Below are positions 1 through 64,000 of a stretch of 64,000 nt of DNA, piece by piece. The position numbers and the translations under genes were made by a program. Within the stretch, counting starts at the first letter, position 1. The number at the start of each line of letters is the position of its first letter. This DNA comes from Actinomycetes bacterium. GTDB lineage: Bacteria > Actinomycetota > Acidimicrobiia > Acidimicrobiales > Ilumatobacteraceae. Under the pieces are notes generated by a model. It ran no database searches. It was not told the DNA's origin and was given only the letters and a program-made list of their open reading frames with translations. The stretch covers positions 682,001 to 746,000 of the forward strand of contig JAIOPC010000014.1 of NCBI GenBank assembly GCA_021414085.1, written 5' to 3'.

Positions 1-2
1 TG

Positions 3-1157
3 GACGAGTTCAACTACACGCTGCGCCTGGTCGCTGAGGTGTTGGCCAGCAATGGCAGCACCAGCATGGCTTCCGTGTGCAGTGGCTCGCTCGCACTGAT
101 GGACGCCGGTGTGCCGGTGAAGGCATCGGTCGCCGGTATCGCGATGGGCCTGGTGTACGCCGAAGGCAAGTACACCACGCTCACCGACATCCTCGGCGCG
201 GAAGACGCGTTCGGCGACATGGACTTCAAGGTCGCCGGTACGTCGGATGCGATCACTGCGTTGCAGCTCGATACCAAGATCGACGGCATTCCTGCCGATG
301 TCTTGGCCGCCGCGCTCAACCAGGCCAAGGACGCCCGCATGGAGATCCTCGCCAACATGGATGCTTGCCTCGCAAGCGCTCGTCCGGAAGTGGCAGCGAC
401 TGCGCCGAAGATCACCACGCTGATCATTCCGATGGACAAGATCGGTGAGGTCATCGGGCCCAAGGGTAAGGTCATCAACACGATCCAGCAAGAGACCGGC
501 GCCGATATCGCTGTCGACGACGACGGCGCGCAGGGCATCGTCACCATCGGCGCCGTCGAGGCGTGGCGTATGGAAGAGGCACGGGCTCGCATTCAGGCGA
601 TCGTGTCGCCGCCGATGGCCGATGTTGGTGCGACCTACCAGGGCCGCGTCGTCAACATCACCAAGTTCGGCGCCTTCATCAACATCCTGCCCGGCCGCGA
701 CGGTCTGTTGCATGTCAGCAAGCTCGGTAAGGGCAAGCGGGTCAACAACGTGGAAGACGTGCTCACCCTCGGTCAGGAGATCGAAGTCATCGTTGAAGAA
801 ATCGACGAGAAGGGCAAGGTCAGCCTGACCCCCGGTGAGTCCTGGAATCCCGTGATCCCGGAAGGCGCTCCGAGCAGCGGCGACCGTGATCGTGGCGACC
901 GTCCGCCGCGCGATCGCAATGATCGCGGTGGCAGCCGTGGTGGTGGCGATCGCGATCGCGAGCCCCGTCGTGAGTCCAGTCGTGCAGCGGCACCCGCCAC
1001 CGACGGAGTGGCCGTGTCATTCGACGATGCGTTCGATGCGGAACTCGCTGGCGATCTTGGCGACCTCGGCCCGGGTGGCGAAGCTGGTGGCAACACCAGC
1101 GGCGGCGGCCGCGACCGTGGTGGCGATGGCGACCGTTCGCGTCGCCGTCACCGCTGA
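3..1157 (+). CDS. pnp: Polyribonucleotide nucleotidyltransferase (PNPase), 3' part
   Basis: Partial gene: the reading frame is open to the left edge, so the N-terminal RNase PH domain lies outside. PNPase degrades RNA 3' to 5' phosphorolytically in the cytoplasm. Visible are the end of the second RNase PH domain (SNGSTSMASVCSGSLALMDA), a KH domain around IGEVIGPKGKVINTIQQETG, and an S1 domain (YQGRVVNITKFGAFINILPG). After the S1 domain comes a tail of about 90 residues very rich in Arg, Asp and Gly (repeated DRGD, DRND, RDRG), ending in RSRRRHR, with a short acidic patch inside it. The tail is low complexity and longer than in most PNPases. The following M16 peptidase and dapB form the classical actinobacterial neighbourhood. 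Identity is very secure. Confidence 0.97.
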   Translation, partial: DEFNYTLRLVAEVLASNGSTSMASVCSGSLALMDAGVPVKASVAGIAMGLVYAEGKYTTLTDILGAEDAFGDMDFKVAGTSDAITALQLDTKIDGIPADVLAAALNQAKDARMEILANMDACLASARPEVAATAPKITTLIIPMDKIGEVIGPKGKVINTIQQETGADIAVDDDGAQGIVTIGAVEAWRMEEARARIQAIVSPPMADVGATYQGRVVNITKFGAFINILPGRDGLLHVSKLGKGKRVNNVEDVLTLGQEIEVIVEEIDEKGKVSLTPGESWNPVIPEGAPSSGDRDRGDRPPRDRNDRGGSRGGGDRDREPRRESSRAAAPATDGVAVSFDDAFDAELAGDLGDLGPGGEAGGNTSGGGRDRGGDGDRSRRRHR

Positions 1158-1199
1158 GCATTTGCCAGCTGAGTCTGTGATAGCTGAACGGGTGACACG

Positions 1200-2423
1200 T
1201 TGACCGATCTTCGGATCGCAACTCTCGACTCTGGCCTCACGGTGGCCACCGAACGCGTGCCCGGCGCGCTGTCGGTGGCTGCCGGGGTTTGGGTCGGCGT
1301 CGGGTCGCGCGATGAACCCGACGAACTCAGTGGGGTCAGCCACTTCCTCGAGCATCTGCTGTTCAAGGGCACCGACACTCGTTCGGCGCAGGAGTTGGCG
1401 CGGGGAGTTGATCGTCGTGGTGGCGATTTCAATGCGTTCACCTCGAAAGAGTCGACCGGCTACTACTGCCGCTTGCCTGCACGTCATGCGGGCTTTTGCA
1501 TTGAGTTACTTGGCGACGTGCTGACGCGGCCCGCGCTGCGCGACGAAGATGTCAACGGCGAACGGCAAGTCATTCTCGAAGAGCTGGCGATGGACGACGA
1601 CTCGCCAGACGATGTGGCCCATCGACAGTTCGCAGCGGCGCTGTTCGCAGATCACGCACTCGGGCGCGACCCTGCTGGAGACCGTGAACACGTACAGGCG
1701 ATCACGCCCGACGACGTGCGTTCCTTCTTCGCCAAGCACTATCGGGCGGAGGCGATGGTGGTCGCTGCGGCTGGGCCATTAGCGCACGACGAGATGTTGG
1801 CTCAGATTGAGAAGGCGTTTGCGGGTGTGGCCGTTGGTGGGGCACGTCCGACGCGCAAGGCTCCGCTACAGCCTGGCTCGGGCACGAACCTCAATGACGA
1901 CACCGAGCAAGTGCACATCGTGATGGGTGGCCGCGGCTTGCAGCGCAACGACCCTCGCCGCGAAGCGCTCGATGTGGTGAACCACGTACTCGGCGGCGGG
2001 TTGTCGAGTCGGCTATTTGAAGAGATCCGCGAACGGCGCGGCTTGGCCTACTCGGTGTACTCGGGCGTCTCGTGCTACTCCGACGTCGGGGTGTTTCAGC
2101 TGTACGCCGGCACCCAGCCGCAACATCGCGACGAAGTCACTTCGCTGATGCACGGTGAGCTAGCGAAACTGGCGGCCGACGGCATCACCGATGAAGAGCT
2201 CGATATCGCAATTGGGTATCTCACCGGAGCGTTTGAGCTTGGGCTAGAAGACACGGGCGCGCGCATGGCGCGAACTGGCGGACAGCTGATCACGACTGGT
2301 GAGGTTCGCCCGATTGCCGAACAGGTGGCGCGCTGGGCGGCGGTCGACCAAGCCGCGACCCGCGCCGTCATTCGCGACGTGCTGGCGGCGGAGCCAATCG
2401 TGGTAACTGTCGGACCGAGCTAG
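1200..2423 (+). CDS. M16 family zinc peptidase
   Basis: 407 residues, the usual length of single-subunit M16B (mitochondrial processing peptidase-like) proteases. The inverted zinc motif HFLEH (His48, Glu51, His52) is intact, and the distal Glu is probably in ILEELAMDDD. A C-terminal non-catalytic M16 half with the RRGLAYSVYSG motif follows. The start is TTG at 1200, 42 nt after pnp; no ATG or GTG in frame would keep the conserved N-terminus. It lies between pnp and dapB, the standard order, and is probably co-transcribed with pnp. The substrate is unknown. Its stop codon overlaps by 4 nt the end of the convergent membrane protein gene. Confidence 0.93.
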   Translation: MTDLRIATLDSGLTVATERVPGALSVAAGVWVGVGSRDEPDELSGVSHFLEHLLFKGTDTRSAQELARGVDRRGGDFNAFTSKESTGYYCRLPARHAGFCIELLGDVLTRPALRDEDVNGERQVILEELAMDDDSPDDVAHRQFAAALFADHALGRDPAGDREHVQAITPDDVRSFFAKHYRAEAMVVAAAGPLAHDEMLAQIEKAFAGVAVGGARPTRKAPLQPGSGTNLNDDTEQVHIVMGGRGLQRNDPRREALDVVNHVLGGGLSSRLFEEIRERRGLAYSVYSGVSCYSDVGVFQLYAGTQPQHRDEVTSLMHGELAKLAADGITDEELDIAIGYLTGAFELGLEDTGARMARTGGQLITTGEVRPIAEQVARWAAVDQAATRAVIRDVLAAEPIVVTVGPS

Positions 2424-3070
2424 ATCCAGCCCTTGCCATCAAGGATCGCGTACACACCAGGGGCGATCAAGACGACTGAGGCGATCAGCATCGCCATTTG
2501 CACCGCCCGCGCCTTGAGCAGGCTCGCGATTCCGGCCAGGAACAACGCGACCGCCAGGAAGACCGTCGCCAGTTCGAACTTGTCGCCGTCCTCGTTCGCC
2601 TTTTGAGCTTCCGCGAACGCTGCGTCGGATTCCTCGGTGAGCAGATCGCCCTGGGTGTAATCGTCGAGGACGTACTCGTCCATATCGAGCGGCGTCGCTG
2701 GCGACTCGTCGCCGAGCGCGAACCACGCGTCGTACGCCGTCTTTAGTTCCGCCGAGAAGAAGTTGTCGGAGAGTACTTGCGCGGTCGACTCGTCGCCGGT
2801 CTCGACGAGGATCTGGAACTGCGTGAAGAGCGCGAGATCTTGTCCGAACTGCTGCTTGCCGTCGCTGTAGTAGCCGTTCGCGTCCGACGTGAGTTTCGCG
2901 GAGAGGGTGTACTTGTCGAGCGAGTTGCCATCCTCGAGCGCGCCCTGAAAGGCGGCGAAGGCGGTGAGGATGCCGGCCAACCCAAGAAGAATCGCGGCGA
3001 TCACCTCAAGACCGTTAAAGGAACCGCTCGCCTTGTCGCTGCCGTCGTCGCCGTGATTCTCGTTCGCCAT
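2420..3070 (-). CDS. Uncharacterised membrane protein, three predicted helices
   Basis: 216 residues with no family I can name firmly (it recalls DUF4337-like proteins). A hydrophilic, acidic start is followed by one hydrophobic helix (about residues 18-38, VIAAILLGLAGILTAFAAFQ), a long acidic soluble segment of about 110 residues, and two closely spaced helices near the C-terminus. This suggests a large domain on one side of the membrane. I start it at 3070 because GGAG lies 7 nt upstream; an ATG at 3091 is the alternative, and longer versions run into dapB. It is divergent from dapB, with 81 nt between them. Confidence 0.72.
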   Translation of the reverse strand: MANENHGDDGSDKASGSFNGLEVIAAILLGLAGILTAFAAFQGALEDGNSLDKYTLSAKLTSDANGYYSDGKQQFGQDLALFTQFQILVETGDESTAQVLSDNFFSAELKTAYDAWFALGDESPATPLDMDEYVLDDYTQGDLLTEESDAAFAEAQKANEDGDKFELATVFLAVALFLAGIASLLKARAVQMAMLIASVVLIAPGVYAILDGKGWI

Positions 3071-3151
3071 TGTCTTCTCCGTCGTGTCCATCGGGTGCTT
3101 GAGCGCAGGAGCGTACATGAGTGTCGCCGCTGAGGGGCTACTTTCATCGAC

Positions 3152-3922
3152 ATGGAAAGGATCCGCGTTGGTGTCGTTGGAGCTGGTGGGCGCATGGGTT
3201 CTACGGTTTGCGCCGCGGTTCTTGCAGACAACGAGTTGGAACTTGTGGCAGCGGTCGACCCACACGCAGCAGGTTTGTCAGCCGCCGGAATCGAGGTTCA
3301 CCCCGAGTTGCGGGCGTTGGCCGATGCCGATTGCCATGTCGTTGTCGATTTCACGGTCGCTGCCGCGGCGCGCGCGACGGTGCCGTGGCTGGCGATGCAC
3401 GGCATGCACGCCGTCGTTGGCACAACGGGTTTCAACGACGAAGACCTCGCTGCGTTCCGCACAGCCTTTAGCGGCAGCAACTGCTTGATCGCGAGCAACT
3501 TCGCAATTAGCGCTGTGCTGATGATGCGTTTCGCCGAGCTCGCTGCCCCTTACTTCGACACCGCCGAGATCATCGAGTTGCACCACGACAGCAAGGTCGA
3601 CGCGCCATCGGGGACAGCGGTTGCAACAGCACAACGCATGGCCGCAGCATCATCGGAGTGGGCCGCCGATCCGACGCAGCACGAGGCCATCCCAGGCGCG
3701 CGCGGAAGTACCGGCCCAGCCGGAATTCGCGTGCATTCCGTGCGCATGCGCGGCATGGTCGCGCATCAGGAAGTCATCCTCGGCGCGGCCGGCCAAACAC
3801 TGACCATCCGCCAAGACAGCTACGACCGGGCGAGCTACATGCCTGGCGTGTTGCTCGCGTGCAAGAAGATTGCCGAGCACAAAGGCGTGACGCTCGGCCT
3901 CGACTCATTCCTCGGCGTGTGA
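3152..3922 (+). CDS. dapB: 4-hydroxy-tetrahydrodipicolinate reductase
   Basis: Reduces HTPA to tetrahydrodipicolinate with NAD(P)H in the diaminopimelate/lysine pathway, which feeds peptidoglycan. 256 residues. The N-terminal Rossmann motif GAGGRMG and the C-terminal catalytic signature HHDSKVDAPSGT (catalytic His and Lys) are intact. No Shine-Dalgarno is visible; instead TACTTT lies at 3139-3144, 7 nt before the ATG, which fits a leaderless mRNA. The next gene starts within 3 nt of its stop codon, so the two are likely one operon. dapA is about 14 kb downstream in this window. Confidence 0.97.
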   Translation: MERIRVGVVGAGGRMGSTVCAAVLADNELELVAAVDPHAAGLSAAGIEVHPELRALADADCHVVVDFTVAAAARATVPWLAMHGMHAVVGTTGFNDEDLAAFRTAFSGSNCLIASNFAISAVLMMRFAELAAPYFDTAEIIELHHDSKVDAPSGTAVATAQRMAAASSEWAADPTQHEAIPGARGSTGPAGIRVHSVRMRGMVAHQEVILGAAGQTLTIRQDSYDRASYMPGVLLACKKIAEHKGVTLGLDSFLGV

Positions 3923-3924
3923 TC

Positions 3925-4866
3925 GTGAGCGACTTCGAAGTCATTCAACGCGCTGATTCGCTGCCGTCGTTGTATCGCGTAAACGAGTCGACCTCAAAGG
4001 TTCTACGCGTCGGCGCGGTGCAGTGTGCGTGGAACCCAGATGCCGCCGCGCATCGCGCCACTCTGCGAGGTGGCGTGCAACTTGCGGCCGAGGCGGGTGC
4101 CGCGGTTGTGCTGACACAGGAGCTGACGCTGTCGCCATACTTCTGCTTCTCGCCGGACGTGCCCGACGCGCTGGAAAAGTACGGCGAGGATGTTGAGACC
4201 GGTCCGGCCGTCGCGTTGGCGCGCGAACTGGCCGCGGAGTTCGGCGTTTGCGTGCAGATGTCGTTGTACGAACGGACCGCCGATAATCGCGGCTTCAACA
4301 CAGCGATCTGTGTCGACTCAACGGGGCGACTGTTGGCGCGCACGAGAAAGACCCACATCCCAGAGTTCGAGTACTACCACGAGGATCGCTACTTCGAACC
4401 TGCCGATGCGGACTGCCCGGTCACCGATGTCGCTGGCGCGAAGTTCGCGTTCCCGACGTGTTGGGATCAGTGGTTTCCGGAGCTTGCGCGTTCGTTGTCG
4501 ATCGATGGCGCGCAAGTCATCGTGTATCCGACGGCGATCGGCAGCGAGCCGCACATGCCCGGCGTCGACACGCAGCCGATGTGGCGTCAGATGATCGCGG
4601 CCAACGGGCTCGCCAACTCGACATTCATGGTCGCCGTTAACCGCATCGGCGCTGAAGGTCCGCTGACGTTCTACGGCTCGTCGTTCATCTCCGACCCGTA
4701 CGGCCGCATCATCGTCGAAGCGCCACGCGATCGTCCCGCAGTGCTGATCGCCGACCTAGATCTCGGCCAGCGCGACGACGCATTGAGTTTCGGCCTGATG
4801 TACACCCGCCGCCCCGACCGTTACGGCCGACTGCACGCGACAACTGACCTGGGACGCCTCAGCTAA
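3925..4866 (+). CDS. Carbon-nitrogen hydrolase, N-carbamoylputrescine amidase-like
   Basis: 313 residues from GTG 3925; GTG 3919, overlapping the dapB stop, is equally possible. The nitrilase-superfamily triad is clear: Glu in LTQELTLSPYF, Lys in RKTHIPEFEYYHED, Cys in CWDQWFPE. The sequence around these residues matches the AguB / beta-ureidopropionase branch, which hydrolyses N-carbamoyl amines to amine, CO2 and ammonia. Within the branch the exact substrate cannot be read from sequence. It is coupled to dapB, an unusual partner for a polyamine or pyrimidine catabolic enzyme, so the role may be different (for example a lysine-pathway side product). Family is secure, substrate is not. Confidence 0.85.
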   Translation: MSDFEVIQRADSLPSLYRVNESTSKVLRVGAVQCAWNPDAAAHRATLRGGVQLAAEAGAAVVLTQELTLSPYFCFSPDVPDALEKYGEDVETGPAVALARELAAEFGVCVQMSLYERTADNRGFNTAICVDSTGRLLARTRKTHIPEFEYYHEDRYFEPADADCPVTDVAGAKFAFPTCWDQWFPELARSLSIDGAQVIVYPTAIGSEPHMPGVDTQPMWRQMIAANGLANSTFMVAVNRIGAEGPLTFYGSSFISDPYGRIIVEAPRDRPAVLIADLDLGQRDDALSFGLMYTRRPDRYGRLHATTDLGRLS

Positions 4867-4889
4867 TAGTTGCCTTCACCTGCTATGCA

Positions 4890-4895
4890 TACAAT
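4890..4895 (+). promoter_or_regulatory. Candidate -10 box upstream of the RCC1-repeat gene
   Basis: TACAAT matches the sigma-70 -10 consensus at five of six positions and is 49 nt before the ATG at 4945. No convincing -35 is present 16-18 nt upstream. A purine-rich GGGAAG about 10 nt before the ATG can serve as ribosome binding site. This gives a short leader of roughly 40 nt. Confidence 0.4.
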
Positions 4896-4944
4896 CACGT
4901 AGGCTCAGCGGCTGTTCGCTGCACTATCTGGGAAGTAGACGACC

Positions 4945-7900
4945 ATGTCCAAATCGTCAAACGCGGGTCTTCCTCGACTTCACCTCCTTGTGTCAGCTGG
5001 TTTGCTGACCGGGTTGGTTGCCCTTGCACCGCCGTCTTTGCCCGCTCGGGCTAGCTCGCCTCCACCCGGGCGTTCGACAATCTCCGCGGGTGAGGGTCAG
5101 AGCTTGGTGTTGAAAGCGGATGGAACGCTCTGGAGCTTCGGTTTCAACGGATACGGCGAGTTGGGTACGCCGACGAACAACAACACAGGCGAACCTAATC
5201 CTGCGCCGACCCAGGTGCTCGCGGATGTAACAGCTGTTGCTTCGGGTTCCGAACACAGCCTGGCTCTCAAGTCCGATGGAAGCCTGTGGACTTTTGGTGC
5301 GAACCGCTACGGGCAGTTGGGTTCCGCCACAAACAGCGGAACCGCAACCCCGAATCCAAATCCCGCTCAGGTTCTCGTTGGGGTAATCGCGATCGCCGGG
5401 GGAGAGCGTCACACGTTGGCATTGAAGGCTGACGGGACGTTGTGGACCTTCGGTTCGAATGACTCCGGTCAATTGGGAACTGCAACAAACAGTGGCAATG
5501 CCAATCCCAACCCGACACCGACACAAGTTCTCTCCGGTGTCACTGCGATCGCCGCCGGTGCTCGACACAGTTTGGCTCTAAAGAGTGATGGCACCTTGTG
5601 GGCCTTTGGGGCCAATGACTTCGGCCAGCTCGGCACGGCGACGAATAGCGGTACGAACAGCCCGACTTCCACGCCGACACAAGTGCTCAGCGGAGTTCGC
5701 GCGATTGCGGCCGGTGGTTCCCACAGTTTGGTTTTGAAGACCGATGGCACGTTGTGGAGTTTTGGTATCAACCGGTTCGGCGAGTTGGGTTATTCCGACA
5801 ACAATGGAACAAACGTACCTAACCCCTCCCCGACGCAAGTCATGAGCGGTGTCAACGCGATTGCGGCCGGGGGTGGCCACAGCCTGGCCTTGAAGAGTGA
5901 TGGCACGTTGTGGACCTTCGGATACAACTCGGATGGGGAGTTGGGAAATTCAACGAACAATCAAACTGACCTTGCGAATCCCGTGCCGACCCAGGTTCTC
6001 ACTGGCGTTGTTGAAATAGCAGCTGGCACCGTTCACAGTTTGGCGCTGAAGTCGAATGGGAAACTATTCGCGTTTGGTCGCAACCAGTTCGGCCAACTGG
6101 GCACCGCGACCAACAGCGGCACGATCACTCCGACGCCAACACCGACAGAGGTCTTCAGCACCGACCCGCCGGGCATTCGTTTGCCGTCCCCAATTATCGC
6201 TGCTGGCGGATTTTCCAGTTTCGTAGTCGGTGCCGATGGTCGGCTGTGGTCGTTTGGACAAAACGAGACGGGGCAACTTGGCACATCCCTCAACCTCGCG
6301 ACGTTCAGGGCGAATCCGGCGCCAACCGTCGTCATGGCAGATGTCGTAGCGGTTGCGAGCAGCGGTGAGCACACGCTCGCCGTCAAGGCGGATGGGACCC
6401 TATGGACGTTCGGATACAACTTTCACGGGCAATTGGGGACAACCGTTAACAGCGGCACAGGCAACGCCAATCCGGTGCCGACGCAGGTGATGACGGGAGT
6501 GGTGGCCGTCGCCGCTGGCCATGATCACAGCTTGGCGCTTAAGGCGGACGGAACGTTGTGGGCGTTCGGCAGTAACACGCGCGGACAACTCGGCACTCCG
6601 ACGAACACGGGCCTGCCGATGCAGGTCATGACCGACGTCGTGGGAATCGCGGCTGGCGCTGATCACAGCGTGGCGCTTAAGGCCGACGGCACGGTTTGGA
6701 CGTTTGGGCTAAACGACAACGGCCAGCTTGGGCATACCACGAACATGGGAACGCTGTTCGCGAACCCGACGCCGACACAAGTGTTGTCCGACGTTAAGGC
6801 CATCGCTGCGGGCAGCGGCCACACCTTGGCGATCAAGAACGACGGCACGCTCGTGGCATTTGGTGCTGGTGGATTCGGCTACACGACACCGGTCGCGCCG
6901 TACGCAAATCCGGTGCCCACGACCATTTTGACGAACGTGACAGCTGTGTCTGTGTCTTCGGTGCATGGGCTCGCGGTGAAATCCGACGGAACCTTATGGG
7001 CATTCGGCTCGAACCAATACGGCCAGTGGGGAACAACCGTGAATCTCGGTTCCGAAAATGTCACACCCACGCAAGTGTCGACCGGCGTGACCGCGATTGC
7101 GACTGGCGCAGGCCACAGCATGGTTGTGAAGAGCGACGGCACGTTGTGGTCCTTCGGTCTCAACCGATTTGGGCAACTGGGGGTGTCGGACAACAACTTC
7201 ACGATGGACGCCAATCCGATACCGAAGTTTGTGCCGCTACGATTCGACGTGGGCGTGGTCACGCCGACACCAGGGCGGTTGACCATTGCTGCGGGATTCG
7301 TGCACAGCCTGGTGTTAAGAAGCGACGGATCGGTGTGGACGTTCGGCGCGAATAGGTACGGCCAACTGGGCACGTCGGTCAATAACTTCAGTGACGAACC
7401 GAATCCAACGCCGACACAGCTGCTGGAGGGTGTGGTAGCGGTGGCATCGGGCGGCAGCTCCGACCTCGACGGAGCTGGCAGCCAAAGTCTGGCATTGAAA
7501 TCAGACGGCACGCTGTGGGCGTTTGGTTTGAATCAATCTGGGGAGGTCGGTACATCTACGAATACCGGCACCACTATCCCCACACCCCCAACGATGGTCC
7601 TTAGCGGTGTCGCGGCAATTGCAGCAGGTGGGGCGCACAGCTTGGCATTGAAGACTGATGGAACATTGTGGTCCTTTGGCCTCAACGCCTCTGGCCAACT
7701 TGGCACCGCGGACCACTCTAGTTTCGACAGTCCCTCCAACCAAGCGTTTCTCTCGTCACCAACACAAGTCTTGAGCGGCGTTGTAGAGATTGCTGGGGGT
7801 GGCGCACACAGCCTGGCGCTGAAGAGCGACGGCACGTTGTGGTCCTTCGGCGAGAACGCGTTTGGACAACTGGGAACGACCACCAATGTCGGCACGAATC

Positions 7901-9564
7901 TTCAGAACCCGGTTCCGATGAAAGTACTTTCTGGCGTGACCGCAATTGCAGCCGGTCGGCACCACAGTCTGGCATTGAAGAGTGATGGCACGCTTTGGAC
8001 TTTTGGTGAGAACGACTTCGGTCAATTGGGAACCGCCACCAACAGTGGAACGACGAATCCGAACTCAGTACCAACGCAGGTGATGACTGGGGTGGCGTCC
8101 ATTGCTGCTGGCGCGAATCACAGCTTGGTTGTGAAGACCGATGGCACTCTTTGGTCCTTCGGCAGGAACACTGACGGGCAGTTGGGTACCGCGTCGTTCA
8201 ACGGAACGGACACAGCTAGCCCCGTGCCGACTCAGGTTCTTTCGCAGGTCATCGAGGTTGTTGGTGGTGGAATGCACACCCTCGCGGTCAAGACTGATGG
8301 GACCCTGTGGGCATTTGGATCAAACACATTTGGCCAACTGGGCGTCTCGACCAACGTTGGCACTTCCAATCCGAACCCCGTGCCGACGCAGGTCCTCGAT
8401 GGGCTTTATCCACTCACAGTTGGGACATTCAAATCGTTCGCTCCGGGTCGGTTGCTCGATTCACGACCCACCGGCATAACTATCGATGGCCAATTCCAGG
8501 CGATTGGCGTGCGCGGGGCGGGTTCAATCACCGAGCTGAAGGTCGCTGGACGGGGCGGAGTGCCCGGGAATGCAGCGGCTGTTGCCTTGAACGTGACTGT
8601 CACTGCCGCGCAGGACGGTGGGTACGCAACCGTTTATCCATGCGGCGCGCCGCCGCCCAATGCCTCGAACTTGAACTTCGGCGCTGATGGCACGATTCCG
8701 AACTTGGTCATTGCCCAGATTGGTACTGGGGGCAAGGTGTGCATCTTTACCTCGGCCGCCACTCACTTACTCGTGGACGTCAACGGCTTCTACCCGGCCG
8801 GCTCGACGTTCGCCTCGTTGGTCCCGGGTCGCTTGCTCGATTCGCGGCCGACCGGTGTGACGGTTGATGGCCAGTTCCAGGCTATCGGTGTGCGTCCGGC
8901 AGGGTCGATCACCGAATTGCAGGTGACTGGTCGCGGTGGCGTGCCGGGCGATGCAGCAGCAGTCGTGCTGAACGTCACCGTGACTGCGGCACAAGGTGGT
9001 GGTTACGCGACTGTGTATCCCTGTGGGTCGCCGCCACCGAACGCATCCAACCTGAACTACAACCCTGGTGACACGATTCCGAACCTGGTGATCACCAAGA
9101 TCGGCAATGGTGGCAAGGTGTGCATTTTCACCTCGGCCGGTATTCACCTCCTCGCGGACGTCAACGGCTTCTACCCCATTGGTTCAACATTCACATCGTT
9201 GGTTCCGGGCCGGTTGCTCGATTCGCGGCCGACGGGTGTGACGGTTGATGGCCAGTTCCAGGCGATCGGTGTGCGAGCGGCTGGTTCGATTACTGAGTTG
9301 TTAGTGGATGGTCGTGGTGGTGTGCCGTCTGGCGCGGTAGCTGTGGTGTTGAACGTCACGGTCACCGGCGCGCAGGATGGCGGATATGTGACGGTGTATC
9401 CCTGTGGGTCGCCGCCACCGAACGCATCCAACCTGAACTTCAGCGCGGGTGACACGATCCCGAACTCCGTCATCACCAAGATCGGCACTGGTGGGAAGGT
9501 CTGCATCTTCACCTCGGCAGGTATTCACCTACTTGCTGACGTCAACGGCTACTACTCGGCGTAG
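4945..9564 (+). CDS. Large exported RCC1-repeat protein with three C-terminal 127-residue repeats
   Basis: 1539 residues. A basic start and hydrophobic stretch (residues 1-36, ending PARASS) look like a Sec signal peptide with cleavage after ALA-type ARA. Residues 46 to about 1157 contain 21 RCC1 repeats of about 52 residues with the core HSLALKSDGTLWTFG...GQLG. Irregular linkers occur after repeats 7 and 14 (near residues 405-420 and 760-783), so the 21 repeats fall into three groups of seven, each expected to close one seven-bladed propeller. Residues 1161-1287, 1288-1414 and 1415-1539 are three further repeats starting SFAPGRLLDSRPTG, each with two Cys (in VYPCG and KVCIFTS) that may form a disulfide. 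No sorting motif or C-terminal helix is seen. Bacterial RCC1 proteins are mostly of unknown function; a surface or extracellular binding role is my inference. Confidence 0.88.
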   Translation: MSKSSNAGLPRLHLLVSAGLLTGLVALAPPSLPARASSPPPGRSTISAGEGQSLVLKADGTLWSFGFNGYGELGTPTNNNTGEPNPAPTQVLADVTAVASGSEHSLALKSDGSLWTFGANRYGQLGSATNSGTATPNPNPAQVLVGVIAIAGGERHTLALKADGTLWTFGSNDSGQLGTATNSGNANPNPTPTQVLSGVTAIAAGARHSLALKSDGTLWAFGANDFGQLGTATNSGTNSPTSTPTQVLSGVRAIAAGGSHSLVLKTDGTLWSFGINRFGELGYSDNNGTNVPNPSPTQVMSGVNAIAAGGGHSLALKSDGTLWTFGYNSDGELGNSTNNQTDLANPVPTQVLTGVVEIAAGTVHSLALKSNGKLFAFGRNQFGQLGTATNSGTITPTPTPTEVFSTDPPGIRLPSPIIAAGGFSSFVVGADGRLWSFGQNETGQLGTSLNLATFRANPAPTVVMADVVAVASSGEHTLAVKADGTLWTFGYNFHGQLGTTVNSGTGNANPVPTQVMTGVVAVAAGHDHSLALKADGTLWAFGSNTRGQLGTPTNTGLPMQVMTDVVGIAAGADHSVALKADGTVWTFGLNDNGQLGHTTNMGTLFANPTPTQVLSDVKAIAAGSGHTLAIKNDGTLVAFGAGGFGYTTPVAPYANPVPTTILTNVTAVSVSSVHGLAVKSDGTLWAFGSNQYGQWGTTVNLGSENVTPTQVSTGVTAIATGAGHSMVVKSDGTLWSFGLNRFGQLGVSDNNFTMDANPIPKFVPLRFDVGVVTPTPGRLTIAAGFVHSLVLRSDGSVWTFGANRYGQLGTSVNNFSDEPNPTPTQLLEGVVAVASGGSSDLDGAGSQSLALKSDGTLWAFGLNQSGEVGTSTNTGTTIPTPPTMVLSGVAAIAAGGAHSLALKTDGTLWSFGLNASGQLGTADHSSFDSPSNQAFLSSPTQVLSGVVEIAGGGAHSLALKSDGTLWSFGENAFGQLGTTTNVGTNLQNPVPMKVLSGVTAIAAGRHHSLALKSDGTLWTFGENDFGQLGTATNSGTTNPNSVPTQVMTGVASIAAGANHSLVVKTDGTLWSFGRNTDGQLGTASFNGTDTASPVPTQVLSQVIEVVGGGMHTLAVKTDGTLWAFGSNTFGQLGVSTNVGTSNPNPVPTQVLDGLYPLTVGTFKSFAPGRLLDSRPTGITIDGQFQAIGVRGAGSITELKVAGRGGVPGNAAAVALNVTVTAAQDGGYATVYPCGAPPPNASNLNFGADGTIPNLVIAQIGTGGKVCIFTSAATHLLVDVNGFYPAGSTFASLVPGRLLDSRPTGVTVDGQFQAIGVRPAGSITELQVTGRGGVPGDAAAVVLNVTVTAAQGGGYATVYPCGSPPPNASNLNYNPGDTIPNLVITKIGNGGKVCIFTSAGIHLLADVNGFYPIGSTFTSLVPGRLLDSRPTGVTVDGQFQAIGVRAAGSITELLVDGRGGVPSGAVAVVLNVTVTGAQDGGYVTVYPCGSPPPNASNLNFSAGDTIPNSVITKIGTGGKVCIFTSAGIHLLADVNGYYSA
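5080..8424 (+). repeat. 21 tandem RCC1 units in three blocks of seven
   Basis: Degenerate in-frame repeat of about 156 bp. The most constant part encodes DGTLWxFGxNxxGQLG. Blocks change at about 6205 and 7294, where the usual PTQVLSGV-xxIAAG connection is replaced by longer linkers; the linkers repeat the PGR-T-I-AAG wording that opens the first block, as expected if one seven-repeat module was duplicated twice. Confidence 0.85.
8425..9561 (+). repeat. Three tandem 381-bp coding repeats
   Basis: Units begin at 8425, 8806 and 9187, exactly 381 bp (127 codons) apart; the third lacks the last two codons of a full unit. Identity is high, most of all between units 2 and 3, where long runs of bases are the same, indicating recent duplication or gene conversion. 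Confidence 0.9.
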
Positions 9565-9570
9565 GCCCCG

Positions 9571-10068
9571 TTAGCTGAGGGCGGCGATGGCGGCGTCGTA
9601 GTCGGGTTCTTCGGACAACTCCGGGCACAACTTGCTGTAGGTCACGGTGCCGTGTTCGTCGAAGACCACTACCGAACGAGCCATCAGCCCGGCGATCTTG
9701 CTGTCCGCTAATTGCACGCCGTAAGCGGTGCCGAAGTCGCTGCGGAATGTGCTGGCTGGCACGACCTTGTCGAGGCCCTCGGCGCCGCAGAAGCGTGCGA
9801 GCGCGAAGGGCAGGTCGGCCGACACACAGACGACGCTCGTGTTGTCGAGCCCCGACGCGAGCTCGTTGAAGCGACGCACACTTGCCGCGCACACACCGGT
9901 GTCGAGACTATGAAAGATGTTCAACACGACTCGCTGCCCATCGAGATCGGCGTTGGTGAGGTCGCTGAGGTCGGTCTTGGTCAGTGTGAACGAAGGGGCC
10001 GGCGTGCCGACAGAGGGGAGTTCGCCAACAGTGTGAACGGCGTTGCCGCGGAGTTTTGTTTCAGCCAT
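9571..10068 (-). CDS. tpx: Thiol peroxidase (2-Cys atypical peroxiredoxin)
   Basis: 165 residues, normal for Tpx, which reduces H2O2 and lipid peroxides using thioredoxin. Peroxidatic Cys60 lies in SLDTGVCAASVRRFN (usual form SIDTGVCAASVRKFN) and resolving Cys94 in LARFCGAEG; a third Cys81 is also present. The product is cytoplasmic. TAGAAA stands 7 nt before the ATG and there is no clear Shine-Dalgarno, suggesting leaderless transcription. The gene is convergent with the RCC1 gene, only 6 nt apart, with no evident terminator between. Confidence 0.96.
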   Translation of the reverse strand: MAETKLRGNAVHTVGELPSVGTPAPSFTLTKTDLSDLTNADLDGQRVVLNIFHSLDTGVCAASVRRFNELASGLDNTSVVCVSADLPFALARFCGAEGLDKVVPASTFRSDFGTAYGVQLADSKIAGLMARSVVVFDEHGTVTYSKLCPELSEEPDYDAAIAALS

Positions 10069-10104
10069 GGCGAGCTTTCTAACACGCCGACGACCTGCGG
10101 CGCG

Positions 10105-10749
10105 TCACCGTCGTGGGCGGAGGTTGCGCAGGTTGACGATCACGACGATGGCGATCGAGGCCCCAATCACCCAGAACTGGTAGCGGTCGACCCAACGCAT
10201 CGCCGATCGCACCTCTTCCTCGAACTGCTTCGCCAACCACCACAGCAGCGCCAGGCGGGCCGCTAACCCGATCGCGAACAATGGCACCAATCGCTTCCAG
10301 GTAGTACGGGCTGCACCGCTGAGCACCCAGACGATGTTGCTGCCGACAAGGAAGGGCACGACTACCCATTCGGCGTTCGCAAAGGACCGCTCGAACTTCG
10401 ACACCTGTTCTTGCGGCATGCCCATGAACTTCCAGAACCAGCGCAGCGCCCGATCGCCGTACGCGCGACCGACGAGATGGCAGACAAGCGCCGATGCGCC
10501 GAGGCGAGCGAATGCCAGCAGGGTCCAGGTAACCGGGGAGATGCCGCTGGGCACCGTTACGACCAGAAATCGATTGCGTGCCGACAGCATCAGCAACTTC
10601 GCCGGGTGCTCGCTATCGAGTGCTGCCCATGAGGCCGACGCAATGTTGCTGCACACGACCAAGCCGACGAACGCGGCGATGGCGAACGGGCCATAGCGCG
10701 GCACCGGAGGCGGAGGAGTTACTTCGACTTCGGGTACGGAAGGCGTCAC
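10105..10749 (-). CDS. Membrane protein, possibly DedA/VTT-like
   Basis: 214 residues with a proline-rich start (EVTPPPPVPRYGP) and about five hydrophobic segments. The layout with an internal Arg-rich helix after a conserved-looking GISP stretch and a C-terminal helix ending in RNLRPRR recalls DedA/VTT family proteins, but the diagnostic residues are weak, so I hold this loosely. It is the last gene behind the amino acid ABC importer, 11 nt after the ATPase gene, so it is probably in the same transcript. Confidence 0.6.
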   Translation of the reverse strand: MTPSVPEVEVTPPPPVPRYGPFAIAAFVGLVVCSNIASASWAALDSEHPAKLLMLSARNRFLVVTVPSGISPVTWTLLAFARLGASALVCHLVGRAYGDRALRWFWKFMGMPQEQVSKFERSFANAEWVVVPFLVGSNIVWVLSGAARTTWKRLVPLFAIGLAARLALLWWLAKQFEEEVRSAMRWVDRYQFWVIGASIAIVVIVNLRNLRPRR

Positions 10750-10760
10750 GACGTACGACC

Positions 10761-11500
<740 letters not shown>

Positions 11501-11504
<4 letters not shown>

Positions 11505-12403
11505 CTAACGGCCGTTCCGCTCATCGTTCGGCGCTCCTTGGCGAGCAGGTAGTCGGCGGTTCGGGTCAGCGGGATCGACACGCACAGGAACAGCACTGCT
11601 GCCACGACGAACGGAGTGAAGTTGAACAACTTGTCTTGCAGCACGTCGGCGCGACGTAGTGCCTCGATCGGCCCCAGCACCGACACCAGAGCGACATCTT
11701 TTTGCAAGCTGATGAAGTCGTTCATTAGCGGTGGGATGACTCGGCGCACGGCTTGCGGCAACACGACGTGACGGTTCGTGTGCCAGGTCGACAGACCGAG
11801 CGAACGGGCGCCGGAACGCTGACTCTCATGCACACCTTCGATGCCGGCGCGGAACACTTCGGCGACGTAGGCGGAGTAGGTGACGACCAGTGCGACACCA
11901 CCGAGGAAGAGATAGGTACCGATCTTGATCGGGCCGAATCCAACTTCGCGCACGTTCATCAGGCCGGCACCGCCGAAGCCGATCAGGTACAGCCACAGAA
12001 TGATTGGTACGCCGCGCACGATGTCGACGTACAAGGTTGCGGCCATCCGCAAGGGGAACAGCAGCGGCGAGCGGACGCTGCGCGACAACGCGATGAGCAT
12101 GCCGAACAGGATGATGAGCGGAGCACACACGAGGAAGATCTTGACGTCGAGCCAGAACGCGTGAAGAACGGGGTCGAACGCGTCGGAGAATGTCTTACGG
12201 TCGAAGAACGACTTCCGCACACGCTGCCAACCCGACAGCTTGGGCACTTGCCAGATGATCAACCCGAGCAGCACCGCCGTGCTCGCCGTAGCCAACAGCG
12301 TGCTGCGACGGCGCTGTGCGCGTTCGAACTCGGCGCGTCGGCCTGGGGCCGAACGCGACGGAGCCGACGCCTGTTCGGCGTCGGCTCCATGCATTTCGGT
12401 CAC
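11501..12403 (-). CDS. Polar amino acid ABC transporter, permease
   Basis: 300 residues. After a charged, cytosolic N-terminal stretch of about 35 residues come several membrane helices, then the binding-protein-dependent transport signature around YVAEVFRAGIEGVHESQRSG, which contains the EAA-type loop contacting the ATPase, and a second part with LPQAVRRVIPPLMNDFISL. This is the HisM/GlnP (HEQRo) family. Only one permease gene is present, so the channel is likely a homodimer. It follows the binding protein gene by 19 nt. Confidence 0.94.
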
Positions 12404-12422
12404 GTCAAACGACGTTAGCTGG

Positions 12423-13286
12423 TCACCCGAGGGAGATGACCGGTGCCTCGACGTAGTCGCTCATCCACTCAGTGGTGATTGCGTCGAGCTCGCCGCTTTC
12501 CTTCAGCGCGGTCAGTGCCAGGTCGACACAGGTCACCAGCGGATTGTCCTTTGCGAGCAAGAGACCGAACTCGTCGGTGCCACTGCCTTCGATCTGGCCA
12601 TAAACAGTTGTGCCTTCCATTTCGACAGCAGTGATGTACAACGCGGTCGGAAGATCGGCGACGATTGCATCGATCTGGTTGCTATCGAGTGCTTCCTTAG
12701 CGGCGGCGTTGTCGTTGAAGATCAACGGCTCGCTGTCTGGCTGGATGACATCCTCGATGTAGGCGATGCTGGTCGTGCCTGCGGCGACGCCAATCTTGAG
12801 GCCCTTCAGGTCGGCAAGGGTGGCGGCACTCGCCGCTGGCGAGTCGGTCAAACCAAAGATTGCCTGTGACGAGGTGTAGTAGCCCTGGCTGAACGTCACA
12901 ACTTCCGCACGTTCGGGCGAGATCGTGTATTGCTGCAGGTTGAAGTCGAAGTCCTTCGGGCCTGGCGCGATGGCAGCGTCGAACGCCGTACGCGTCCAAA
13001 CGACGTTGGCCGCGTCGAAACCCAACTCGGCGGCGACAGCCATCGCCACTGCGGCTTCAAAACCCTGGCCGTCCTCGGGGGTGGCGTCGTTGATGACGTA
13101 TGGAGGAAACGCCGGCTCGCCGGTGGCGATGGTGAGCGTTCCGTCGGTCACGGTCTTGCCGGCGGCGCATTCCGCGGCAGTCTGGTCGGCCGCGGCAGTG
13201 GTGTCGGACGACTTCTTGTCGTCGTCGCCGCAGGCTGCGAGCAGGATTGCACTAAGTGCTGCTGCCGCAATGATCTGTCGTTTCAT
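12423..13286 (-). CDS. Extracellular amino acid-binding lipoprotein (SBP family 3)
   Basis: 287 residues. Signal peptide with lipobox LLAAC (Cys19) followed by an acidic DDDKKSSD linker, so it is expected to be lipid-anchored outside the membrane. The rest is a family 3 solute-binding protein (YVINDATPEDGQGFEAAVA, then LKGLKIGVAAGTTS and DLPTALYITA). It begins the importer operon. AGGA lies 8 nt before the ATG. A perfect tandem 11-bp repeat just upstream may be regulatory. Confidence 0.94.
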   Translation of the reverse strand: MKRQIIAAAALSAILLAACGDDDKKSSDTTAAADQTAAECAAGKTVTDGTLTIATGEPAFPPYVINDATPEDGQGFEAAVAMAVAAELGFDAANVVWTRTAFDAAIAPGPKDFDFNLQQYTISPERAEVVTFSQGYYTSSQAIFGLTDSPAASAATLADLKGLKIGVAAGTTSIAYIEDVIQPDSEPLIFNDNAAAKEALDSNQIDAIVADLPTALYITAVEMEGTTVYGQIEGSGTDEFGLLLAKDNPLVTCVDLALTALKESGELDAITTEWMSDYVEAPVISLG

Positions 13287-13296
13287 GAAGAATCCT

Positions 13297-13318
13297 GTCG
13301 TTAGGTTGTCGTTAGGTT
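13297..13318. repeat. Perfect tandem 11-bp repeat upstream of the binding-protein gene
   Basis: GTCGTTAGGTT occurs twice back to back (13297-13307 and 13308-13318), that is CAACCTAACGAC read towards the importer genes. It lies 11-32 nt before the ATG at 13286 in the leader or promoter. A spacing of 11 bp places both copies on the same helix face, as for a regulator binding site. Confidence 0.6.
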
Positions 13319-13424
13319 GATCGGGTTCGGGCAGCCGTTCACGCTGCGCGTCGTGATGTTACCAGCCGCCCTTGAAAGACGACCCGTTTGGTCGACAATG
13401 GATACATGTCTCTGCCGGCGACCC

Positions 13425-13454
13425 TTGACGCTGAGACGTTTCTTGTCTTAGTGT
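13425..13454 (+). promoter_or_regulatory. Promoter of the TetR gene
   Basis: TTGACG at 13425-13430 and TAGTGT at 13449-13454 are separated by 18 nt, and the -10 ends 8 nt before the ATG at 13463. This predicts transcription starting almost at the start codon (leaderless) and supports 13463 as the true start. Confidence 0.5.
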
Positions 13455-13458
13455 CTCA
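13432..13458. promoter_or_regulatory. Candidate TetR operator
   Basis: Inverted repeat TGAGAC-N15-GTCTCA covers the spacer and the -10 box of the promoter above. A dimeric repressor bound here would block RNA polymerase, so autoregulation of the TetR gene and of the diiron oxygenase gene behind it is likely. Arms are only 6 bp, so chance is not excluded. Confidence 0.4.
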
Positions 13459-13462
13459 TCCA

Positions 13463-14050
13463 ATGTCTGAAGCCGCCCTCTCCGTAGAACGACGCGTTCT
13501 CGACGCCGCTAAGGCGTGCTGCGAGAAATGGGGCCTCGCCAAGGTGACGATCGACGACATCGCCACCGAGTCCGGCGTTTCGCGCGCAACGCTCTACCGC
13601 CTCTTCCCCGGCGGCAAGGAAGTGCTGTTTGAAGCGTTGCGGCTGCAGGAACTCACAGACTTCTTCACGCGCTTAAGCGGCCACATCGAAGGCGCGTCCG
13701 GCCTCGAAGAACTGTTGGTGCGCACCGTTGTCGCCGCTACCCGCGAGCTGCGTGAAGATCAGCACCTCGCCTTGATGCTCGCCTCCGAGCCGGGCGACAC
13801 ACTGGGTCAGCTGACCGTAGAGGGATTGCCGCGCATTATGCGCGTTGCCACCGTCTTTCTTGTCCCGTTCGTCGACCCTTACCTGCCGCGCCGCGAATCG
13901 GCGGCGCTTGTCGAGTTGCTCTCGCGTCTCGTCATCTCTTACTTCCTCGCCCCCTCAGACCACGTCGATCTCGGCGAACCCGAATCGGCGCGAACGTTCA
14001 TCAACGCCTTCGTCCTCCCGGCCTTCGAAGCCGCACTCACCAGGAGCTAA
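13463..14050 (+). CDS. TetR family transcriptional regulator
   Basis: 195 residues from ATG 13463. The N-terminal helix-turn-helix is typical (VLDAAKACCEKWGLAKVTIDD then IATESGVSRATLYRLFPGG), preceded by the usual dozen residues. In-frame ATG 13406 and TTG 13388 would add an unusual extension and would lie across the promoter and operator, so I reject them. The C-terminal ligand domain is not diagnostic. The stop is 3 nt before the diiron oxygenase gene, whose expression it probably controls. Confidence 0.88.
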   Translation: MSEAALSVERRVLDAAKACCEKWGLAKVTIDDIATESGVSRATLYRLFPGGKEVLFEALRLQELTDFFTRLSGHIEGASGLEELLVRTVVAATRELREDQHLALMLASEPGDTLGQLTVEGLPRIMRVATVFLVPFVDPYLPRRESAALVELLSRLVISYFLAPSDHVDLGEPESARTFINAFVLPAFEAALTRS

Positions 14051-14053
14051 CCC

Positions 14054-15187
14054 ATGACCGTCACACACAACAGCAATGAAGCGATTATCGGGCGTGCCGG
14101 AATCAACGACATCGACGCGATCCTCGCGATCCCGTCTGCTGATCCGAACGATGTCGAGCACGTAGTCGCCAACAACGCCGACACGATCTTCACGTGGGAC
14201 TACTCAATGCAGCGGCCCGCACTGCGCAAGCTGTACGAGAAGGCCAAGGGTGGGCAGTGGAACGCGACCACCGACATGCCATGGGAAACCGACGTCGATA
14301 TCGAGAAGACGGTCATCCAAGATCAGGAAGTCCTCGGCACTGGCCTCGACCCCAACATGTACATCGGCACGCCGCTGCAGAAGTGGGGCGACAAGGAGTG
14401 GCTCGAGTTCGGCGTTGAGAGCCGCAACTGGATGCTCAGCCAGTTCATGCATGGCGAGCAAGGTGCGCTGATCTGCACCGCCAAGATTGTCGAGACCGTT
14501 CCGTGGTACGACGCCAAGTTGTACGCGAGCACGCAGGTGATGGACGAAGCCCGCCACGTTGAAGTGTTCGCTCGTTACCTCGACGAGAAGTTGGGCGGCG
14601 AGTACCAAGTCAACGTGCATCTGCGCAGCTTGCTCGACGACATCGTGAACGACAGCCGTTGGGACATGACGTACCTGGGCATGCAGATCATGGTCGAGGG
14701 TCTGGCGCTCGCCGCGTTTGGTTTCCTGCACCAGCTCACCGGCGAGCCGCTGCTGAAGAAGATTCTGCGCTATGTGATGAGCGACGAAGCTCGCCACGTC
14801 GCGTTCGGTGTCATCAGCCTGAAAGAGTGCTACGACCAGATGACCGATCTGGAGATGAAGGATCGCCAGGAGTTCGCGTTCGAGGCTGGTGTTCGTATGC
14901 GCGACCGGTTGATGCAGCAAGAGGTGTGGGAGCGCATGGGCGTCGATGTGCGCCAAGTGATGCCACTCATCCTCGAAGACCCGACCCGCAACGTGTTCCA
15001 GAGCATGTTGTTCAGCAAGATCGTTCCCAACTGCAAGAAGCTTGGCCTGCTCGATCGCAACGACAAGTGGCTACGCCGCCGGTTCGAAGAGATGGGTGTC
15101 ATCCAGTTTGAGGATTGGGAAGACACCGAGGAGGACTACTTGAAGTTCGATCTCGCCGCTGAGTTGGCGCCCGTCGCGGGGCAGTGA
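14054..15187 (+). CDS. Ferritin-like diiron oxygenase
   Basis: 377 residues. A four-helix-bundle diiron site is visible as two E/DEARH pairs: Glu135 (MHGEQGA) with Glu165 and His168 (MDEARHVEV), and Glu215 (MVEGLALA) with Glu245 and His248 (SDEARHVAF). That is the complete 4-Glu/2-His ligand set of ferritin-like oxygenases and ribonucleotide reductase R2-like proteins. It probably activates O2 for oxidation of an organic substrate, AurF-like N-oxygenation being one possibility. AGGAG lies 8 nt before the ATG, inside the end of the TetR gene. No electron-transfer partner is adjacent. Substrate unknown. Confidence 0.82.
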   Translation: MTVTHNSNEAIIGRAGINDIDAILAIPSADPNDVEHVVANNADTIFTWDYSMQRPALRKLYEKAKGGQWNATTDMPWETDVDIEKTVIQDQEVLGTGLDPNMYIGTPLQKWGDKEWLEFGVESRNWMLSQFMHGEQGALICTAKIVETVPWYDAKLYASTQVMDEARHVEVFARYLDEKLGGEYQVNVHLRSLLDDIVNDSRWDMTYLGMQIMVEGLALAAFGFLHQLTGEPLLKKILRYVMSDEARHVAFGVISLKECYDQMTDLEMKDRQEFAFEAGVRMRDRLMQQEVWERMGVDVRQVMPLILEDPTRNVFQSMLFSKIVPNCKKLGLLDRNDKWLRRRFEEMGVIQFEDWEDTEEDYLKFDLAAELAPVAGQ

Positions 15188-15188
15188 G

Positions 15189-16814
15189 TCAGCCTCGTCG
15201 GTTGTGCTTGGTGTAGGTACCCAACGGGGCCGCCAAGGTGTCGGCGCTGTTCGGGTCCTTCACTAGGTCCGCTGGGTCGGAACGATAGGTAAAGAACTGC
15301 GGGAACCTTGCCGCGCACCAGAGCATCAACGGAATGCCGGTCACGAGCAGAATCGTTCCGATGAACAACACGGTGCCGATACCGAGCAGCGTTCCGTAGC
15401 CATACGCAGCGTTGCGCGCATCCCAGATCGTCTTGCTGAAGACGTAGAGCAGGATGACGCCACCAAGCCCGGGCAGAAAGCCGATCATCACGAAGTTCTT
15501 GAACGACTTCAGCAGAAACTTGCGGAAGTAGACGATGCACGAGATGCCGGTGAGGCCGTAGTACACGGAGATTGCCATGCCGACGGCTGCGATCGAGGCG
15601 CTGTATGCGTCGGTGTCGGTGTTGTGACTGATCACGACCAGCATCACGTACCACACGATCGAAACGCCACCGAACAGCCAAGTGCTGTAGTCGGGTGTGA
15701 GCCGTCGTGGATCGATGCGGGCCAACTTGCCGGGCGCCGCGCCGTGGGAACCCTTCGACAGCATCGTGCGCGTCGCCGGCAGGATGGTGGTCTGGCACGA
15801 GGCCGCCGCCGATGTCAGCACAGCGATGACCAGCAGTTTCACCATCCACGTTGGCAGTGCAACGACGCCCAACTGATAGATCGCCTCGTTGTCTGCGTTG
15901 TCGCTGACGAAGTTGGGACCGAGCAGGGCAACCGATCCATAGGTCACGATCAGATAGATGCCGAGCAGGATCACAGTAGAGAGGACCGCCGCGCGGCCGG
16001 GGGTCGTGTGGCTGTCCTTGGCCTCCTCATTCACCGAGACACATGTGTCCCAGCCCCAGTAAATGAACACGGCCACGACGAGGCCAGCAATGATCGCCGA
16101 GCTCGACACACCTGACGGCGAGAGCCACGACAGGCTGGGCTTGACCGAGTTGTACGTGCACGACAACGCCTCGCCAGCAGACTTGCAGTAGTCGGGGACC
16201 GCGTCGAACGTGTCGGCCGCAACGGTGACGGTCTTGCTGGTGCCGTTAAATGCTTTGACGAGTGCGATGACCGCAAACACCGCGAGGACGAGCAGCTCGG
16301 TGCCGAGCAGCAGCACCTGTGACCGAGCCGACAGCTCGATGCCCTTCCAACAGATCCACGTCATGGCGACGATGAACAGGATGCCGATTGTGGTGGTGAG
16401 GTAGATGTTGTTGGCAGCAGATTCCGAGAAGAGCAGCACGAGATACTGACCCGAGACGCCCGCAAGGTTGGGCATGATGATGAGGTCGGCCACGATGCAA
16501 CCCCAGCCGGCGATCCAACCGATCTTGGGACCGAACGAACGCACGCCCCAGGTGAAGTTGGTGCCGCAGTCCGGGTCGGCCTTGTTCAGGTAGTAGAACG
16601 CAGCGGCGATGCACGACATCGGCAAGAACGCGAACAGCATGATGAACGGTGCCTTCTCGGCGACTTCTCCGGTGACGAAGCCGATGCTCGCGGCCAGGCT
16701 GTAGCCCGGCGCGGTTGACGCAACACCGATCACGATGACGGCGACGAGGCCGAGCGAACCCCCCTTCAGCCCTTTGCTTGCCACACCGTTGTCGCTTGTT
16801 GTTGCTGTCCCCAT
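15189..16814 (-). CDS. APC superfamily amino acid permease
   Basis: 541 residues with about 12-14 membrane helices. The N-terminal motif (VIGVASTAPGYSLAASIGFV) and the helix TNFTWGVRSFGPKIGWIAGW are typical of amino acid-polyamine-organocation transporters. A loop of about 40 residues near the middle (with Cys in PDYCKSAGEALSC) is probably extracellular. The transported compound cannot be deduced. The gene is convergent with the diiron oxygenase (1 nt between stops) and divergent from the HTH gene at 16880. Confidence 0.9.
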   Translation of the reverse strand: MGTATTSDNGVASKGLKGGSLGLVAVIVIGVASTAPGYSLAASIGFVTGEVAEKAPFIMLFAFLPMSCIAAAFYYLNKADPDCGTNFTWGVRSFGPKIGWIAGWGCIVADLIIMPNLAGVSGQYLVLLFSESAANNIYLTTTIGILFIVAMTWICWKGIELSARSQVLLLGTELLVLAVFAVIALVKAFNGTSKTVTVAADTFDAVPDYCKSAGEALSCTYNSVKPSLSWLSPSGVSSSAIIAGLVVAVFIYWGWDTCVSVNEEAKDSHTTPGRAAVLSTVILLGIYLIVTYGSVALLGPNFVSDNADNEAIYQLGVVALPTWMVKLLVIAVLTSAAASCQTTILPATRTMLSKGSHGAAPGKLARIDPRRLTPDYSTWLFGGVSIVWYVMLVVISHNTDTDAYSASIAAVGMAISVYYGLTGISCIVYFRKFLLKSFKNFVMIGFLPGLGGVILLYVFSKTIWDARNAAYGYGTLLGIGTVLFIGTILLVTGIPLMLWCAARFPQFFTYRSDPADLVKDPNSADTLAAPLGTYTKHNRRG

Positions 16815-16864
16815 TTCGCGAGTTTGGCAGATTTGTCGAGATCTCTGGAACAGCGACCTTGAAG

Positions 16865-16870
16865 TAGAAT
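16865..16870 (+). promoter_or_regulatory. -10 box before the HTH-dapA operon
   Basis: TAGAAT matches the -10 consensus at five of six positions and ends 9 nt before the ATG at 16880, so the transcript would be leaderless or nearly so. No -35 match is seen. Confidence 0.45.
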
Positions 16871-16879
16871 TCGACGCGC

Positions 16880-17500
16880 ATGGCCCAGGAGTCCGACCCT
16901 TTCTTCCGCACGTTTCACGCGCTGCGGATCAAGGGATTCGCCACGGCCGAAACGGTCGCAGAGGTCGCCGGTCTTCCCTGCGCGGTCGTCGACGAACACC
17001 TTGCCGGGCTAAAGGGTCGCGAGTGGGCGACGTTTCGCGAGGCGCGGCAACTGTGGCAACTCACGCCCATCGGTCGCGACGAGCATTGCGCTGCGCTTGC
17101 TGGAGACGTCGGCGTTGGCAACCTCGCCGAAGCGCTTCGTTCTTCATACGAGGCGTTCCTCACGCTGAACGAGACCTTCAAGTCGTTGTGTGGCGCGTGG
17201 CAACTGAAGAACGGTGAACCCAACGATCACTCCGACTCGTCGTACGATCAGGTGGTGGTGCAACAGCTGGTGGGCCTCAACGACAAGGCGATTCCAGTAG
17301 TGACCGGAATGGGTGCTGTCCTCAGCCGATTGGGGCCATATGCGCAGCGGTTGGACGCCACGTGCCAACGCGTCACGAACGGGGAGACGAATATGTTCAC
17401 TGGTGTGATGTGCGGCAGCTACCACGATGTGTGGATGGAGTTGCACGAAGATCTCATTTTGACGCAGGGCATAGATCGCGGCAGCGAGGGGAGTTTCTGA
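16880..17500 (+). CDS. Winged-helix-like protein coupled to dapA
   Basis: 206 residues. The first 80 residues look like a winged helix-turn-helix: FHALRIKGFATAETVAEVAG is followed by LPCAVVDEHLAGLKGREW and a wing-like RQLWQLTPIGRDEH. The rest is helical without known motif. It may be a transcription factor, but the DNA-binding helix is short of basic residues. Its stop shares one base with the dapA start (TGATG), so it is made together with dapA, and a regulatory link with lysine/diaminopimelate synthesis is plausible but unproven. Confidence 0.7.
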   Translation: MAQESDPFFRTFHALRIKGFATAETVAEVAGLPCAVVDEHLAGLKGREWATFREARQLWQLTPIGRDEHCAALAGDVGVGNLAEALRSSYEAFLTLNETFKSLCGAWQLKNGEPNDHSDSSYDQVVVQQLVGLNDKAIPVVTGMGAVLSRLGPYAQRLDATCQRVTNGETNMFTGVMCGSYHDVWMELHEDLILTQGIDRGSEGSF

Positions 17501-18414
17501 TGGCAATGTTCGGTCGGGTGCTGTCGGCGATGATCACGCCGTTCGACGACAACGGTGTGCTCGATCTCGACGAGGCTCGTCGACTGGCGCGCTATCTGCA
17601 GGACAACGGCAACGACGGACTGGTCGTCGCGGGTACGACGGGCGAAGCGCCGGTGCTGACCGACGATGAACGGCTCAGCCTTTTCGCGGCGGTCATCGAA
17701 GCGGTCACGATCCCGGTGGTTGCCGGTTCGGGCACGTACGACACTGCACATTCGGTGCATCTCACCAAACAAGCGACCGCGCTCGGCGCCGCCGGAATTC
17801 TGGCGCTGTGCCCCTATTACAGCCGCCCGTCGCAAGCCGGGATCGAAGCGCACATTCGCGCAATGGCGGCATGCACGCCTCTGCCGCAGATGATCTACGA
17901 CATCCCCGTCCGCACCGGCCGCAAGATCCTGACGAGCACCTTGTTGCGCATGTTCCGCGATGTTCCCAACATCGTCGCGTTGAAGGACGCAGCAGGTAAC
18001 CCCGGCGAGACTGCCGTGCTGATCAGTTCCGCACCGGCGCACGTCGAGGTGTACAGCGGCGACGACGGCATGACCCTGCCGCTGTTGGCCAGCGGCGCAG
18101 TCGGCACCGTTGGCGTCGCGACCCACTGGACGGGCAACGACCATCAAGAGATGTTCGACCTGTGGGAGAAGGGCGACACCGCTGGCGCACGTCTGGTGAA
18201 CAGTCGCATGCTGGAGAGCTTCGCCTTCGAGACCGGCGACGAGGCCCCGAACCCAATCCCGACCAAGGCAATGATGCGCCATTTGGGGTTCAAGGTCGGC
18301 CAAGCCCGCTTGCCGCACGGACCAGCACCGGACTTTGTTGACCCGCGTGCTGCCGAAGTGTGGGCGAACCTGCAAAGGTGGCGTGATGCGTTTCCCGACC
18401 GCCCAGTCTTGTAA
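17500..18414 (+). CDS. dapA: 4-hydroxy-tetrahydrodipicolinate synthase
   Basis: Condenses pyruvate with aspartate semialdehyde, the first committed step to diaminopimelate and lysine. 304 residues from ATG 17500, which overlaps the previous stop and has GAGGGGAG about 7-14 nt upstream. Key parts are GTTGEAPVL, the Tyr of LCPYYSRPSQ, and the Schiff-base Lys in IVALKDAAGN. RNase J follows after 3 nt, the usual actinobacterial order. A member of the wider DapA/NanA aldolase family, but context makes DapA the clear choice. Confidence 0.95.
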   Translation: MAMFGRVLSAMITPFDDNGVLDLDEARRLARYLQDNGNDGLVVAGTTGEAPVLTDDERLSLFAAVIEAVTIPVVAGSGTYDTAHSVHLTKQATALGAAGILALCPYYSRPSQAGIEAHIRAMAACTPLPQMIYDIPVRTGRKILTSTLLRMFRDVPNIVALKDAAGNPGETAVLISSAPAHVEVYSGDDGMTLPLLASGAVGTVGVATHWTGNDHQEMFDLWEKGDTAGARLVNSRMLESFAFETGDEAPNPIPTKAMMRHLGFKVGQARLPHGPAPDFVDPRAAEVWANLQRWRDAFPDRPVL

Positions 18415-18417
18415 CTG

Positions 18418-20109
18418 ATGCCAGCACCCATTCGCGTTGTCTTCCTGGGGGGTCTGGGTGAGATCGGCCGCAACTGCATGGCCATCGAGCAGACCGCCAC
18501 AGTAAAGGGCAAGAAGGGCGACACCAAGAGTGTGTTGCTCATCGACTGCGGGTTGATGTTTCCCGATGCCGACATGCATGGCATCGACCTGGTGCTTCCC
18601 GACTTCACTTATCTGCGCGAGAACGCCGACAACATTGTCGGCGTCGTCGCGACGCACGGTCACGAAGACCACGTTGGGGCGCTGCAGTACCTCTTGCGCG
18701 AGCTGAGCTTTCCGATCTACGGCTCTGCCGTGACGCTCGGGCTGGCACGTAACCGCATCGAGGAGGCGGGACTTCTCGGACGCACCGAGCTGATCGTCGT
18801 CAAAGACGGCGAACGACGCATGATCGGTCCGTTCGACGTCGAGTTCATTCCGGTCACCCATTCGGTGCCGCACGCACACGCAATCGCAGTGCACACTCCA
18901 CAGGGAGTCGTGCTGCATACAGGCGATTTCAAACTCGATCTCACGCCGGTCGATGGCCGCCGCACCGACTTGGCGCGCATCGGCCAGATCGCAGCCACCG
19001 ATGGCATTCGACTGCTGATGGCCGATAGCACCAACGCGGAGGAGAAGGGTTACTCGCCCAGCGAGACCAACGTAGGCGCAGTCCTGCGGTCAGTGTTCGC
19101 CGAGCAGAAGGGGCGCAGGGTCATTACGGCCAGCTTCGCCAGCCATCTGCACCGCATTCAGCAGATCGCCGATGCCGCCATCGCTTCCGGGCGTGTGGTG
19201 GCCACGCTGGGGTTGAGCATCAAGAAGAACGTGCGCATGGGCCGCGATCTTGGCGTGTTGTCGATTCCCGACGCGTCACTGATCGACATCGACGAAATCG
19301 ACAAGTACCCGCACGAGAAAGTGTGCGTCATCTCCACTGGGTCGCAAGGCGAGCCGATGTCGGCCCTGGCGTTGCTCGCTCGCGGCGAGAACAAGTGGGT
19401 GAAGGTCGGCGAACATGACACCGTGATTCTCTCCAGCCACGCGATTCCGGGTAACGAAGGCAATGTCAATCGCGTGATCGACGATCTGCTGCGCGCCGGC
19501 GTCGAGGTCGTGCACAGTGGCGTCGCCGATGTGCACGCCACCGGACACGCGCAGGCCGACGAGTTGAAGACCTATGTATCGCTGACGCGTCCCGAGTTCT
19601 TCGTGCCAATTCACGGCGAGTATCGCCACATGGTGGCGAACGCGAAGCTTGCAATGCTGATGAGCGTGCCGCGCGACAACGTGCTGCTGTGCGAGGACGG
19701 CGATGTCCTCGAGCTCTCCGATACCGGCTTGCAACATGCTGGCCGCGTGCCTGCGGGGTACCTGTACGTCGACGGCATCGTCGGCGATGTTGGGCAGGGC
19801 GTGCTCCGCGACCGCAAGGTGCTCGCCGAAGAGGGTGTCGTGGTGGTGGTCGTGACTGTCGATATCGAAAGCGGCAAGGTGTTGAACGGGCCAGAGATCA
19901 TCACGCGTGGCTGGGTGTACGCGCCCGAGGCGGAAGATTTGTTGGATGAAGCGTGCGATCGCGTTGCGCAAGTCGTCGAGCAGTCGTTGGCCAGCGGCGT
20001 CCGCAATGTTGAAGCGCTGGAGAAAGACGTACGACGAGCGGCTGGCAAGTTCGTCAGCGAACGAACGAAGCGGCGGCCGATGATCGTGCCCGTCGTCATG
20101 GAAACGTGA
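18418..20109 (+). CDS. rnj: Ribonuclease J
   Basis: 563 residues. Endoribonuclease and 5'-3' exoribonuclease of the metallo-beta-lactamase / beta-CASP family acting in mRNA decay and rRNA maturation. The metal motif THGHEDHVG, further ligands in HTGDFKLD and the beta-CASP part (IPGNEGNVNRVIDDL, then HVTGHAQ-like HATGHAQADE) are intact, and the C-terminal domain is full length. It follows dapA by 3 nt and overlaps the lipoprotein gene by 4 nt, so it belongs to a tight operon. Confidence 0.96.
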   Translation: MPAPIRVVFLGGLGEIGRNCMAIEQTATVKGKKGDTKSVLLIDCGLMFPDADMHGIDLVLPDFTYLRENADNIVGVVATHGHEDHVGALQYLLRELSFPIYGSAVTLGLARNRIEEAGLLGRTELIVVKDGERRMIGPFDVEFIPVTHSVPHAHAIAVHTPQGVVLHTGDFKLDLTPVDGRRTDLARIGQIAATDGIRLLMADSTNAEEKGYSPSETNVGAVLRSVFAEQKGRRVITASFASHLHRIQQIADAAIASGRVVATLGLSIKKNVRMGRDLGVLSIPDASLIDIDEIDKYPHEKVCVISTGSQGEPMSALALLARGENKWVKVGEHDTVILSSHAIPGNEGNVNRVIDDLLRAGVEVVHSGVADVHATGHAQADELKTYVSLTRPEFFVPIHGEYRHMVANAKLAMLMSVPRDNVLLCEDGDVLELSDTGLQHAGRVPAGYLYVDGIVGDVGQGVLRDRKVLAEEGVVVVVVTVDIESGKVLNGPEIITRGWVYAPEAEDLLDEACDRVAQVVEQSLASGVRNVEALEKDVRRAAGKFVSERTKRRPMIVPVVMET

Positions 20110-20642
20110 GCCGAGCAGCCTCCATCCCAACAGCCATCGCGATCGCAGTGTCCATGGCAGTCGGCGGGTGCAGCGGCGATGGTGGGTCCACCGACACAGC
20201 TCCGACGTCGACGATCGCCGCCGAGTTGCCGATCGTCGATCAGATCGACGAAGCGGTTGCCGCGCTCGAGGCAGAACTCGGTGGGCCACAGGAGTACTTC
20301 GAAATCAACGCGACTGCGCGGCTGGTGAACCTGTTTGTCGCGCTGGACGGTGGCACGGCTGTGCAGCCGTGGCTCTACTTCGACGGTGAGCTGACCTTCG
20401 AGGAACAGGCGCCGGCCGAGGGCGGAGTACTACGCGCCGCCGATCTCGACTTCGACCCGGCGACCCTCTTCTCGAAGCTGCTGGCCGAGCTACCCGGTGC
20501 GACGGTCGAGAGTTTCTACATTCACGGGGATGGGCAAGGCGCCGTCCAATACGGTGCGTTGTTGACGACCTCGCTGGGTGGGGCGATCGACGTGCAGCTG
20601 AGTTCGGACGGCCAAATCCTGTCGTCCGAGCCGCTGAACTGA
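20106..20642 (+). CDS. Small predicted lipoprotein of unknown function
   Basis: 178 residues from GTG 20106, which overlaps the RNase J stop (GTGA). The N-terminal hydrophobic stretch ends in a lipobox-like AVGGC (Cys22), followed by a Ser/Thr/Asp-rich linker, so it is probably anchored outside the membrane. The remaining 130 residues are acidic, with a stretch of beta-strand character (ARLVNLFVALDGGTAVQPWL). I do not recognise a family. The position between RNase J and ftsK may only reflect co-transcription. Confidence 0.72.
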   Translation: MSRAASIPTAIAIAVSMAVGGCSGDGGSTDTAPTSTIAAELPIVDQIDEAVAALEAELGGPQEYFEINATARLVNLFVALDGGTAVQPWLYFDGELTFEEQAPAEGGVLRAADLDFDPATLFSKLLAELPGATVESFYIHGDGQGAVQYGALLTTSLGGAIDVQLSSDGQILSSEPLN

Positions 20643-20661
20643 GCGTCATCACCAACCCGAT

Positions 20662-20683
20662 GGTGCGCGTGCTCGCGCGCACC
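20662..20683 (+). terminator. Hairpin between the lipoprotein and ftsK genes
   Basis: Perfect 8-bp stem GGTGCGCG / CGCGCACC with a six-base loop, followed by CTCTTGG rather than a U-run. It is either a weak intrinsic terminator of the dapA-RNase J operon or an attenuator in front of ftsK. TACCGT just after it looks like the ftsK -10 box. Confidence 0.4.
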
Positions 20684-20703
20684 CTCTTGGTACCGTGAAC
20701 ACC

Positions 20704-23121
20704 GTGCCTACCTGGGGTCAACCGAATCGACGCGCGAAATCCTCGGTGTTGTCGCGCCGCGGCGCGTCGTCACCGGCGCGGGCTGCATCCGGCAGCTCGA
20801 CGGGCGAACTACCCCGGTCGCGACGCGATCAAGCCACCGCCGAGATGCGCGAGGCGATGCAGGGCCGCGAAGACGACTTCGCCGGCATCGGTGTGATCGT
20901 TGTCGGCGTGCTGCTTGGGCTGGGCATCTACCTCAACCTGGCTGGGCCACTCGGCCGCGGCATCGAAACGTTGGTCGGTTGGTTCACTGGGCTGGGTCGG
21001 TTTGTGGTGCCGATTGCGTTGGTCGGTATCGGTGTCGCATTGATTCGCGACTCGCGCAGCGGCCGCCGCTTTCGACTCGCGATCGGCTGGGGTCTCGCCT
21101 TCTTGTCGATTCTCGGTTTGCTGCACGTCGTGCGCGGGCCAGAGAAGATCATGAGCGGGTTCGACAAGTTGGGCCGTGCCGGTGGGTGGCTGGGCGCGCT
21201 GATCGGCGAACCGCTGCGGTCGCTCGTGGCAAACCTGGGCGCTGTCGTCATCCTCGCTGGAGTCTTTCTCGGCGCCGTGCTGTTGATTACCGGCAGCTCG
21301 GTGCGCGCGTTGTTCGGCAACACCGCGCGAAATGTGGGCGTTGTCACCCGCCCCGTAGGTCGGCGAGCCAAACAGCTGTTTGGCGAAATGTCGACGCTGA
21401 AGAGCGATCGCGAGATCGGCGCGCTGACCGGCGAGTTTCAGCGGCCGGAGCTCTACGACGCCGCCGACGACGACCAGTGGGACGAGCCTGCGCCCGAATT
21501 GGTCGATCCTGGCTTGCGTCCGACAACCAAAGCGGTGCCGCAGTTGCCTCGCGGGCCGGTTGAGCAGTCGTCGCTCGATTTGGGCCCCGCCGCAAAGCCT
21601 GGGCACTGGACGTTGCCGCCGCTGAGCTACCTACCGCGGAGCGCGGCACATACGGTGAACAAGGCCGAGGTCGAGGCGCGCGGCCGAGTCTTGGTCGACT
21701 CGCTCGCGTCGCACGGCGTCGATACGAAACTCGTTGGCCAGACCGTTGGGCCAACCGTGACGCGCTACGAACTCGAACTCGGCTCGGGTGTGAAGGTGGC
21801 GCGCATCACCAGCCTCAACCGCGATATTGCGTATGCGATGGCCGCCACCGACGTACGCATCCTTGCCCCGATTCCTGGACGCTCGGCGATCGGCGTTGAA
21901 GTGCCCAACCACACGCGGCAACTTGTCAGCCTCGGCGACGTGATGACTTCCGCAGAAGCAAAGACCGCGACTCACCCGCTCGATGTCGCGATCGGCAAAG
22001 ACATTGCGGGTCGATCAGTGTTCCTCAACCTCGCGACTACGCCCCACATGTTGATCGCGGGTACCACAGGCGCCGGTAAGTCCAGCGGACTGAACAGCAT
22101 CCTCACGTCGATTCTCATGCGCTCGACGCCCGATCAGGTGCGACTGATCCTCATTGATCCCAAGCAGGTCGAGATGGGGCAGTACAACCGGCTGCCCCAC
22201 CTGCTCACGCAGGTGGTAACGAATCCGAAGAAGGCTGCTAACGCGCTCGCCTGGGCTGTGAAAGAGATGGAACGGCGCTACGACGTGCTCTTCGAGGTCG
22301 GCTTCCGAGACATCACCGGCTACAACGCAGCGTACGACCGCGGCGAGCTGCGCTCAGTTTCCCCGCCTGATGGCGGGTCGGTGCTCGACTCCGAAGACGG
22401 CGAGCCAACATTCGAGCGGCTGCCCTACATCGTCGTGATGGTCGACGAGTTGAACGACCTGATGATGGTCGCCGCGCGCGATGTCGAAGACAGCATTATT
22501 CGAATCGCGCAGAAGGCGCGCGCCGTCGGTGTGCACCTCATCGTCGCCACGCAGCGGCCTTCCGTCAACGTCATCACCGGCGTGATCAAGGCCAACATCC
22601 CGGCCCGCATTGCCTACGCAGTCAACAGCCTCACCGACAGCCGCGTGATCCTCGATCAACCCGGTGCCGAGAAGTTGGTGGGTAAGGGCGACATGTTGTT
22701 GCTGCCCGGTAATAGCAACGTGTCGCAACGAATTCAGGGTTGCTTCGTGAGCGAAGACGACGTGCGCAAGGTGGTCGCTCATTGGCGGCGGCAAGCACCA
22801 GAGGTCACCTACGTCAGCGGTGTCGAAGGCGACGATGCGCAGGGACGCATGGGTGCCGGCGATTTTGGAGGCAACGGCGCCGACGACGACGAAGACGAAG
22901 TGCTGATGCGCCAGGCGATGGAGTTGGTGGTGCGCAGCCAGCTGGGCAGCACGTCGATGTTGCAGCGCAAGCTGAAAGTTGGCTTTGCTCGCGCCGGGCG
23001 CATCATGGATCTGCTGGAACAGCGCGGCGTCGTCGGCCCCAGCGAAGGCTCGAAGGCTCGTGCCGTGTTGATGACGGTGGAAGAGTTCGAGTTGCTGCAA
23101 GAGGCGCAGCGCAACCGCTAG
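20704..23121 (+). CDS. ftsK: DNA translocase FtsK/SpoIIIE
   Basis: Septal ATP-driven DNA pump that clears and segregates chromosome termini at division. 805 residues from GTG 20704; GTG 20695 adds three residues, but TACCGT (20691-20696) sits 7 nt before 20704, in line with other starts here. An Arg-rich start, four membrane helices (about residues 60-210), a short linker, then the motor: Walker A GTTGAGKSS, IDPKQVEMGQY, Walker B MVDELNDLMM, and a C-terminal winged-helix gamma domain (MLQRKLKVGFARAGRIMD) for KOPS-like recognition. The linker is short, as in SpoIIIE. Confidence 0.96.
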   Translation: MPTWGQPNRRAKSSVLSRRGASSPARAASGSSTGELPRSRRDQATAEMREAMQGREDDFAGIGVIVVGVLLGLGIYLNLAGPLGRGIETLVGWFTGLGRFVVPIALVGIGVALIRDSRSGRRFRLAIGWGLAFLSILGLLHVVRGPEKIMSGFDKLGRAGGWLGALIGEPLRSLVANLGAVVILAGVFLGAVLLITGSSVRALFGNTARNVGVVTRPVGRRAKQLFGEMSTLKSDREIGALTGEFQRPELYDAADDDQWDEPAPELVDPGLRPTTKAVPQLPRGPVEQSSLDLGPAAKPGHWTLPPLSYLPRSAAHTVNKAEVEARGRVLVDSLASHGVDTKLVGQTVGPTVTRYELELGSGVKVARITSLNRDIAYAMAATDVRILAPIPGRSAIGVEVPNHTRQLVSLGDVMTSAEAKTATHPLDVAIGKDIAGRSVFLNLATTPHMLIAGTTGAGKSSGLNSILTSILMRSTPDQVRLILIDPKQVEMGQYNRLPHLLTQVVTNPKKAANALAWAVKEMERRYDVLFEVGFRDITGYNAAYDRGELRSVSPPDGGSVLDSEDGEPTFERLPYIVVMVDELNDLMMVAARDVEDSIIRIAQKARAVGVHLIVATQRPSVNVITGVIKANIPARIAYAVNSLTDSRVILDQPGAEKLVGKGDMLLLPGNSNVSQRIQGCFVSEDDVRKVVAHWRRQAPEVTYVSGVEGDDAQGRMGAGDFGGNGADDDEDEVLMRQAMELVVRSQLGSTSMLQRKLKVGFARAGRIMDLLEQRGVVGPSEGSKARAVLMTVEEFELLQEAQRNR

Positions 23122-23153
23122 TCCTTCTGGCCTTGCCGTTAGCCTTTCGCCGC

Positions 23154-24428
23154 ATGGCCCAGCTGTTCTACGTCGAGACCTTGGGCTGCCCGAAGAATCA
23201 GGTCGATAGCGACAAACTGATCGGCACGCTGCTCGCCGACGGCATGGCTCCCACCGACGACCCCGCTGCCGCAGACCTTGTGGTGGTGAACACCTGTGCC
23301 TTCATCGATGTGGCCCGTAAGGAGTCGATCGACACAATCCTGGCGCTCGATGATCAACGCAAGGCTGGGGGTCGCTTAGTTGTCACCGGCTGTATGGCCG
23401 AGCGCTACGGCGACGAGTTGGCCGAGGCGCTACCCGAGGTCGACCAGGTCGCGGGTTTTGGCGTGCCGGTGAATGTCGTCGCGAAACCCGAAGGCAAGCG
23501 CTCCATCGCCGTTTCGGCGGCGATCCCGACGCTGGACCTGTTGAATCTGCCGCGACCCAAGTCGACGAGCCCGTGGGCGTACGTGAAGATCGCCGAAGGG
23601 TGCGACCGCACGTGTGGCTTCTGCGCAATTCCGTCGTTCCGCGGTCCACAACGAAGCCGCGACATCTCGTCGATCCTCGACGAGGTCGATCAGTTGCAGG
23701 TGAACGAAATCGTGCTGGTCGCACAGGATCTGGCGAGCTACGGCAAAGATCGCCCGAGCGAACTTGGCGCGGGCGCGATCGTGCCGCTGGTGAGGGCTGT
23801 CAGTGCGCGGGTGCCCTGGACACGACTGCTGTACCTCTATCCCAGCGATCTCTCCGACGATCTGATCGATGCGATCTGCGAAACAGGCGTGCCCTACTTC
23901 GACCTCTCGTTGCAGCACGTCAGCAAGTCGTTGCTGCGTCGTATGCGTCGCTGGGGTGACGGCGATCGTTTCTTGCGGCGTATTGCCGACATTCGCGAGC
24001 GGGAATCTGCTGCCGCGTTTCGCAGCAACTTCATCGTCGGGTACCCGGGAGAGACCGAGCAGGACCACGATCAATTGTTGGCGTTCGTCGAGCACGCGCA
24101 GCTTGACTGGTGCGGATTCTTCTCGTTCAGCCCGGAAGAGGGAACGTACGCAGCAGACCTTGATGGTGCGGTGCCGATGTCGTTGATCAACGATCGCTTG
24201 GCCGAGCTGCGCGAACTGCAAGACGAGATCACTGCCCGTCGGCGCGACGAGTTGATTGGTTCCACGGTGAAGGTTCTCGTCGACAGCGTCGCCGAGGCCC
24301 GTAGTACACGGGAAGCGCCCGAGATCGACGGCATCATTGAAGTTCCCGAGGACCTGGTTGTCGGTCAGTTCCATGACGTTCGCATAGTCGATGCCATGGG
24401 CCCCGATCTGGTGGCAGAATCGCTCTGA
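23154..24428 (+). CDS. rimO: Ribosomal protein uS12 methylthiotransferase
   Basis: Radical SAM enzyme that methylthiolates an aspartate of ribosomal protein S12. 424 residues from ATG 23154. Order: UPF0004 domain with cluster Cys (TLGCPKNQVDSD, NTCAFIDVA, VTGCMAERYG), radical SAM core with CDRTCGFCAIPSFRGP, and a C-terminal TRAM domain (about residues 360-424). The CAIP/SFRG wording separates RimO from MiaB. TAGCCT lies 8 nt before the start and no Shine-Dalgarno is present. It shares one base with pgsA; rimO-pgsA-cinA is a standard order. Confidence 0.96.
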   Translation: MAQLFYVETLGCPKNQVDSDKLIGTLLADGMAPTDDPAAADLVVVNTCAFIDVARKESIDTILALDDQRKAGGRLVVTGCMAERYGDELAEALPEVDQVAGFGVPVNVVAKPEGKRSIAVSAAIPTLDLLNLPRPKSTSPWAYVKIAEGCDRTCGFCAIPSFRGPQRSRDISSILDEVDQLQVNEIVLVAQDLASYGKDRPSELGAGAIVPLVRAVSARVPWTRLLYLYPSDLSDDLIDAICETGVPYFDLSLQHVSKSLLRRMRRWGDGDRFLRRIADIRERESAAAFRSNFIVGYPGETEQDHDQLLAFVEHAQLDWCGFFSFSPEEGTYAADLDGAVPMSLINDRLAELRELQDEITARRRDELIGSTVKVLVDSVAEARSTREAPEIDGIIEVPEDLVVGQFHDVRIVDAMGPDLVAESL

Positions 24429-25003
24429 TGCCCGTCGATCCGTCGTCCGTTAAGACCTGGGCCAACCTGGTCACCGTTGCCCGAGTCATCCTCGCGCCCT
24501 TCATGCTCGTGCTGATTCCCGACAACTACAGCGACGGGGGCTCGTGGCCAGCCTTTGGGTTGTGGTTCGTGCTTTGTGCAAGCGATGGCATCGACGGCTA
24601 CTTGGCCCGCCGCCACGGCGCCACAAATCTCGGCGCGTTCCTCGATCCGCTCGCCGACAAGATTCTCGTGCTCGGCGCAATGCTGATTCTGGTTGCGAAC
24701 GACACCTTCTGGCTTGTCCCGGTCGCCATCACGGTCGGGCGCGAGTTGGGGATCAGCCTCTATCGCACGTTTGTGGCCAGCAAGGGCGTGAGCGTGCCAG
24801 CGAGCAAAGTTGCAAAGTGGAAGACGTTCATTCAACAACTTGCCGTTGGCTTCGCGATCGCCCCACTCACCGCGCTCGACGCGAAGTGGTTGTGGAACTC
24901 GCTGTTGTGGGTGTCGGTGGTGCTCGCGCTGATGAGCGGTGCCCAATACATGTGGCGTGCGCGTTCGCACGACAAGGCTGTCGAGCCCGCCGCGGTGGTG
25001 TAG
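24428..25003 (+). CDS. pgsA: CDP-diacylglycerol--glycerol-3-phosphate 3-phosphatidyltransferase
   Basis: Makes phosphatidylglycerol phosphate, the step towards PG and cardiolipin, in the membrane. 191 residues, about five helices. The CDP-alcohol phosphotransferase signature is intact: DGIDGYLARR followed by GAFLDPLADK (the D-G-x2-A-R-x8-G-x3-D-x3-D pattern). The start overlaps the rimO stop (TGATG). Other CDP-alcohol transferases have the same motif, but the neighbours support PgsA. Confidence 0.94.
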   Translation: MPVDPSSVKTWANLVTVARVILAPFMLVLIPDNYSDGGSWPAFGLWFVLCASDGIDGYLARRHGATNLGAFLDPLADKILVLGAMLILVANDTFWLVPVAITVGRELGISLYRTFVASKGVSVPASKVAKWKTFIQQLAVGFAIAPLTALDAKWLWNSLLWVSVVLALMSGAQYMWRARSHDKAVEPAAVV

Positions 25004-25006
25004 CCG

Positions 25007-26254
25007 ATGCGCTGCGACGTGGTCGCTGTCGGAACAGAGTTGCTGCTCGGCCAGATCACCGACACCAATAGTCAGTGGCTTGGCGAGCAACTTGCCGCCG
25101 TTGGCATCAACAGTCTGTTGCAGGTGAAGGTTGGCGACAACCATGCCCGCGTCGTGGCGTTGCTTGCTCGTGTGTTGGCCGATGCTGATGCGGTGATCGT
25201 GTGCGGTGGCCTCGGCCCGACACACGACGACCTGACGCGGGAAGCGATTGCAGCGGTAATGGGCGTCGAACTGCAGCACAACGAACAGGTTGCCGACGTG
25301 ATCCGCGAGATGTTCGCGAGTCGCGGCCGCCGGATGCCCGAGAACAATCTGCGCCAGGCGCAGGTGCCCACGGGCGCGACCATCATCAGTCAAACCCGCG
25401 GCACCGCGCCGGGCCTGATTTGTCCCGTGCGCATAGATGGCGTCGAGAAGGTGATCTACGCGGTGCCCGGTGTGCCGCACGAGATGAAGGACATGGTCGA
25501 ACGTGCTGTGTTGCCGGACCTATTGGCGCGCAGTGGCGAGGCCGGCGTCATCATCAGTCGCACGCTGCGCACATGGGGCGAAAGCGAGAGCGGTCTCAAC
25601 GAGCGCCTCGACCCGGTGATCGATCGCCTCGAAGCGGTTGGTAATCCCACGCTCGCGTTTCTGGCCAGCGGGTGGGAAGGATTGAAGGTTCGCTTGACGG
25701 CGAAGGCCGCAACTGAGGCTGCAGCGCGGGAACTGCTGGGTACCTGGGAGGGTGAGGCGCGCGCGCTGATCGACGAGACCGTGTTCGGTGTCGACGACGA
25801 GACAATGGAATCGGTGGTGCTGCAGCTCTTGCGTGATCGCGGGCTTTCGCTGGGCTTGGCCGAGTCCGTCACGGGTGGGTTGGTCGCGGGTCGCATCACC
25901 AACGTCCCCGGCGCCAGCGACGTCTTTCGCGGCAGCATCGTCAGCTACGCCAGTTCGGTGAAGTTCGATTTGCTCGGCGTGCCCGCCGGACCGGTCGTTA
26001 GCGAAACGGCGGCGGCGGCAATGGCACGTGGCGTCCAGCGTCTATTGCACTGTGATGTCGCATTGGCGCTCACCGGTGTGGCCGGTCCGGCCGAGCAGGA
26101 CGGGATGCCCGTCGGCACCCTATGTGTTGCCGTTGCCATCGGCCCCGAGGTCCACACGCGCACACTGCGCATGCCCGGCCAGCGCGAGCAAATGCGCCAG
26201 ATGAGCGTGATCAGCGCGCTCGACCTCCTGCGCCGCACGCTGCTGGCGTCGTAG
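25007..26254 (+). CDS. cinA: CinA family protein (NMN amidohydrolase / MoCF domain)
   Basis: 415 residues with two domains: an N-terminal molybdopterin-binding (COG1058) domain starting VAVGTELLLGQITDTNSQWL, and a C-terminal CinA domain with ESVTGGLVAGRIT and GVAGPAEQDGMPVGT, associated with nicotinamide mononucleotide deamidase activity in NAD salvage. Three nt behind pgsA, last gene of the run. In many bacteria recA follows cinA; here a tRNA and carD follow instead. Confidence 0.95.
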   Translation: MRCDVVAVGTELLLGQITDTNSQWLGEQLAAVGINSLLQVKVGDNHARVVALLARVLADADAVIVCGGLGPTHDDLTREAIAAVMGVELQHNEQVADVIREMFASRGRRMPENNLRQAQVPTGATIISQTRGTAPGLICPVRIDGVEKVIYAVPGVPHEMKDMVERAVLPDLLARSGEAGVIISRTLRTWGESESGLNERLDPVIDRLEAVGNPTLAFLASGWEGLKVRLTAKAATEAAARELLGTWEGEARALIDETVFGVDDETMESVVLQLLRDRGLSLGLAESVTGGLVAGRITNVPGASDVFRGSIVSYASSVKFDLLGVPAGPVVSETAAAAMARGVQRLLHCDVALALTGVAGPAEQDGMPVGTLCVAVAIGPEVHTRTLRMPGQREQMRQMSVISALDLLRRTLLAS

Positions 26255-26267
26255 GCTTTGGTCTAGC

Positions 26268-26340
26268 GCCTCCGTAGCTCAACGGATAGAGCAGCGGGTT
26301 TCTACCCCGTTGGTTGGGAGTTCGATTCTCTCCGGAGGCA
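26268..26340 (+). tRNA. tRNA-Arg (anticodon TCT)
   Basis: 73 nt cloverleaf. Acceptor GCCTCCG pairs with CGGAGGC, discriminator A. D arm GCTC/GAGC, anticodon stem GCGGG/CCCGT around loop TTTCTAC giving anticodon TCT (reads AGA/AGG), variable TGGTT, T arm GGGAG/CTCTC with TTCGATT loop. CCA is not encoded. AGA and AGG are rare codons in this GC-rich genome. Confidence 0.96.
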
Positions 26341-26446
26341 CGCGCTACGTAGGGATTTGGCTCTTCGCGGCCTACCCTTTAGTGGCCCCCGCGCCAGCGG
26401 TTGCGGACCGGAAGCCAATCTGCGTGGCGTTGTATGAAAGGGTCGA

Positions 26447-26971
26447 ATGTTGAAGTTTAAGAAGGGCGACACCGTCATCTACCCGCAGCACGGTGCGTGC
26501 ATCGTTGTCGGCACGAAGAAGATGGAAGCATTCGGCGGCACCCAGGAATACCTGATCCTGCGTACGGTCATCAACGACATGACGCTGTCGGTTCCAACGC
26601 TGAAGGCCAGCGAAGTTGGCGTACGCCCGCCGGTTAACCCGGAGGAACTTGAAGACCTGGTCTCGGTGCTGAGCAAGCCCGATCCGCGCGTGCCCTCTAA
26701 CTGGAGCCGTCGCTTTAAGAACCACCAGGAAAAGCTGAAGAGTGGCGACGTGTACCAAGTGGCCGAGGTCGTGCGCAACCTCGCGGCCCGTAACCGTGAC
26801 GCGTCGTTGTCGGCCGCCGAGCGCACCATGTACGACCGGGCGCGCATCAACCTGATCAGCGAGATCGCGCCTGCGCTGAAGGTGAAGGCAGAAGAGGCCG
26901 AACGCTTTCTCGACGAAGCGCTGTCCAAGGGCGTGCTGAAGCCACCGAAGGCGACCAAGAAGAAGGCCTAA
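26447..26971 (+). CDS. carD: CarD family transcriptional regulator
   Basis: 174 residues. N-terminal RNA polymerase beta-binding domain (FKKGDTVIYPQHGACIVVG) followed by the helical C-terminal DNA-contacting domain, including the WSRRFKNHQEKL stretch with the conserved Trp that wedges the minor groove at the -10 upstream edge. It stabilises open complexes at rRNA and other promoters. Lys-rich tail (ATKKKA). AAAGGG lies 6 nt before the ATG, one of the clearer ribosome sites here. The 106 nt after the tRNA hold its promoter, which I cannot place with confidence. Confidence 0.95.
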   Translation: MLKFKKGDTVIYPQHGACIVVGTKKMEAFGGTQEYLILRTVINDMTLSVPTLKASEVGVRPPVNPEELEDLVSVLSKPDPRVPSNWSRRFKNHQEKLKSGDVYQVAEVVRNLAARNRDASLSAAERTMYDRARINLISEIAPALKVKAEEAERFLDEALSKGVLKPPKATKKKA

Positions 26972-26993
26972 GAATTTGGTCTAGTCTCGGCGC

Positions 26994-28367
26994 ATGGCCG
27001 GACACACGATCTCTCGCGACAAACTCGAACACCTCATCCGTGATGGCGACATCGACACGGTCTTGATGGTGTTTCCCGACTTGCAGGGTCGGCTCGTCGG
27101 TAAGCGCACCACTGGCCGCTTCTTCCTGCAGAGCGTTGCCGACGCTGGCACGGAGAACTGCGACTATTTGATCGCCTGCGACATGGACAACAACCCGGTG
27201 CCGGGTTATCGCTTCACCAGCTATGCGCAGGGTTATGGCGACATGTTGGCGAAGGCCGACTGGAACACGGTGCGTGTGATCCCGTGGGTCGAGAAGACGG
27301 CGATGATCATGTGCGACCTCCTGAAGGTCGACAGCCAAGAGCTGATCTCCGTTGCGCCGCGCAGCATCCTGCAAGCGCAGGTCGATGCCGCGGCGGCGAT
27401 GGGCTTTCTGCCGATGGTCGCAAGCGAGATCGAGTTCTATCTCTTCCACGACACGTACGACGAGGCCCATGCCAAGGGATACCGCGATCTGAAGCCGCAC
27501 TCGCCGTGGCTCGAGGATTACCACATCCTGCAAACGACAAAGGACGAATACATTCTCGGCGCGATTCGGCGTGGGCTCGAGGCCGCCGGCGTACCGGTCG
27601 AGTTCAGCAAGGGTGAGGCCGGGCGCGGCCAGCACGAAATCAACCTCGACTACACGACAGCGGTTGAGATGGCCGATCGCAACAGCATTTACAAGACAGC
27701 CGCGAAGGAGATCGCCCACTTCAACGGCCGGTCGGTGAGCTTCATGGCGAAGTACGACTTCAATGACACTGGCTCGTCGTGCCACGTTCACTCGAGTCTG
27801 TGGACGATGGACGGCAAGACCGCGGTGTTCGACGATCATCACGGCCAACACGGCATGAGCGAGACGTTTCAGCATTACCTCGCCGGGCAAATCGCGACGG
27901 CTCGCGAGTTCAGTCTGTTGTGGGCGCCGACGATCAATAGCTACAAGCGCTTTCAGTTGGGCTCGTGGGCGCCGACCGGTGTCGGCTGGGGTCTCGACAA
28001 CCGCACGCTCGGGTTCCGCAAGGTGGGCCACGGCAAAGGCACCCGTGTCGAGTGTCGTATTCCAGGCAGCGACGCGAACAGCTATTTCGCGTTCGCGGGC
28101 ACGATCGCCGGCGGGCTCTACGGCATCAAGAACAAACTGCCCCTCGGCGAGCCCTTCAGCGGCAACGGCTACGAGGCTCCCGAGATTCCGCGCATCCCGT
28201 GGAACATCGTCGACGCCATCAACCTGTGGGAGAACAGCACCATCGCGCGCGAAGCATTCGGCGACGATGTGCACCACCACATCCTCACAATGGCTAAGGC
28301 CGAGTGGGAGGCCTTCAACCACACAGTGACCGACTGGGAGTTGCGTCGCTATTGGGAGCGCATCTAG
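26994..28367 (+). CDS. Glutamine synthetase family ligase (non-housekeeping type)
   Basis: 457 residues. Contains the ATP/metal motifs of the family: ASEIEFYLF, GRGQHEINLD, SSCHVHSSLW, then NSYKRFQLGSW, DNRTLGFR and VECRIPGSDANSYFAF. Length and wording place it with the GlnA3/GlnA4/PuuA-like branch that gamma-glutamylates amines rather than with housekeeping GlnA; the adenylylation-site region of GSI is not evident. It may act on polyamines, ethanolamine or another amine. TAGTCT ends 6 nt before the ATG. A strong hairpin repeat follows the stop directly. Confidence 0.88.
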   Translation: MAGHTISRDKLEHLIRDGDIDTVLMVFPDLQGRLVGKRTTGRFFLQSVADAGTENCDYLIACDMDNNPVPGYRFTSYAQGYGDMLAKADWNTVRVIPWVEKTAMIMCDLLKVDSQELISVAPRSILQAQVDAAAAMGFLPMVASEIEFYLFHDTYDEAHAKGYRDLKPHSPWLEDYHILQTTKDEYILGAIRRGLEAAGVPVEFSKGEAGRGQHEINLDYTTAVEMADRNSIYKTAAKEIAHFNGRSVSFMAKYDFNDTGSSCHVHSSLWTMDGKTAVFDDHHGQHGMSETFQHYLAGQIATAREFSLLWAPTINSYKRFQLGSWAPTGVGWGLDNRTLGFRKVGHGKGTRVECRIPGSDANSYFAFAGTIAGGLYGIKNKLPLGEPFSGNGYEAPEIPRIPWNIVDAINLWENSTIAREAFGDDVHHHILTMAKAEWEAFNHTVTDWELRRYWERI

Positions 28368-28369
28368 CG

Positions 28370-28463
28370 GGGGGTTTCGTGCCGGTGAACGTCTGCCGGG
28401 GGTTTCGTGCACGAAAACGTGCACGAAACCCCCGGGGAGCGTTCACTGCGGCACGAAACCCCC
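28370..28463. repeat. Nested inverted repeats (REP-like) between convergent genes
   Basis: Four copies of the core GGGGGTTTCGTG or its reverse complement lie within 94 bp. The inner pair (28396-28435) forms a perfect 18-bp stem with an AAAA loop; the outer pair (28372-28391 with 28440-28463) pairs through GGTGAACG/CGTTCACT and the core again. The outer right copy overlaps the last codons of the minus-strand gene at 28443. The pattern is that of a palindromic extragenic element. Confidence 0.85.
28396..28435. terminator. Bidirectional 18-bp hairpin
   Basis: CCGGGGGTTTCGTGCACG, AAAA, then its exact reverse complement. It starts 29 nt after the stop of the glutamine synthetase-like gene and 8 nt beyond the stop of the opposing nuclease gene, so it can end transcription from both sides. 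There is no U-run, so pausing or Rho assistance may be needed. Confidence 0.6.
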
Positions 28464-29150
28464 GACGGTGAACTCCACCAAGACGGGGAGGTGGTCGCTG
28501 AGCGCGGCCCACTCGTCGCCGCCCTCTGGGGTGTCGATCGCGCTGACCTTCGCGTCTTCGGGAACCAGTACGTAGTCGAGACGTTGCGATGGCGCGCGCG
28601 AGTGACTGGTGAAGTCGCCGCCGGTGTCGCGCACGCCAACTGCGTGGAACTCGCGAATCACCTCCAGTTCGTTGGCGGCGTTCATGTCGCCGCACACGAC
28701 GCGCAACGCGGACGGTTCCGAACGGATGAACGTGGCGGCGAGTCGCGCTTGCTCGATGCGTTCGTCGGCGTGACTGCTGGACAAATGGACGTTGCAGACG
28801 CGTAGGCGTTTCCCGCCGCGCACGACTGTCGCGGCCAGCATGATTCGGTGCCGGTACGTCCAGGTCGAGAACCCACGCGACAACACGTAGCGACGCGGAT
28901 CGTCCAGAGCGGTTGGCGCCAGCAGGGCCAGGCCCTCGGCCCGCCACCAAACGAGGGGCGTCAGCGGAAAGTGCTTGCGACGCCACACCATCCGCCACCC
29001 GAGTGCGGCGGCCAGCGCCTTTGCTTGAGCTTGGCGGGCTTCCTGCAGCGCAACGACATCGGGTTTGCTGATTCGCAGGTGAGCCGCGACCACGTCAATC
29101 TCCGGGCTCTTCGCCCCAAGGATGTTCCACGTCAGCACCCGCCACGTCAT
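28443..29150 (-). CDS. Endonuclease/exonuclease/phosphatase family protein
   Basis: 235 residues. EEP-fold metal-dependent hydrolase: VLTWNILGAKSPEID, DVVALQEARQAQ (catalytic Glu), VCNVHLSSSHADER, VVCGDMNAANE, QRLDYVLVP and ALSDHLPVLVEF (terminal Asp-His pair) are all present, so the enzyme should be active. Substrate may be nucleic acid or a phosphoester. No signal peptide. The final residues (VGGFVPQ) are encoded by the inverted repeat that lies at its 3' end. It is divergent from the SDR gene with only 38 nt in between. Confidence 0.88.
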   Translation of the reverse strand: MTWRVLTWNILGAKSPEIDVVAAHLRISKPDVVALQEARQAQAKALAAALGWRMVWRRKHFPLTPLVWWRAEGLALLAPTALDDPRRYVLSRGFSTWTYRHRIMLAATVVRGGKRLRVCNVHLSSSHADERIEQARLAATFIRSEPSALRVVCGDMNAANELEVIREFHAVGVRDTGGDFTSHSRAPSQRLDYVLVPEDAKVSAIDTPEGGDEWAALSDHLPVLVEFTVGGFVPQ

Positions 29151-29188
29151 TGATCCCTAGTCTTACCCGTCCGCTACCGTGTCACGCC

Positions 29189-29974
29189 ATGAGTCGTCTA
29201 CAAGGAAAAGTCGCAATTGTCACTGGTGCTTCATCGGGTCTCGGCCGCGTTGGCGCAGAGCGCTTCGCTGCGGAGGGCGCTTCGGTTGTCATCGCCGATA
29301 TCACCGATGGCGATGAAGCGGTCGAAGCCATCGCGTCGGCGGGCGGCGAGGCCAGCTTCGTGCGCTGCGATGTCACCGACGAGGCTTCGGTCGAGAACGC
29401 CGTCAACTTTGCTGTTGAGACGTACGGCGGTCTGCACGTGCTGTACAACAACGCGGGCGTGATGCTGGGCGACGACGACAACCCCGTGACTACCAGCGTT
29501 GCGACGTATCAGAAGACGATGGACATCAACGTGCTCGGTACGTTGCTGGGTTGCAAATTCGCGATCCCCGCATTGCAGGCCTCGGCGAAGAAGTCGGGGG
29601 AAGCAGGCAGCATCATCAACGTCGCCTCCTTCGTTGCACATATGGGGGCGGCAACTCCGCAGGTTGCTTACACGGCGTCCAAGGGTGCGGTGTTGGCGAT
29701 GACCCGCGAGATCGCCGTGATCTACGCCCGGCAGGGCGTGCGCGCCAACGCGCTGTGCCCGGGGCCGATCATGACGCCGCTGCTGGCGAAGTTCCTCAGC
29801 GACGACGCCAAGCGCAATCGACGTCTGGTGCACATCCCGATGGGCCGTTTCGGCGAGCCGATCGAAATCGCGAACGGAGCGTTGTTTCTGGCAAGCAACG
29901 AGTCCAGCTGGATGACTGGCCAATCGTTGATTATCGACGGTGGCATCACCGCGGCCTACGTCACGCCTGAGTGA
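29189..29974 (+). CDS. SDR family oxidoreductase
   Basis: 261 residues, classical short-chain dehydrogenase. Cofactor loop GASSGLG, NNAGV, active-site YTASK, and PGPIMTPLLAKF after it. Asp in VIADITDGDE at the end of beta-2 suggests NAD(H). Ends with the usual IIDGGITAAYV. ATG 29189 gives the normal SDR start; TACCGT sits 8 nt upstream. Four nt behind its stop lies the decarboxylase gene, so they form an operon. Substrate unknown. Confidence 0.92.
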   Translation: MSRLQGKVAIVTGASSGLGRVGAERFAAEGASVVIADITDGDEAVEAIASAGGEASFVRCDVTDEASVENAVNFAVETYGGLHVLYNNAGVMLGDDDNPVTTSVATYQKTMDINVLGTLLGCKFAIPALQASAKKSGEAGSIINVASFVAHMGAATPQVAYTASKGAVLAMTREIAVIYARQGVRANALCPGPIMTPLLAKFLSDDAKRNRRLVHIPMGRFGEPIEIANGALFLASNESSWMTGQSLIIDGGITAAYVTPE

Positions 29975-29978
29975 CGCA

Positions 29979-31352
29979 ATGACGCGAAGTGAGTCAGACG
30001 TCCTGCACGGGGCACAGCACAGCGCCGACGACCTCGATCAACGCGCCGTTGCATGGATTCGCGACCGGCTGACAGGAACCGGCGTCGGCGTACTTGGCGA
30101 GCGCGCTTGGCTCGACAAGAACCTTGCGGGATCGATCACCGATAAGGGCCTCGGCGTTGCCGACGCGTGGAAGGTGTTCACCGACGTAGTGGCGCCGAAC
30201 AACATTGGCGTCGACAGCGATCGTTTTCTCGCGTTCATTCCGCTGTCGCCCTCCGTTGCCAGCGTGTGGATGGATGCCGTGTGTAGCGCAGCCAACTTTG
30301 GGGCCGAGTCGTGGTTCGAAGGCGCCGGTGCGGTGAGTGCCGAGAACCAAGTCATCGACCTGCTCATCCGAAGTGCGGGCACCCCCGCCGGGGCGGCGGG
30401 TTGCTTCATGAGCGGCGGCAGCATCGGCAACCTCTCCGCCCTCGCCGTTGCGCGCGATCAAGCGCCCGGGCGTCGGGTAGTCGTCGTGGCCGATACCGCA
30501 CACGCATCGGTCGACAACGCGCTGCACATCCTGGGGCTCGAGGCGTTGGAGGTTCCAACCGGGCCAGATTGCCGACTGACGGGCGAGGCCATCCGTGCGA
30601 CCGTGGGCGAACGGCGCGACATCGCGGCCGTCGTTGCCGCCGGTGGTTCAACGAATGCCGGCGTGGTGGATGACCTCGCAACGTGCGCCGACGCAGCCGA
30701 AGAGTTGAACGCATGGTTCCACGTCGACGGTGCGTACGGGCTGACCGCGATGCTGCTTCCCGAACTGCGCGCCCGGTTCAACGGCATCGAGCGCGCCGAC
30801 TCTTTCATCGTCGATCCGCACAAGTGGATGTTCGCGCCGGCCGGGTCGTGCGCGTTGGTGTACAAGCAACCGTGGCTAGCCCGCGCGGTCCACACGCAAC
30901 ACGGGCCTTACATCGACGTGCTGCGTACCGACGACGACGCCTATAACCCGTGCGATCTTGGCTATCAGCTCACGCGTCGCTCGAGCGGTCTCCCGGTCTG
31001 GTTCGCGTTGGCGTTACACGGCCTCGATGCGCACCGTTCAGCGATTCGTTGCGGGCTCGCACTTGCCAAGCGCATGGCAGCCGCGCTCGATGCGTGCCCG
31101 ATCACCGAACTAGTGATGCAGCCGGAACTTGGCGTGGTGCTGTTCCGCCGCGATGGCTGGGGCAAGAGCGAGTGGGGCGACTGGGCTGCGGCCCTGCTGC
31201 GCGACGGAATTGCGTTCGTAGCGCCCTCGACCTACCGCGGCGAGCCGATTGGTCGACTGGTGTTCATGCACCCCAGCACGCCCGACAGCATCGTCGACGA
31301 GCTGATGGCCAGTCTCACCGGCGACTCGCTCGTTGGCGATACTGCGCGCTGA
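29979..31352 (+). CDS. PLP-dependent group II decarboxylase
   Basis: 457 residues. Fold type I decarboxylase of the glutamate/aromatic amino acid (DDC) family: WFHVDGAYGLTA (cofactor Asp) and IVDPHKWMFAPAG with the Schiff-base Lys. A catalytic-loop Tyr is probably in the TQHGPYIDV region. It would release CO2 from an amino acid or derivative; the substrate is not determined by the motifs. Start ATG 29979, 5 nt after the SDR stop. Cytoplasmic. Confidence 0.9.
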   Translation: MTRSESDVLHGAQHSADDLDQRAVAWIRDRLTGTGVGVLGERAWLDKNLAGSITDKGLGVADAWKVFTDVVAPNNIGVDSDRFLAFIPLSPSVASVWMDAVCSAANFGAESWFEGAGAVSAENQVIDLLIRSAGTPAGAAGCFMSGGSIGNLSALAVARDQAPGRRVVVVADTAHASVDNALHILGLEALEVPTGPDCRLTGEAIRATVGERRDIAAVVAAGGSTNAGVVDDLATCADAAEELNAWFHVDGAYGLTAMLLPELRARFNGIERADSFIVDPHKWMFAPAGSCALVYKQPWLARAVHTQHGPYIDVLRTDDDAYNPCDLGYQLTRRSSGLPVWFALALHGLDAHRSAIRCGLALAKRMAAALDACPITELVMQPELGVVLFRRDGWGKSEWGDWAAALLRDGIAFVAPSTYRGEPIGRLVFMHPSTPDSIVDELMASLTGDSLVGDTAR

Positions 31353-31369
31353 CCGGCAAGACTGGCGCC

Positions 31370-32242
31370 ATGAGTTCTGTCACCTTCGTGGGCCTTGGTG
31401 TGATGGGTGCACCTATGGCGCGCCATCTCGCCGCCGCTGGCCATCAGGTCACCGTGTACAACCGCTCACCCGAGAAGGCGCTGGCCTGGGTGGCGTTGTA
31501 CGGCAACCGCGCCGCCCCGACTCCGCGCGAGGCCGCGGAGGGCGCCGAGTTCGTCTTCCTCTGTGTCGGCAACGACAACGACGTTCGCGACGTGGTGTAC
31601 GGCCCCGACGGGGTGTTGGCCGGTGCCGAGGCCGGAGCGGTGCTGGTCGACCACACGACTGCTTCGGCGGAAGTGGCGAAGGAACTTGCGGAAGCAGCCG
31701 CCGAGTTCGGTGTCGGGTTCGTCGATGCACCCGTGTCGGGTGGGCAGGCCGGCGCCGAGAACGGACAGCTGACGATCATGTGTGGCGCCGACGACGAAGC
31801 CTTTTATGAGCTGGCCAAGCCGGTGATGGCGGCCTATGCGAAGGCGAGTGCCCTGATGGGGGCTGCCGGCGCGGGCCAACTCACCAAGATGGTCAATCAG
31901 ATTCTCATCGCCGGCATCGTGCAGGGTCTCGCCGAGGGGCTCAACTTCGCGGTGAAGGCGGGCCTCGATCCGGAACGAGTGACCGAGGTGATCAAGTACG
32001 GAGCGGCGCAGAGTTGGCAGCTCGAGAATCGCGGTCGGACGATGGTGAAGAACGAATTCGACTTCGGGTTTGCCGTCGAGTGGATGCGCAAGGATCTGGG
32101 CATCGTGCTTGATGAGGCGAATCGCAACAGCGCTCGGCTCCCGGTGACCGCGCTGATTGATCAGTTCTACGCGCAGGTGATCGCGCGTGGTGGACGGCGC
32201 TGGGATACCAGCAGCCTCATCCACTTGCTCGCCAACGACTGA
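31370..32242 (+). CDS. 3-hydroxyisobutyrate dehydrogenase family NAD(P)-dependent oxidoreductase
   Basis: 290 residues, normal for the beta-hydroxyacid dehydrogenase family. N-terminal Rossmann motif GLGVMGAPMARHL, substrate motif DAPVSGGQAGAENG, catalytic Lys in GAGQLTKMVNQ, then the all-helical C-terminal domain. VYNRSPEKA after beta-2 (Asn-Arg) fits NADP(H) preference. Could oxidise 3-hydroxyisobutyrate, tartronate semialdehyde or a related acid. 17 nt behind the decarboxylase, probably the third gene of this operon. Confidence 0.9.
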   Translation: MSSVTFVGLGVMGAPMARHLAAAGHQVTVYNRSPEKALAWVALYGNRAAPTPREAAEGAEFVFLCVGNDNDVRDVVYGPDGVLAGAEAGAVLVDHTTASAEVAKELAEAAAEFGVGFVDAPVSGGQAGAENGQLTIMCGADDEAFYELAKPVMAAYAKASALMGAAGAGQLTKMVNQILIAGIVQGLAEGLNFAVKAGLDPERVTEVIKYGAAQSWQLENRGRTMVKNEFDFGFAVEWMRKDLGIVLDEANRNSARLPVTALIDQFYAQVIARGGRRWDTSSLIHLLAND

Positions 32243-32255
32243 CTGCCGCGACGGC

Positions 32256-32978
32256 CTACAGCAACTCCGGTTCGAGGTGTTGTCGGATCGTGTCGTCCCA
32301 CACGATCCACTGCGATCCGTTCGCGCGCACCTCGAGAATTTGCATCGCGGCCTCGGCCACACGGTCGGGTTCGATGATCGGTATTCCCATTGCCGCCACG
32401 AGGTCGTGCACCGCGCCGGCAATGAGCGGAGTGTCGACGAAACCTGGGCATAACGCGCTGACACAGACGTCGACACCCTGCTGCGCCAGACTGGAGCCCA
32501 AGGACTTCACCAGCCCAACCACGGCGTGCTTTGTGGTGGTGTAGGCGATGTCGCCGCCCAGGCCAACGAGTCCCGCGATCGATGCCGTGACGATGATGTC
32601 GCCCCGACCTCGTTCGGTCATCGAGGGCAGCACCGCGCGTGCCCCAAAGAACACCCCGTCGACGTTGGCGCTCATGGTGGACCGGTACGCGTCGTCGGTG
32701 ACGTCGGTCAGCGGCAGTGCAGGGATAGCGCCGATCGTGCGACCGGGCGTGATGATGCCGGCGTTGAGGTGCACGACGTCGAGCGGCGGCAACGATTCGA
32801 TCAGTGCTGCCCAAGCGGCAGGATCACCGACATCGAGCGCGAGTTCGTCGCTCGAGCGCGGGTGGAGGTCGGCGACAAACACCGTCGCTCCCTCGGCGCG
32901 ATAGCGGCTGACGCACGCCTTGCCAATGCCGCTCGATCCGCCGGTGACCAACACCGTCTTTGCATCAAGGGTGCCCAT
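32256..32978 (-). CDS. SDR family oxidoreductase
   Basis: 240 residues. GGSSGIG cofactor loop, HLNAG in place of the usual NNAG, catalytic YTTTK, and PGFVDTPL. Asp in VFVADLHP suggests NAD(H). It lacks the usual C-terminal IDGG stretch and ends instead in DDTIRQHLEPELL, which is seen in dehydrogenases with a shortened C-terminus. The start shares one base with the stop of the LLM gene upstream (TGATG on this strand), so the two are an operon. Substrate unknown. Confidence 0.9.
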   Translation of the reverse strand: MGTLDAKTVLVTGGSSGIGKACVSRYRAEGATVFVADLHPRSSDELALDVGDPAAWAALIESLPPLDVVHLNAGIITPGRTIGAIPALPLTDVTDDAYRSTMSANVDGVFFGARAVLPSMTERGRGDIIVTASIAGLVGLGGDIAYTTTKHAVVGLVKSLGSSLAQQGVDVCVSALCPGFVDTPLIAGAVHDLVAAMGIPIIEPDRVAEAAMQILEVRANGSQWIVWDDTIRQHLEPELL

Positions 32979-34339
32979 CAGCCGATGATCCCCAGTGAGT
33001 CTTCGCGCTTACCCGCCGCGCGATCGTCTGCCCATTGATCCAACGTGGTCTCCAGTTCTTTGCTGCCCATCGCCTTTGCCCATTGTTTGGGAAGTGCTGG
33101 GAATGAATAGTCGCCGATGTCCTTCGGTTGATAGATCGCGGCACGCCGCTCCATTGCGGCCTCGATCGCCGGCGCGAGCCGCTTCGCTTTCGCCGCAACT
33201 TGCGCTGCATCGCGTTCGAGAAACTCGGGCAGCACTTCTTTGCCGAAGATCTCGATGCTTTCCATGATGTGCTCGTGTTCGTTGCGCCCAGCTTGGAGCA
33301 CAAAGATCACTTGGTCGACACCTGCCTCTTCGAATCGCCGCAGGTACTCGCGGACCTGTGTCGGTGTTCCGATGCTGCCGCGCAGGCCGGTCGTATCTCC
33401 CGACGCCTGCTTGGCGCCAAGTGTTCCCGCCTTTACGGCCGCCGCGACGGCGTCGGGGTCGTAGCCCTGCGCGGCGCGACGTTCGACGTACTCGGCCCAC
33501 ACGTCGGTCTTTCCCGGATGGTGATCACCGAAAACGTAGAAGTGTCCGAGGGAGTAGCCGAAGAAGTTGCCGCCCTCGGCACCGCGACGAATTGCCTCCG
33601 ACTCGTCGTGGTGCAACATCATCGGACTGACGCACGCGACCTGCGGGTTGACGGCGAAACCGACTGGCACACACTCAGCAGCGAATGTTCGCTCGTACTC
33701 GCTGACCCAGTTGACAGCTTCTTCTGGGTCGATGAATGCAAACGTCAGTGCGCCCATGCCCTTCTGTGCGGCCAGCAGAATCGTGTCGCGACGGCTGCAT
33801 GCGACCCACAGCGGCGGATGCGGTGTTTGCTTCGGCTTCGGGATGACGTTGCGCGGCGGCATCGTCACGTATTTGCCTTCGACGCCGGTGAAAGGGGTCT
33901 CGACCATGCAGCGCAGCGCGGTCTCTAGTCCTTCCAGCCAGGCATCGCGCTTCTCGAGCGGGTTTACTCCGAAGCCGGCGAGTTCGGCCTCGCTACTCGA
34001 CTCGCCACTGCCGAACTCAACGCGGCCGTTCGACACCAGATCCAGCATGCTGATGCGCTCTGCGGTGCGCGCTGGGTGGTTGAACTGTGGGGCGGTGAGG
34101 ACGATGCCGTGCCCGAGTCGCATGTTCTTGGTGCGTTGACTGCACGCGGCGAGGAACACCTCCGGCGCCGAGGAGTGGCTGTACTCCTCAAGGAAGTGGT
34201 GCTCGACCTCCCATACGTATTGGATGCCAACCGAATCGGCGAACTCGACTTGCGTGAGCGCGTCCTGAATCAGGCGCAGCTCGCTGCCGTCATCCCAAGG
34301 CCTACCCATCTGGTGCTCATAAAACAGCCCGAACTTCAT
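32978..34339 (-). CDS. Luciferase-like (LLM class) flavin/F420-dependent oxidoreductase
   Basis: 453 residues from ATG 34339 (MKFGLFYEHQ). TIM-barrel luciferase-like monooxygenase: VWEVEHHFLEEYSHSSAPEV, GIVLTAPQFNHPARTAERI, DLVSNGRVEFGSG. It could use FMN (with a reductase) or F420; motifs do not decide. About 100 residues longer than typical LLM proteins, with a C-terminal extension rich in Ala, Lys and Glu (VAAKAKRLAPAIEAAMERRA). It is the first gene of a two-gene operon with the SDR, so the SDR may act on its product. Confidence 0.87.
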   Translation of the reverse strand: MKFGLFYEHQMGRPWDDGSELRLIQDALTQVEFADSVGIQYVWEVEHHFLEEYSHSSAPEVFLAACSQRTKNMRLGHGIVLTAPQFNHPARTAERISMLDLVSNGRVEFGSGESSSEAELAGFGVNPLEKRDAWLEGLETALRCMVETPFTGVEGKYVTMPPRNVIPKPKQTPHPPLWVACSRRDTILLAAQKGMGALTFAFIDPEEAVNWVSEYERTFAAECVPVGFAVNPQVACVSPMMLHHDESEAIRRGAEGGNFFGYSLGHFYVFGDHHPGKTDVWAEYVERRAAQGYDPDAVAAAVKAGTLGAKQASGDTTGLRGSIGTPTQVREYLRRFEEAGVDQVIFVLQAGRNEHEHIMESIEIFGKEVLPEFLERDAAQVAAKAKRLAPAIEAAMERRAAIYQPKDIGDYSFPALPKQWAKAMGSKELETTLDQWADDRAAGKREDSLGIIG

Positions 34340-34426
34340 GGCGCTATGCAAACACATCAGCCCACCCGAAGCCCGATTTGGCTTGGCATTTGCCGAAGCC
34401 CAATCTGAACGGCGCCCAGATGGGTT

Positions 34427-35332
34427 GTGAGGACAAGAGACTCAGCGTTGTTCAAGTTGGCACGCGCCAACAACTTCCTGATTGGCAGGGAGCAGCTCGA
34501 TGCCGTTGGGATGACATCGCGGCAGTGGGTGCAGAGGGTTGCGTCCGGAGAGTGGATGGCGGTGTTGCCGGGAGTTTGGCGTCATTCCGCGACGCCCGAG
34601 ACGTGGGAGCTCCGTGTGCGAGCTGGGTCGCGGTGGCTCGGTAAACAGGGCGCTGCCGCTGGTCGCACCGCCGCAAGATGGTGGGGGCTCGACGGATTTG
34701 CTGACGACGAGACCGTCGAGTTCGTTGTGCCACGGGATCGGCGTTCAAAGCGCGGTCTCGCGTTGCATACCTGCGATCACTGGCCGCGAGCGGATTTCCT
34801 CATTCGACATGACATCCGGGTGACTACCGTGACCCGGACGCTGCTCGACCTTGCGGCCTTCGGTGCCACCGCACGTGAGTTGGAACAGGCGATTGATTGC
34901 GGCATTCGAAATCGATGGACATCGATTCCAACGCTGACACGACGTATGAACGATGCCGCGCGTGGGCAAAGAGGCATCGCATTTTTGCGCGAGCTGCTGC
35001 TCGACTCTGGAGGCGAATCAGTTTTGGAGCGACGATTTCTTCGTCTGCTGCGCGATGCGCAGATTCGCCGACCACAGACTCAGGTCACGTTTCGAACGAA
35101 CACGACGCACGCGATCCGGGTGGACTTCCTATTCGCGTCTGAACGAGTCGTCGTTGAGGTCAGCGGTCGGGTCGGCCATGCCTCCGACGGTGACCGACGC
35201 AAGGACGCGCGCCGCCGTAATCAGCTGCAGCAATCGGGCTTCGTCGTACTTGAGTTCACAACGGGATTGGTGATCGACGACCCTGGCTATGTTGCCCAGA
35301 CTCTTCGCAAGTCGCTCAGCTCAGCCGGTTGA
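34427..35332 (+). CDS. AbiEi-type N-domain / DUF559 (Vsr-like) protein
   Basis: 301 residues. The N-terminal 70 residues resemble the wing-helix of AbiEi-like antitoxins (FLIGREQLDAVGMTSRQWVQ). The C-terminal 110 residues are a DUF559 / PD-(D/E)XK nuclease-like domain: ESVLERRFLRLL, then IRVDFLFASERVVVEVSG (the D and ExE core) and RRKDARRRNQLQQSGF. Such proteins are frequent in actinobacteria and are usually unstudied. No toxin gene is next to it, so a toxin-antitoxin role is not supported. GTG 34427 is a weak start without Shine-Dalgarno. Divergent from the LLM gene. Confidence 0.75.
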   Translation: MRTRDSALFKLARANNFLIGREQLDAVGMTSRQWVQRVASGEWMAVLPGVWRHSATPETWELRVRAGSRWLGKQGAAAGRTAARWWGLDGFADDETVEFVVPRDRRSKRGLALHTCDHWPRADFLIRHDIRVTTVTRTLLDLAAFGATARELEQAIDCGIRNRWTSIPTLTRRMNDAARGQRGIAFLRELLLDSGGESVLERRFLRLLRDAQIRRPQTQVTFRTNTTHAIRVDFLFASERVVVEVSGRVGHASDGDRRKDARRRNQLQQSGFVVLEFTTGLVIDDPGYVAQTLRKSLSSAG

Positions 35333-35411
35333 CCTGTCGAAGTCACGCCAATTCCACCGCAGCTGTGGGATCCATGTGACCTCGAGAGGCTTCGCTCGGC
35401 GGGGGTTTGCA

Positions 35412-35433
35412 GTGTGGCTATCATCGGCCACAC
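35412..35433. promoter_or_regulatory. Inverted repeat around a TATCAT box
   Basis: GTGTGGC and GCCACAC (7 bp) flank TATCATCG. TATCAT could be the -10 box of the secreted-protein gene that starts 38 nt further on, with the arms as an operator. No good -35 is visible. The rest of the 138-nt gap shows nothing else. Confidence 0.35.
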
Positions 35434-35470
35434 GCGGTGCTCTCGAGGGGCGCCCTTGGGGAGGGCTGAC

Positions 35471-36016
35471 ATGAAACTCAGGTATCTATCGCTTGGGGCG
35501 GTGGCCCTCGGATTCGTGATCGGTGGCTCTGCTTCGCATGCGAACGCCGATGTGCCTGGCGGCAGCGGCTGCGAAGGGTCCGCCGTGTGGCTGGAGGATG
35601 GCCTGACGATTGTCGCCGAAACCGATGGTGGCCCCTACACGATTCCGCGTAGCGACACGGTGCGCTGGGAAGGCTCCGTCACTGATGCGCCTGGCGTCTA
35701 CAGCGGTTCGGTGACGGTCGAACTGCCGCCGCCGTTTGGTGAGGTCGAGATCGACAGCTGGTCTGGCGACAGCGAGTCCACGAGCAACTCGGGTGAGCAC
35801 GAGTACGACTTCCCGTCGCTCGTCCCTGCCGGAGTCGAATTCTCGGTCAACGGCGAGCACATCGACGAGAACGGTGGCTGCTCGGGCACCATCGCTTTCG
35901 AGATCGACGGTGGTCCGTTCGACTCACCGATCGCGCCGATCAGCCTTGGCGGAACCGCTCTCTTCGCAATTCTCACTGGCCTGGCCCTAAAGCCACTCTT
36001 CATGAAGGTGATCTGA
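35471..36016 (+). CDS. Secreted protein with C-terminal membrane anchor, unknown function
   Basis: 181 residues from ATG 35471, with GGGGAGGG about 6 nt upstream, one of the best ribosome sites in the window. A signal peptide (residues 1-26, cleavage near ANA-DVP) is followed by an acidic, Gly/Ser-rich beta-type domain with two Cys (34 and about 139) that may form one disulfide, and a hydrophobic C-terminal segment ending in KPLFMKVI that should hold it in the membrane with a very short tail. No LPxTG motif. Its stop overlaps the next membrane gene (TGATG), so the two probably act together. Confidence 0.75.
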   Translation: MKLRYLSLGAVALGFVIGGSASHANADVPGGSGCEGSAVWLEDGLTIVAETDGGPYTIPRSDTVRWEGSVTDAPGVYSGSVTVELPPPFGEVEIDSWSGDSESTSNSGEHEYDFPSLVPAGVEFSVNGEHIDENGGCSGTIAFEIDGGPFDSPIAPISLGGTALFAILTGLALKPLFMKVI

Positions 36017-36231
36017 TGTCGTACGGACGAGTAGTGCTCTCAGCGTTTCTCACGATGCTGCTGATGTTGTTCGTTGCCGCCGACCTGGTCTTGTTCGGCG
36101 TACTGCCGCTGAACAGCATCGTCGTCACGATCTTGCCGTTGGCTGGCCTGGTCCTCGGCGCCGTGCTCGCGATCATGGCGCGCAAGCGGCAATCCGCTGG
36201 AGCGGCACCGGCTCAAACCGCTGCGGTCTAA
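36016..36231 (+). CDS. Small two-helix membrane protein
   Basis: 71 residues, two hydrophobic helices (about residues 6-28 and 33-54) and a cytoplasmic basic tail RKRQSAGAAPAQ. Start shares one base with the stop of the secreted protein gene. Family unknown. Translational coupling suggests a partner of the anchored secreted protein, for example a membrane subunit. Confidence 0.65.
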   Translation: MSYGRVVLSAFLTMLLMLFVAADLVLFGVLPLNSIVVTILPLAGLVLGAVLAIMARKRQSAGAAPAQTAAV

Positions 36232-36244
36232 ACCTCGTCCGCAG

Positions 36245-37456
36245 CTAGCGGGCTGCTAACGCCACAGCGTCGACCATGCGGTCGAGTTGCGCGTCGGTGG
36301 TAACGAGCGGCGGACAGAACACCAGGCTGTCAGTGTTCAGCGCGCGGCAGATCACGCCGTCGTGAAACATCGCGTCGCGGATCGTCATCGCGTTCTGATC
36401 CGGCTTGAGCGCGGCTGCAAACATCGCGCCCAGGCTGCGCACATGGTCGATGATGCCGTCGTCGGCGAGCGAGCGTAAGCCAGCGGAGAAGCGTTCGCCG
36501 ATGTGTTTGGCGCGCGCGACGAGATCCTCGCGTCGAATGATCTCGAGGTTCTTCAACGCGGCGGCGCAAGCAGTGGCGTGGCCCGAGTAGGTGAAGCCGT
36601 GGCGTAGGAAGAAGTCGGGGTTTGATTCAAGCGCCGCGGTCGGCTTGGGACCGATGAACACACCGCCCAGCGGCACGTAGCCGGAAGTGACGCCTTTCGC
36701 AAACGTCGCGAGGTCGGGTTCGACGCCGAAGTGATGCGCCGCAAACCAACTGCCGACCCGGCCGAAGCCTGTGATCACTTCGTCGAAGACGAGGTACGCG
36801 CCGTGCTGATCGCACAGCTTGCGCAGACCCTGCAGGTACCCGTCGGGCGAGGGGTAGATACCGCCGGCACCTTGCACGGGCTCGACAATGATCGCCGCGA
36901 CCTCGTTGCCGCGCTGCACGAACAGCGTTGCCATCGCCTCTAGATCGCCTGCGGGCACCTGAACAACCTCGTCGACGAAAGGCCCGAAGTTTTCGCGATT
37001 GGGCGCGATGCCCTGTGCGCTGGTGCCGCCGTACGCGGTGCCGTGGAATCCGCGCGTGAGGGAGATGATCAGCTTGCGATGGCCCTGGCCCGCCTGTACG
37101 TGAGCCATGCGTGAGAGCTTCATCGCAGTATCGATGGCCTCGCTGCCCGAGTCGGTGAAGAAGACCCGAGCACCCGTAATCGGACCGAGCTCGCGCAGCG
37201 TTTCGGCGAGCTCCTCGGCGGGATCGGTGGTGAACGGATCGAAGATTGAGTAGGCCTCAAGCGTCGTGATCTGGCCAGCAATGGCGTCGGCCATCTCCTT
37301 GCGCCCGTGGCCGATCGCGCAGTACCACAAGCTCGCCATGCCGTCGATCAGCTCTTTCCCGTCGGCGGTGTAGAGCAGGGCGCCCTCGCCGCGCACGATG
37401 CGCACGAATTCCGGGCGGGCCGGCTTGGCGAACGGGTGCATGAGGGCCTTGGGCAT
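36245..37456 (-). CDS. Class III PLP-dependent aminotransferase
   Basis: 403 residues from ATG 37456 (MPKALMHPF); TATTGT lies 7 nt upstream. Family motifs: FFTDSGSEAIDTAMKL, RGFHGTAYGG, VFDEVITGFGRVGSWF (cofactor Asp) and TFAKGVTSGYVPLGG with the Schiff-base Lys. This is the omega-amino acid:pyruvate / putrescine / beta-alanine group, which transfers terminal amino groups to pyruvate or 2-oxoglutarate. Exact substrate open. An upstream in-frame extension overlaps the ybaK gene and is rejected. 35 nt behind ybaK on the same strand. Confidence 0.92.
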   Translation of the reverse strand: MPKALMHPFAKPARPEFVRIVRGEGALLYTADGKELIDGMASLWYCAIGHGRKEMADAIAGQITTLEAYSIFDPFTTDPAEELAETLRELGPITGARVFFTDSGSEAIDTAMKLSRMAHVQAGQGHRKLIISLTRGFHGTAYGGTSAQGIAPNRENFGPFVDEVVQVPAGDLEAMATLFVQRGNEVAAIIVEPVQGAGGIYPSPDGYLQGLRKLCDQHGAYLVFDEVITGFGRVGSWFAAHHFGVEPDLATFAKGVTSGYVPLGGVFIGPKPTAALESNPDFFLRHGFTYSGHATACAAALKNLEIIRREDLVARAKHIGERFSAGLRSLADDGIIDHVRSLGAMFAAALKPDQNAMTIRDAMFHDGVICRALNTDSLVFCPPLVTTDAQLDRMVDAVALAAR

Positions 37457-37491
37457 GTCGCCGACAATACTGCCGCGGCCCGAGGGACGAC

Positions 37492-38007
37492 TTAGTGAGC
37501 CGGGACCGTTGCGGCCAAGCCTTCGACCACCGTCACGTTCGGTACGGCCAGCAGCGTGCGGGGCGGACACAGCACTTTGATCGACCGGCTACCGCCGCCG
37601 AGGATCAACTGATTGCGGCGCATGACTTCGCCGTCCACCCAGATTGGAATGGTCGACGGCAGCGCGAACGGCGTGACGCCGCCAATCTCCATACCTGTAA
37701 TCGCGGGCGTGTCAACAGATGGTGCAAAGGATGCTTTACGAACTTCCAAGCGCCGGCGCACAACACCGTTGATGTCGAGGCGCGTCGTCGCCAACGCAAT
37801 GCAGGCAACGTAGATCGGCGGGTCCGCCTTTCCGATCACGACGATCGTGTTCGCGCTGCTGTCCGGCGAATATCCGTAGCTCGCACAGAAGGCGGCGGTA
37901 TCGGCCAGGGCAGGGTCGCACTCGATGATCTCGTATGCCTCGCCGCTGGCAGCAAGCGCGGCGCGTACGCGGGTTTCGATGACTTCGGCGTCAACTTTGG
38001 GACTCAT
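37492..38007 (-). CDS. YbaK/EbsC family aminoacyl-tRNA deacylase-like protein
   Basis: 171 residues, the length of stand-alone YbaK/ProX proteins that hydrolyse mischarged Cys- or Ala-tRNA(Pro). Visible are the NTIVVIGKADPPIYVACIAL strand with the conserved Lys, and MEIGGVTPFALPSTIPIWVD, the GGVTPFG-like loop of the family. It should act as a trans-editing enzyme in the cytoplasm. Divergent from the VIT transporter gene, 41 nt apart. Confidence 0.88.
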   Translation of the reverse strand: MSPKVDAEVIETRVRAALAASGEAYEIIECDPALADTAAFCASYGYSPDSSANTIVVIGKADPPIYVACIALATTRLDINGVVRRRLEVRKASFAPSVDTPAITGMEIGGVTPFALPSTIPIWVDGEVMRRNQLILGGGSRSIKVLCPPRTLLAVPNVTVVEGLAATVPAH

Positions 38008-38048
38008 GGCCCTAAGTCTGTCGTACCGGTCATCTGTAGGCTCGCCGT

Positions 38049-38741
38049 ATGCGACACAACGAAGGTCACTTCGGGCATCGCGCTGGATGGCTGCGAGCCT
38101 CGGTCCTTGGCGCCAACGATGGCATCATCTCCACTGCGGCACTGCTGCTTGGTGTGGCTGCTGCTTCCGCCACCCGAAATTCAATCCTCACCGCCGGCTT
38201 CGCCGGTTTGGTCGCTGGCGCCGTCTCAATGGCGCTTGGTGAGTACGTGTCGGTGTCGTCGCAACGCGACTCAGAGCGCAGCGACATCGCGAAAGAGACT
38301 TGGGAGCTTGCCCACCAAGCAGACCACGAACTGGAAGAGCTGACAGCGATTTACGCGGCGAAGGGGCTTTCGCAGCAGCTCGCCGCGGAAGTGGCCGTGC
38401 AACTCACTGAGCACGACGCGCTGGAGGCGCACTTGCGTGACGAGCTGGGCATTTCGCGTGACCAGCTAGCGCGCCCGTTTCAGGCTGCGTGGAGTTCGGC
38501 GCTGGCTTTCTCGGTCGGAGCGTCGCTTCCGTTGGTCGCCGCGGTCGTGGGCTCGCCTTCGACTCGAATTCCGTTCATCGTCTCCTTCACCGTCGTGGCG
38601 TTGGTCATTCTCGGCTACGTCGGCGCTCGCGCCGGGGGAGCGTCTCCGGCACGCGCGATCGTGCGTGTTGTAACCGGTGGTGCGCTCGCGATGGGCGCGA
38701 CTAGCGCAGTAGGCTGGCTGTTCGGAAGTGTGATCTTGTGA
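38049..38741 (+). CDS. VIT1/CCC1 family metal transporter
   Basis: 230 residues. N-terminal RAGWLRASVLGANDGIISTA with the conserved GANDG, then GLVAGAVSMALGEYVSVSSQ and an amphipathic Glu-rich segment (HELEELTAIYAAKGL) that binds metal, then three more helices. Family members export Fe2+ or Mn2+ from the cytoplasm. TAGGCT ends 6 nt before the ATG. Single gene, followed by the FAD oxidoreductase after 24 nt. Confidence 0.92.
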   Translation: MRHNEGHFGHRAGWLRASVLGANDGIISTAALLLGVAAASATRNSILTAGFAGLVAGAVSMALGEYVSVSSQRDSERSDIAKETWELAHQADHELEELTAIYAAKGLSQQLAAEVAVQLTEHDALEAHLRDELGISRDQLARPFQAAWSSALAFSVGASLPLVAAVVGSPSTRIPFIVSFTVVALVILGYVGARAGGASPARAIVRVVTGGALAMGATSAVGWLFGSVIL

Positions 38742-38765
38742 GCTGCCTGTTGTGAGTCGTTCGTA

Positions 38766-40076
38766 ATGGACACTTACGACGCTGTCGTGATCGGGGCGGG
38801 GGTGATCGGCGCATCCGTCGCGTTAGAGCTTGCTCGGGGCGGGCGTTCGGTTGTGGTCGTCGACAAGGGTCCCGCGGTCGGGGCGGGTTCGACCAGCTCT
38901 TCTGTATCGATCATTCGCTTTAGCTACTCGACGCTCGACTCGGTGCTGACCGCGTGGGAAGCAGCTTCGATGTGGCGCGACTGGGAAGGTCACCTCGGTG
39001 CGGTCGACCCCGACGGAATGGCGCGATTCATTCGCACCGGAATGTGCATCTTCAACACCCCCGACGACAACACTGCGCGGATACGCCGCTTGTGGGACGA
39101 CGTTGGAATTGGGTACACGATTGCCGACGCCGCGGCGCTGAGCGACCTGCTTCCCGGCGTAGACCTCGGTGCCTATTTCCCGCCCAAGCGCATCGACGAT
39201 CCAGCGTTCGCTGACGAAGCTGGTAGCGAGTTGACGGCGTTGGTGGAGTTGGAGTCTGGGTTCATCGACGATCCGAAGTTGGCGGCATGCAATCTCGCGT
39301 TCGCGGCTCGTCAGCACGGCGCTCAATTCCGATTCAACGAAGAGGTGATCGGGATCGATCGTGCCGCCGTGAACGGAACGGATCGCGTGTGCGGCGTATC
39401 TCTCGCCAACGGTCAACAGATATTGGCTCCGGTCGTCATCAATGTGGGCGGTCCGCATTCCAGCCTGATCAACGAGCTTGCTGGCGTTACCGACGGAATG
39501 CGCATTCGCAACCGGCCGCTGCGTCAAGAAGTCTTCACCGTGCCAGCACCCGAAGGCCTGCGCCTGCAAGATGGCGTGCCGGCGGTGGCTGATCTCGATC
39601 TCGGTCAGTACTTCCGTCCGCAACCTGGCGGCACATGGCTCGTCGGTGGCACGGAGCCGCAATGCGACCAACTGCATTGGGTCGACGATCCCGAACACTT
39701 CGACGCGTTTCCGACTGTCGAGCAGTTTGAGACCTCGATGATGCGGTTGGCGCGACGGGTGCCCCAGTTCGGTGTGCCGCATCGGCCGGTCGGATTGGCG
39801 GCGCTGTACGACGTGGCCGACGACTGGGTGCCGATCTACGACAAGAGCGATCTGCCCGGCTACTTCATGGCCTGCGGTACCAGTGGCAACCAGTTCAAGA
39901 ATGCGCCCATCGTCGGCCAGTTCATGCGCGACATCATCGACGCTGAGCAGGCAGGCAACGACCACGATCAACAGCCCGTTCTGTTTCATGGCAGGCGCAC
40001 GGGGCGGTCCATCAATCTCGCCGCCTTCTCGCGCCGACGCGACAAGGCCGCTACGTCCGGCACGGTGATGGGTTGA
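38766..40076 (+). CDS. FAD-dependent oxidoreductase, DAO (glycine/sarcosine oxidase-like) family
   Basis: 436 residues. N-terminal dinucleotide motif VIGAGVIGASVALELAR and DKGPAVGAGSTSSS, substrate domain with FRPQPGGTWLVGGTEPQ and a C-terminal ACGTSGNQFKNAP that closes the FAD site. The family oxidises amines or N-methyl amino acids such as sarcosine and dimethylglycine. It heads a run with a ferredoxin and two P450 genes on the same strand (22 nt to the ferredoxin), so it may be part of one catabolic or biosynthetic path. Substrate unknown. Confidence 0.87.
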   Translation: MDTYDAVVIGAGVIGASVALELARGGRSVVVVDKGPAVGAGSTSSSVSIIRFSYSTLDSVLTAWEAASMWRDWEGHLGAVDPDGMARFIRTGMCIFNTPDDNTARIRRLWDDVGIGYTIADAAALSDLLPGVDLGAYFPPKRIDDPAFADEAGSELTALVELESGFIDDPKLAACNLAFAARQHGAQFRFNEEVIGIDRAAVNGTDRVCGVSLANGQQILAPVVINVGGPHSSLINELAGVTDGMRIRNRPLRQEVFTVPAPEGLRLQDGVPAVADLDLGQYFRPQPGGTWLVGGTEPQCDQLHWVDDPEHFDAFPTVEQFETSMMRLARRVPQFGVPHRPVGLAALYDVADDWVPIYDKSDLPGYFMACGTSGNQFKNAPIVGQFMRDIIDAEQAGNDHDQQPVLFHGRRTGRSINLAAFSRRRDKAATSGTVMG

Positions 40077-40098
40077 TCGGTGCGCGACACTTGTTGCG

Positions 40099-40308
40099 AT
40101 GAGAGTTGAAATTGATGCTGGCTCGTGCCACGGCCACCAGATGTGCGCCATCGCGGCCCCCGAAATCTTCGGCAGCGACGAGTACGGCAACGCGGTGCTG
40201 TTGATCGAAGACGACCTTCCGGCCGAACTTGAATCGAAAGCGCGTCGAGCGGAGAACAATTGCCCCGAGCGCGCAATTTCCATCATCGACGAAGCGAGCA
40301 AAGGCTGA
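40099..40308 (+). CDS. Small 3Fe-4S ferredoxin, P450 partner type
   Basis: 69 residues. Cluster ligands are Cys10, Cys16 and Cys55 (SCHGHQMC and NNCPERAI). The central position of the usual C-x2-C-x2-C is His13, which favours a [3Fe-4S] cluster and is known from actinobacterial ferredoxins that serve P450s. It lies 4 nt before a P450 gene, which is strong evidence for its role as electron donor. No ferredoxin reductase gene is near, so one elsewhere must reduce it. Confidence 0.93.
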   Translation: MRVEIDAGSCHGHQMCAIAAPEIFGSDEYGNAVLLIEDDLPAELESKARRAENNCPERAISIIDEASKG

Positions 40309-40312
40309 ACTG

Positions 40313-41509
40313 GTGACAACTATCGATCCGCTCACCGACTACGACATTTTCGACGCCGAATTCGTTCTCGACCCGTTTCCGGTGATGGATGCGATCCGCG
40401 AATCGGAATGCCCAATAGCGCACACCGAGCGATGGGGTGGCTCGTGGCTGCCGACTCGGTACGAGGACATTGTGGCGATGGCTCAGGAGCACGACCTGTT
40501 CACATCGCGCTCGATCATCGTCACTCCGCCGCCACCCGTGCAGTTCGAAGGACCGTACGCCGGCGTCGCGGCACCTCCAATCAGCAGCGACCCGCCAGAA
40601 CACCATTGGCATCGGCGCCTGATTCTTCCCTTCTTTGCGCCGCAGGCCGTCGCCAAGTACGAGGACGGGACGCGCGACCTGTGCAATCAGTTGATCGACG
40701 GTTTCATCGACGGCGGCAAGGCAGATGCCGCAGCCGACTATGCGCAGCAGATTCCCGTGCGGGTGATCGCGACGATGCTTGGAGTGCCCACCGACATGTC
40801 CGATGAATTCACTTCGTGGGTGCGCGGCGTGTTGGAGGTCGGTCTCACCGATCCGAAGGTGAGGCTTGAGTCGCGGATGAAGATCCTCGACTACTTCCGT
40901 GCACAGATCGACGATCGCAAGGCAAACCCACGCGACGACGACATGATCACGACGCTGCTGAACAGCGAAGTTGACGGACAGAAAGTGCCGGAGAACTACG
41001 TGCACGGCGTGTGCAACCTGATGCTCATTGCTGGTGTCGACACCACGTGGTCGTCGATTGGTGCTTCCCTGTGGCATCTAGCGCAACACCCCGAGCATCG
41101 TGCGCAACTGCGCGACGACCCGGACCTGTGGCCGATGGCGATCGAGGAGTTGTTGCGTGCTTACGCACCCGTGACGATGGCGCGGCAGGTTGATCGCGAT
41201 ACGGAGTTTCAGGGCTGCCCGATGCACGCAGGCGATCGAATCCTGATGGCCTTTCCCGCCGCAAACCGCGACCCCCGACAGTTTGAGAACCCCGATGAGG
41301 TGATCCTCGATCGGGAACACAACCGCCACGTCGCGTTTGGTGCTGGAATACACCGTTGTGCCGGTTCCAACCTCGCCCGACTCGAACTTCGGGTCGCGTT
41401 GCAAACGTGGCTGGCTCGCATCCCGGAGTTTCAACTTGTCGATCCGGCAACGGTCACATGGGCCGGCGGACAAGTGCGCGGCCCGCGCAAGTGTGCAGTC
41501 GCGTTCTAG
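40313..41509 (+). CDS. Cytochrome P450
   Basis: 398 residues from GTG 40313, normal for soluble bacterial P450. Helix I MLIAGVDTTWSSIG, ExxR in IEELLRAYAP, heme-Cys loop FGAGIHRCAGSNLAR. In helix I the usual acid-alcohol pair is Asp-Thr (VDTT). Monooxygenase with unknown substrate, electrons from the adjacent ferredoxin. The second P450 starts 18 nt downstream; the two share only modest similarity. Confidence 0.95.
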   Translation: MTTIDPLTDYDIFDAEFVLDPFPVMDAIRESECPIAHTERWGGSWLPTRYEDIVAMAQEHDLFTSRSIIVTPPPPVQFEGPYAGVAAPPISSDPPEHHWHRRLILPFFAPQAVAKYEDGTRDLCNQLIDGFIDGGKADAAADYAQQIPVRVIATMLGVPTDMSDEFTSWVRGVLEVGLTDPKVRLESRMKILDYFRAQIDDRKANPRDDDMITTLLNSEVDGQKVPENYVHGVCNLMLIAGVDTTWSSIGASLWHLAQHPEHRAQLRDDPDLWPMAIEELLRAYAPVTMARQVDRDTEFQGCPMHAGDRILMAFPAANRDPRQFENPDEVILDREHNRHVAFGAGIHRCAGSNLARLELRVALQTWLARIPEFQLVDPATVTWAGGQVRGPRKCAVAF

Positions 41510-41526
41510 CGGAGTGATGCAGCAAC

Positions 41527-42768
41527 GTGGATAAGGACAAGGTGGTGAGCGTCGACGAAATCATCGCCCGCTTCGATGTGGATGACCCGTCGTTCATCGC
41601 CGACCCATACCCCGTCCTGAACGACCTGCGCGAGGCGACACCCATCTTCTGGAACGAGCGCACCGGGCAATGGACGCTCACCCGTTTTACCGATGTTTAC
41701 GAGACGTTGCGCGACCGCCGTCTGGGGCGCAGCTACACCCATCTCTATTCCCATGCGCAACTCGGGCGCAACGAACCGGATGCACGTTGGTCGGCGTTCT
41801 TGCAACACGAGCAGTGGTCGCTGCTCTGCCTCGAGCCTCCGGATCACACGCGAATTCGTCGCCTGGTCTCGAAGGTCTTCACACCCAAAGCGGTGACGGC
41901 GTTACGCCCGCGAATCGAAGGCTTCGCCGACGAACTCCTGGACCATTGTCGCGAGCTGGGCGCATTCGATCTGCTCACCGACTACGCCCAGCCCTATTCA
42001 GTCGCGGTGATCTGCTCAATGCTGGGCGTGCCACGATCGGACACTCGACTGTTGCTCGACTGGTCGCACGCGATCGTGAAGATGTACGAACTCAGTACAA
42101 CCGACACGATTCGCGCTGCTGCCAATACCGCTGCCGCTGAGTACATCCAGTACACCAAGCAATTGATTGCGGCGAAGCGGGCAGAGCCCGACGGGTTATT
42201 GATTTCCGAACTTGTGCGCGTGGAAGACGAAGGCGACGTGCTGACCGAGGACGAAATTGTCTCGACCACGATGGTGCTCGTTGAGGCTGGTCACGAAGCG
42301 ACCGTCAACACGCTCGGCAATGGCATGCGGGCGATGCTGAAACATGAAGGGCAGTGGCAGCGCGTCGTCGGTGGCGAGGTCGCGGCCCGCGTCGCGGTGG
42401 AGGAGATGCTGCGCTGGGACTCGCCGCTGCACCTGTTCGAGCGGTGGGTGCTGGAGGATGGTGTGGAGATTGCGGGGCAAGGGCTGAAGGTCGGCGACGA
42501 GGTGGCCATGCTGTTTGGGGCTGCGCAGCGCGACCCTCGCCGGTTCGACGAGCCGGACCGGTTCGACATCGGACGCGGCGACACGGCGCACATCGGCTTC
42601 GGCGGCGGCATCCACTTCTGCGTTGGCGCACCGCTCGCGCGCCAGGAGATCGAGGTTTCCGTCGCCGGGCTTGCAGACCGTTTCCCCGATCTGAAACTGG
42701 CCGAAGAGCCGACCTACCATCCAAACTTCGTGATCCGTGGGCTGACGGCCCTGCGATTGGAGCGCTGA
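41527..42768 (+). CDS. Cytochrome P450
   Basis: 413 residues from GTG 41527 (GTG 41542 and 41545 are alternatives). Helix I TMVLVEAGHEATVNTLG, ExxR in VEEMLRWDSP, heme loop FGGGIHFCVGAPLARQE. His-Glu-Ala-Thr in helix I places Glu before the conserved Thr. Substrate unknown. It is the last P450 of the cluster and is followed after 3 nt by a Dabb gene, so all are probably co-transcribed. Confidence 0.95.
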   Translation: MDKDKVVSVDEIIARFDVDDPSFIADPYPVLNDLREATPIFWNERTGQWTLTRFTDVYETLRDRRLGRSYTHLYSHAQLGRNEPDARWSAFLQHEQWSLLCLEPPDHTRIRRLVSKVFTPKAVTALRPRIEGFADELLDHCRELGAFDLLTDYAQPYSVAVICSMLGVPRSDTRLLLDWSHAIVKMYELSTTDTIRAAANTAAAEYIQYTKQLIAAKRAEPDGLLISELVRVEDEGDVLTEDEIVSTTMVLVEAGHEATVNTLGNGMRAMLKHEGQWQRVVGGEVAARVAVEEMLRWDSPLHLFERWVLEDGVEIAGQGLKVGDEVAMLFGAAQRDPRRFDEPDRFDIGRGDTAHIGFGGGIHFCVGAPLARQEIEVSVAGLADRFPDLKLAEEPTYHPNFVIRGLTALRLER

Positions 42769-42771
42769 GCA

Positions 42772-43065
42772 ATGATTCGACATGTTGTGCTGCTGAAGTG
42801 GAACGAAGGTGTTGCTGCCGCGCACATCACCGCGACCAAGGCGGCGCTCGATCGGTTACCAGGGCTGATCCCGCAGATCGTGTCGTATCAGAATGGCCCC
42901 GACCTTCATGTCGCGCCGACAAACTACGACTACGCGGTCACGGCCGAATTCGAATCTGCCGATGACTTCATCGTGTATCGCGACCACCCTGCTCACCAAG
43001 AGGTAGTGCAGTCCTATCTTGCGCCGCACAGCCAACGGTTTGCGGTGCAGTTCAGCGTGGACTAA
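42772..43065 (+). CDS. Dabb (stress-responsive alpha/beta-barrel) protein
   Basis: 97 residues, one ferredoxin-like domain: MIRHVVLLKWNEG, DYAVTAEFESADDFIVYRDH and HQEVVQSYLAP match Pfam Dabb. Such domains dimerise into a barrel and occur as small cyclases or helpers of oxidation pathways. 3 nt behind the P450, so probably a member of that pathway. Its last 14 nt overlap the end of the convergent aldolase gene. Confidence 0.88.
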   Translation: MIRHVVLLKWNEGVAAAHITATKAALDRLPGLIPQIVSYQNGPDLHVAPTNYDYAVTAEFESADDFIVYRDHPAHQEVVQSYLAPHSQRFAVQFSVD

Positions 43066-44101
43066 GAGCGCGCTCGACGCGACGCAACGCTTCTTGCACG
43101 TCGTCGTCGGTCGTTTGGAAGCTGGTCACAAACCGCAAGACGCCGCCACCCATCTCGTAGAACAACAGACCCTCCGCCACGAGTCGCTCGATTGCTGGCT
43201 GGCCCACGCGTGCGAACAGCATGTTTGCTTGCGGCTCGGCTAACAGTTCTACGTCGAGCGTGCGCAAGCCAGCTGAGAGCGCAGACATCGCCTCGTTCGC
43301 GCGCTGGGCGAGACGCAACCAAAGTCCGTCGGCGAGATACGCAAGCAATTGCACCGACTGGAAGCGCATCTTGCTCGCGACCTGTCCGGCTCGCTTCAGC
43401 CGGTACATCAGCTGATCGTTGGCCTCGGCGTCGAAGCTGACGATCGCATCCGTGCTGAGTGCGCCGTTCTTGGTGGCTCCCAACGAGAAGACGTGCACTC
43501 CGGCGTGGGTGGTGAGCTCGGCGGCAGTGCAGCCAAGCGCAACGAGTGCATTGGCCATGCGTGCCCCGTCGAGGTGTAGGCGCAACCCGCGTGACGCGGC
43601 GAGAGCGCCAAGGGCGCTTACCTCAGCCGGTGTGTAGATCGTGCCGAAGTCGGTTGGGCAAGTGACCGATAACACCGACGGCTGCGAACAGTGGGCATCG
43701 TCCCAAAGCGTGGTGTCAAATGCCTGCTGCACCTGTTCCGGGTGCAGCTTGTAGTTCTCGCCGAGAAGACCGCGCATGACCGCGCCGCCGCCGAACATCG
43801 AGGTCGCGCCCGCCTCGTTGACGAAGATGTGTGCGCTCTCGTGGCACAAGATGCTGCCCCATGGTGGGCACATTGCGGATAACGCCAGGGAGTTCGCTGC
43901 GGTCCCGCTGAGCACGGGGAACACTTTCGCCTCGGTGTGTTGGAAGACTTCACGCACCAACTCGGTCAGTTGCGCAGTGACGGAATCGGCACCGTATGCC
44001 AATGCCGACCCGGTGTTGGCGGCCTCGATCGCGGCGAGTATCTGGGGCGCCACACCGGCACAGTTGTCGCTTCGCAGTTCGATAGGGCTAACAGAAGACA
44101 T
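43052..44101 (-). CDS. Low-specificity threonine aldolase family (beta-eliminating lyase)
   Basis: 349 residues from ATG 44101; TACAGT lies 6 nt upstream, and longer starts would run into the TauE gene. Fold type I PLP enzyme: IELRSDNCAGVAPQ, FPVLSGTAANSLAL, LRLHLDGARMANAL (cofactor Asp/Arg) and FSLGATKNGAL with the Schiff-base Lys. Cleaves L-threonine or L-allo-threonine to glycine and acetaldehyde; similar lyases act on other beta-hydroxy amino acids. Confidence 0.92.
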   Translation of the reverse strand: MSSVSPIELRSDNCAGVAPQILAAIEAANTGSALAYGADSVTAQLTELVREVFQHTEAKVFPVLSGTAANSLALSAMCPPWGSILCHESAHIFVNEAGATSMFGGGAVMRGLLGENYKLHPEQVQQAFDTTLWDDAHCSQPSVLSVTCPTDFGTIYTPAEVSALGALAASRGLRLHLDGARMANALVALGCTAAELTTHAGVHVFSLGATKNGALSTDAIVSFDAEANDQLMYRLKRAGQVASKMRFQSVQLLAYLADGLWLRLAQRANEAMSALSAGLRTLDVELLAEPQANMLFARVGQPAIERLVAEGLLFYEMGGGVLRFVTSFQTTDDDVQEALRRVERALSPR

Positions 44102-44147
44102 TCCGCCACTGTATGAGTTGTCGGGGTCGATGATGCGAGACTGAATC

Positions 44148-44963
44148 GTGAACTGGACCGAGTTTGCCTTCGCCGCGGTGACTTCAGCCGTTGGCGCGAT
44201 TGGCGGGCTTGGTGGGGCCGTGTTGCTGGTGCCGATGCTGGTGCTCACCGGAACAACGGCTCGTGCAGCTGCGCCATTGGGTCTGGTTTCGGTCGCTGCC
44301 GGCTCTTCGGCGGCCGGCGCGCGTCAGCTGAACGACGGCTTGGTGAACCATCGCATCGGAATCTCGACGGAGCTCTTCGCGAGCGCGGGCGTTGTTACCG
44401 GCGCAATTGCAAGCGGACTGGCAAGCGATCGAGTGCTGAAGTTGGTGCTCGCCGGCGTCGCCTTCGCCGCTGGGGTGCTGGGTGCACGACGCAAAGGGAT
44501 CCGCAACCTGCCCGACCCGAGCCTGACAAGCGCCGACGTCGGCGAGCACATCGGCGCACTGTCCGGCGCCTATCAACTTGACGACGGCGTCGTGCCGTAC
44601 AGCGCCAAGCGATTTCGGGTGGGTGCCGCACTGTTTGGATTGTCGGGATTGATTGCCGGTCTTGCGGGTGCCAGTGGTGGTTTCGTGAAGACGCCAGCAA
44701 GCAGCGAGGTCATGCATGTGCCAGTGCGTGTTGCCGCGGCGACGACCACGTTCACCATTGGAGTGACGTCGGCCGCGGGACTGATCGTGTTCGCACTGCA
44801 AGGCAGGCTCGACCTTCGCGAGTGTGCGGCAGTCTGCGCGGGCAGCGTCATTGGCGCGACGGTTGGTGTTGCGGTGCAAGCTCGCTTGGCGCCGCCCCAA
44901 GTGCGACGATTTCTGAGCGCGGCGTTGGTCGTCATTGCGATTGTGTTGGTGGTACGGGCGTGA
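44148..44963 (+). CDS. TauE/SafE family anion exporter-like membrane protein
   Basis: 271 residues, about eight helices in two repeats. AVGAIGGLGGAVLLVPMLVL is the first-half signature and GLIAGLAGASGGFVKTPA the second. The family exports sulfite, sulfoacetate or related anions. Start GTG 44148. It overlaps by 4 nt the DUF1634 gene, a pairing seen in many genomes, which supports the identification. Divergent from the aldolase gene. Confidence 0.88.
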   Translation: MNWTEFAFAAVTSAVGAIGGLGGAVLLVPMLVLTGTTARAAAPLGLVSVAAGSSAAGARQLNDGLVNHRIGISTELFASAGVVTGAIASGLASDRVLKLVLAGVAFAAGVLGARRKGIRNLPDPSLTSADVGEHIGALSGAYQLDDGVVPYSAKRFRVGAALFGLSGLIAGLAGASGGFVKTPASSEVMHVPVRVAAATTTFTIGVTSAAGLIVFALQGRLDLRECAAVCAGSVIGATVGVAVQARLAPPQVRRFLSAALVVIAIVLVVRA

Positions 44964-45235
44964 GCGAACTCGATACGCCGATCCGTGCGCTGCCGCCGCT
45001 GATGTTGGCCGCAACGATCGCCGCGTTCGTGTTCGCGACCGTCGGGGCAGTCGTCGATGGCCGGGCTGGCACCGTGGCTGCCGGCCTGGCGGTGTCGACG
45101 ATCGTCGCCATTCCGTTGTTGCGTGTCGTAATTGTCGGCGTTCATTGGCTGCGGATCGGCGACAGGCGCTTTGCCGTTGTCGCCGCTGTTTTGTTGGCGG
45201 TTGTTGGGCTGGGCGCGATCCTTGCCGTGTTGTAA
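44960..45235 (+). CDS. DUF1634 family membrane protein
   Basis: 91 residues from GTG 44960 (GTGA overlap with TauE). Three hydrophobic segments, with PPLMLAATIAAFVFATVG, PLLRVVIVGVHWLR and a C-terminal LLAVVGLGAILAVL. DUF1634 proteins usually lie next to TauE/SafE genes and are thought to be partners; no biochemical role is known to me. Confidence 0.8.
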   Translation: MSELDTPIRALPPLMLAATIAAFVFATVGAVVDGRAGTVAAGLAVSTIVAIPLLRVVIVGVHWLRIGDRRFAVVAAVLLAVVGLGAILAVL

Positions 45236-45333
45236 CTATGCGGTTGTGAGTGGAATCGCCCAAATCTGGCTAACATTGATGCTTCAAGGGGTTTCCAATT
45301 TGGTGTCCCGCGTCAAAAAAGTGAGGGCCCAAA

Positions 45334-45534
45334 ATGGCCACAGGTACAGTCAAGTTTTTCAATGCCGAAAAGGGTTACGGGTTCATCTCCCGTGAGCAAG
45401 GCGAAGATGTGTTCGTTCACTTCTCGCAGATCCAGGGTGAGGGCTACAAGTCCCTCGTCGAGGGTCAGAGCGTGGAGTTCGATGTGGCCCCGGGCCGCAA
45501 GGGCGAAGAAGCACAGAACGTCCGCCCGCTCTGA
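45334..45534 (+). CDS. Cold-shock domain protein
   Basis: 66 residues, a single cold-shock domain with RNP1 KGYGFI and RNP2 VFVHF; binds single-stranded RNA/DNA and melts RNA structure. Start context TGAGGG 7-12 nt before ATG. The 98-nt gap upstream is AT-richer than the surroundings (ATTGATGC, CAATTTGG), as expected for a csp leader, but I can place no sure promoter. An open frame in -1 register continues directly past its stop. Confidence 0.95.
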
Positions 45535-45794
45535 GCAGTAACGGCCGCGCCAAGCGCGATAGAGAACGCGCAAAGCAAGAAAAGGCCGCGCTGAAGCGTG
45601 AGAGAAAGCAAGCCGAAGCCACCGCCGAGCCGTCGCAAGACGATTCAGCTGTCGCAACAGCTGTCCGACGTCCACAAGATGTCGTGCTCGCCGACCTCGC
45701 GCAATTGCATCAGAAATTCGGCGACGAGTCGATTTCCTTCGAGGACTTCGAATCGGCCAAATCCGAACTGCTGGCTCAGCTAGCAGTCGAGTAA
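45531..45794 (+). CDS. SHOCT-like small protein with probable CTG start
   Basis: 87 residues. The frame is open from inside cspA through 45794 with coding-like base use, but no ATG, GTG or TTG lies near its beginning. The best start is CTG 45531, which overlaps the cold-shock stop as CTGA, in the manner of the ATGA/GTGA overlaps common here. Product: [20 protein letters not shown], a basic helix rich in Arg, Lys and Glu, then an acidic linker, then [20 protein letters not shown] with [10 protein letters not shown], like a SHOCT domain. A -1 frameshift that fuses it to the cold-shock protein is the alternative, and a base-call error cannot be excluded. Likely a nucleic acid- or oligomer-binding partner of the cold-shock protein. 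Confidence 0.65.
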
Positions 45795-45811
45795 CACTGC
45801 TGACCTAAACG

Positions 45812-46432
45812 TCAGACACCGAACGCGGCGTCCGTCCCTAACGGGACGTGGCGCCGCGGTTCGTATTTCAGGCGGCGTAAGCCAAACTTCACCATCGGTC
45901 CCATGGATAACGCGAACAACAGCGTTCCGGGTCCGATAGCTCCACCGAGCAGCGTTCCGATCACAAGTGGCGTGCCGTCGCTGATCCAGCGTGCGGGCAC
46001 GATGCCCAGGCCGCGGTGGATGAGACCGAGCATCACCACTTCAGTGGGTCCGGCGCCAAGGTCCGTGGACACCACCAGGCAGATTGCGACCGCGAGAATC
46101 AGGGTTCCCGCGATCAGTAAAGCAAACCGCGGGAACAACGCGTGCTGCTTGGGAATGACAGACAGCACGACATTGATCATCGGCCCAATAAGCACCGTGC
46201 CGCCCACCGAGCCCAATCCTGGGCGCACACCGAGCGCGATGCCGATGCCGAAGAAGATCATCGCGTCGACCACGAAACAGATGCCCAACGACCAACCAGT
46301 GGCGTGACCGACACCCGTGTTGAACACGTCGAACGGTGCGACACCAAGTTCCGCTTCAATCAGCATCGGCACGCCGACCGCTACCAAGATCCACGACGCG
46401 AAGAGCCGGAGAAGCCGCGTGCGCATCGACAT
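45812..46432 (-). CDS. YczE/YyaS-like integral membrane protein
   Basis: 206 residues with about five helices and basic ends (MSMRTRLLR, RLKYEPRRH). ELGVAPFDVFNTGVGHATGW and LGAGPTEVVMLGLIHRGLG, two similar stretches, are the repeated signature of the YczE/YyaS/YitT-type membrane proteins, of unknown activity. The C-terminal codons lie in a strong hairpin. TAGCTT is about 9 nt before the start. Divergent from the TauD-type gene. Confidence 0.82.
   Translation of the reverse strand: MSMRTRLLRLFASWILVAVGVPMLIEAELGVAPFDVFNTGVGHATGWSLGICFVVDAMIFFGIGIALGVRPGLGSVGGTVLIGPMINVVLSVIPKQHALFPRFALLIAGTLILAVAICLVVSTDLGAGPTEVVMLGLIHRGLGIVPARWISDGTPLVIGTLLGGAIGPGTLLFALSMGPMVKFGLRRLKYEPRRHVPLGTDAAFGV
45825..45857. 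terminator. Hairpin at the convergence point behind the SHOCT-like gene
   Basis: GCGGCG-TC-CGTCCC, loop TAAC, GGGACG-TGG-CGCCGC. It lies 31 nt after the stop of the SHOCT-like gene and inside the last codons of the opposing YczE-like gene. It could stop plus-strand transcription from the csp operon; no U-run. Confidence 0.45.
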
Positions 46433-46480
46433 GACCCTTGGAAGCTATCTTCAACCTTCATCGGAGCAGGGGAGTCAGGG

Positions 46481-47371
46481 ATGTCTAGCTGGACAATCAC
46501 ACCTATTACCGGGGTCTTCGGTGCGGAACTCACAGATGGTCGCCTGCTTGACGATGCCTATGACTCGGCCGAGTTCGGCCAGTTGCTTGCCGACCATCGA
46601 CTGTTGGTGGTGCGTGACCAAAACCTGACGCATGCAGAACAAGTCGCGTTCGCGCGATCGATCGGCGAGCCCACGCCAGCCCATCCGGTTGTGCCGGGAC
46701 ACCCGGATCATCCCGAGATCCTTGTGCTCGATGCCGCCCGAGGCGGCCGCAACGCGATGTGGCATACGGACGTGACGTTCATGCCAACCCCTCCGGCGGC
46801 GTCGATTCTCGTCGCAGACGCGGTCCCAGTCTCCGGTGGCGACACCATGTGGGCCGACACGCGATCCGCGTACGAAGCGCTAGCGCACTCGTTGCGCACG
46901 TTGGTCGACGGGCTCGACGCGGTCCATCGCATTACGCCGTTGGCGTACTGGGGTGAGCCGTTCGATAGCGCACTCGGGCGAGACGACGCACAACAACTGC
47001 TCGACGATTCACGCAAGGTGCCGCCGGTGGTACACCCAGTCGTACGCGTGCATCCGGTCACCGGCCGACGGAACCTGTTCGTCAACCCCGGGTTCACGTC
47101 GCACATCGTGGGTATGTCGCGAGTCGAGAGCGACGGGCTATTGCAGATGCTGTATGCGCACATGACGCAGCCCGCGTTTGTCTTGCGGCACCGCTGGCGT
47201 GTGGGCGACGTGGTGATCTGGGACAACCAGGCGACGATGCACTATGCGGTCGACGACTACGGCGTGACCGAACGGCGGATGCGACGCGTGACAATCCGGG
47301 GTGCAGCAGCGCGCGGCCCTTCGGGTACGGAGAGCGCGGTCGTCGCCGATCCGCTCGTCGCCGTACGGTAG
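46481..47371 (+). CDS. TauD/TfdA family Fe(II)/2-oxoglutarate dioxygenase
   Basis: 296 residues from ATG 46481, preceded by GGAG and AGGG. The metal triad is present: His and Asp in MWHTDVTF, distal His in ATMHYAVDDYG; Arg in RRMRRVTI binds 2-oxoglutarate. The family hydroxylates and so cleaves taurine, alkyl sulfates, 2,4-D and similar compounds. Substrate not decided by sequence. The MFS gene begins 5 nt downstream, so the pair may take part in use or export of the same compound. Confidence 0.92.
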   Translation: MSSWTITPITGVFGAELTDGRLLDDAYDSAEFGQLLADHRLLVVRDQNLTHAEQVAFARSIGEPTPAHPVVPGHPDHPEILVLDAARGGRNAMWHTDVTFMPTPPAASILVADAVPVSGGDTMWADTRSAYEALAHSLRTLVDGLDAVHRITPLAYWGEPFDSALGRDDAQQLLDDSRKVPPVVHPVVRVHPVTGRRNLFVNPGFTSHIVGMSRVESDGLLQMLYAHMTQPAFVLRHRWRVGDVVIWDNQATMHYAVDDYGVTERRMRRVTIRGAAARGPSGTESAVVADPLVAVR

Positions 47372-47375
47372 GGCT

Positions 47376-48623
47376 GTGACGACTACTGCGACGACCGAGC
47401 CGTCGGTCGGAAGCGGACCTTGGTCGCCACTGCGGATCAAGGTCTATCGGTCACTGTGGATTGCTGGACTGGTGTCGAACATCGGCACGTTCACCCACTT
47501 GCTTGGTGCTGGATGGTCGATGACCACAATGTCGCGGTCGCCAACGATGAGCAGTCTGGTGCAAGCGTCGTGGGCGATCCCAGGTTTCATTCTTGCGCTG
47601 CACGCTGGCGCGATTGCCGACCGATTCGATCGTCGACGAGTGATCATCGCGACGCAGTTGGCAGCGCTTGCCATCGCCGGTGCGTTGGGAGTGATCGAGC
47701 TGCTCGATCAGATGTCGCCGACGATGCTGCTGATCGGCACGTTCCTTGAGTCGGTCGCACTGACGATCGCGGCGCCGGCCTTCATGGCGTTCACGCCTGA
47801 GCTAGTCGGGTTGAAGAACCTGGCGGAAGCGATCGGGCTGGATGCAATCTCGCGCAACGCGGCGCAAGCGATAGCACCGGGCTTAGCTGGACTGCTGATC
47901 GCGGCGGCTGGCCCAGGAACCGTGTTCCTGTTCAATGCGGTGTCGTTCATTGGCGTAGTTGCGGTGGCGCGTGCCTATTGCCCTCCCGGCCGACAAACCG
48001 GGCAACGCGATCTTGGGCCGGATGCGATTCGTGCAGGGCTGCGTTATGTGACCGCACGCGTTGGCTTGCGCCATGCCGCGTTGCAGATCGCCGGGTTGTC
48101 GGCAGTCGGTGCCGCTCTCGCCGCGGTATTGCCGCTGGTGGCCCGCGGCCGTCTGCACGTGTCGCCAGCCGGATTCGGGTTGTTAGCGGCTGGCTTGGGC
48201 GTCGGCTCGGTCTTCGCTGTGTGGGGGTTGCCACGAATCCGCTCGGCCAGTTTCCCAGCCCGCGCTGTTCTCGGTTCGGCCGTGACTTGGTCGGCGGGCA
48301 CAGCGCTGTTCGCAGTCAGCTCGCAAATGTGGGTGGCAGTGCCGGCCCTATTCCTCTCCGGTGCCGGTGCGATGGGCGCGCTGAGCACGTTGTTCACCAA
48401 CTACACGGTGCAATTACCCAACTGGGTACGCGGCCGCGGGTCGGCGATCGCGATGTTGATGGTGTGGCTCGGCGTGTCGGCAGGTGCGATCGCGTGGGGT
48501 GCAATCGCGTCGGCCGTGGGCTTGCGTTCGGCTCTGCTGATGGCAGCCGGAACCAATGTGGTCGTGGCGGCGGTGGCGAACAGGCTGCTGCCCGTAAAGG
48601 CGGCGAGCCCGGCCGACGAATAA
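47376..48623 (+). CDS. MFS transporter (enterobactin-exporter-like group)
   Basis: 415 residues from GTG 47376, about 12 helices. Between helices 2 and 3 the motif GAIADRFDRRRVIIATQ is typical, and TMLLIGTFLESVALTIAAPA follows. This branch (MFS_3) is mostly proton-driven drug or siderophore export. Substrate unknown. Directly behind the TauD-type gene. Convergent with the DinB-like gene. Confidence 0.9.
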   Translation: MTTTATTEPSVGSGPWSPLRIKVYRSLWIAGLVSNIGTFTHLLGAGWSMTTMSRSPTMSSLVQASWAIPGFILALHAGAIADRFDRRRVIIATQLAALAIAGALGVIELLDQMSPTMLLIGTFLESVALTIAAPAFMAFTPELVGLKNLAEAIGLDAISRNAAQAIAPGLAGLLIAAAGPGTVFLFNAVSFIGVVAVARAYCPPGRQTGQRDLGPDAIRAGLRYVTARVGLRHAALQIAGLSAVGAALAAVLPLVARGRLHVSPAGFGLLAAGLGVGSVFAVWGLPRIRSASFPARAVLGSAVTWSAGTALFAVSSQMWVAVPALFLSGAGAMGALSTLFTNYTVQLPNWVRGRGSAIAMLMVWLGVSAGAIAWGAIASAVGLRSALLMAAGTNVVVAAVANRLLPVKAASPADE

Positions 48624-48635
48624 GGGCGGCAGTTC

Positions 48636-49199
48636 CTAGATCGTGCGGCCGAGGAACGCAGCGAGTTCGTCGGCCTTGCTGGCGCCTGCCGGTGCCTTCT
48701 GCTCGGGGCCGAACGGGGCGACACCGTCGGCGCCGCGGAACTCGGGGGCGATGCCAGCGCGGGCGCCCATCAGTAAGCCTGCCGCGAGTTCCGGGTCGAG
48801 GTCAGTGTTCTGGCCGGTGGCGCGCGCAAGATCCCATGCATGCGTGAATGTGTCGGTGGCTGCTAGCCCAGCAAATGCAGCACCCGGCATCGGGCCCCAC
48901 GGAAGCTGCAGGGTCTTCTCCATCGTGCCGGGCACCTTGAACGCGGCGACTGCATCTGCCGCGCTCTGCGCGAACGAAGCGTTGAAGTCGCCAGCTGAGA
49001 AGTCGGGAGCCGCCGCGTCGCTCGGCGCTGCCCCCTGGGCTAGAGAGCCGAAGAAGTGCTGTGCGCCGATGATGTGGTTGACGAGGTCGGAGACCTTCCA
49101 TGAGGCACATGGAGTGGTGGCTCCGAGGTGCTCTGGCGTTACACCGGCAAGGACTTTCTTGGCGGTGGCGATTGCTTGTTCAAGCGGTGCTGTGCTCAT
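48636..49199 (-). CDS. TIGR03086 / DinB-like metal-binding protein
   Basis: 187 residues from ATG 49199. N-terminal four-helix-bundle of the mycothiol-dependent maleylpyruvate isomerase type: CASWKVSDLVNHIIGAQHFF with the first metal His, and DTFTHAWDLARATGQ with another. Actinobacterial proteins of this type use mycothiol or similar thiols for isomerisation or detoxification. The start lies inside the last codons of the flavoprotein gene (20-nt overlap), so translation is probably coupled. Confidence 0.85.
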   Translation of the reverse strand: MSTAPLEQAIATAKKVLAGVTPEHLGATTPCASWKVSDLVNHIIGAQHFFGSLAQGAAPSDAAAPDFSAGDFNASFAQSAADAVAAFKVPGTMEKTLQLPWGPMPGAAFAGLAATDTFTHAWDLARATGQNTDLDPELAAGLLMGARAGIAPEFRGADGVAPFGPEQKAPAGASKADELAAFLGRTI

Positions 49200-50559
49200 T
49201 GTGTACCCCTTCGATCGATGAGGCGACCACACTACAACGGTGGTGATCACGTGCGATCGCGGGGATTCGTCGGCGGAGGCGCCAGAACGTGTCCTCCATC
49301 AAGATGTGGTCGAACTCGCCGTTGCGGCCAACGCTGTGTAGGCCGGCGATGCCCGTGCCTTCGGCTGCAAGCGCCGCTCGATCCGGCTCGTAGTCCAACG
49401 CGAACACCGGATAGCCGAGCGGTTGACGTAACACACTTGCCCCGAGCAGGCGCGACCGAACGTCGGGGATCAACGGGTCGAGCGTCGACACGCAGCGCTC
49501 CACAGCTTCCTCGTCGGTCATGGCCCACACTTCGTCACCGGGTTGCGCACCGAACTCGCAGAGGATCATCGTCTTGTCAACAGGTGCGATCCACGGCATG
49601 GCCATCGGAGCCTCCGTGACGCGGAAGTACGGGAAGCCGTGCGGCGTCCAGACGATGACATCGGGGAGCAGTTCGCGGCCGGTCAACTTCAAGTTGACCA
49701 AAACGAGCCCGCGGAACTGAAAGCGACGAAACCGATCGAGTCGGTCGCTGCCCTCGATGAGTTGCGTTAGGCGATTGATGGGCAGCGTCGAGATCACGGT
49801 GTTCGTCTCGATGTCGCGTCCGGCGATTCGGACACCAACGACTCGCTCACCGTCGGTGTAGATCTTTTCCGCCGGCTGCCCAACCTGCACCGGTTGTGCC
49901 AGACCATCGGCGACGTGTTGGCAGATGGCCGCGATGCCACCATCTGGGTACACGTGAAAGACGCCGGTTGCCGACGGCTCCTCTTTGCAGTACCCGATCA
50001 TCACGGCGCGCTTCGTCATGCGCTGTGCCATGCGCAACCAGATCGTCTGCGCGAGTCCAGTAGGAATCTTGTCGATGACGCTGGCCGATAGTTGATCGGC
50101 GGGGAGGCCAGACCACGCTTCCAGTAAGGGCAGCGCGACTTCGTCCGCGAGCTTGCGTCCGTAGTCGTGTCGGAAACGATCGGCTGCGACCGACAAATCA
50201 CGCTTCGGGCGCCGGACCTTCTCCCAGACGGCGCTGCGCACGAAGCGCGGTACGCCGAGCAAGCCGATCGGGTACACCGGGTGCTTCTTCGCGCTGAGGT
50301 GCACGACCTCGCCATAGCGCGGCAGGACCCGACAGTTTGCGCGCATGCCAAGCGCGGCCATGAAGCGGTTGGTGACGAAGTGGGCGCCGACGTCGTAACT
50401 GAAGCCATCGGCATCGGTATGGCTCGCGGCCATGCCAGCAATGCGCGGGCCTGCCTCGTAAACCTCCGCCGCGACGCCGTTGCGCCCAAGCTCGTGCGCG
50501 GCGAGCAAGCCGGCGATGCCGCCCCCGAGCACGATTACTGGGGGAGTGGATGTGCTCAT
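49180..50559 (-). CDS. NAD(P)/FAD-dependent oxidoreductase (protoporphyrinogen oxidase-like)
   Basis: 459 residues from ATG 50559, which overlaps the methyltransferase stop (ATGA). N-terminal FAD motif VIVLGGGIAGLLAAHELGRN and YEAGPRIAGMAASH, the GG motif region YDVGAHFVTNRF, and a C-terminal AGLHSVGRNGEFDHILMED. Related flavoproteins are found with sugar or lipid modifying genes and resemble UDP-galactopyranose mutase and amine oxidase. The location next to a SAM methyltransferase suggests a joint small-molecule or glycan modification. Substrate unknown. Confidence 0.85.
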   Translation of the reverse strand: MSTSTPPVIVLGGGIAGLLAAHELGRNGVAAEVYEAGPRIAGMAASHTDADGFSYDVGAHFVTNRFMAALGMRANCRVLPRYGEVVHLSAKKHPVYPIGLLGVPRFVRSAVWEKVRRPKRDLSVAADRFRHDYGRKLADEVALPLLEAWSGLPADQLSASVIDKIPTGLAQTIWLRMAQRMTKRAVMIGYCKEEPSATGVFHVYPDGGIAAICQHVADGLAQPVQVGQPAEKIYTDGERVVGVRIAGRDIETNTVISTLPINRLTQLIEGSDRLDRFRRFQFRGLVLVNLKLTGRELLPDVIVWTPHGFPYFRVTEAPMAMPWIAPVDKTMILCEFGAQPGDEVWAMTDEEAVERCVSTLDPLIPDVRSRLLGASVLRQPLGYPVFALDYEPDRAALAAEGTGIAGLHSVGRNGEFDHILMEDTFWRLRRRIPAIARDHHRCSVVASSIEGVHNEHSTA

Positions 50560-51524
50560 TGCGGCCTCCGCAGAATCACGCGCAGCAGCGCGCCGCGACC
50601 AATGACAGTGAACGCTGTGTCGAAGGCGGTGAAAGCCGCGAGCGCCGGCGCCGCCTTCAACGAGAACCGGTTGACCATCCACGACGGCGCATTCCAGTCG
50701 ACCAAGGTGTTGCGAACCGAGTACGTCCAGTTCACCGGGCTGGTCGTCGTCGACAACTTCGCAACCTCGAGGTCGGCGGCTTCGGCGAGCTTCCGCATAG
50801 ACGCCTTGTTGAACAAGTTCCAGTGTCGCGGGAAGTGATAGCCACCCCAATGGCGACCCTTCGTGATCTTGAAGTCGGGCGAGCCGGTGTTGTCGGTGAT
50901 CAGGTAGAGGCGTCCACCGGGCTTCAGCAGCTTGCCGATCGCGCGCAGGATGGCAACCGGGTCGCCGACATGTTCGATCGTCTGGATGCACAGTGCGAAG
51001 TCGATTGAGCCGGGCGCGAGCGCGCTCGTCTCCACGGGCTGCTCCTCAACATCGAGTCCCCGTCCACGGGCGGCGGCGACGGCACGCGCATCGGTGTCGA
51101 CTCCGTGCAACTGCCACCCCTTCGGTCCGTGCTGACGCAATAGGTCGAGGTGGAATCCGTCGCCGCAACCAACGTCCAGCACGTGCGCATCTGCTGGCAG
51201 ACCGCGACCCGCGCGCAGTAACCGGCGAGCCTCCAAGCGGCTGCGCACCTTGTGCACCAAACCGAATTGTTCTTCGTCGAACGCAAACGCGTGGTATTCG
51301 TCGGGGTAGATGACCGGCAGGCTCGCAGGCGTTGGTCGCGGGTCGAGATAGATCAGCTCGCACCTCGGGCAACGCACTGCAAGGAACGAGTGCGAGGTGG
51401 TGTGGTACTCGAAGTCCTCGCCAACGCCCACCGGGGTGCCGTCGACGCCGCCGCAAATGCAGCACGCAACATTCTCGAGGGTCACACTCTCGCGTTCATC
51501 TGCCGCCACAGAATCGATGCTCAC
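50556..51524 (-). CDS. Class I SAM-dependent methyltransferase with N-terminal zinc ribbon
   Basis: 322 residues. An N-terminal Cys pair set (CCICGG ... CPRCELIYLDP) looks like a small zinc site, as in sugar C-methyltransferase-like proteins. The Rossmann domain follows: HVLDVGCGDGFHLDLL binds SAM, then DFALCIQTIEHVGDP and LKPGGRLYLITDN. Ending HFPRHWNLFNKASM recalls methyltransferases of polysaccharide clusters. First gene of a three-gene overlapping operon. Target unknown. Confidence 0.88.
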   Translation of the reverse strand: MSIDSVAADERESVTLENVACCICGGVDGTPVGVGEDFEYHTTSHSFLAVRCPRCELIYLDPRPTPASLPVIYPDEYHAFAFDEEQFGLVHKVRSRLEARRLLRAGRGLPADAHVLDVGCGDGFHLDLLRQHGPKGWQLHGVDTDARAVAAARGRGLDVEEQPVETSALAPGSIDFALCIQTIEHVGDPVAILRAIGKLLKPGGRLYLITDNTGSPDFKITKGRHWGGYHFPRHWNLFNKASMRKLAEAADLEVAKLSTTTSPVNWTYSVRNTLVDWNAPSWMVNRFSLKAAPALAAFTAFDTAFTVIGRGALLRVILRRPQ

Positions 51525-51566
51525 CGGTACTTATCGTCGCTGCAGTATCGGCACTTAACGCCCACC

Positions 51567-51608
51567 TTGACGAATTCTTGAAGGTCAGCTTGAGCGCAGC
51601 AGTAATAT
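51567..51608 (+). promoter_or_regulatory. Candidate promoter region of the ECF sigma operon
   Basis: Within the 163-nt gap, TTGACG (51567-51572) and TTGAAG (51578-51583) can serve as -35 elements, TAATAT (51603-51608) as a -10; the TTGAAG-TAATAT spacing is 19 nt, a little wide. No GGAAC-type ECF autoregulatory -35 is seen. The rest of the gap shows nothing else. Confidence 0.3.
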
Positions 51609-51687
51609 CGCGGCCGCGTGTCACCCTCTGTGGCCCCGTGGTTCGTCTGTCAGGCAATGGCGGGGGACGGTTGACTCCTTGAACGTA

Positions 51688-52269
51688 ATGGCCCTCTCCA
51701 TCGACGGACTCCGCTTACCGGCGTTCGTTGCTTCCATTGCCATCGCGCGGGCTCAGGGTGAGGTGATCAGCGATGCCGCTGAGGAGTTAGTTGTCGAGCT
51801 GTTTCGGAGCGACGGGCGGTCGCTTGTGCGGCTGGCGCGACTGTTCGTGGACGATCGTGACGCTGCAGAAGACATCGTGCAAGAAGCATTTCTTCGGCTG
51901 GCTCGCCACGCCAGCCGCATCGAATCCATCGACCGTGCTCCGGCGTATCTCCGATCAATCGTCTTGAACTTGGCGCGCGACCACAATCGGCGCGGACTCG
52001 TCTCGCTGCGCCATCGAGCGACGGCGGGTCGCGAGATCGATGTCGTCGACGACACTGCCGACCAGCTGGCCCGCACGGAGGAGCATCGCACGGTTCTTGA
52101 CGCGGTTCGCCTACTGCCTACTCGTCAACGGGATTGCATCACTTTGAAGTACTTCGAAGAGATGAGTATCGAACAGATCGGTGCGACTCTGGGGGTCTCG
52201 GTCAACTCGGTGAAGACCCACCTACAGCGCGCGATGACGGCGCTCGACCGAAAGCTGGGCGGGTCGTGA
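51688..52269 (+). CDS. ECF-type RNA polymerase sigma factor
   Basis: 193 residues from ATG 51688 (TTG 51679 is possible). Region 2 with RLARLFVDDRDAAEDIVQEA (core binding and -10 recognition) and region 4 with LPTRQRDCITLKYFEEMS and IGATLGVSVNSVKTHLQRAM (-35 recognition). No region 3, as normal for ECF factors. The stop overlaps the start of a membrane protein gene by 4 nt, the usual position of an anti-sigma factor gene. The signal is unknown; an envelope cue is likely from the partner. Confidence 0.92.
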   Translation: MALSIDGLRLPAFVASIAIARAQGEVISDAAEELVVELFRSDGRSLVRLARLFVDDRDAAEDIVQEAFLRLARHASRIESIDRAPAYLRSIVLNLARDHNRRGLVSLRHRATAGREIDVVDDTADQLARTEEHRTVLDAVRLLPTRQRDCITLKYFEEMSIEQIGATLGVSVNSVKTHLQRAMTALDRKLGGS

Positions 52270-52964
52270 GCGTCAGCGCGCTCGAGGGCCGGCTCACCGA
52301 GGCGTTTGCGGACGCCCGAGCAACAGTTTTCGAAAACCCAGACCTATTCGCACGCGTCACAGGCAATGTCGGCGAGGCCCGTGCCCGTCGTCGCTTTCGA
52401 CTGCGGATTGCGGGTTTGGTTCTCGGCTTTGTTGCGGCCAACGCCGTTTTAGCTATCGCACTCTCAGACTTCGACAACAGGAGGTTCAAAATGCAGTGGT
52501 GGGTCATCGAACTGATCACTAACATCGTGCTGGTCGCGCTCGCGATCGGGCTCGGCCCCTTCATCAAACGCTTCGGCCGTTCATACGCAGCTGATGTATT
52601 TCGAGCCAACCCCCGCACAGGCAAGAGCTACCTAGTGCTCACCGACGTTGCGTACTACCTGATCTTCGCCGCGTTCGTGTTGTTCACGGTGACCTTCGTT
52701 CAACCGGCGCGCTGGGAGTTCTCGACCGGGGCACAGCTCAAGTCGGAAGTTGCGCGTGTCGGTGGAATCCTGCTGATCATGGGCATCCTGCACGCGGCCA
52801 ACGTTGTCGCCCTGCCGATCATCGGACGGTTGCTCTCCAGCAACAAGCGCTTCGACGACGAGCGGGCAGCGCCGCAAGAAGCGAGTGGGCCGTCGGCATC
52901 GATGCCACCGTTGGGAGCCGGCACATGGATTCTGCGCATCGAGGAAGCACCCGGCCAGAAATAG
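52266..52964 (+). CDS. Membrane protein coupled to the sigma factor, possible anti-sigma, with internal start
   Basis: 232 residues from GTG 52266 (GTGA overlap). A cytosolic segment of about 50 residues ends in the basic RARRRFRLR, then a first helix, then after DFDNRRFKM a group of three further helices, and a soluble tail. The position and the basic juxtamembrane segment fit an anti-sigma factor, but there is no HxxxCxxC zinc motif. Within the frame AGGAGG (52479-52484) stands 6 nt before ATG 52491, which would give a second, 157-residue protein starting MQWWVIELITN without the cytosolic segment. I do not know a family for this part. Confidence 0.7.
   Translation: MSVSALEGRLTEAFADARATVFENPDLFARVTGNVGEARARRRFRLRIAGLVLGFVAANAVLAIALSDFDNRRFKMQWWVIELITNIVLVALAIGLGPFIKRFGRSYAADVFRANPRTGKSYLVLTDVAYYLIFAAFVLFTVTFVQPARWEFSTGAQLKSEVARVGGILLIMGILHAANVVALPIIGRLLSSNKRFDDERAAPQEASGPSASMPPLGAGTWILRIEEAPGQK
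52479..52484 (+). promoter_or_regulatory. Consensus Shine-Dalgarno inside the membrane protein gene
   Basis: AGGAGG followed by TTCAAA and ATG 52491, in frame with the larger ORF, where it encodes Arg-Arg. The match to the anti-Shine-Dalgarno is complete with optimal spacing, better than the sites of most annotated starts in the window. Confidence 0.55.
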
Positions 52965-53003
52965 CGCGTCACCCCGAGCGACTCGAGCTTCGTCTGTCGT
53001 TTT

Positions 53004-54440
53004 ATGAACTCTCTCAAAGTGCTTGCTGTGACAGTGCTCCTAGCGATGACGGCCAACTGCTCGAGCGACGACGGCGGCGACGACGCCGGCACTGTCGCAC
53101 CGCGGCTGCAGGTTGTTCTCGACTACAGCCCGACACTCTCCGACGCGGGTGCGCTGCTGTACCTCGCTTCGAACCCGGTGGTCGATCTGCTGGCGGTCAC
53201 GCTGCCCGGAACGGGCGAGGCTGATTGCGAACCCGGTGTGCGGATCACACGTGCGTTGTTGACCGTCGCTGGCGCGGCTGATGTTCCCATCGGGTGCGGA
53301 CGCAACACACCGCTAGTCGGCGATCGCGATTGGCCAGATGAATGGCGCGCAGCATCGAACAGTTTCGCGGAGGGATTGCTCCCGACCGTCGCTCCGGCGC
53401 CGGTCGCCGACGCCGAGCAACTGCTCGGCGACACGCTGCGCGCGGCAACCGAGCCGGTAACGCTCGTCGCTGTCGGACCGTTGACCAACCTTGGTGTGGT
53501 GCTCGGGGACGATCCGGAATTGGCTGATCACCTTGCGCGCGTGGTCATCATGGGCGGAGCGCTGGCGGTGCCGGGCAATGTGGAGGCGGCGCCGACGGCC
53601 GAGTGGAACATCTACGTCGATCCGGAGGCGGCACGCCGTGTTATCGCGGCTGGCGCGCCGGTCACGTTCGTTGCACTCGACGCCACCAACTACCTCGCTT
53701 GGAACGATCGTCTGCTCGCGCGTTTGGGTGCCCTGAAAACCGCGGCGTCCGATCTCGAACACGAGGTCGCCGCGTCGACCGAGCTCGATGGTTTCTACCT
53801 TTGGGACGAACTGGCGGCAATGACCGCTGTCGACCCGACATTGGTCACCACCGAGTCGGTGGTGGTTCGCATCGACGACGACGGTGCGCTCGTGCGCGAT
53901 GTAGCGGGGCTCACCGTCGATGTCGCGATCGGGGCCAACACCGATAGGGCTCAGGATGAGTTCGTGAGTGGCTTGAATGGCGGCACAGTGCCCCGTGCTA
54001 CCTCGTTGACGGCGGCCGAACTCGACTACTTCGTTGCGGTGGGTGGCGCCGACTCTGACGCCGGGGTCAGTATGAGCCGAGTTTTCGATAGTTCCAATGA
54101 CCCTGAAGCCGACGCACATCTTCAGGCCGCTACCTTCATCAATGGCTTCCTCGATGCCGTCAACGCGCTCGCGACCGAGTTGCGCGCGGTCTCCGTGCCG
54201 TCCGCTCTCGCAACGGCTCACGACGAGTACGTCGCGAGCCTCGACAAGGTAGTGGCGCACCGAAGCGAAGCTCTGGCACTCATTGCCGCGAGCGATGGCT
54301 CGACCGTGGATGAGATTCTGCACGAGGTCCAACTGTCCGAGCTCGCGGACGACTTCAATCGCGTCGGAGCTGCGTGTCAGGTACTGGTCGACTATTCATT
54401 CCTCCGCGAAGGTCCGCGACCTTGCTCGTTTGAAGGGTGA
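53004..54440 (+). CDS. Nucleoside hydrolase-like exported protein with altered active site
   Basis: 478 residues. Signal peptide with a weak lipobox (AMTANC, Cys19) followed by an acidic linker. The domain from residue 34 to about 320 is of inosine-uridine nucleoside hydrolase type: VTLVAVGPLTNLGVVL, VIMGGALAVPGN and AEWNIYVDPEAA are well kept. The N-terminal calcium loop, normally D-x-D-x-G-x-D-D, reads DYSPTLSDA (Asp40 and Asp47 only), and the C-terminal His-Asp is WDELAAM, with Trp for His. About 150 residues of helical sequence without known motif follow. It may bind rather than cleave a nucleoside, or act on another substrate. Confidence 0.8.
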   Translation: MNSLKVLAVTVLLAMTANCSSDDGGDDAGTVAPRLQVVLDYSPTLSDAGALLYLASNPVVDLLAVTLPGTGEADCEPGVRITRALLTVAGAADVPIGCGRNTPLVGDRDWPDEWRAASNSFAEGLLPTVAPAPVADAEQLLGDTLRAATEPVTLVAVGPLTNLGVVLGDDPELADHLARVVIMGGALAVPGNVEAAPTAEWNIYVDPEAARRVIAAGAPVTFVALDATNYLAWNDRLLARLGALKTAASDLEHEVAASTELDGFYLWDELAAMTAVDPTLVTTESVVVRIDDDGALVRDVAGLTVDVAIGANTDRAQDEFVSGLNGGTVPRATSLTAAELDYFVAVGGADSDAGVSMSRVFDSSNDPEADAHLQAATFINGFLDAVNALATELRAVSVPSALATAHDEYVASLDKVVAHRSEALALIAASDGSTVDEILHEVQLSELADDFNRVGAACQVLVDYSFLREGPRPCSFEG

Positions 54441-54448
54441 CGAGTACG

Positions 54449-54454
54449 TAGAAT
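54449..54454 (+). promoter_or_regulatory. -10 box before the response regulator genes
   Basis: TAGAAT ends 7 nt before GTG 54462, giving a leaderless mRNA for the RR-RR-permease run. No matching -35 is visible. Confidence 0.45.
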
Positions 54455-54461
54455 TGACCCT

Positions 54462-55175
54462 GTGCCAATTCGTGTGGTGATTGCTGAAGACAACGCGCTC
54501 TTGCGCGACGGCCTGGCGCGCCTGATCTCGTCGACAGCCGATCTAGAACTCGCCGGCACCTCCGGCAGCTACGACGAGTTGCTGGAACTTGTGGACAGCA
54601 GCAAACCCGATGTCGTCGTGACCGACATCCGAATGCCACCAACTGGCACCGATGAGGGCATTCGAGCGGCCGCGGCGCTGCGGGAGACACACCCTCACAT
54701 CGGCGTCATCGTGCTGAGCCAATATGTCTCGCCCGCGTACGCCGTGGCGTTACTTGCGCAGGGTTCGGAACGTCGTGGTTATCTGCTCAAGGATCGTGTC
54801 GCCGATGTTGACGACCTCGTGAATGCCATCCGGGTCGTGGCATCCGGCGGGGCCGTGATCGACCCGAAGGTCGTCGAGCAGCTGGTCACCTCCTCCGGCA
54901 GGGCCACCAAGGCACCTATTGACTTTCTGACGCCTCGTGAGCGTGAGGTGCTGGGCGAGATGGCGCAAGGCAAGTCGAATGCGGCAATTGCGGCCACGCT
55001 GGTCTTGTCTGAGCGGGCCGTCGAAAAGCACATCAATTCGATCTTTTCAAAGCTGCACCTCAGCGAGGAGCGCGACGTCAATCGCCGGGTTGCAGCCGTC
55101 CTGGTGTACTTAACCGATGGTGATGCAGGCCACACCCTGGGTGAGGTAGCAGCACGATTCCCGGGCCCTTACTGA
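54462..55175 (+). CDS. NarL/FixJ-type response regulator
   Basis: 237 residues from GTG 54462. Receiver domain 1-125 with Asp10/Asn11, phospho-acceptor Asp55 (VVVTDIRMPP) and Lys in YLLKDRV; LuxR-type HTH from about residue 155 (LTPREREVLGEMAQGKSNAA, then AVEKHINSIFSKL). It is a DNA-binding output protein. Its receiver is clearly paralogous to that of the cyclase at 60808-62133 (both have DIRMPP, a GI-A loop, VI-LSQ, A-ALL, YLLKDR, VASGG, DP-V). A probable partner of the histidine kinase at 57929-60061. Confidence 0.93.
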   Translation: MPIRVVIAEDNALLRDGLARLISSTADLELAGTSGSYDELLELVDSSKPDVVVTDIRMPPTGTDEGIRAAAALRETHPHIGVIVLSQYVSPAYAVALLAQGSERRGYLLKDRVADVDDLVNAIRVVASGGAVIDPKVVEQLVTSSGRATKAPIDFLTPREREVLGEMAQGKSNAAIAATLVLSERAVEKHINSIFSKLHLSEERDVNRRVAAVLVYLTDGDAGHTLGEVAARFPGPY

Positions 55176-55195
55176 GCTGTCACCATGACGTTGTC

Positions 55196-55639
55196 ATGGA
55201 GGTACCCCTAATGGAGCAGGTGGGCGAGTCGGCTAGCCCCGACGCCGCTGTGGTGCGCGTGCTGGTCGTCGACGACCAGGCGCCGTTTCGCGCCGCCGCC
55301 CGTGCTGTGATCACGAGGGTTCAGAACTTCGAACTCATTGCCGAGGCGACCTCTGGTGAAGAAGCCGTGGCAATGGTCAACGAGCTTGAGCCGGCCGTTG
55401 TCCTGATGGACATCAACATGGGTCTGCTCGACGGACTTGAGGCCACGAAGATCATCACCGATTCCCATCCCGACACAATGGTGATCCTCGTTTCAACGTA
55501 TACAGAAGACGACATGCCGCCCGCGGCCCGCACATGTGGCGCGGCGGCCTATGTCAACAAGGACGAACTCTCACCGCGTGTGTTGCGTCGGTTGTGGGAG
55601 CAAGGCGGCGACGCAACCTGGCGGAACGGCTTGGTCTAG
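55196..55639 (+). CDS. Stand-alone receiver domain protein
   Basis: 147 residues, a receiver only: VLVVDDQAPFRAA, phospho-acceptor Asp72 (VVLMDINMGLLDG), Thr/Ser in ILVSTYTEDD, Lys in YVNKDELS. There is no DNA-binding or enzymatic domain; the C-terminal RLWEQGGDATWRNGLV is short. It may pass phosphate or act by protein contact. ATG 55196, with a second possible ATG 55211. Its stop overlaps the permease start by one base, so its output may be the permease itself. Confidence 0.88.
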   Translation: MEVPLMEQVGESASPDAAVVRVLVVDDQAPFRAAARAVITRVQNFELIAEATSGEEAVAMVNELEPAVVLMDINMGLLDGLEATKIITDSHPDTMVILVSTYTEDDMPPAARTCGAAAYVNKDELSPRVLRRLWEQGGDATWRNGLV

Positions 55640-57999
55640 TGGCGCTCGCGAGGGTGCTGGTTGGCAAGGAGCTGCGCAGCCGTTGGCGCGGGCTGGTGAT
55701 CGTCGGGTTACTCGCGGCGGTGTGGGCCACGGCCGCGATGACGGCGATTGAGGGCGCTCGACGCACGGCATCGGTCGTCGACCGGTTCCAGCGAGTGACG
55801 GGTGCTTCGGATGCGACGTTCACGATTGAGGGTGACGACACAGCTACGGAGCTGTTTGCGGCCCTGAGCGCTGCGCCGGAGGTTGCCGCCGTCGATTCTT
55901 TGTGGAGCGCGGCAAGCGGGCTGGGCTTCGATCGCGGGCTATGGGTGGGACTGATCGTTGGTACCGAGGGCGTGTGGGGTCGCGAGTTTGATCGTCCGGT
56001 CGTCGTCAGTGGTCGCACCGCCGACCCCACGAACGCTGAGGAGGTAACGGTCACCCAGGCGATGGCCGACCTTTTCGACGTGGAGGTAGGCGACCGGATC
56101 GCGCTACCGACCTGGGATCACGACGAGTGGGAGGCATGGCATGAGCAGCGCGGTCAATACCCGCCGTTCAACGGGCCACTGCTCGATGTGGCGGTAGTCG
56201 GCATCGTCGAGATTGCGGACGGCCTCGGAGTGGCCCCAGAAGACCAGCTCATCGTTGTCGCAACGCCAGCGCTGTTTGAACGTTGGGGCGCACAGATCGG
56301 CGCGAACAATCGGACAATCGTTGTCACGTTTCACGATCCAGAATTCGCCCCGAGCGTTCTGGCGCAACGACTCACCGCGAGCCTCGGTGAGCCGGTGAGC
56401 TCGGTCTCCGATGAGCAGGCGTACGCAGACAACCTTCGAGATGCAACGGGCGCACTGACACTGGGCCTCGTTGTGTTGGCAATCGCAGTTCTGGTGGCTG
56501 GCGGATTGGTGCTGGGGCTGGCAGTGACGCGCGAGGTTCGCCGCGCTGGAGTGGCGTACGAGCCATTGCGTGCGCTGGGTGCGACACCGTGGCAGCGAAT
56601 CGGTGTTTTGGCGATCCCTATCGCCACGGTTGGCGCCGCCGCCGCACTAGTCGCGATCACCGCCGCGGCATTCGCGTCGGCTCTGTTTCCGCTTGGGCCG
56701 GCTCGCGTGGCCGAACCGCATCGCGGGATCTGGCTGGATGCACCCGTTCTGGCCGGTGGTGTTCTCCTTGTCGTGTTCATGGTGACGACTTCGGTTCTGT
56801 GCCAGTTGCGACCGCATCGCGTGGTCTCGCGCGCCTCCGCTTCCGGAGGACGGATCACCGTTCTGCGCAATCTCGGTCCGGCGACGGTGGTTGGCGTCGC
56901 GAACGCGGTTGGCTCGCGGCGAGCGCGCTCGACGATTGCAGTGGCGGTGGTGACGATTGCCGGACTCACCGCGGCGGCCTGGTTTGAGCGCAGTATGGAT
57001 GACCTCGGCGACAGTCCACAGCGATGGGGGTACACCTGGTCGTCGGCTCCCGAAGTGGACGTTCCAGGCTCCGAGTACTACGAACTGATCGGCAGCCTGG
57101 CGGGCAACACCGATGTCAGCCGGGTGAGTTTCTTGGACTCCATCGCCGTTGTGGTTGCCGATGAGCCGGTGAACCTCTCCACCACCGTCGCTCGACACGG
57201 CCTTCTGATTGCGCCGGTTGTGCTGACTGGTCGCTTACCTGTTGCAACCTTCGAGATCGCTGTGGGTGAGCGAACCGCTCGTCAGTTACATCTTGAAATC
57301 GGCGACAGGGTGCGCGCCGAAGCCGCTTTCGCCGGCAGCTCGGAGTTCACGGTGGTCGGCATCGTCGTGCCGCCTTACACCGGAACTGCAGGGGACCCTG
57401 GCGTCGGTGTGTACGCCAACATGGTCACGTTCGACCAGCTGAACCCGCCACCTACCGCCATCGTGCGCAACTTGCTCATTCAGTACGCAGCCGGAGTCGA
57501 TCCGCAAGCTGTGGAAGCCGACCTGTCGGCGCTTGGTTTTCGGTTCGAGGCTCGTTCCCACGCGCGGCCGCCCCGCTCCATTGCAAACCTCGTCGGCGTC
57601 ACCGTGATCGTGAAGTGGCTGCTGGTGTTCTTCCTGATTCAAGGATTGTTGGCAACGATGCTTGCGGCTGCGCGGCAAGGCACGGCCAGTGCGCGCGATC
57701 GGCAGATCCTGCGCACCTTGGGGTTCACGAGCCGCGACATCCTGCGCGCCGTCTCAATCGAGGCTGCGGTAGTGATCGCAATCGGCCTCGGCCTCGGCCT
57801 GACTTTGGGGCTGGTCGCGGGCTATCAGGCGTGGGAATTGACCACTGGTGACCTCGGGGTGGTCGACTCGCTGTCGTCGCCTTCGCCGATCGTGCTCAGC
57901 GTTGTCGCGCTGGCGCTTGTGGGTGCTGTCAGTGTGTCGCTGACGGTGAGTCGAGCGGCAGCTGGCCGCGGACGGTCGTTCCGGAGCCTGCGGAGCTAA
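55639..57999 (+). CDS. FtsX-like ABC transporter permease (two-domain)
   Basis: 786 residues from GTG 55639. First helix (GLVIVGLLAAVWATAAMTAI), a large extracytoplasmic domain, three helices about residues 270-400, another helix at the middle (IAVAVVTIAGLTAAAWF), a second extracytoplasmic domain and three C-terminal helices. This is the duplicated FtsX/MacB-type permease layout. Such permeases work mechanically (lipoprotein release, peptidase control, drug efflux). The ATPase is most likely that at 60062-60811 on the other strand. The last 71 nt overlap the end of the histidine kinase gene. Confidence 0.87.
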   Translation: MALARVLVGKELRSRWRGLVIVGLLAAVWATAAMTAIEGARRTASVVDRFQRVTGASDATFTIEGDDTATELFAALSAAPEVAAVDSLWSAASGLGFDRGLWVGLIVGTEGVWGREFDRPVVVSGRTADPTNAEEVTVTQAMADLFDVEVGDRIALPTWDHDEWEAWHEQRGQYPPFNGPLLDVAVVGIVEIADGLGVAPEDQLIVVATPALFERWGAQIGANNRTIVVTFHDPEFAPSVLAQRLTASLGEPVSSVSDEQAYADNLRDATGALTLGLVVLAIAVLVAGGLVLGLAVTREVRRAGVAYEPLRALGATPWQRIGVLAIPIATVGAAAALVAITAAAFASALFPLGPARVAEPHRGIWLDAPVLAGGVLLVVFMVTTSVLCQLRPHRVVSRASASGGRITVLRNLGPATVVGVANAVGSRRARSTIAVAVVTIAGLTAAAWFERSMDDLGDSPQRWGYTWSSAPEVDVPGSEYYELIGSLAGNTDVSRVSFLDSIAVVVADEPVNLSTTVARHGLLIAPVVLTGRLPVATFEIAVGERTARQLHLEIGDRVRAEAAFAGSSEFTVVGIVVPPYTGTAGDPGVGVYANMVTFDQLNPPPTAIVRNLLIQYAAGVDPQAVEADLSALGFRFEARSHARPPRSIANLVGVTVIVKWLLVFFLIQGLLATMLAAARQGTASARDRQILRTLGFTSRDILRAVSIEAAVVIAIGLGLGLTLGLVAGYQAWELTTGDLGVVDSLSSPSPIVLSVVALALVGAVSVSLTVSRAAAGRGRSFRSLRS

Positions 58000-60061
58000 C
58001 GACCTCGATCGTTCCACCGAACGAGCCCATACGGTCGCGCATGTTGACGAAGCCGTGCCCGCTGCCGGCATCGCCCTTCGCGTCGAAGCCGGGACCGTCG
58101 TCGGTGACTTCCCAATGAAGTGTCGAATCGGTCTCCCACACCTTGATCGCGCTCGATGCGGCATCCCCGGCATGCTTGCCCGAGTTCTGCATTGCTTCCA
58201 TGCAGCAGAAGTAGACGGCGGCTTCGACTTCCTGCTGATGCCGACCGACCACGATGTCGGTAGTCGTCGGTAGCGCGGCGCGGGCCGCAGCTGCCGGCAG
58301 TGCTTCGGCGAGCCCGCCCGACATCAACAGCGGCGGGAAGATGCCGTGGGCAAGCGCCCGCAGCTCGGCGATCGCGGTCTGTAGATCGCCGCGGATCTCG
58401 TCGATCATTGCCTCGGCGTCGGCGGGGTCGTCGACCACTGAGTCTTTGGCCAAGCGGAGCTTGACCGCGAGAGCAACGAGGTGCTGTTGTGCTCCGTCGT
58501 GCAGGTTGCGCTCGAGTTTGCGCCGTTCGGCATCGCCTGCGGCGACGATGCGAACGCGCGAGGCGCGCAACTCGTCGTTGGCATCGCGGAGTTCGTCGAG
58601 CGACGCCTGCAACGCGGTGTCGAGTTGCACGTTGTGCAGAGCGAGGCCGACTTGACGCGAAAGTTCGGTGAGCACGCGGTCATCTTCCTCAGTGAAATTG
58701 GCGCGATCTGCGGGGCGCTCGCACACGATCAGCCCCAGCAGCTCCCCGCTATGCGCGATAGGGGCGACGCGAGTCGACGTGTTGGACTTCTCGACAAGGC
58801 CGGGCAACCAGATGTCGAGCCACGTGCCACCAGACACGCCAGCACGGCTCACGACCGATCGTTCCTTGTCGCCGATCTCGTAAGGCTTCATGTTGCGATG
58901 CGGCACCATGGCGGCCACCTCGTAGTGCCCATCGGTGCCAGCCCAAATCTGTGCGCTGCGCAGCTGCATCGACTTGCGCAGTGTCTCGGCCAGCTGCAAT
59001 AGCAACTCGTCGAGTGGGATCGCACGCGTTAGTCGAGCACCCCACGTACGCAGCGCTTCGTCGGGCGAAATTCGCTCGCCGTACACAACCCGGTTGGCGC
59101 GGTCAGTGAGCCAGGTTCGTGCGGGCTGGTGCGCAATCGCCGCACCTGCTGAGGCGAGCATCGACAGCAGCAGCAGCGACCGCTCGCTGTCGTCGGGCCG
59201 ACGACCGAACGCGGCGAGAGCGATGAGGTACGCAATCACGATCAGCGCGCTCAGGCCAGCGAGTGAAACCGTGTGTGTCAGCAAGCGATCAATGCGAGCA
59301 AGCAGGCGTGACAATGTTCCGGCCGCCAGAGCGATAGGGATCAGGCCGGAGGCAGCCAGCGAAATCGCGCCGACATGATTTGGCCAATCGGCAACGAGCG
59401 AGAGGGCGACCGACACGAGGATCACCTCGGCCGCAACGACTGCCGCCCAACCGATCCATTGCATACGGCGCTGATCGATGATTCCAGCCGCCCGATAGTT
59501 GGCATGCGCGACCGGTGCCGCTGACAGCACAACTGCCCACAGCACGAGCAAGGGCCACACCGAGACTTCATCGCGGTCAGCGAGTAGCGCCAGCCCGACT
59601 GCGATCGAAGTGATGTATGCCGCCACTACGAACCGGCGGTGACTGGCGCGACTGACGTGCCCGTCTGGCAACGTCAGCGCAAGGTGGAATGCGAGTGCGG
59701 CGACCATCGTCATCGAGAGGCGCTGGCCCAGGTCGGCGATGAGTGCCGACGAGTCGGCGAGCACCTTGGTGGCGTCGAGGCTGAAACAGGCGGCACCCAA
59801 GGCCAGCGTGAGAGCCACCGAACTAATGATCAGCGCGGCGGGGCAGTGATGGCGCACCGTGACGACTATTCCGGCGGCGGCCCACACGATCGCGACGCAT
59901 GCAAGCACGAACAGCGACGGTGAGGTATCGACTGCGCTGCCGGTGAGCAACGCGATCGCCCAGCACCCCAACGCCGCAGCGCACGCGCTAAGAGCAAGGC
60001 TGAGTTGGTGAGTCTTTGATCGTGTTTCGGGTCGCGCTGTTGATGCCGCCACTTGTTCCAC
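57929..60061 (-). CDS. Membrane histidine kinase with GAF domain
   Basis: 710 residues from GTG 60061. The N-terminal 310 residues hold about 8-9 hydrophobic helices, a membrane sensor region without known name. A GAF domain follows (about residues 360-500, with LLGLIVCERPADRANFTEED), then HisKA_3 with phospho-acceptor His521 (RNLHDGAQQHLVAL) and the ATPase domain (N box EAMQNSGKHAG, G box DDGPGFDAKG and GHGFVNMRDRMGS). NarL-type receivers are its expected partners, and two are next to it. It directly abuts the ATPase gene (no spacer). Its tail overlaps the permease gene. Confidence 0.93.
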   Translation of the reverse strand: MEQVAASTARPETRSKTHQLSLALSACAAALGCWAIALLTGSAVDTSPSLFVLACVAIVWAAAGIVVTVRHHCPAALIISSVALTLALGAACFSLDATKVLADSSALIADLGQRLSMTMVAALAFHLALTLPDGHVSRASHRRFVVAAYITSIAVGLALLADRDEVSVWPLLVLWAVVLSAAPVAHANYRAAGIIDQRRMQWIGWAAVVAAEVILVSVALSLVADWPNHVGAISLAASGLIPIALAAGTLSRLLARIDRLLTHTVSLAGLSALIVIAYLIALAAFGRRPDDSERSLLLLSMLASAGAAIAHQPARTWLTDRANRVVYGERISPDEALRTWGARLTRAIPLDELLLQLAETLRKSMQLRSAQIWAGTDGHYEVAAMVPHRNMKPYEIGDKERSVVSRAGVSGGTWLDIWLPGLVEKSNTSTRVAPIAHSGELLGLIVCERPADRANFTEEDDRVLTELSRQVGLALHNVQLDTALQASLDELRDANDELRASRVRIVAAGDAERRKLERNLHDGAQQHLVALAVKLRLAKDSVVDDPADAEAMIDEIRGDLQTAIAELRALAHGIFPPLLMSGGLAEALPAAAARAALPTTTDIVVGRHQQEVEAAVYFCCMEAMQNSGKHAGDAASSAIKVWETDSTLHWEVTDDGPGFDAKGDAGSGHGFVNMRDRMGSFGGTIEVVSSAGSGTTVRGQLPLDSPSATH

Positions 60062-60811
60062 TCAGTCGTCAGCTGGCTGGCGGCCGTCGTCGACGACGCG
60101 CCCGTCCCTCATGCGCACGATGCGTTGTGCGGCATCGGCGACCGGTTGGTCGTGGGTGACCAACAAGATCGTCTGGCCCCCCAGGTGCAGGCGGGTGAAC
60201 AGTTCCAGCACTTCCTCGCCACCTTCGGAGTCGAGTGCGCCGGTTGGTTCGTCGGCAAGCAGCAGCGTCGGCTCGTTAGCCAGCGCCCGCGCGATGGCGA
60301 GCCGCTGGCGCTGACCGCCAGAGAGAGCGGCGGGGGATTGCTTGGCCTTGTCGCCGATGCCCAACAGGTCGAGCAGATCGCGCGCCCGGGTCTCTGCCGG
60401 GCGACGCTTGCGGCCGGCGATCAACGCCGGCATCAACACGTTCTCGAGCGCAGTCATGCCTTCCAGCAGATTGAAGAACTGGAAGACGATGCCGACGTGC
60501 TTGCGGCGCATGATCGCCAATTCGCTCTCGTTCTTGCCGACCAGCGATTCGCCGGCGACCGACACCTCTCCCTCGTCCGGAGCGTCTAGGCCAGCGACGA
60601 TGTTGAGCAACGTCGACTTGCCACAACCCGACGGACCCATCACCGCCACGAACTCGCCGCGCTTCAGGGCGAGGTCGGCGCCGCGCAAGGCGCGCACTGG
60701 CGCGGTGTCTTGTTCGAAGGTGCGGAACACCTGGCTGACATCGACGACGAGCCCGCCGTCACTGGTGGGGTGACTACCGCGGCTGTCGAGAGCCGTTTCG
60801 CTGATGGTCAT
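60062..60811 (-). CDS. ABC transporter ATP-binding protein (MacB/LolD type)
   Basis: 249 residues from ATG 60811, which overlaps the cyclase stop (ATGA). Walker A GPSGCGKSTLLN, signature LSGGQRQR, Walker B LLLADEPTGALDSE and switch His in VTHDQPV: the ADEPTGxLD wording is typical of ATPases for FtsX-type permeases. VFQFFNLLEGMTALENV supports this. Likely partners are the permeases at 55639-57999 and/or 63118-64000. Being locked in an operon with a cyclase and a kinase is unusual. Confidence 0.94.
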   Translation of the reverse strand: MTISETALDSRGSHPTSDGGLVVDVSQVFRTFEQDTAPVRALRGADLALKRGEFVAVMGPSGCGKSTLLNIVAGLDAPDEGEVSVAGESLVGKNESELAIMRRKHVGIVFQFFNLLEGMTALENVLMPALIAGRKRRPAETRARDLLDLLGIGDKAKQSPAALSGGQRQRLAIARALANEPTLLLADEPTGALDSEGGEEVLELFTRLHLGGQTILLVTHDQPVADAAQRIVRMRDGRVVDDGRQPADD

Positions 60812-62133
60812 GACGCTGTTGCCTCCTGTTGATGAATTGCTGCAATCTTTCGCGGCCGCACGGGTGTCGCGCGACCTTTGACGAGCTGTGTGCCGAGATC
60901 TTCGGCTTCCGGTTTGATGCTGAGCTGGTCCCACGTTGCATCGCTGGCAACGATTTCGCCATCGGCTGCGAACTGCTGCAGTCGTTGACAGAGGTTCACC
61001 GCGTCGCCGACGACTGTGTACTCCAACCGCTCATCAGAGCCGAGCATGGCGGCTGCAACATCGCCGGTCGACAATCCGATTCCAACGGGGAAGGGCTCAA
61101 GGCCTTGGCTGACCCACTCGGCGTTCACGACGGCTTGCGCGGCATGCATCGCGCGCGCCGCGACGAGCGAGCGATCCGCGTGATCAGTCGATGCTTCCGG
61201 CGCCCCGAATACCGCCAACACCGCATCGCCGACGTACTGCATGACGGTGCCGCCGGCGCCGAGGATCGCCTTGTTCATCTCGGCGCGGTGCCGGTTGAGT
61301 TGCTGAGCAAGCGCGGATGGGTCGGTGTGCTCGCTGATCGTCGTGTAGCCGCGGATATCGCTCATCAGACAGGTGACGTTCAGCTTCTCCGTGTCGCCTG
61401 CCTGTGCGCCGCGAGCGCGAATGCGATCGGCGACGCCCGTTGGCAGCAGTCGCGAGAGTGACTCGCCTTGTTCTTCGCGAGAAGTGATCGCGGTGTGCAT
61501 CTTGCGCAGGCGTTCAAGTGCACCTGCGGTTCCTGCCGTCACACCTTCGGCGAGTTTGCGGAACACTTCCTCCACCCGCGCCTCGACCGCCGCCGGCGTC
61601 GACTGTGTGACTGCCGCGATCGCTTTGATCGGCTTGCCTTCGGCCACCATCTCCAGCAGCGCGTCGTCCTCTAGGTCGAGTCCGCCGGTGCGACGCACTG
61701 GGTTCATCAGCGCGCTCACGATGACTGGGTCGAGCACCGACCCACCGGACGCGACCTCGCGGATCGCGCGTGCGAGTTGGTCACCCTCCGCGATCCGGTC
61801 CTTCAGCAGATAGGCGTAGCCAGCAGCGCCCTCAGAGAGCAGCGCGATCGCATAATCGGGGTCGTCGAACTGGCTGAGAATGACAATGCCTGTGCCTGGA
61901 TGGCGCTTACGAATCAGCTTGCACGCCTCAATGCCCTCGCGGTCGAAGTTCGGTGGCATGCGGATGTCGCTGACCACCACGTTCGGGGCCGATTTCTCGG
62001 CGCCGGCGATTAGACCGTCGTAGTCCTCAGCCTCACCCACGATCTGCAGGTCCGTCTGGCGCGACAACATCGCCCTCACCCCTTCGCGGATGAAGACGCT
62101 GTCATCGGCGAGGAACACCGTGATCGCTTCCAT
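60808..62133 (-). CDS. Receiver-HTH-like-class III nucleotide cyclase chimera
   Basis: 441 residues. Residues 1-130: receiver with Asp10/Asp11, phospho-acceptor Asp56 (SDIRMPP) and KDR at 111-113. Residues about 154-195: a degenerate LuxR-type HTH (LLEMVAEGKPIKAIAAVTQS, AVEARVEEVFRKL). Residues about 250-425: class III cyclase with metal Asp259 (SDIRGYT) and Asp303 (VGDAVLAVFG), and VVGDAVNLCQRL with Asp378, Asn380 and Arg384, so catalysis should be intact. The adenine-selecting Lys position carries Gln (VMQYVGD), so cAMP versus cGMP is open. Phosphorylation by the kinase two genes downstream is likely to control it. Confidence 0.92.
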   Translation of the reverse strand: MEAITVFLADDSVFIREGVRAMLSRQTDLQIVGEAEDYDGLIAGAEKSAPNVVVSDIRMPPNFDREGIEACKLIRKRHPGTGIVILSQFDDPDYAIALLSEGAAGYAYLLKDRIAEGDQLARAIREVASGGSVLDPVIVSALMNPVRRTGGLDLEDDALLEMVAEGKPIKAIAAVTQSTPAAVEARVEEVFRKLAEGVTAGTAGALERLRKMHTAITSREEQGESLSRLLPTGVADRIRARGAQAGDTEKLNVTCLMSDIRGYTTISEHTDPSALAQQLNRHRAEMNKAILGAGGTVMQYVGDAVLAVFGAPEASTDHADRSLVAARAMHAAQAVVNAEWVSQGLEPFPVGIGLSTGDVAAAMLGSDERLEYTVVGDAVNLCQRLQQFAADGEIVASDATWDQLSIKPEAEDLGTQLVKGRATPVRPRKIAAIHQQEATAS

Positions 62134-62234
62134 GGCGTGAATTCAATAGCACAATCGGTCCTGCGGGCTAGGGCGCAAGCCTGTGTCGCGGGGTGGTGCC
62201 AGCCACACCCCAAGCCACCGTGCAAAACTGCCTC

Positions 62235-63107
62235 ATGCGCTCTTCGTTCCTGGTACTCCCGATCCTGCTCGTGGCTGCCTGCAGCGGCGACGACTCAGGT
62301 GGGTCCGCGTCAACGACCACGCCGTCTCCAGCGCTGATCGCTGAAGTCGATCTGACTACTCAGACGGACAGCGCGTACGCCGTCGATTGGAGTGCCGACG
62401 GCGCAACCCTGGCGGTGTCCGCGGGTGTCGAGCTGATCCTGCTGTACTCGGACCTGACGGAGATCTCCACGGTCACCCCATCGGGCGGTGCTATTGGTGC
62501 AGCAGTCATTGCGGACGGGTTGAAGTACGCGACGGTTGGGGGAGTGCGTAACTCGACGATCACTGTTTGGGACTGGAACGCCGAAACCCAACTGACTTTG
62601 GCCAGAGAGGTGGAAACTGGCGCTGATCAGTTCGCCGTCTCGTGGAGTCCCGACGAACGACTGGTGGCGTCGCTCGCCGGCGATCGCGACAGCACGATCC
62701 AAGTGTGGGAAGCAAGCACGTGGAACTTGCTCGGCGAGTACGACCTGCCGTACACGAACTCGCGCCGCGCGTTGAATTGGAGTGCCGACAGCACGTTGAT
62801 CTACGACGCCGGCGAGATCGACGGGGAGGTCGGCTATTTCTCGATCGACGCACAGGATGGCACCGTCACCGAGCTGGGCCGCTTGCCGCTCGAGCAGGTC
62901 GTTGCCGCCGCCGTTGACGCCGACGGTTCGAGGATTGCGGTGGCCGACGCAACTGGCATGGTGCGCATATTCGATGTTGCTTCCGGTGCTGCGCTCGCCG
63001 AGTTTCAGTCGGTTGCGGATCCAGTCGATCTGGCCTGGAATGAGCCCGACGGCACGCTCGCCATCTTGAGCTACAACACCGCATTGCAACTCTGGTCCGT
63101 TTCCTAG
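62235..63107 (+). CDS. Exported beta-propeller (WD40-like) lipoprotein
   Basis: 290 residues from ATG 62235. Signal peptide with lipobox LVAAC (Cys16), then Ser/Thr-rich linker. The rest is built of short repeats with the WSADG / WSPDE wording (AVDWSADGATLAVS, AVSWSPDERLVAS, ALNWSADSTLIYD, DVASGAALAEF), about six to seven blades of a WD40/YVTN-type propeller. It is anchored outside the membrane and probably binds a ligand or protein. It starts 101 nt from the cyclase operon start on the other strand; this gap carries a shared regulatory region with no clear box. Confidence 0.8.
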   Translation: MRSSFLVLPILLVAACSGDDSGGSASTTTPSPALIAEVDLTTQTDSAYAVDWSADGATLAVSAGVELILLYSDLTEISTVTPSGGAIGAAVIADGLKYATVGGVRNSTITVWDWNAETQLTLAREVETGADQFAVSWSPDERLVASLAGDRDSTIQVWEASTWNLLGEYDLPYTNSRRALNWSADSTLIYDAGEIDGEVGYFSIDAQDGTVTELGRLPLEQVVAAAVDADGSRIAVADATGMVRIFDVASGAALAEFQSVADPVDLAWNEPDGTLAILSYNTALQLWSVS

Positions 63108-63117
63108 AATCGTTCGA

Positions 63118-64000
63118 TCAGTCCGCGCGCAGCAGTTCAGCGAGGCGGCGCCGACCGGTGCGTCCTGACAGCGCGAGCGCGATCCCGAGCGCGCCGAGCG
63201 CCGCAATGACAGCCGACGCGACGATCGCTCCCATCGGGGTGCTATGCGACACCGCAACTCCTGCACCATGCGCGATCGCCGCCCACACGCCTCTGCCGAG
63301 CACCAGTCCCGCGGGAACGCCAACAAGAACAGCTATGAGGGCCACGGTCGCTGCCTGCCAACGAAGCGTCGATGCGCGCTCGTTGGGACGCAGCCCGAGC
63401 GCCCCGAGCACGGCCATCTGCCGCTCTTTCGCTCGCGACGACACGCCCAACAGGTACGCCAAGGCGGCGAGCCCAAGTCCGCCGAAGAAGAGGGCGAGCA
63501 AGCCAGGAAGTCCTTTAACGGGGATCAGGTTGACGACGACAGGAGGTGGGCGGTGGCGGTCGAGCCAGTGATACTCCTGATCCGTGAGGTATGCCGTCGC
63601 CTGCGCCTCGTCGACTCCGTCTGCCCAGGAGAGATACACCTGGTAGATGCGGTTGCTGTCGTCGAACCCGTCGAATCTGCGACTGCCTTCAGCAGTGATC
63701 GCTAAGCCGTCGTCGTAAGTGAAATCACCAATTGGGAAGACCACCTGGCCGACGACCCGGAAAAACCGTTCCACCCCGTTGAGGCTGACAGCTAGCTCGT
63801 CACCCAAACCCAAGTTGAGGCGTCTCATTGTGGTTCGGCCCATAGCAACCTCATCGGAAGCGAGCGGAGCTCGTCCGGCCAGCACCGTGAGAATTGGTTC
63901 GCCAATCCGCGCATCGAGAGCGACCGCGGTAGTGCTTGTCTCACCGACATCGGGGAAAAACACGGTCGCTCCGGTCAGCGCGCCCACACGCGCGTCGTTG
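63118..64000 (-). CDS. FtsX-like ABC transporter permease, C-terminal part
   Basis: Partial: the frame is open to the right edge, so the N-terminus lies outside. 294 codons are visible. An extracytoplasmic domain (VGQVVFPIGDFTYDDGL) is followed by three membrane helices with LLALFFGGLGLAALAYLLG, then SSRAKERQMAVLGALGLRPN (the conserved loop behind the first helix, ATPase contact) and RRLAELLRAD at the end. It resembles the C-terminal half of the permease at 55639-57999. A second candidate partner for the ATPase at 60062-60811. Confidence 0.88.
   Translation of the reverse strand, partial: NDARVGALTGATVFFPDVGETSTTAVALDARIGEPILTVLAGRAPLASDEVAMGRTTMRRLNLGLGDELAVSLNGVERFFRVVGQVVFPIGDFTYDDGLAITAEGSRRFDGFDDSNRIYQVYLSWADGVDEAQATAYLTDQEYHWLDRHRPPPVVVNLIPVKGLPGLLALFFGGLGLAALAYLLGVSSRAKERQMAVLGALGLRPNERASTLRWQAATVALIAVLVGVPAGLVLGRGVWAAIAHGAGVAVSHSTPMGAIVASAVIAALGALGIALALSGRTGRRRLAELLRAD

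Follow-up and report, generated by a model that had tools for sequence, protein, structure and literature searches.

Does the gene that follows an ECF sigma factor in an Ilumatobacteraceae genome encode one membrane protein, or two nested ones? The DNA in question comes from an Actinomycetes bacterium (Ilumatobacteraceae; contig JAIOPC010000014.1 of assembly GCA_021414085.1), and the stretch analysed here, the window, comprises the 64,000 nucleotides from 682,001 to 746,000 of its forward strand. A sequence-only reading of the window had pointed to AGGAGG-TTCAAA-ATG, in frame at 52479-52493, as an internal ribosome site from which a second, shorter product could be made. The sequence bears out this arrangement: AGGAGG (52479-52484), TTCAAA (52485-52490) and ATG (52491-52493) follow each other in frame with the 232-residue gene at 52266-52964, and the internal ATG is codon 76 (Met76), which gives a short form of 157 residues next to a long form of 232 (Table 1). 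The start listed for the sigma gene is TTG, and an in-frame ATG at 51688 is a possible alternative.

Table 1 Features of the sigma operon and its surroundings, in positions of the window.
Feature	Position	Strand	Basis or remark
Predicted ECF-type promoter, GTCACCC-N17-CGTCT	51620-51648	+	5' of the sigma gene; putatively recognised by this sigma factor
ECF sigma factor gene	51679-52269	+	Pfam Sigma70_r2 5.6e-12, Sigma70_r4_2 6.1e-17
Long product, 232 residues, probable anti-sigma factor	52266-52964	+	GTG start; 4-nt overlap with the sigma stop
Presumed cytosolic and sigma-binding N-terminal segment, residues 1-49, followed by TM1	52266-52412	+	Conserved residues and helix model
Internal Shine-Dalgarno sequence AGGAGG	52479-52484	+	6 nt before the ATG; kept at synonymous sites
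Short product, 157 residues, predicted C-terminal three-helix membrane domain alone	52491-52964	+	Conserved start codon and model
Second copy of the promoter motif, GTCACCC-N16-CGTCT	52968-52995	+	5' of the downstream gene
Nucleoside hydrolase (context only), possibly in the sigma regulon	53004-54440	+	Pfam IU_nuc_hydro 4.1e-49; motif directly upstream

A single AGGAGG-ATG motif, taken alone, is within the range of chance and could be chance: AGGAGG-N4-9-ATG occurs three times on the two strands of the window against 1.45 expected, and three or more occurrences were seen in 20 of 100 shuffles. The gene contains 21 Arg codons, and AGG is used for just two of them, both inside AGGAGG, the remaining 19 being CGN. 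The Shine-Dalgarno (SD) energy is -4.0 at the long start versus -11.5 at the internal one. We base the case for the internal site on its conservation in relatives and not on the rarity of the motif; on that ground we reject a chance origin, though a lone motif is not rare.

Relatives came from searches with proteins and profiles in 100, 395 and 396 genomes (overlapping sets) and from one genome-contig scan, of whose 102 confirmed loci the best 80 were retained, and each locus was scanned for three parts: the sigma gene, the N segment and the C domain. After removal from the 137 scanned loci of 34 duplicates, one locus at a contig edge (L172) and six without a sigma/N match (L179-L184), 96 distinct loci remained. 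The six are distant stand-alone relatives of the C domain with no match to this sigma factor nearby, and L183 has two copies adjacent to each other. Two layouts make up the 96. In type I (64 loci, the window included), the sigma gene is followed by a single fused gene that encodes the N segment, a transmembrane helix (TM1) and a three-helix C domain. In type II (32 loci), a stand-alone C gene, which begins at the codon homologous to Met76, is followed by the sigma gene and then by a fused gene with a divergent C domain. The stop of the sigma gene and the start of the long form overlap in 59 of 63 type I loci, by a median of 4 nt. The frame from N to C is uninterrupted in 63 of the 64, the remaining locus having a masked stretch, and a stop codon between the two parts was found in none of the 64.

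The layouts also sort by genome. Whole-genome searches of the 22 genomes with type I only returned a single C-domain match in each, with no second match in any of them. All 26 genomes with type II only have both the stand-alone and the fused C domain (G526 has an extra, distant third). G418 carries one locus of each type (L140 and L161), G409 has a fused copy alone, at a contig edge, and G005, G283, G290, G321 and G691 have only distant single-domain relatives. Because in the 395- and 396-genome searches mostly nine first-look candidates were scored per genome, and many of the genomes are incomplete bins, a second copy could be missed in any one genome: absence from one genome is weak evidence, but the consistency across genomes is not. 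Two metagenome bins, those with L067 and L115, are labelled Acidobacteria and hold this otherwise actinobacterial cluster, pointing to mis-binning or transfer.

Within type I, both the start codon and the tract in front of it are kept. The codon at the internal start is ATG in 63 of the 64 loci and GTG in one, the sole exception also being a start codon, and the hexamer nearest to AGGAGG sits 6-8 nt before it in 52 of 63. The anti-SD duplex energy is -5 or lower at 61 of 63 internal sites; of the other ATGs that lie in frame in these genes, 27 of 133 reach that level. The tract is also distinct in its codons: AGA or AGG accounts for 29 of 44 Arg codons at positions -6 to -1, compared with 124 of 2541 in the remainder of the sigma, N and C parts, and GGA for 52 of 67 Gly codons, compared with 158 of 1306 in the remainder of the same loci (L104, which has masked bases, was left out of these counts). 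With a mean of -8.59 kcal/mol (n=63), the SD energy at the internal sites is stronger than in 500 of 500 synonymous recodings (z -11.7), and non-redundant sets gave z -6.6 (35 representatives below 70% identity) and z -4.4 (15 below 55%). The sequence-only reading had proposed to check in orthologues whether AGGAGG and Met are kept while Arg codons vary elsewhere, and its claim of two products withstood that check: the start codon is kept in 64 of 64, the tract is kept at synonymous sites, and outside the tract these genes encode Arg and Gly with other codons. As judged from these alignments, an internal in-frame start with its SD is conserved beyond what the protein needs.

Several controls qualify this signal. 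When the synonymous test was slid along the genes, the site itself gave z -6.2 and lower values appeared at offsets +2 (-10.1), +50 (-9.5) and +1 (-8.4). Offsets +1 and +2 include the same purine tract as the site, and the lowest two mean energies among 165 offsets belong to the site and +1. Offset +50, 50 codons past the internal Met, is an unexplained outlier whose mean energy is only -2.0 in spite of its z. Tested one locus at a time, the tract was often not significant singly (p<0.05 in 16 of 59 loci); that test used small codon tables, 400 draws and a misplaced row (L086), and is superseded by the later one with 500 recodings. Weak SDs (-3.2) occur at two type I sites, those of the Kribbella loci L101 and L114. 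The long and internal starts have similar SDs on average: among 63 type I loci the internal SD is the stronger in 31 and the weaker in another 31. Folding of the type I mRNA is weaker near the site, with a mean of -5.5 kcal/mol in 40-nt windows centred 15 nt upstream and about -13 to -15 kcal/mol 60-105 nt upstream.

What each product would consist of was modelled with AlphaFold2. The long form (pLDDT 81.5) shows helices at 3-20 and 25-66, the latter with TM1 inside it, a hairpin at 68-75, and helices at 78-113, 116-141 and 154-201; the short form modelled alone forms three helices (pLDDT 82.2). In the model Met76 lies at the border between the N part and the C domain, and the cut divides the N part, made up of the presumed cytosolic segment and TM1, from the three-helix C domain, in agreement with the earlier proposal that the short form would lack the cytosolic segment and keep the last helices. 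The predicted helices are consistent with a cytosolic segment followed by a membrane anchor. The N segment, in which E7, A13, D26-L27-F28 and R30 are conserved, is presumed to bind the sigma factor.

Neither sequence nor structure comparison assigned the protein to a known family. Pfam and NCBIfam gave nothing above cut-off for the window protein, at most 8 of 63 members have any one weak Pfam match in common, a search of PDB sequences with the long-form profile gave a best E of 0.38, and Foldseek returned no PDB match at E ≤ 0.001 for the model of either form. In a second structural comparison (VIA) the best Z scores, 7.6 and 9.2, belonged to helical bundles, mite allergens among them, and CorA stalks followed closely; scores in this range may reflect no more than a shared arrangement, and they exclude no family. 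The best PDB match to the N-segment profile, an alpha-mannosidase (E 0.00015), spans only 18 residues and looks like a chance match. Residues 114-121 (ANPRTGKS) form a conserved, presumably cytosolic loop whose letters happen to fit the P-loop pattern; its first position is not conserved, so the fit is probably chance.

The N segment can be set against the known classes of anti-sigma factor, one of which includes CnrY, a membrane-anchored protein. In one account, the class I anti-sigma domain (ASDI) has four helices and an average of 101 residues, and anti-sigma domains shorter than 50 residues are set aside as possibly class II (PMC7406223). The model of the N segment, with about 47-49 residues that form one helix and the start of the TM1 helix, does not match class I. 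Its length of less than 50 residues is that of class II, and the likeness to the CnrY type extends to a presumed short cytosolic segment before a TM helix and to an adjoining ECF gene. Unlike CnrY, the protein has an additional three-helix C domain and an internal start. A search of PDB sequences with the N-segment profile, a short one, found no CnrY.

Type II loci provide a natural comparison by which the role of the short form can be judged. At the codon homologous to Met76, the 32 stand-alone C genes have ATG (29) or GTG (3), and the start is pinned in 8 of the 22 examined, because the frame upstream of it is open for just 3-11 codons. The 32 fused copies of type II have ATG in 15, GTG in 2, TGG in 6 and other codons in 9. 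The mean SD energy at stand-alone starts, -9.40 (n=32), is not distinguishable from that at type I internal sites (p=0.18). The mean in type II fused copies is -4.57 (n=30), which differs from the type I internal sites with p=3e-9, a value that overstates independence, since type I versus type II fused is approximately a single evolutionary contrast. An SD signal is absent from the type II fused copies: 465 of 500 recoded sets were equally low or lower, and their tract has AGR at 0 of 17 Arg codons and GGA at 10 of 38 Gly codons. L073, inside which the domain match begins, and L122, which is masked, were dropped from these SD and codon counts and kept in the tally of 32 codons. Folding energies at the same place are -7.6 at stand-alone starts and -10.6 in type II fused copies (no significance test). 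To judge by these loci, the internal signal is gone where a separate gene supplies the C protein.

The same comparison extends to the protein. Conservation reaches 95% or more in type I and stand-alone C alike at 39 columns. Type II fused copies are relaxed at 18 of these, and K101, K120, N179 and R188, each at 95% or more in the first two groups, stand at 0-3% in the third (that Met76 looks fully kept among type II fused copies in this table is an artefact, since the rows that lack it start later). That these four residues are kept in stand-alone C and lost from the fused copy suggests that the C-only product performs functions of its own. The stand-alone and fused C domains of type II are 39% identical on average. 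The contrast between the layouts draws its weight from the persistence of each side's state across many lineages; on the C-domain tree the three kinds of C domain (type I, stand-alone and type II fused) require just three changes, the minimum possible. This tree has its root among type I rows and groups the stand-alone and fused C domains of type II (SH-aLRT 96). The sigma tree places 60 of 61 type I rows together (98) and has a weak root, among type II, with very long outgroup branches.

The sequence-only reading had proposed two products from one gene by way of an internal ribosome site. The site now has behind it a start codon kept in 64 of 64 loci and a tract kept at synonymous sites; translation from it is a prediction, and we consider it very probable that both the long and the short product are made. 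We propose that one mRNA of the ECF sigma operon would yield two nested proteins. Initiation at the GTG at 52266, probably coupled to the sigma stop through the 4-nt overlap, would give the long anti-sigma factor, made up of a cytosolic sigma-holding segment, TM1 and the three-helix C domain, and initiation at AGGAGG/ATG 52491 would give the C domain alone. The two forms would meet through their C domains in the membrane, where the short form, which holds no sigma factor, may act as a partner that regulates or senses and so determine whether sigma stays with the long form or is released. Both forms would be renewed by the sigma-driven operon, and type II loci would make the same two products from two genes. 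We give this mechanism as a whole, with nested products, membrane partners and a regulatory short form, a probability of roughly 60%. We are evenly divided over its more specific form, a two-subunit anti-sigma receptor from one gene: here the short C protein would be sensory and the long protein sigma-holding, their ratio and the signal would be set by translation, and type II would be the split version, in which the sigma-holding copy has neither the internal start signal nor the sensory residues.

The evidence for two products applies equally if the short form is a decoy or competitor, which, lacking the sigma-holding segment, would pair with the long form or with its signal and so lower anti-sigma activity, in line with the tuning suggested by the sequence-only reading, and in type I the short form does share its entire C domain with the long one. 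A decoy need not keep residues that the long form can lose, yet stand-alone C keeps K101, K120, N179 and R188; these kept residues and the divergence between the two C domains of type II suit specialised partners better than mimics, and we consider a decoy unlikely. We think it less likely again that the two products are independent, the short form being a separate envelope protein that merely shares the operon. Such a role would sit well with the very distant single-domain relatives in the six regions L179-L184, which lack this sigma factor nearby, and with the better conservation of the C domain than of the N part (31 invariant positions after Met76, 3 before it). However, all 131 loci with a close C-domain match among the 137 scanned have this sigma gene beside it, and the type II fused proteins retain a recognisable, though diverged, C domain.

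The purine tract could also be kept for reasons other than initiation, either as an SD-like pause during TM1 insertion or through a constraint on the hairpin peptide. The model does place its hairpin directly before Met76, and most of the 51 different hexapeptides found before the internal Met contain Gly. A constraint on the peptide cannot account for so many different hexapeptides, 49 of which have at least one locus with an energy of -5.5 or lower, or for the codon choice within them (AGR in 29 of 44, GGA in 52 of 67). Pausing would not require a start codon 6-8 nt downstream, but ATG or GTG stands there in every type I locus, and type II fused proteins also have TM1 but are without the signal. 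We regard this explanation as improbable. That the internal site is an unused relic of a fusion of two genes, in line with the alternative of the sequence-only reading, a fusion by loss of a stop, is very improbable: N and C are indeed separable domains, and C alone occurs in type II, but a leftover would decay and fails to explain continued selection on the site, whereas the signal is kept across the 35 representatives below 70% identity, and the reading frame from N to C is open in all type I loci but the masked one, with no stop between the parts.

The preferred reading, of two nested and interacting forms, has a counterpart in the SctQ-type proteins, which are cytosolic, contain SPOA domains and belong to the platform of type III secretion systems. 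Three papers describe SctQ-type genes that give a full-length protein and an internally started C-terminal product (PMC8553256, PMC4832279, PMC4443714). They also describe association of the two for Spa33 (Spa33-FL/C2; PMC4832279), harm to function when the internal start of HrcQ is mutated (M211A; PMC8553256), and separate proteins, HrcQA and HrcQB, in Pseudomonas syringae (PMC8553256). The present gene resembles SctQ, HrcQ, Spa33 and SpaO in yielding, as we predict, a full-length and a C-terminal product, and the HrcQA/HrcQB split resembles type II; unlike SctQ, our predicted membrane protein is encoded next to a sigma gene, and its models gave no clear match to a solved fold. Isoforms from one gene occur within ECF circuits as SigR and SigR' in Streptomyces (PMC4921905), and several proteins come from one gene in the short forms of Mycobacterium tuberculosis SigE (PMC10027907). 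There it is the sigma factor itself that has isoforms, from separate promoters, whereas here it is the anti-sigma gene, with an internal start.

Internal initiation itself is known, as in SctQ; for an anti-sigma factor, no report of internal initiation or of isoforms was found in searches of open-access full text. A gene of this layout would be annotated as one anti-sigma factor and very probably encodes two proteins. The layout occurs among Acidimicrobiia and also among cultured actinobacteria, examples being Terrabacter, Humibacillus, Pedococcus, Nocardioides and Kribbella. It suggests that some membrane anti-sigma factors act as complexes of unequal forms, and it supplies a comparative test for other nested genes: codon choice before a conserved internal Met, a signal lost where a stand-alone copy exists.

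The two layouts also share a candidate promoter. GTCACCC-N16-17-CGTCT, which we take to resemble an ECF promoter, was found close to the start of sigma in 34 of the 64 type I loci; among the 32 type II loci, 20 have it before stand-alone C. The expectation for the counted stretches by base composition is 0.008. Outside these stretches there are 25 forward copies, of which 8 lie about 480-760 nt upstream of stand-alone C and one lies between C and sigma, and 32 copies on the reverse strand, many of them back to back with counted ones; 0.14 copies are expected in all by equal base frequencies. In the genome of the window (3.2 Mb) there are two copies, before the sigma gene and before the nucleoside hydrolase, and one match to the reversed control pattern. 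Reversed control patterns gave 1 match in G000, 2 in G007 and none in G011 and G002. The sigma and long genes probably form one operon, as the overlap in 59 of 63 loci and the motif upstream in 34 of 64 suggest, and this operon is putatively autoregulated. Because the motif precedes sigma in type I and stand-alone C in type II, the C protein is probably expressed together with the sigma factor in both layouts.

Other genes behind copies of the motif give a hint of what the regulon does. In L003 a copy of the motif is followed by a gene for a divergent, secreted Cu/Zn superoxide dismutase (Pfam Sod_Cu 2.1e-24), which runs from about position 640 of the oriented locus on its minus strand, and similar SOD-like frames lie behind the motif in L005, L059, L063, L086, L101, L114 and L163; in a Pfam scan that covered L003, L059 and L101, the latter two fell below the Sod_Cu cut-off. 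The regulon may respond to envelope oxidative or copper stress. The N terminus of the nucleoside hydrolase at 53004-54440 resembles, by eye, a lipoprotein signal.
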